From JAFGIT01 sp016929465 [NCBI: Candidatus Coatesbacteria bacterium] (lineage in GTDB: Bacteria; B130-G9): DNA of 6,247 bases. Under the pieces are notes generated by a model. The model was not told where the DNA came from and did no database searches. It saw nothing but the letters and a program-made list of their open reading frames with translations. Location of the stretch: assembly GCA_016929465.1 (NCBI GenBank), contig JAFGIT010000175.1, forward strand, positions 1-6,247, given 5' to 3'. The translations under genes were made by a program, and so were the position numbers. Position 1 is the stretch's first letter. The number at the start of each line of letters is the position of its first letter. Of the stretch, positions 1 to 6,247 are shown one piece after another.

Positions 1-537
1 GCACCCGAGTCATGCCGTCAGATAGAGGAAGTGAGTATCGCATTCGAGAGAGCTCACGAACTGGGCCTTTTCACCGTCCTCTGGTGCTACACGAGAAACT
101 CCGCCTTCAAGAAGGACGGCATCGACTATCACACAGCGGCCGACCTCACTTCGCAGGCGAACCACCTCGGCGTCACGATTGAGGCCGATATAATCAAGCA
201 GAAGCTCCCCACATGCAACGGCGGCTTCACGGCGATCAACTTCGCCAAGACGCATCCGCTCGTCTATGAGAAACTCACGAGCGACCACCCAATCGACCTC
301 GCGCGATACCAAGTAGCAGGCTGCTATATGGGTCGCATTGGACTCATCAACTCCGGCGGAGCGTCGGGCGACAACGACTTCCAGGAGGCGGTCGAGACAG
401 CTGTCATAAACAAGAGAGCAGGCGGGCAAGGGCTAATCTCGGGCCGCAAGGCCTTCCAGCGCCCGATGTCAGAGGGCGTGAAGCTCCTGAACGCAATACA
501 GGACGTCTATCTGGATGATAGGGTGACCATCGCCTAG
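1..537 (+). CDS. fbaB: Class I fructose-bisphosphate aldolase (FbaB/DhnA type), 3' part only
   Basis: Cleaves fructose 1,6-bisphosphate to dihydroxyacetone phosphate and glyceraldehyde 3-phosphate (or the reverse, in gluconeogenesis) through a lysine Schiff base, in the cytoplasm. The frame is open from base 1, so the gene is truncated by the window; 178 residues remain, about half of the roughly 350-residue E. coli FbaB. The fragment aligns with the C-terminal half of FbaB from memory: an [12 protein letters not shown] helix at residues 3-10, [10 protein letters not shown] at 31-40, the KQK strand at 66-68 that should carry the Schiff-base lysine, INSGG near 116-120 for phosphate binding, INKRAGG, and GRKAF near 148-152, ending [16 protein letters not shown] at base 31 could be mistaken for a start, but the aldolase similarity runs straight through it, so it is internal. 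The stop is TAG at 535-537. It converges on rsmD and no uridine-rich terminator follows. Confidence 0.93.
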
Positions 538-541
538 AATG

Positions 542-572
542 AGTTGGCGGTTAGCAGTTGGCAGTTGGCAGT
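542..572 (+). repeat. Heptamer tandem repeat, about 4.4 units
   Basis: Five bases after the aldolase stop the sequence runs AGTTGGC, GGTTAGC, AGTTGGC, AGTTGGC, AGT: a 7-base unit with consensus RGTTRGC, equivalently GCAGTTG in another phase. It is non-coding spacer between two convergent genes. A shorter, degenerate run of the same type lies on the minus strand at 1279-1295. GCAGT-phased heptamers are the kind of low-complexity repeat that disperses through intergenic DNA; whether this one is dispersed in the genome cannot be seen from this window. Confidence 0.7.
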
Positions 573-576
573 GTGC

Positions 577-614
577 GACGGGCTTTACAGCCTGTCCGAT
601 GGAGCCTCCGGCTC
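577..614. repeat. Pair of small hairpins in the convergent spacer
   Basis: Two inverted repeats follow the heptamer array directly. The first pairs 577-584 (GACGGGCT) with 589-596 (AGCCTGTC) around the loop TTAC, eight pairs including one G-T. The second pairs 602-606 (GAGCC) with 610-614 (GGCTC) around TCC. They sit where convergent transcripts of the aldolase and rsmD would end, so they may stabilise or help end both RNAs. Neither strand has a T-run after the stem, so this is not a classical intrinsic terminator. With the heptamers they could form one dispersed REP-like element of about 75 bases. A purine-rich tract (about 615-656) and a palindrome CACGCGTG (693-700) complete the spacer up to the rsmD stop. 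Confidence 0.45.
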
Positions 615-701
615 AGGAGAAGGGACAATGGAGAAAGGTGAAGAAGGAGAAGGCCGGAAACCGATTCGTCTCAAGTTCAGCCAGCGCCATCTCACGCGTG
701 G

Positions 702-1217
702 TTATTGGCTTCCTTCAATCAGAAGCAGCACCGTATCGCCAATCACCTTCTGGCGTATCGGGAGGTCTTTGGGTAGTCGGACCTCGTTCAGCTCAAACCT
801 CGAGACCTGTATCGCGATCAGTTTCGGGCGGACCTCCTCTGGAGAGAGCAGAATGTGTTTCAATATCCCGAGATAGCCGCGTTCGTATGGTGGATCGGCG
901 AATATTATGTCGAATTCGGATGGATCGGACCTCTTCTTCAAGAACCTGATCGCGTCTATAGGGAATACGGTGCATCTATCGGTCAAATGTGACTTTTCTA
1001 TGTTATCGCGCAGAGTCTTGAGCACGGTGCGATCCTGCTCAACGAAAGTTGCGGATGCGGCCCCCCGGTTGATTGCTTCGAGGCCCACCGAGCCGGTCCC
1101 CGCGAAGAGGTCGAGAAAAGACGCGCCGGGAAGGTAGCCTGCGATGGTGTCCATCAAGACCTTTCTGACGCGCGAGGTTGTGGGTCTTATCTTAAGAGAC
1201 TTCGATGCGGATTTCAT
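702..1217 (-). CDS. rsmD: RsmD family 16S rRNA (guanine-N2) methyltransferase, short N-terminus
   Basis: RsmD transfers methyl from S-adenosylmethionine to N2 of G966 (E. coli numbering) in 16S rRNA during 30S assembly. Family marks, numbered on the 171-residue form: RPTTSRVRKVL at 11-21, SAM-binding motif I FLDLFAGTGSVGLEA from about 34, acidic motif FVEQD near 58-62, and catalytic DPPY at 108-111. The start is uncertain. I chose ATG at 1217 because GGTGAGG ends 8 bases upstream of it; an in-frame GTG at 1271 would add 18 residues but has no Shine-Dalgarno-like sequence. With either start, the usual RsmD opening strand (MRIIGG-like, then K-G-R) is not recognisable. It is the last gene of the minus-strand run, 95 bases after the desulfurase stop (41 if the GTG is used), and the stop is TAA at 704-702. 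Function is well supported; the N-terminus is the odd part. Confidence 0.88.
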   Translation of the reverse strand: MKSASKSLKIRPTTSRVRKVLMDTIAGYLPGASFLDLFAGTGSVGLEAINRGAASATFVEQDRTVLKTLRDNIEKSHLTDRCTVFPIDAIRFLKKRSDPSEFDIIFADPPYERGYLGILKHILLSPEEVRPKLIAIQVSRFELNEVRLPKDLPIRQKVIGDTVLLLIEGSQ

Positions 1218-1277
1218 TGATTTCGCCTCACCATCGAAATGCGCCCAGGCGTCCTGCTCTGCGCCGGTCACTACTTT

Positions 1278-1299
1278 GGCTGACTGCTTACTGCCAGCC
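1278..1299 (-). repeat. Degenerate heptamer repeat with flanking inverted repeat, upstream of rsmD
   Basis: Read on the minus strand, the spacer between the desulfurase gene and rsmD contains GGCAGTA (1295-1289), AGCAGTC (1288-1282), AGC (1281-1279), matching the RGCAGTN phase of the array at 542-572 but in opposite orientation. The run is bracketed by GGCTG (1299-1295) and CAGCC (1282-1278), which could close a small 5-pair hairpin. It lies just ahead of the rsmD start region. Confidence 0.5.
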
Positions 1300-1312
1300 G
1301 CCCAGCGTCAGC

Positions 1313-2530
1313 TTAGCTCGCTATCGCCTCCATAGCCGAGACCAGCGCCTCACACTCCTCGATCGTGCTATACGGCCCGAAGGAGACTCTCAGGACGTCA
1401 TCCCCGCCGCGGGTGCTGAACCAATAGTGGACGCAGTTCTTGCCCGCCCGTATCATAAGCCCATACTCGTCGTTGAGACGCTTCGCGAGAGGCCTGGCCT
1501 CCATGCCGTCAACCCTGAATGAGAGTATCACACCGCGCGATGCGGCATTCTCTGGTCCGAGTATCGAGACGCTGGGTATCTTTGCCAATCCCTCGGTCAG
1601 GGCCTCATTTAGAGTGATTACGTGCTTTGCGATCTCATCCTGGCCTATATCCTGGATGGTCCCGAGCGCCGCCGCCAATCCCATGAGTCCAGGGCAGTTC
1701 TGAAGGCCTGCTTCGAGCCTCCAGGGCAATTCCGTGAATATGATGCCCTTACTCTTCGATATCCAAAGAGCTGTCCCGCCTCCTACGAGACAGTGGCCAA
1801 GCTTCTCCAGGAGGGCAAATTTCCCATAGAGAATGCCGACACCTGAAGGCCCCAGAGCCTTGTGCGACGAGAATGCCAGGAAGTCACAGTCGAGAGCCCG
1901 CACGTCCAGCTTCGAGGTCAAAGGGCTCTGTGCAGCATCGAATAGGACCAGCGCTCCGTTTGTGTGCGCAATATCTATGATCTCCTTAATCGGGAAAGAG
2001 ACGCCCGTGAGGTTCGATTTGTGAAGCACGCTCACGAGCCTCGGCCTCTTGCTTTCCACCATCGTCCGGAAGGCCTTTAGGTCGAAGCTGGAGTCCGGCT
2101 TGGTCTTGACAAAGGATAGAGATATCTTGCCCCTTTCTCGCAGGCACATCCAGGGAAGGGTGTTGGAGTTATGCTCGAAGTCGGAGATTATGACGTGGTC
2201 CCCCTCACAGAAAGGAAACGCCATCGCGAGCAGGTTGATTGACTCCGTTGTGTTCTTGGTGACCACGATCTCATTCGGGGATGCTGCATTCAGAAAGCGT
2301 GCTATCGTCTCGCGTGCCCCATTCCAGCATTCAGTCGCCTTATTTCCGAAGGCATGATCTGCGCGACCTACACAGCCCGGGAACTGGGTGTAGTACCTCA
2401 ACTGAGCGTCGATAGCGGGCTGGCAAATCGCGGTGGTACACGCGCTGTCCAAGTAAATGGGGTGCTTTCCTCCGTCAGTCTGACAGATAGCGGGGAATAG
2501 CTTACGGATTTCATTGACGTCATAGGCCAT
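1313..2530 (-). CDS. SufS-type (group II) cysteine desulfurase-like aminotransferase class V enzyme
   Basis: A PLP enzyme expected to convert cysteine to alanine and hold the sulfur as a persulfide for delivery to an acceptor. The 405 residues are full length for SufS/CsdA. Visible marks: YLDSA at 26-30, FEHNSN at 118-123 (His120 stacks on PLP), FDAAQ at 197-201 (Asp198), SSHKALGPSG with PLP lysine Lys224, PWRLEAG at 269-275, RAGKNC with catalytic Cys366, and RVSFGPYST with substrate-carboxylate Arg381. The Cys366-to-Arg381 distance matches SufS, so the sulfur-accepting cysteine is in register. Differences: the usual GHHCAQP context reads GKNCVHY, and EAGTPN reads EAGLQN. ATG at 2530 has AGGGAG 11 bases upstream, a longish spacing, overlapping the stop of the preceding small gene 15 bases away. 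No sufB/C/D or iscU lies nearby; its partner is more likely the PP-loop enzyme upstream. A related lyase or aminotransferase activity is the main alternative. Confidence 0.9.
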   Translation of the reverse strand: MAYDVNEIRKLFPAICQTDGGKHPIYLDSACTTAICQPAIDAQLRYYTQFPGCVGRADHAFGNKATECWNGARETIARFLNAASPNEIVVTKNTTESINLLAMAFPFCEGDHVIISDFEHNSNTLPWMCLRERGKISLSFVKTKPDSSFDLKAFRTMVESKRPRLVSVLHKSNLTGVSFPIKEIIDIAHTNGALVLFDAAQSPLTSKLDVRALDCDFLAFSSHKALGPSGVGILYGKFALLEKLGHCLVGGGTALWISKSKGIIFTELPWRLEAGLQNCPGLMGLAAALGTIQDIGQDEIAKHVITLNEALTEGLAKIPSVSILGPENAASRGVILSFRVDGMEARPLAKRLNDEYGLMIRAGKNCVHYWFSTRGGDDVLRVSFGPYSTIEECEALVSAMEAIAS

Positions 2531-2545
2531 GTCTATATTGTCTCC

Positions 2546-2752
2546 CTAACTCCCTTGGATTGCGTCTTGTTTCATTCTTCGGTAACCGGACGGTAGCCCG
2601 GCAAAAAAGCGCCAGACCCGCCAATAAAGCGAGAACCAGCGCGGATCTCTCAGGACGAGAAAGGTCAAGGCGCAGACGCCAGCGCCGCCGAACAATATCG
2701 ATATCCATATAAATCTGAGAATGCCGCCCTTCTTATCCTTCTTCATCATCAT
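2546..2752 (-). CDS. Small single-pass membrane protein, 68 residues, function unknown
   Basis: I do not recognise a family. The protein opens with a basic stretch (MMMKKDKK), then one clear hydrophobic segment at about residues 11-34 (ILRFIWISIL... to ...LTFLVL), then an aromatic and arginine-rich tail (RDPRWF, YWRVWRFF, GYRRMK). By the positive-inside trend both ends are basic, so orientation is unclear. The start ATG overlaps the TGA of the PP-loop gene as ATGA, with GGAG six bases upstream inside that gene; two further ATG codons follow directly, so initiation could use any of the three. Its TAG lies inside the Shine-Dalgarno region of the desulfurase gene. This coupled position, between an ATP pyrophosphatase and a desulfurase, is the best evidence that it is real; it may anchor or bridge the two at the membrane. 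That role is inference. Confidence 0.72.
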   Translation of the reverse strand: MMMKKDKKGGILRFIWISILFGGAGVCALTFLVLRDPRWFSLYWRVWRFFAGLPSGYRRMKQDAIQGS

Positions 2753-3501
2753 CTTGTCTCCAGTCCAAGTCGTTGCCTCCGCTGCTTCAGCACTTCGTCT
2801 AGATCCAGCCCCTTTTCCTTGAAGAACTCGACGATGAGCGTCTTGGCCCATTGAAGGTTCTTCTCGAGGTGTTTGAATACGTCCTCCTGCTGGTGTGGGT
2901 AGAAGGGGTTGTCCGAGAATAGGACATCGAAGAATGCGAAGAGACAAAATGGCTGCTTGTGGATATGGGAGCCCTTCGCCCCGGGGACACGGACGCGCGT
3001 CCCGAAATCGATCCCGAGGTCGGCGAGCTTCTCGTCCTCAGCCTCTGTCGAGAAGTCGTAGGCGGGACTCGTGAAATCTATGTCGTATTCTCTATAGTAG
3101 TCGCTCAAGACCTTCAGGGTGCCTTCCATCTGTTCTGGATGCTGGCCCTGCTCTCGGATTGAGCCATCGGAATGGGCCGTGATGTCGTTTTCGAGACAAT
3201 AGCAGATCGCCCTGGTATGCATTATCAGCTTACAGCTCATACAGACCAGATTGAATTGCTTGGCGTTTCGAACCTGTGACGCGAGCCACCACTTGCGGAT
3301 ATTGATCAGGTCAAACCTGACTCTGTCTTCGCCGAATACGTTGATGACTCGCTGGGCGGATTTTCGAGCGTTTTTCAAAAAGAGGTCCGCACCGTAGTCG
3401 AATGTAATGAGGTGGACTGCATCGAATTTCTCCAATAGAAGGCACGCAACCAACGTGGAGTCGACGCCTCCCGAAAACATTACGCTCGCTCGTTCGCCCA
3501 A
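2749..3501 (-). CDS. PP-loop ATP pyrophosphatase (ThiI/QueC-like), probable thiolation or amidation enzyme
   Basis: Belongs to the adenine-nucleotide alpha-hydrolase (PP-loop) superfamily, whose members adenylate a carbonyl and then replace AMP with sulfur or nitrogen. The signature SGGVDST is at residues 10-16 of the 250-residue form. A second conserved-looking block is CMSCK (Cys87, Cys90), followed by the helix AICYCLE and then DGSIREQGQHPEQ, resembling the C-x-x-C and downstream glycine/glutamine regions of ThiI-, TtcA- or QueC-like enzymes. The C-terminal third (after about residue 190) is helical and charged. I chose TTG at 3501 because AGAGG sits six bases upstream; an in-frame TTG at 3528 has no such site, and ATG at 3480 would cut into the first strand. 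It is first in a coupled run with the membrane protein and desulfurase, favouring a sulfur-transfer role. Alternatives are an amidotransferase (as in WbpG/PseA sugar enzymes) or a nitrile-forming enzyme. Substrate unknown. Confidence 0.85.
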   Translation of the reverse strand: MGERASVMFSGGVDSTLVACLLLEKFDAVHLITFDYGADLFLKNARKSAQRVINVFGEDRVRFDLINIRKWWLASQVRNAKQFNLVCMSCKLIMHTRAICYCLENDITAHSDGSIREQGQHPEQMEGTLKVLSDYYREYDIDFTSPAYDFSTEAEDEKLADLGIDFGTRVRVPGAKGSHIHKQPFCLFAFFDVLFSDNPFYPHQQEDVFKHLEKNLQWAKTLIVEFFKEKGLDLDEVLKQRRQRLGLETR

Positions 3502-3507
3502 ACTATA

Positions 3508-3512
3508 CCTCT
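3508..3512 (-). promoter_or_regulatory. Shine-Dalgarno site deciding the PP-loop start
   Basis: On the minus strand AGAGG is followed after six bases by TTG at 3501-3499. The competing TTG nine codons upstream (3528) lacks a purine-rich site at usable distance. Both TTG codons are followed by GGC, so a short direct repeat TTGGGC is present. Confidence 0.5.
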
Positions 3513-3563
3513 GAGTTTGTTTGCCCAACTGAATCAGCCGGATGGATTAACAACACATCGAGA

Positions 3564-3591
3564 AACGTATCACAGCCATAGCGCTTTTCAA
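3564..3591 (-). promoter_or_regulatory. Candidate promoter for the PP-loop operon
   Basis: On the minus strand TTGAAA (3591-3586) is followed after 16 bases by TACGTT (3569-3564), preceded by TG in the extended -10 position (TGATACGTT). The -35 is a 5 of 6 match, the -10 only 3 of 6. Predicted transcription would begin near 3557, leaving about 55 bases of leader. This was judged by eye only and sigma-factor preferences are unknown. Confidence 0.3.
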
Positions 3592-3607
3592 GATTCTATG
3601 AAGAATC
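3592..3607. repeat. Palindromic dyad next to the minus-strand promoter
   Basis: GATTCT (3592-3597) and AGAATC (3602-3607) form a perfect 6-base inverted repeat around ATGA. It abuts the candidate -35 of the PP-loop operon, a typical place for an operator or activator site, but no regulator is encoded in the window and the match could be chance. Confidence 0.35.
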
Positions 3608-3637
3608 GCTCAGATGATGAAACAACCGTGGTGGCCA

Positions 3638-3675
3638 CTCAGACTTGATTCGGGATAGAGTCTGGGCAGTCGCCC
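3638..3675. repeat. Overlapping inverted repeats in the divergent spacer
   Basis: CTCAGACT (3638-3645) can pair with AGTCTGGG (3659-3666), eight pairs with one G-T, around a 13-base loop. Its right arm overlaps a second stem, GGGC (3664-3667) with GCCC (3672-3675). The two stems are mutually exclusive. A perfect 8-base palindrome GTGGCCAC lies just to the left (3631-3638). If either strand is transcribed here these could switch; more simply, they mark protein-binding DNA. No known riboswitch class is recognisable. Confidence 0.3.
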
Positions 3676-3691
3676 TGAGCATACTTGAGTC

Positions 3692-3719
3692 CGATTTGAT
3701 GTCGTCTCGACTCGAATCG
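3692..3719. repeat. Strong inverted repeat just upstream of the WbqC promoter
   Basis: The best dyad in the window. CGATTTGA (3692-3699) pairs with TCGAATCG (3712-3719) with one G-T, and GTCG (3701-3704) pairs with CGAC (3708-3711) around a TCT loop. This gives twelve pairs with a single unpaired T at 3700. It ends three bases before the candidate -35 TTGACC, a position suited to an operator or activator site. No T-run follows on either strand, so a terminator is unlikely. Confidence 0.5.
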
Positions 3720-3721
3720 TA

Positions 3722-3748
3722 TTGACCAAGTAGCCATCGCTGTTTAAT
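3722..3748 (+). promoter_or_regulatory. Candidate promoter for wbqC-like gene, giving a near-leaderless mRNA
   Basis: TTGACC (3722-3727, 5 of 6) and TTTAAT (3743-3748, 5 of 6) are separated by 15 bases, slightly short. An alternative -10, TATATT at 3750-3755, is 22 bases away. Either would start transcription within a few bases of the ATG at 3760. The 20 bases before the ATG are AT-rich and contain no Shine-Dalgarno-like sequence, consistent with a very short or absent leader. Confidence 0.4.
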
Positions 3749-3759
3749 TTATATTCGAT

Positions 3760-4455
3760 ATGAGAGCAGTAATACTCCAGCCGGGATACCTGCCGTGGAT
3801 AGGTTTTTTTGACCTCGCGGCGAAGTCGGACATATTCGTGATTCTCGATTGCGTGCAGTTTGACAAGCGGTCCTGGCGTAACAGGAATCGGATCCGGACA
3901 TCGACCGGCTGGCAGTGGTTGAGCGTCCCCGTTATTACTAAGGGAAGGTTCACACAGCGGGTCAGTGAGACACTGATTGATAATACTCGCAGCTGGGCGC
4001 ATAAACACCTGAGCGCAATTAAGACGCACTATTCAAAGGCTCCTTACTTCGCGGAGTTCATTCCGCTCTTCGAAGAAGCGTTCAACAGAGACTGGGAGAG
4101 TCTGCTCGAGCTCGATATGTATTTCATAAGGATGCTCGATGACATCTTCGAACTAAGGACGAACTATGTGATGGCATCGACTCTCGAGCCTACTGGAAAG
4201 AAGGCCGATCTGATCCTCGAGCTCGCCAAGGTAGTCCATGCTGACCACTACCTGAATGGTGACATGGGGCGCTCCTATCTGAGCCCGGAGCCGTTCGCGG
4301 CGAATGGCATCGAGCTCGAATTCCACAATTATGTTCATCCCACATACAAGCAGTGCTACGAGGGCTTTGAGTCGCACCTTTCAGCCATTGATCTGTTGTT
4401 CAACTGCGGCAGGGAGGGGAGGAAGCTCATTGTCGGAAGCTCGGATACGATATAG
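3760..4455 (+). CDS. WbqC-like family protein
   Basis: A 231-residue soluble protein of the WbqC-like family, named after an O-antigen-cluster gene; the biochemical activity of the family is not established to my knowledge. Recognisable marks are the N-terminal ILQPGYLPWIGFFDL (residues 5-19), DIFVILDCVQFDKRSWRNRNRI (24-45), the WLSVPV strand (53-58), then YLNGDMGRSYL (164-174), and a C-terminal ELEFHNYVHPTYKQ segment (185-198). Length is normal. The start is fixed by family conservation, since the LQPGYLPW motif begins five residues in, yet no ribosome-binding site precedes it. It leads a plus-strand operon, 15 bases ahead of the radical SAM gene, and is divergent from the PP-loop operon. 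The family is common in surface-polysaccharide and sugar-modification loci, so a role in making or modifying a glycan or its precursor is plausible but inferred. Confidence 0.88.
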   Translation: MRAVILQPGYLPWIGFFDLAAKSDIFVILDCVQFDKRSWRNRNRIRTSTGWQWLSVPVITKGRFTQRVSETLIDNTRSWAHKHLSAIKTHYSKAPYFAEFIPLFEEAFNRDWESLLELDMYFIRMLDDIFELRTNYVMASTLEPTGKKADLILELAKVVHADHYLNGDMGRSYLSPEPFAANGIELEFHNYVHPTYKQCYEGFESHLSAIDLLFNCGREGRKLIVGSSDTI

Positions 4456-4470
4456 CAGGGATATGGCGAA

Positions 4471-6003
4471 ATGAAGGATTTCAAAGTCTGCCTGGTGGCG
4501 CTCTTCAACACCGAGCTCTCGGGGGTGCGCTACATCCACTCGCTCCTGAAATCAAAGGGATACGATGCCTCGATAATCTTCTTCAAGAGGCTCAATATCA
4601 ACGACGGCAAGCCTCCAACCGAAAAGGAACTGGAGCTATTCGGCAGCCTCGTAAAGCGCATCAATCCGGACCTCTTAGGGATAAGCATCGGCTGCTCAAC
4701 ATTCCGAAATACCGCCGCCGAACTCACTCAGAAGACCAGGCAGGCCGTGAAATGCCCCGTTGTATGGGGAGGAGTCCACGTCACGGTCACTGCCGACCGC
4801 ACCTTGACCGAGCACGACATGCTGGTGATTGGCGAGGGCGAGGGGACGATGCTCGAGATCTGCGACAGACTCTCGGAGGGAAAGAGCATCGCCGATGTAA
4901 GGAATCTCTGGCTCAATAGGGATGGCGAAGAGATCAAGAATCCCGTAAGGCCGCCAATCGCAGACCTCGATTCGCTTCCCTTCCACGACTTTACGAACGA
5001 GGCGAAGTACTTCATCAACGGCGATGAGCTCTTCGAGTATGACCCGCTCGTCAAAGAGCACGACCTCTATCAGATCATGACCACCCGCGGCTGCCCATTT
5101 GCATGCACATACTGCGCCAACAGCGTATATCACCGCCTCTATCGCGGGATGGGCAAGATAGTTCGGACACGGTCGGTAGAGAACGTGATCGAGGAGCTCG
5201 AATACGCGAACAAGATGCTTCCGGACATAAAGCAGGTGGCATTCTATGACGACGTCTTTGGGCTGGACCTCGAATGGACGAAGGAATTCTGCGAGCAGTA
5301 CAAGAAGAAAATTCGCATCCCGTATTGGGTCTATGTCCATCCCAAGACCGTTACTGAAGAGCTGATTCGTATGCTCAAGGAGAGCGGGCTCTTCTACGCG
5401 GACATGGGCATCCAGAGCGGCTCCCAGCGAGTGCGGAACCAATTCTTCAAGCGGATGGACAAGACTGAGGACATCCAGCGAGCAATGTCCATCCTGAACA
5501 AGCTGAAGGTGAAACCCAGGCTCGATTTCATCATGGACAACCCGTTCGAGGAGTCCGAGGACAAGCAGGAGATGCTCGATTTGCTTCTCAGCTTCAGGCG
5601 CCCATTCGAGTTCAGGCTCTATTCATTGGCCTATTTCCCCGGCGTCGAACTCACTCAAATGGCCCTGGATCGAGGCTATATAAGGGAAGAGAACGTAGAA
5701 GATGTCGCCTGCAAGACGATGACGCAGTGGTTCGTTTCCTCCGACTTCGAGCGCTCGAAGGAGGACGTCTTTTTCAACAGCCTGGTCTCGCTAACTGGCA
5801 AATCATTCGTGCCCAGATTCTTCATACGTTTCCTCTCGAAGCTGACCTTCCTTAAGCGATTCCCATTCCCTCTCGTCGTGCTATCCACGGTCGCGAATCT
5901 GATTCGTTTCTTCTGGACCGGCATCAAGCTCGCATTGAAAGGTGAGGTCTCATTTGCGATGGTCAGAAAGCACCTGAAATTCGTATTTACGGTGAATAGG
6001 TAG
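4471..6003 (+). CDS. B12-binding-domain radical SAM protein with hydrophobic C-terminus
   Basis: A 510-residue enzyme of the BchE-like class. The N-terminal Rossmann-type cobalamin-binding domain (about 1-150) shows SGVRYIHSLLKSKGY, LLGISIGCST, VVWGGVHVT (98-106) and VIGEGEGTMLEI (119-130). It lacks DxHxxG, as is usual in this class. The radical SAM barrel begins at YQIMTTRGCPFACTYC, with the [4Fe-4S] ligands Cys208, Cys212 and Cys215, and continues through AFYDDVF (257-263), GIQSGS (313-318) and DFIMDNPFE (352-360). Such enzymes methylate unreactive carbons or do related radical chemistry. The tail (about 448-490) has hydrophobic, basic stretches including FPFPLVVLSTVANLIRFF, suggesting membrane association or a lipid-linked substrate. 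ATG at 4471 has AGGG ten bases upstream, 15 bases after the WbqC stop. Substrate is unknown; methylation of a surface glycolipid or a specialised metabolite is inference. Confidence 0.92.
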   Translation: MKDFKVCLVALFNTELSGVRYIHSLLKSKGYDASIIFFKRLNINDGKPPTEKELELFGSLVKRINPDLLGISIGCSTFRNTAAELTQKTRQAVKCPVVWGGVHVTVTADRTLTEHDMLVIGEGEGTMLEICDRLSEGKSIADVRNLWLNRDGEEIKNPVRPPIADLDSLPFHDFTNEAKYFINGDELFEYDPLVKEHDLYQIMTTRGCPFACTYCANSVYHRLYRGMGKIVRTRSVENVIEELEYANKMLPDIKQVAFYDDVFGLDLEWTKEFCEQYKKKIRIPYWVYVHPKTVTEELIRMLKESGLFYADMGIQSGSQRVRNQFFKRMDKTEDIQRAMSILNKLKVKPRLDFIMDNPFEESEDKQEMLDLLLSFRRPFEFRLYSLAYFPGVELTQMALDRGYIREENVEDVACKTMTQWFVSSDFERSKEDVFFNSLVSLTGKSFVPRFFIRFLSKLTFLKRFPFPLVVLSTVANLIRFFWTGIKLALKGEVSFAMVRKHLKFVFTVNR

Positions 6004-6008
6004 CACCG

Positions 6009-6247
6009 TTGAGGCCGTTCGTTCATCTTCACGTTCACACCGACTACAGCGTCCTGGACGGGATGTGCTCCATCGACAAGCTCGTAGAGAAGGCCCAGAA
6101 GTGGCACATGCCGGCGATAGCCATGACCGATCATGGCAACCTGTTCGGTGCGATCGAGTTCTACCAGGCATGTATCGCCGCCGGGATCAAGCCGATAATA
6201 GGCTGTGAGGTTTACCTTGCTCCCGGCTCCAGATTCGAAAAATCGGC
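6009..6247 (+). CDS. dnaE: DNA polymerase III alpha subunit, N-terminal PHP domain, 5' part only
   Basis: The replicative DNA polymerase catalytic subunit; only the first 79 codons are present before the window ends. The start of the PHP domain is unmistakable: FVHLHVHTDYSVLDG (residues 4-18, with metal-site type HxH at His8 and His10), TDHGNLFGAIEFY, and IKPIIGCEVYLAPGSRF. The only usable start in frame is TTG at 6009, which puts FVHLH at residue 4 as expected for DnaE; a TAG at 5997-5999 closes the frame upstream. AGG at 5998-6000 lies eight bases before the TTG and overlaps the end of the radical SAM gene. That gene stops only five bases upstream, so dnaE may be co-transcribed with the WbqC/radical SAM pair. 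Confidence 0.93.
   Translation, partial: MRPFVHLHVHTDYSVLDGMCSIDKLVEKAQKWHMPAIAMTDHGNLFGAIEFYQACIAAGIKPIIGCEVYLAPGSRFEKS

Follow-up and report, generated by a model that had tools for sequence, protein, structure and literature searches.

Private cysteine desulfurases are known from several PP-loop enzyme systems. In Bacillus subtilis, the PP-loop thiolases ThiI and MnmA each have a desulfurase of their own, NifZ and YrvO, respectively, encoded next to the thiolase gene. DndA and DndC form a desulfurase and PP-loop pair in DNA phosphorothioation, and TgsA–TgsB is a further published pair. These pairs contradict the sequence-only reading of the DNA described here, in which a private desulfurase was taken to be unusual. 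Private PP-loop/desulfurase pairs are already known; the new parts of the present locus are its membrane partner and its desulfurase clade. A literature search, with most subscription journals beyond its reach, found no description of a module composed of a PP-loop enzyme, a desulfurase and a membrane protein, and a full-text literature search with the YcfA PDB codes found no paper.

Organization of the Locus

The window, i.e., the whole stretch of DNA analysed, is the entire contig C308, so that the gene context stops at 6247 bases. The YcfA-like PP-loop enzyme (PPL) was encoded at positions 2749–3501 of the reverse strand, with a length of 250 aa from the ATG at 3501 (an alternative TTG start at 3528 would add 9 aa). 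It carried SGGVDST, C87xxC90K and C186. The start of the next gene (2546–2752, reverse strand) overlapped the PPL stop by ATGA. Its 68-aa product was a single-pass membrane protein with one hydrophobic span (maximum Kyte–Doolittle mean of 2.18 over 19 residues from residue 15), and it was homologous to the 187-aa MACCG proteins over their N-terminal half. A gap of 15 bases (2531–2545) separated it from the dedicated SufS-like cysteine desulfurase (1313–2530, reverse strand, 405 aa), which possessed K224, C366 and private motifs. The SGGVDST and C-x-x-C motifs, the overlapping 68-aa membrane protein, and the desulfurase with intact Lys224 and Cys366 15 bases on had all been read from the letters beforehand, and all were confirmed.

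A gene for an RsmD-like 16S rRNA methyltransferase (702–1271, reverse strand; 113 bits for an NCBI cut-off of 117.5) was located 41 bases downstream of the desulfurase on the same strand. Such a gene also adjoined the desulfurase in G001:C90 (downstream) and in G002:C16. It is probably co-transcribed with the module, and a functional link is not assumed. Divergent to the module, and considered as context only, were genes for a WbqC-family protein (3760–4455, forward strand) and a B12-binding radical SAM protein (4471–6003, forward strand). Relatives of the latter were seen near other PPL loci.

In the sister genome, the contig G001:C90 contained orthologues of all three genes in the same order. 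The amino acid identities for PPL, the membrane protein and the desulfurase were 82, 74 and 72%, respectively, and the corresponding pN/pS values 0.15, 0.24 and 0.26. All three genes are under purifying selection. Because of the same-order orthologues and the low pN/pS, the three-gene set is not due to chance.

The Three Proteins

The AF2 model of PPL (pLDDT 89) found its best matches among solved structures in the YcfA entries, with Z-scores of 23.8–24.9 and an rmsd of 1.9–2.4 over 206–210 residues at 27–28% identity. Foldseek likewise ranked YcfA closest, and YcfA was also the best match by sequence (phmmer 3e-16, profile 1.5e-25). The predicted fold is YcfA-like. Lower matches were ThiI (Z 15.6), LarE (13.4) and QueC (13.0), and the NcsA and TtuA thiolases matched as well. 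In Pfam, PPL passed the gathering threshold of DUF7411 (35.2 versus 28.7, residues 5–150). Clustering with QueC-type or amidotransferase enzymes had been named beforehand as an argument against a role in sulfur transfer; the nearest match of PPL is YcfA rather than QueC, and this argument therefore falls. Besides C87-x-x-C90, PPL has a third conserved cysteine, C186. C90 and C186 were invariant in 36 PPL relatives, and C87 was replaced by F in five of them. In the profile alignment, which stops short of C186, YcfA had no C-x-x-C pair.

SufS was the best-scoring NCBI model for the desulfurase, at 343.3 bits for a cut-off of 475.1 (TIGR01979), which was not reached; nor was that of the NCBI DndA model (110.9 bits, cut-off 480). 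In the tree, all 13 module desulfurases formed one clade with a support of 100/100, apart from 26 SufS-like matches; by their sequences, they share common descent. The L053 desulfurase, whose gene is cut by a contig end, was left out of the tree. Three private motifs, YLDxAC (C31), C53-x-GR and C366-x-H-x-W, were present together in 13 of 13 module desulfurases versus 0 of the 26 SufS-like matches. The PADLOC models DndA (149 bits) and SspA (153 bits) recognized the desulfurase as a class V relative, and the only PADLOC match of PPL was a short one to QueC (24.7 bits, residues 4–68). A defence system was set aside on the basis of this class V kinship and this short match.

Searches of PDB and PHROGs with the 68-aa protein gave no meaningful match. 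In both bacteria and archaea, PPLs of this kind are usually followed by a small Cys-Cys membrane protein, whether the module desulfurase is present or not; the window's membrane protein has no Cys-Cys motif. The PPL and membrane-protein pair was also found on contigs titled Omnitrophota and archaeon. The MACCG and MGCCNK types of membrane protein were aligned by hhalign with a probability of only 32%. Their common descent was therefore not accepted as proved, and their equivalence rests on position, Cys-Cys start and hydrophobicity.

Recurrence of the Module

A gene-neighbourhood search across genomes, the check suggested in the sequence-only reading, recovered the three-gene order in two phyla. 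In Myxococcota, the one other phylum with this order, seven loci showed it (L035, L037, L043, L045, L047, L053 and L054); the remaining cases were the window and its Coatesbacteria relatives (G001:C90, G001:C56, G003:C173 and G002:C37). The loci L026, L027, L028 and L030 correspond to G003:C128, G002:C37, G003:C173 and G002:C125, respectively, and were counted once; L007 and L025 are one place. In one scan, the module desulfurase was present within about 1.5 kb at 10 of 80 PPL loci and missing from the other 70. The concern raised beforehand that the two genes might rarely be adjacent is thus justified for the PPL family at large, but not inside the module-carrying clades.

In a sample of the phylum Myxococcota, the desulfurase was observed at 7 of the 20 evaluable strong PPL loci. 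These seven are the same places as in the 80-locus scan and give a denominator, not new cases. Several loci of the sample were merged with loci of the scan when the genomes agreed or the membrane proteins were identical. L161, with PPL at a contig end, was excluded from the 21 strong loci, and the strong matches G316:C3 and G321:C951 stand outside the locus counts. None of the nine weaker loci examined had the module desulfurase or membrane gene. Two of nine desulfurases of the sample with the three-motif signature had no PPL within 1.5 kb, and in G002:C16 a 71%-identical desulfurase was located beside RsmD, with neither PPL nor membrane gene.

At L163, a class V, NifS-like desulfurase followed PPL and the membrane gene, in the slot of the module desulfurase. 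DsrE was encoded near the module in L047, and NifU_N near the PPL loci L036 and L031, with MnmA beside it in L036. In both L047 and L053, a cysteine synthase exceeded its cut-off and a serine acetyltransferase narrowly missed its own. An Rrf2 regulator preceded the paralogous locus of G001 and G003. Many PPL relatives were situated amid carbamoyltransferase/PMT-like genes.

SufB/D was detected in none of the four Coatesbacteria genomes (completeness 83–95%; control 14/14), and a SUF operon was rejected on this ground. MnmA was found outside the module in all four; its presence elsewhere led us to reject PPL as the sole 2-thiouridine enzyme. NifU_N was found in three of the four, including the window's own (contig C29), which also contained other desulfurase-like genes (C418 and the fragments C248 and C357). 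A SufS-like enzyme in a genome devoid of SufB/D should not simply be taken as a sign of Fe–S assembly.

Proposed Function

In this uncultured Coatesbacteria-type genome, the three genes very probably constitute a private unit for sulfur delivery, made up of an enzyme that extracts sulfur, one that inserts it with the use of ATP, and a small membrane protein. The dedicated sulfur-transfer module put forward in the sequence-only reading is supported in outline, because the order occurs in two phyla, the desulfurase clade is separate and PPL is closest to YcfA. We propose a dedicated relay that supplies sulfur to a YcfA-like thiolating enzyme tethered at the membrane, and consider this reading fairly probable from the sequences and the structural model. 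Following the chemistry of its family, the desulfurase would desulfurate cysteine, carry the sulfur as a Cys366 persulfide and hand it to the neighbouring PPL. Judging from its fold, motif and partner, PPL would adenylate a substrate carbonyl with ATP, and the oxygen would be replaced by sulfur as in MnmA and ThiI, and as thought for YcfA. The conserved cysteines of PPL would be either persulfide holders or [4Fe-4S] ligands. Gene position suggests that the small membrane protein anchors PPL and the desulfurase at the membrane, and that sulfur may pass through the N-terminal Cys-Cys motif which most of its relatives possess. The substrate might be a small or lipid-linked metabolite rather than a tRNA.

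Counted against the relay were the lone desulfurase of G002:C16, the PPL loci lacking a desulfurase, the two PPL-less signature desulfurases, the absence of C-x-x-C from YcfA and of Cys-Cys from the window's membrane protein, the weak kinship between the MACCG and MGCCNK types, and the carbamoyltransferase/PMT-like context, which suggests a product with no clear sulfur link. Counted in its favour were the second desulfurase recruitment in L163, the sulfur genes near relatives, and SufB/D in 0/4 and MnmA in 4/4 genomes. A wider reading, possible but doubtful, is a new membrane-tethered thiolation machine of bacteria and archaea, which would have recruited a desulfurase at least twice (the SufS-like clade and, at one locus, the NifS-like type) and would make a sulfur-containing, carbamoylated, lipid- or surface-linked product. 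At its core would be the YcfA-like PP-loop enzyme, in most cases together with a small single-pass membrane protein bearing a Cys-Cys motif, and its surroundings include carbamoyltransferases, PMT-like membrane proteins and B12 radical SAM enzymes.

PPL could instead be a divergent tRNA thiolase of the ThiI/TtcA type with its own desulfurase, like NifZ–ThiI, the membrane piece being incidental. ThiI is the next fold match, NcsA and TtuA match too, the three cysteines are as in Fe–S-dependent tRNA thiolases, an RsmD-like gene adjoins, and such pairs have been published. We nevertheless hold this to be unlikely: YcfA is clearly closer, PPL remained below the Pfam cut-offs of ThiI (18.4 versus 20.5) and MnmA (14.3 versus 20.6), no second domain was matched beyond the 250-aa core, and MnmA is present elsewhere in all four Coatesbacteria genomes. 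Moreover, up to five PPL paralogues per genome, in changing contexts, would be unusual for a tRNA enzyme. It is quite unlikely that PPL is a QueC-/amidotransferase-like ligase using ammonia, with the desulfurase supplying Fe–S to the radical SAM neighbour and adjacent by chance. Although PPL passed the broad Pfam QueC cut-off (31.7 bits, cut-off 22), a B12 radical SAM protein is nearby and most PPL relatives have no desulfurase, the QueC equivalog TIGR00364 was not reached (32.9 bits, cut-off 150.3) and the QueC fold is far below YcfA (Z 13.0 versus about 25). The order kept in two phyla, the separate desulfurase clade and the occurrence of another type of desulfurase at the same gene position also argue against nitrogen chemistry.

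The absence of SufB/D, the NifU_N genes and the Rrf2 regulator before the paralogous locus would suit a module loading Fe–S clusters, with the desulfurase as the genome's Fe–S desulfurase and PPL as its sulfur carrier. We find this very improbable, as cluster assembly needs no adenylating PP-loop, NifU_N is on a separate contig and the window's genome has other desulfurase-like genes. Least likely is the synthesis of 6-thioguanine, the product of the ycf and tgs operons. No solved structure is closer to PPL than YcfA, and in the tgs operon, as far as its available description goes, a PP-loop sulfurtransferase is accompanied by a SufS-like desulfurase and a membrane protein; however, the window's eight proteins gave no NUDIX, HAD or EmrE-like exporter match, the PPL cysteines are missing from YcfA and the small membrane protein is single-pass.

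The sulfur relay predicts that sulfur would flow from the desulfurase to PPL at the membrane. The module's presence in two bacterial phyla offers a handle, with three motifs marking the desulfurase and a Cys-Cys membrane protein marking its pair with PPL. Since the unit recurs in a second phylum, its putative sulfur-containing product can now be sought. The thio-compounds produced by YcfA-type enzymes are strongly bioactive, and to our knowledge few pathways of this kind are known.

Comparison with Known Systems

The module resembles NifZ–ThiI and YrvO–MnmA in having a private desulfurase next to a PP-loop enzyme. Their thiolases are tRNA-modifying and belong to other families, and the accessible parts of the reports mention no membrane partner. 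DndA–DndC likewise combines a desulfurase with a PP-loop enzyme, DndC having a three-Cys Fe–S site according to the portion available; in the window, the desulfurase was under the DndA cut-off and no DndB, D or E was present. The best NCBI model and the residues Lys224 and Cys366 recall SufS, whereas the score below the cut-off, the separate clade, the motifs of its own and the lack of SufB/D in four genomes do not. LarE of the [4Fe-4S] type and TtuA/NcsA share the PP-loop fold and a cysteine-based sulfur insertion, with Z-scores of 13.4 and lower, and no Lar partners were found among the window's proteins.

The closest likeness is to YcfA–YcfC of Erwinia amylovora, in which a PP-loop enzyme with the fold predicted for PPL (Z about 25) is accompanied by a PLP desulfurase-like enzyme, and to TgsB–TgsA of Staphylococcus chromogenes, which has the same two kinds of enzyme. 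YcfC and TgsA are likened to the module desulfurase by description. In the sequence-only reading, known thiolation systems were said generally to have no membrane subunit; the tgs operon, in the available part of its description, does carry a membrane protein, but one of EmrE-like efflux type, whereas that of the module is small and single-pass. The 6-thioguanine operons include a NUDIX partner (YcfB, TgsC), found in none of the window's eight proteins, and the module PPL, unlike YcfA, carries C-x-x-C plus a further cysteine.

Gene Organization and Conservation

Four genes occupy the minus strand of the window, which spans all 6247 bases of contig C308 in an assembly of 3.19 Mb that is 86% complete. 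The gene of the PP-loop protein (PPL, 250 aa, positions 2749–3501) overlaps by an ATGA at its stop the gene of a 68-aa membrane protein (2546–2752). A 405-aa desulfurase (1313–2530) is encoded 15 bases further, and an RsmD-like gene follows after another 41 bases. This arrangement of the first three genes, and the residues announced by the sequence-only reading (SGGVDST and the C-x-x-C pair in PPL, Lys224 and Cys366 in the desulfurase), were all found in place. Diverging from the module on the plus strand are the genes of a WbqC-family protein and a B12-binding radical SAM protein (both within 3760–6003), followed by the beginning of the gene for DNA polymerase III alpha; at the contig end, 1–537 encodes the C-terminal portion of a PRK09250-type class I fructose-bisphosphate aldolase. 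The sister genome G001 showed the identical four-gene order, with identities of 82, 74, 72 and 64% for PPL, the membrane protein, the desulfurase and the RsmD-like protein, respectively. The corresponding pN/pS ratios were 0.15, 0.24, 0.26 and 0.38, synonymous sites being saturated or nearly so. The four genes are real and under constraint.

Nearest Kin of the PP-Loop Protein

PPL scored above the Pfam thresholds of DUF7411 (35.2 bits) and QueC (31.7 bits) and below the cut-off of all 13 NCBI models matched, among them QueC (32.9 for a cut-off of 150.3), LarE (18.4 for 150), ThiI (15.5 for 264.5) and MnmA (12.7 for 284). Across an alignment of 36 PPL relatives, C90 and C186 were invariant, and C87 was replaced by phenylalanine in five (L031, L033, L038, L040, L057). 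The AlphaFold2 model of PPL (pLDDT 89) most closely resembled YcfA, the PP-loop enzyme of the Erwinia amylovora 6-thioguanine operon (Z 23.8–24.9, rmsd 1.9–2.4), which was also the best match by sequence. The next structural matches were ThiI (Z 15.6), argininosuccinate synthase (13.5), [4Fe-4S] LarE (13.4) and QueC (13.0). On this predicted model, PPL appears to group with YcfA and not with QueC-type enzymes, the affiliation that the sequence-only reading had set against its own proposal. YcfA differs from PPL in lacking the C-x-x-C pair, and the alignment of the two ends before C186. According to PMC6225789, 6-thioguanosine requires both YcfA and YcfC, a PLP enzyme; PMC7994395 names YcfA together with YcfB, a NUDIX protein, as the necessary and sufficient set, and its prediction table gives a tgs operon in Staphylococcus chromogenes in which SufS-like TgsA and PP-loop TgsB are accompanied by NUDIX genes and a gene for an EmrE-like protein. 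Since the YcfA and Tgs systems make 6-thioguanine compounds, the nearest characterised kin of PPL inserts sulfur, not nitrogen.

The Small Membrane Protein

The gap between PPL and the desulfurase held a small ORF with GCCNK near its start and one hydrophobic span in seven loci that came from scanning named genomes (L035, L037, L043, L045, L047, L053, L054), and a membrane-protein profile was built from these seven. Run on 105 loci in all six frames (1.05 Mb), it found 22 ORFs above the HMMER inclusion threshold, at 21 distinct places. Over 193 loci (1.39 Mb, many overlapping) there were 46 ORFs at E ≤ 0.01 at 25 distinct places, 18 of them independent of the building sequences and including contigs titled Omnitrophota and archaeon. 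All 46 sat after a same-strand PPL, which describes position within loci and not genome-wide exclusivity, since nearly all loci were fetched around PPL or the desulfurase. In 44 cases the ORF lay within 30 bases of the PPL stop (from a 20-base overlap), and in L046 and L163 the match started 128 and 201 bases away. The 80 PPL loci included 26 strong ones from outside Coatesbacteria (A2 profile, E ≤ 1e-90), one of which, L057, ends at PPL. A membrane gene was present in 20 of the 25 judgeable, the profile not being passed in L041, L042, L050, L052 and L061 (weak, E 0.18). The membrane gene is a common but not a constant companion of PPL.

One cysteine of the Cys-Cys motif was invariant in the 19 aligned membrane proteins and the other was present in 18; the motif is missing from the proteins of the window, G001:C90 and G037 (L025). 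A larger module, found in three same-family relatives (G001:C56, G002:C37 and G003:C173; L019, L020 and L021, respectively), consists of PPL, one or two membrane proteins starting with MACCG, the desulfurase and a second PPL. An Rrf2 regulator (Pfam) precedes PPL in G001 and G003, leading the larger module in L019 and L021; none was seen in L020. The MACCG proteins (128 or 187 aa long) are related to a 131-aa protein of L066. The longer looks like a fusion of the two membrane types, and the 68-aa protein of the window is kin to its first half (E-values from single comparisons).

Co-Occurrence of the Three Genes

Half of the 16 PPL matches in the Coatesbacteria set and G037 were in loci with a desulfurase (one each in the window and G001:C90, two each in G001:C56, G002:C37 and G003:C173); in G002:C16 the desulfurase and RsmD genes are kept without PPL and the membrane gene. 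Over the 80 PPL loci, about half of which belong to a more distant PPL subfamily (Desulfobulbaceae and others), the module desulfurase lay within about 1.5 kb of PPL in ten (the seven GCCNK loci, L027, L028 and L066) and was absent from that distance in 70. L049 and L055, with an ordinary SufS-like gene beside NifU_N 4–6 kb from PPL, were not counted.

A sample of 282 genomes was drawn from the phylum of G062, the genome of L045, titled Myxococcales; L037, labelled Pseudomonadota by NCBI, belongs to it too. PPL was present at E ≤ 1e-30 in 36 genomes. Twenty of the 21 strong fetched loci (E ≤ 1e-95) were judgeable: 18 had a membrane gene (L170 and L171 did not), followed in seven by the module desulfurase. 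These seven, the same places as the seven GCCNK loci named above, all have the GCCNK type, the other 11 membrane genes being of the CCGG type. Neither gene was found in nine fetched weaker PPL loci. In L163, of the CCGG type, a class V desulfurase (L163:2772–3701, cut by the locus end; best model NifS, 242 bits, below cut-off) occupies the same slot directly after the membrane gene. The proposed three-gene order recurs, in Coatesbacteria and in seven phylum-sample loci, but as a companion of PPL the desulfurase is limited to 10 of 80 loci.

A Distinct Desulfurase Clade

Thirteen module desulfurases (window, G001:C90, G001:C56, G002:C16, L027, L028, L035, L037, L043, L045, L047, L054, L066) formed a single clade with support 100/100 in a tree with the 26 best matches from other genomes, an outgroup representing part of SufS diversity and not a full survey. 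YLDxAC (FDNAC in L035), Cys-x-Gly-Arg at C53 and C-x-H-x-W at the active-site cysteine were present in 13/13 of them and 0/26 of the others. The window desulfurase scored 343 bits against the SufS model (cut-off 475). SufB/D was found in none of the four Coatesbacteria genomes (controls positive 14/14), MnmA in all four and NifU_N in three; the window's genome has further desulfurase-like genes (C418, fragments on C248 and C357). Ten desulfurases at E ≤ 1e-125 were found in the 282 genomes, nine with the signature (absent in G084). PPL adjoins seven of the nine, and none lies within 1.5 kb of those of G243:C219 and G065:C98, which carry an N-terminal CCSVE stretch. In L187 and L190 this stretch places a Cys-Cys motif in front of the desulfurase itself.

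Genomic Context

In L047 a DsrE gene follows the desulfurase, and the opposite strand of both L047 and L053 encodes a cysteine synthase that passes its cut-off and a serine acetyltransferase that narrowly misses the one for EpsC. An Omnitrophota contig (L036:1–1977) has in a row the MnmA C-terminal part, NifU_N, PPL and a MATCC membrane protein; in L031 a NifU_N gene lies some 3 kb from PPL. NodU-type carbamoyltransferases were found near many PPL relatives (L025, L031–L035, L039, L043, L045, L046, L051, L058, L059, L061), as were PMT-like membrane proteins and B12 radical SAM proteins (Pfam on L059), the last shared with the window. These neighbours suggest a surface- or lipid-linked product, with a putative connection to sulfur.

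Around PPL and the membrane gene, six loci (L025, L031, L039, L045, L059, L061) share a recurring cluster: all combine the carbamoyltransferase with a PMT-like protein containing a GYWDTYI-like stretch, and several have a B12 radical SAM protein or a polysaccharide deacetylase. Relatives of the B12 radical SAM protein also occur near G001:C56 (L019) and next to the desulfurase that stands alone in G002:C16 (L120). In three Coatesbacteria genomes (L015, L016, L017), a PPL paralogue directly follows KsgA (above the NCBI cut-off in L017) and precedes an HDOD-domain protein, whose start in L015 resembles a zinc ribbon.

Proposed Mechanism and Comparison with Known Systems

The reading that we favour, and hold to be fairly probable, is a sulfur relay from the desulfurase to PPL leading to carbonyl thiolation, in which the small protein serves to tether the system to the membrane. 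The desulfurase persulfide would be passed to PPL, which would adenylate a substrate carbonyl and then exchange its oxygen for sulfur, while the small protein would hold the system at the membrane. What the data show directly is the gene order and the clade; sulfur flow, tether and product are inferred. A private desulfurase had been put forward as unusual. This was not borne out: PMC5372745 (NifZ-ThiI, YrvO-MnmA) and PMC10853773 (DndA-DndC) describe such desulfurase/PP-loop pairs. Pairs of this private kind are known, and what is new is the small membrane partner with its Cys-Cys motif, the separate clade of desulfurases and the occurrence in more than one phylum.
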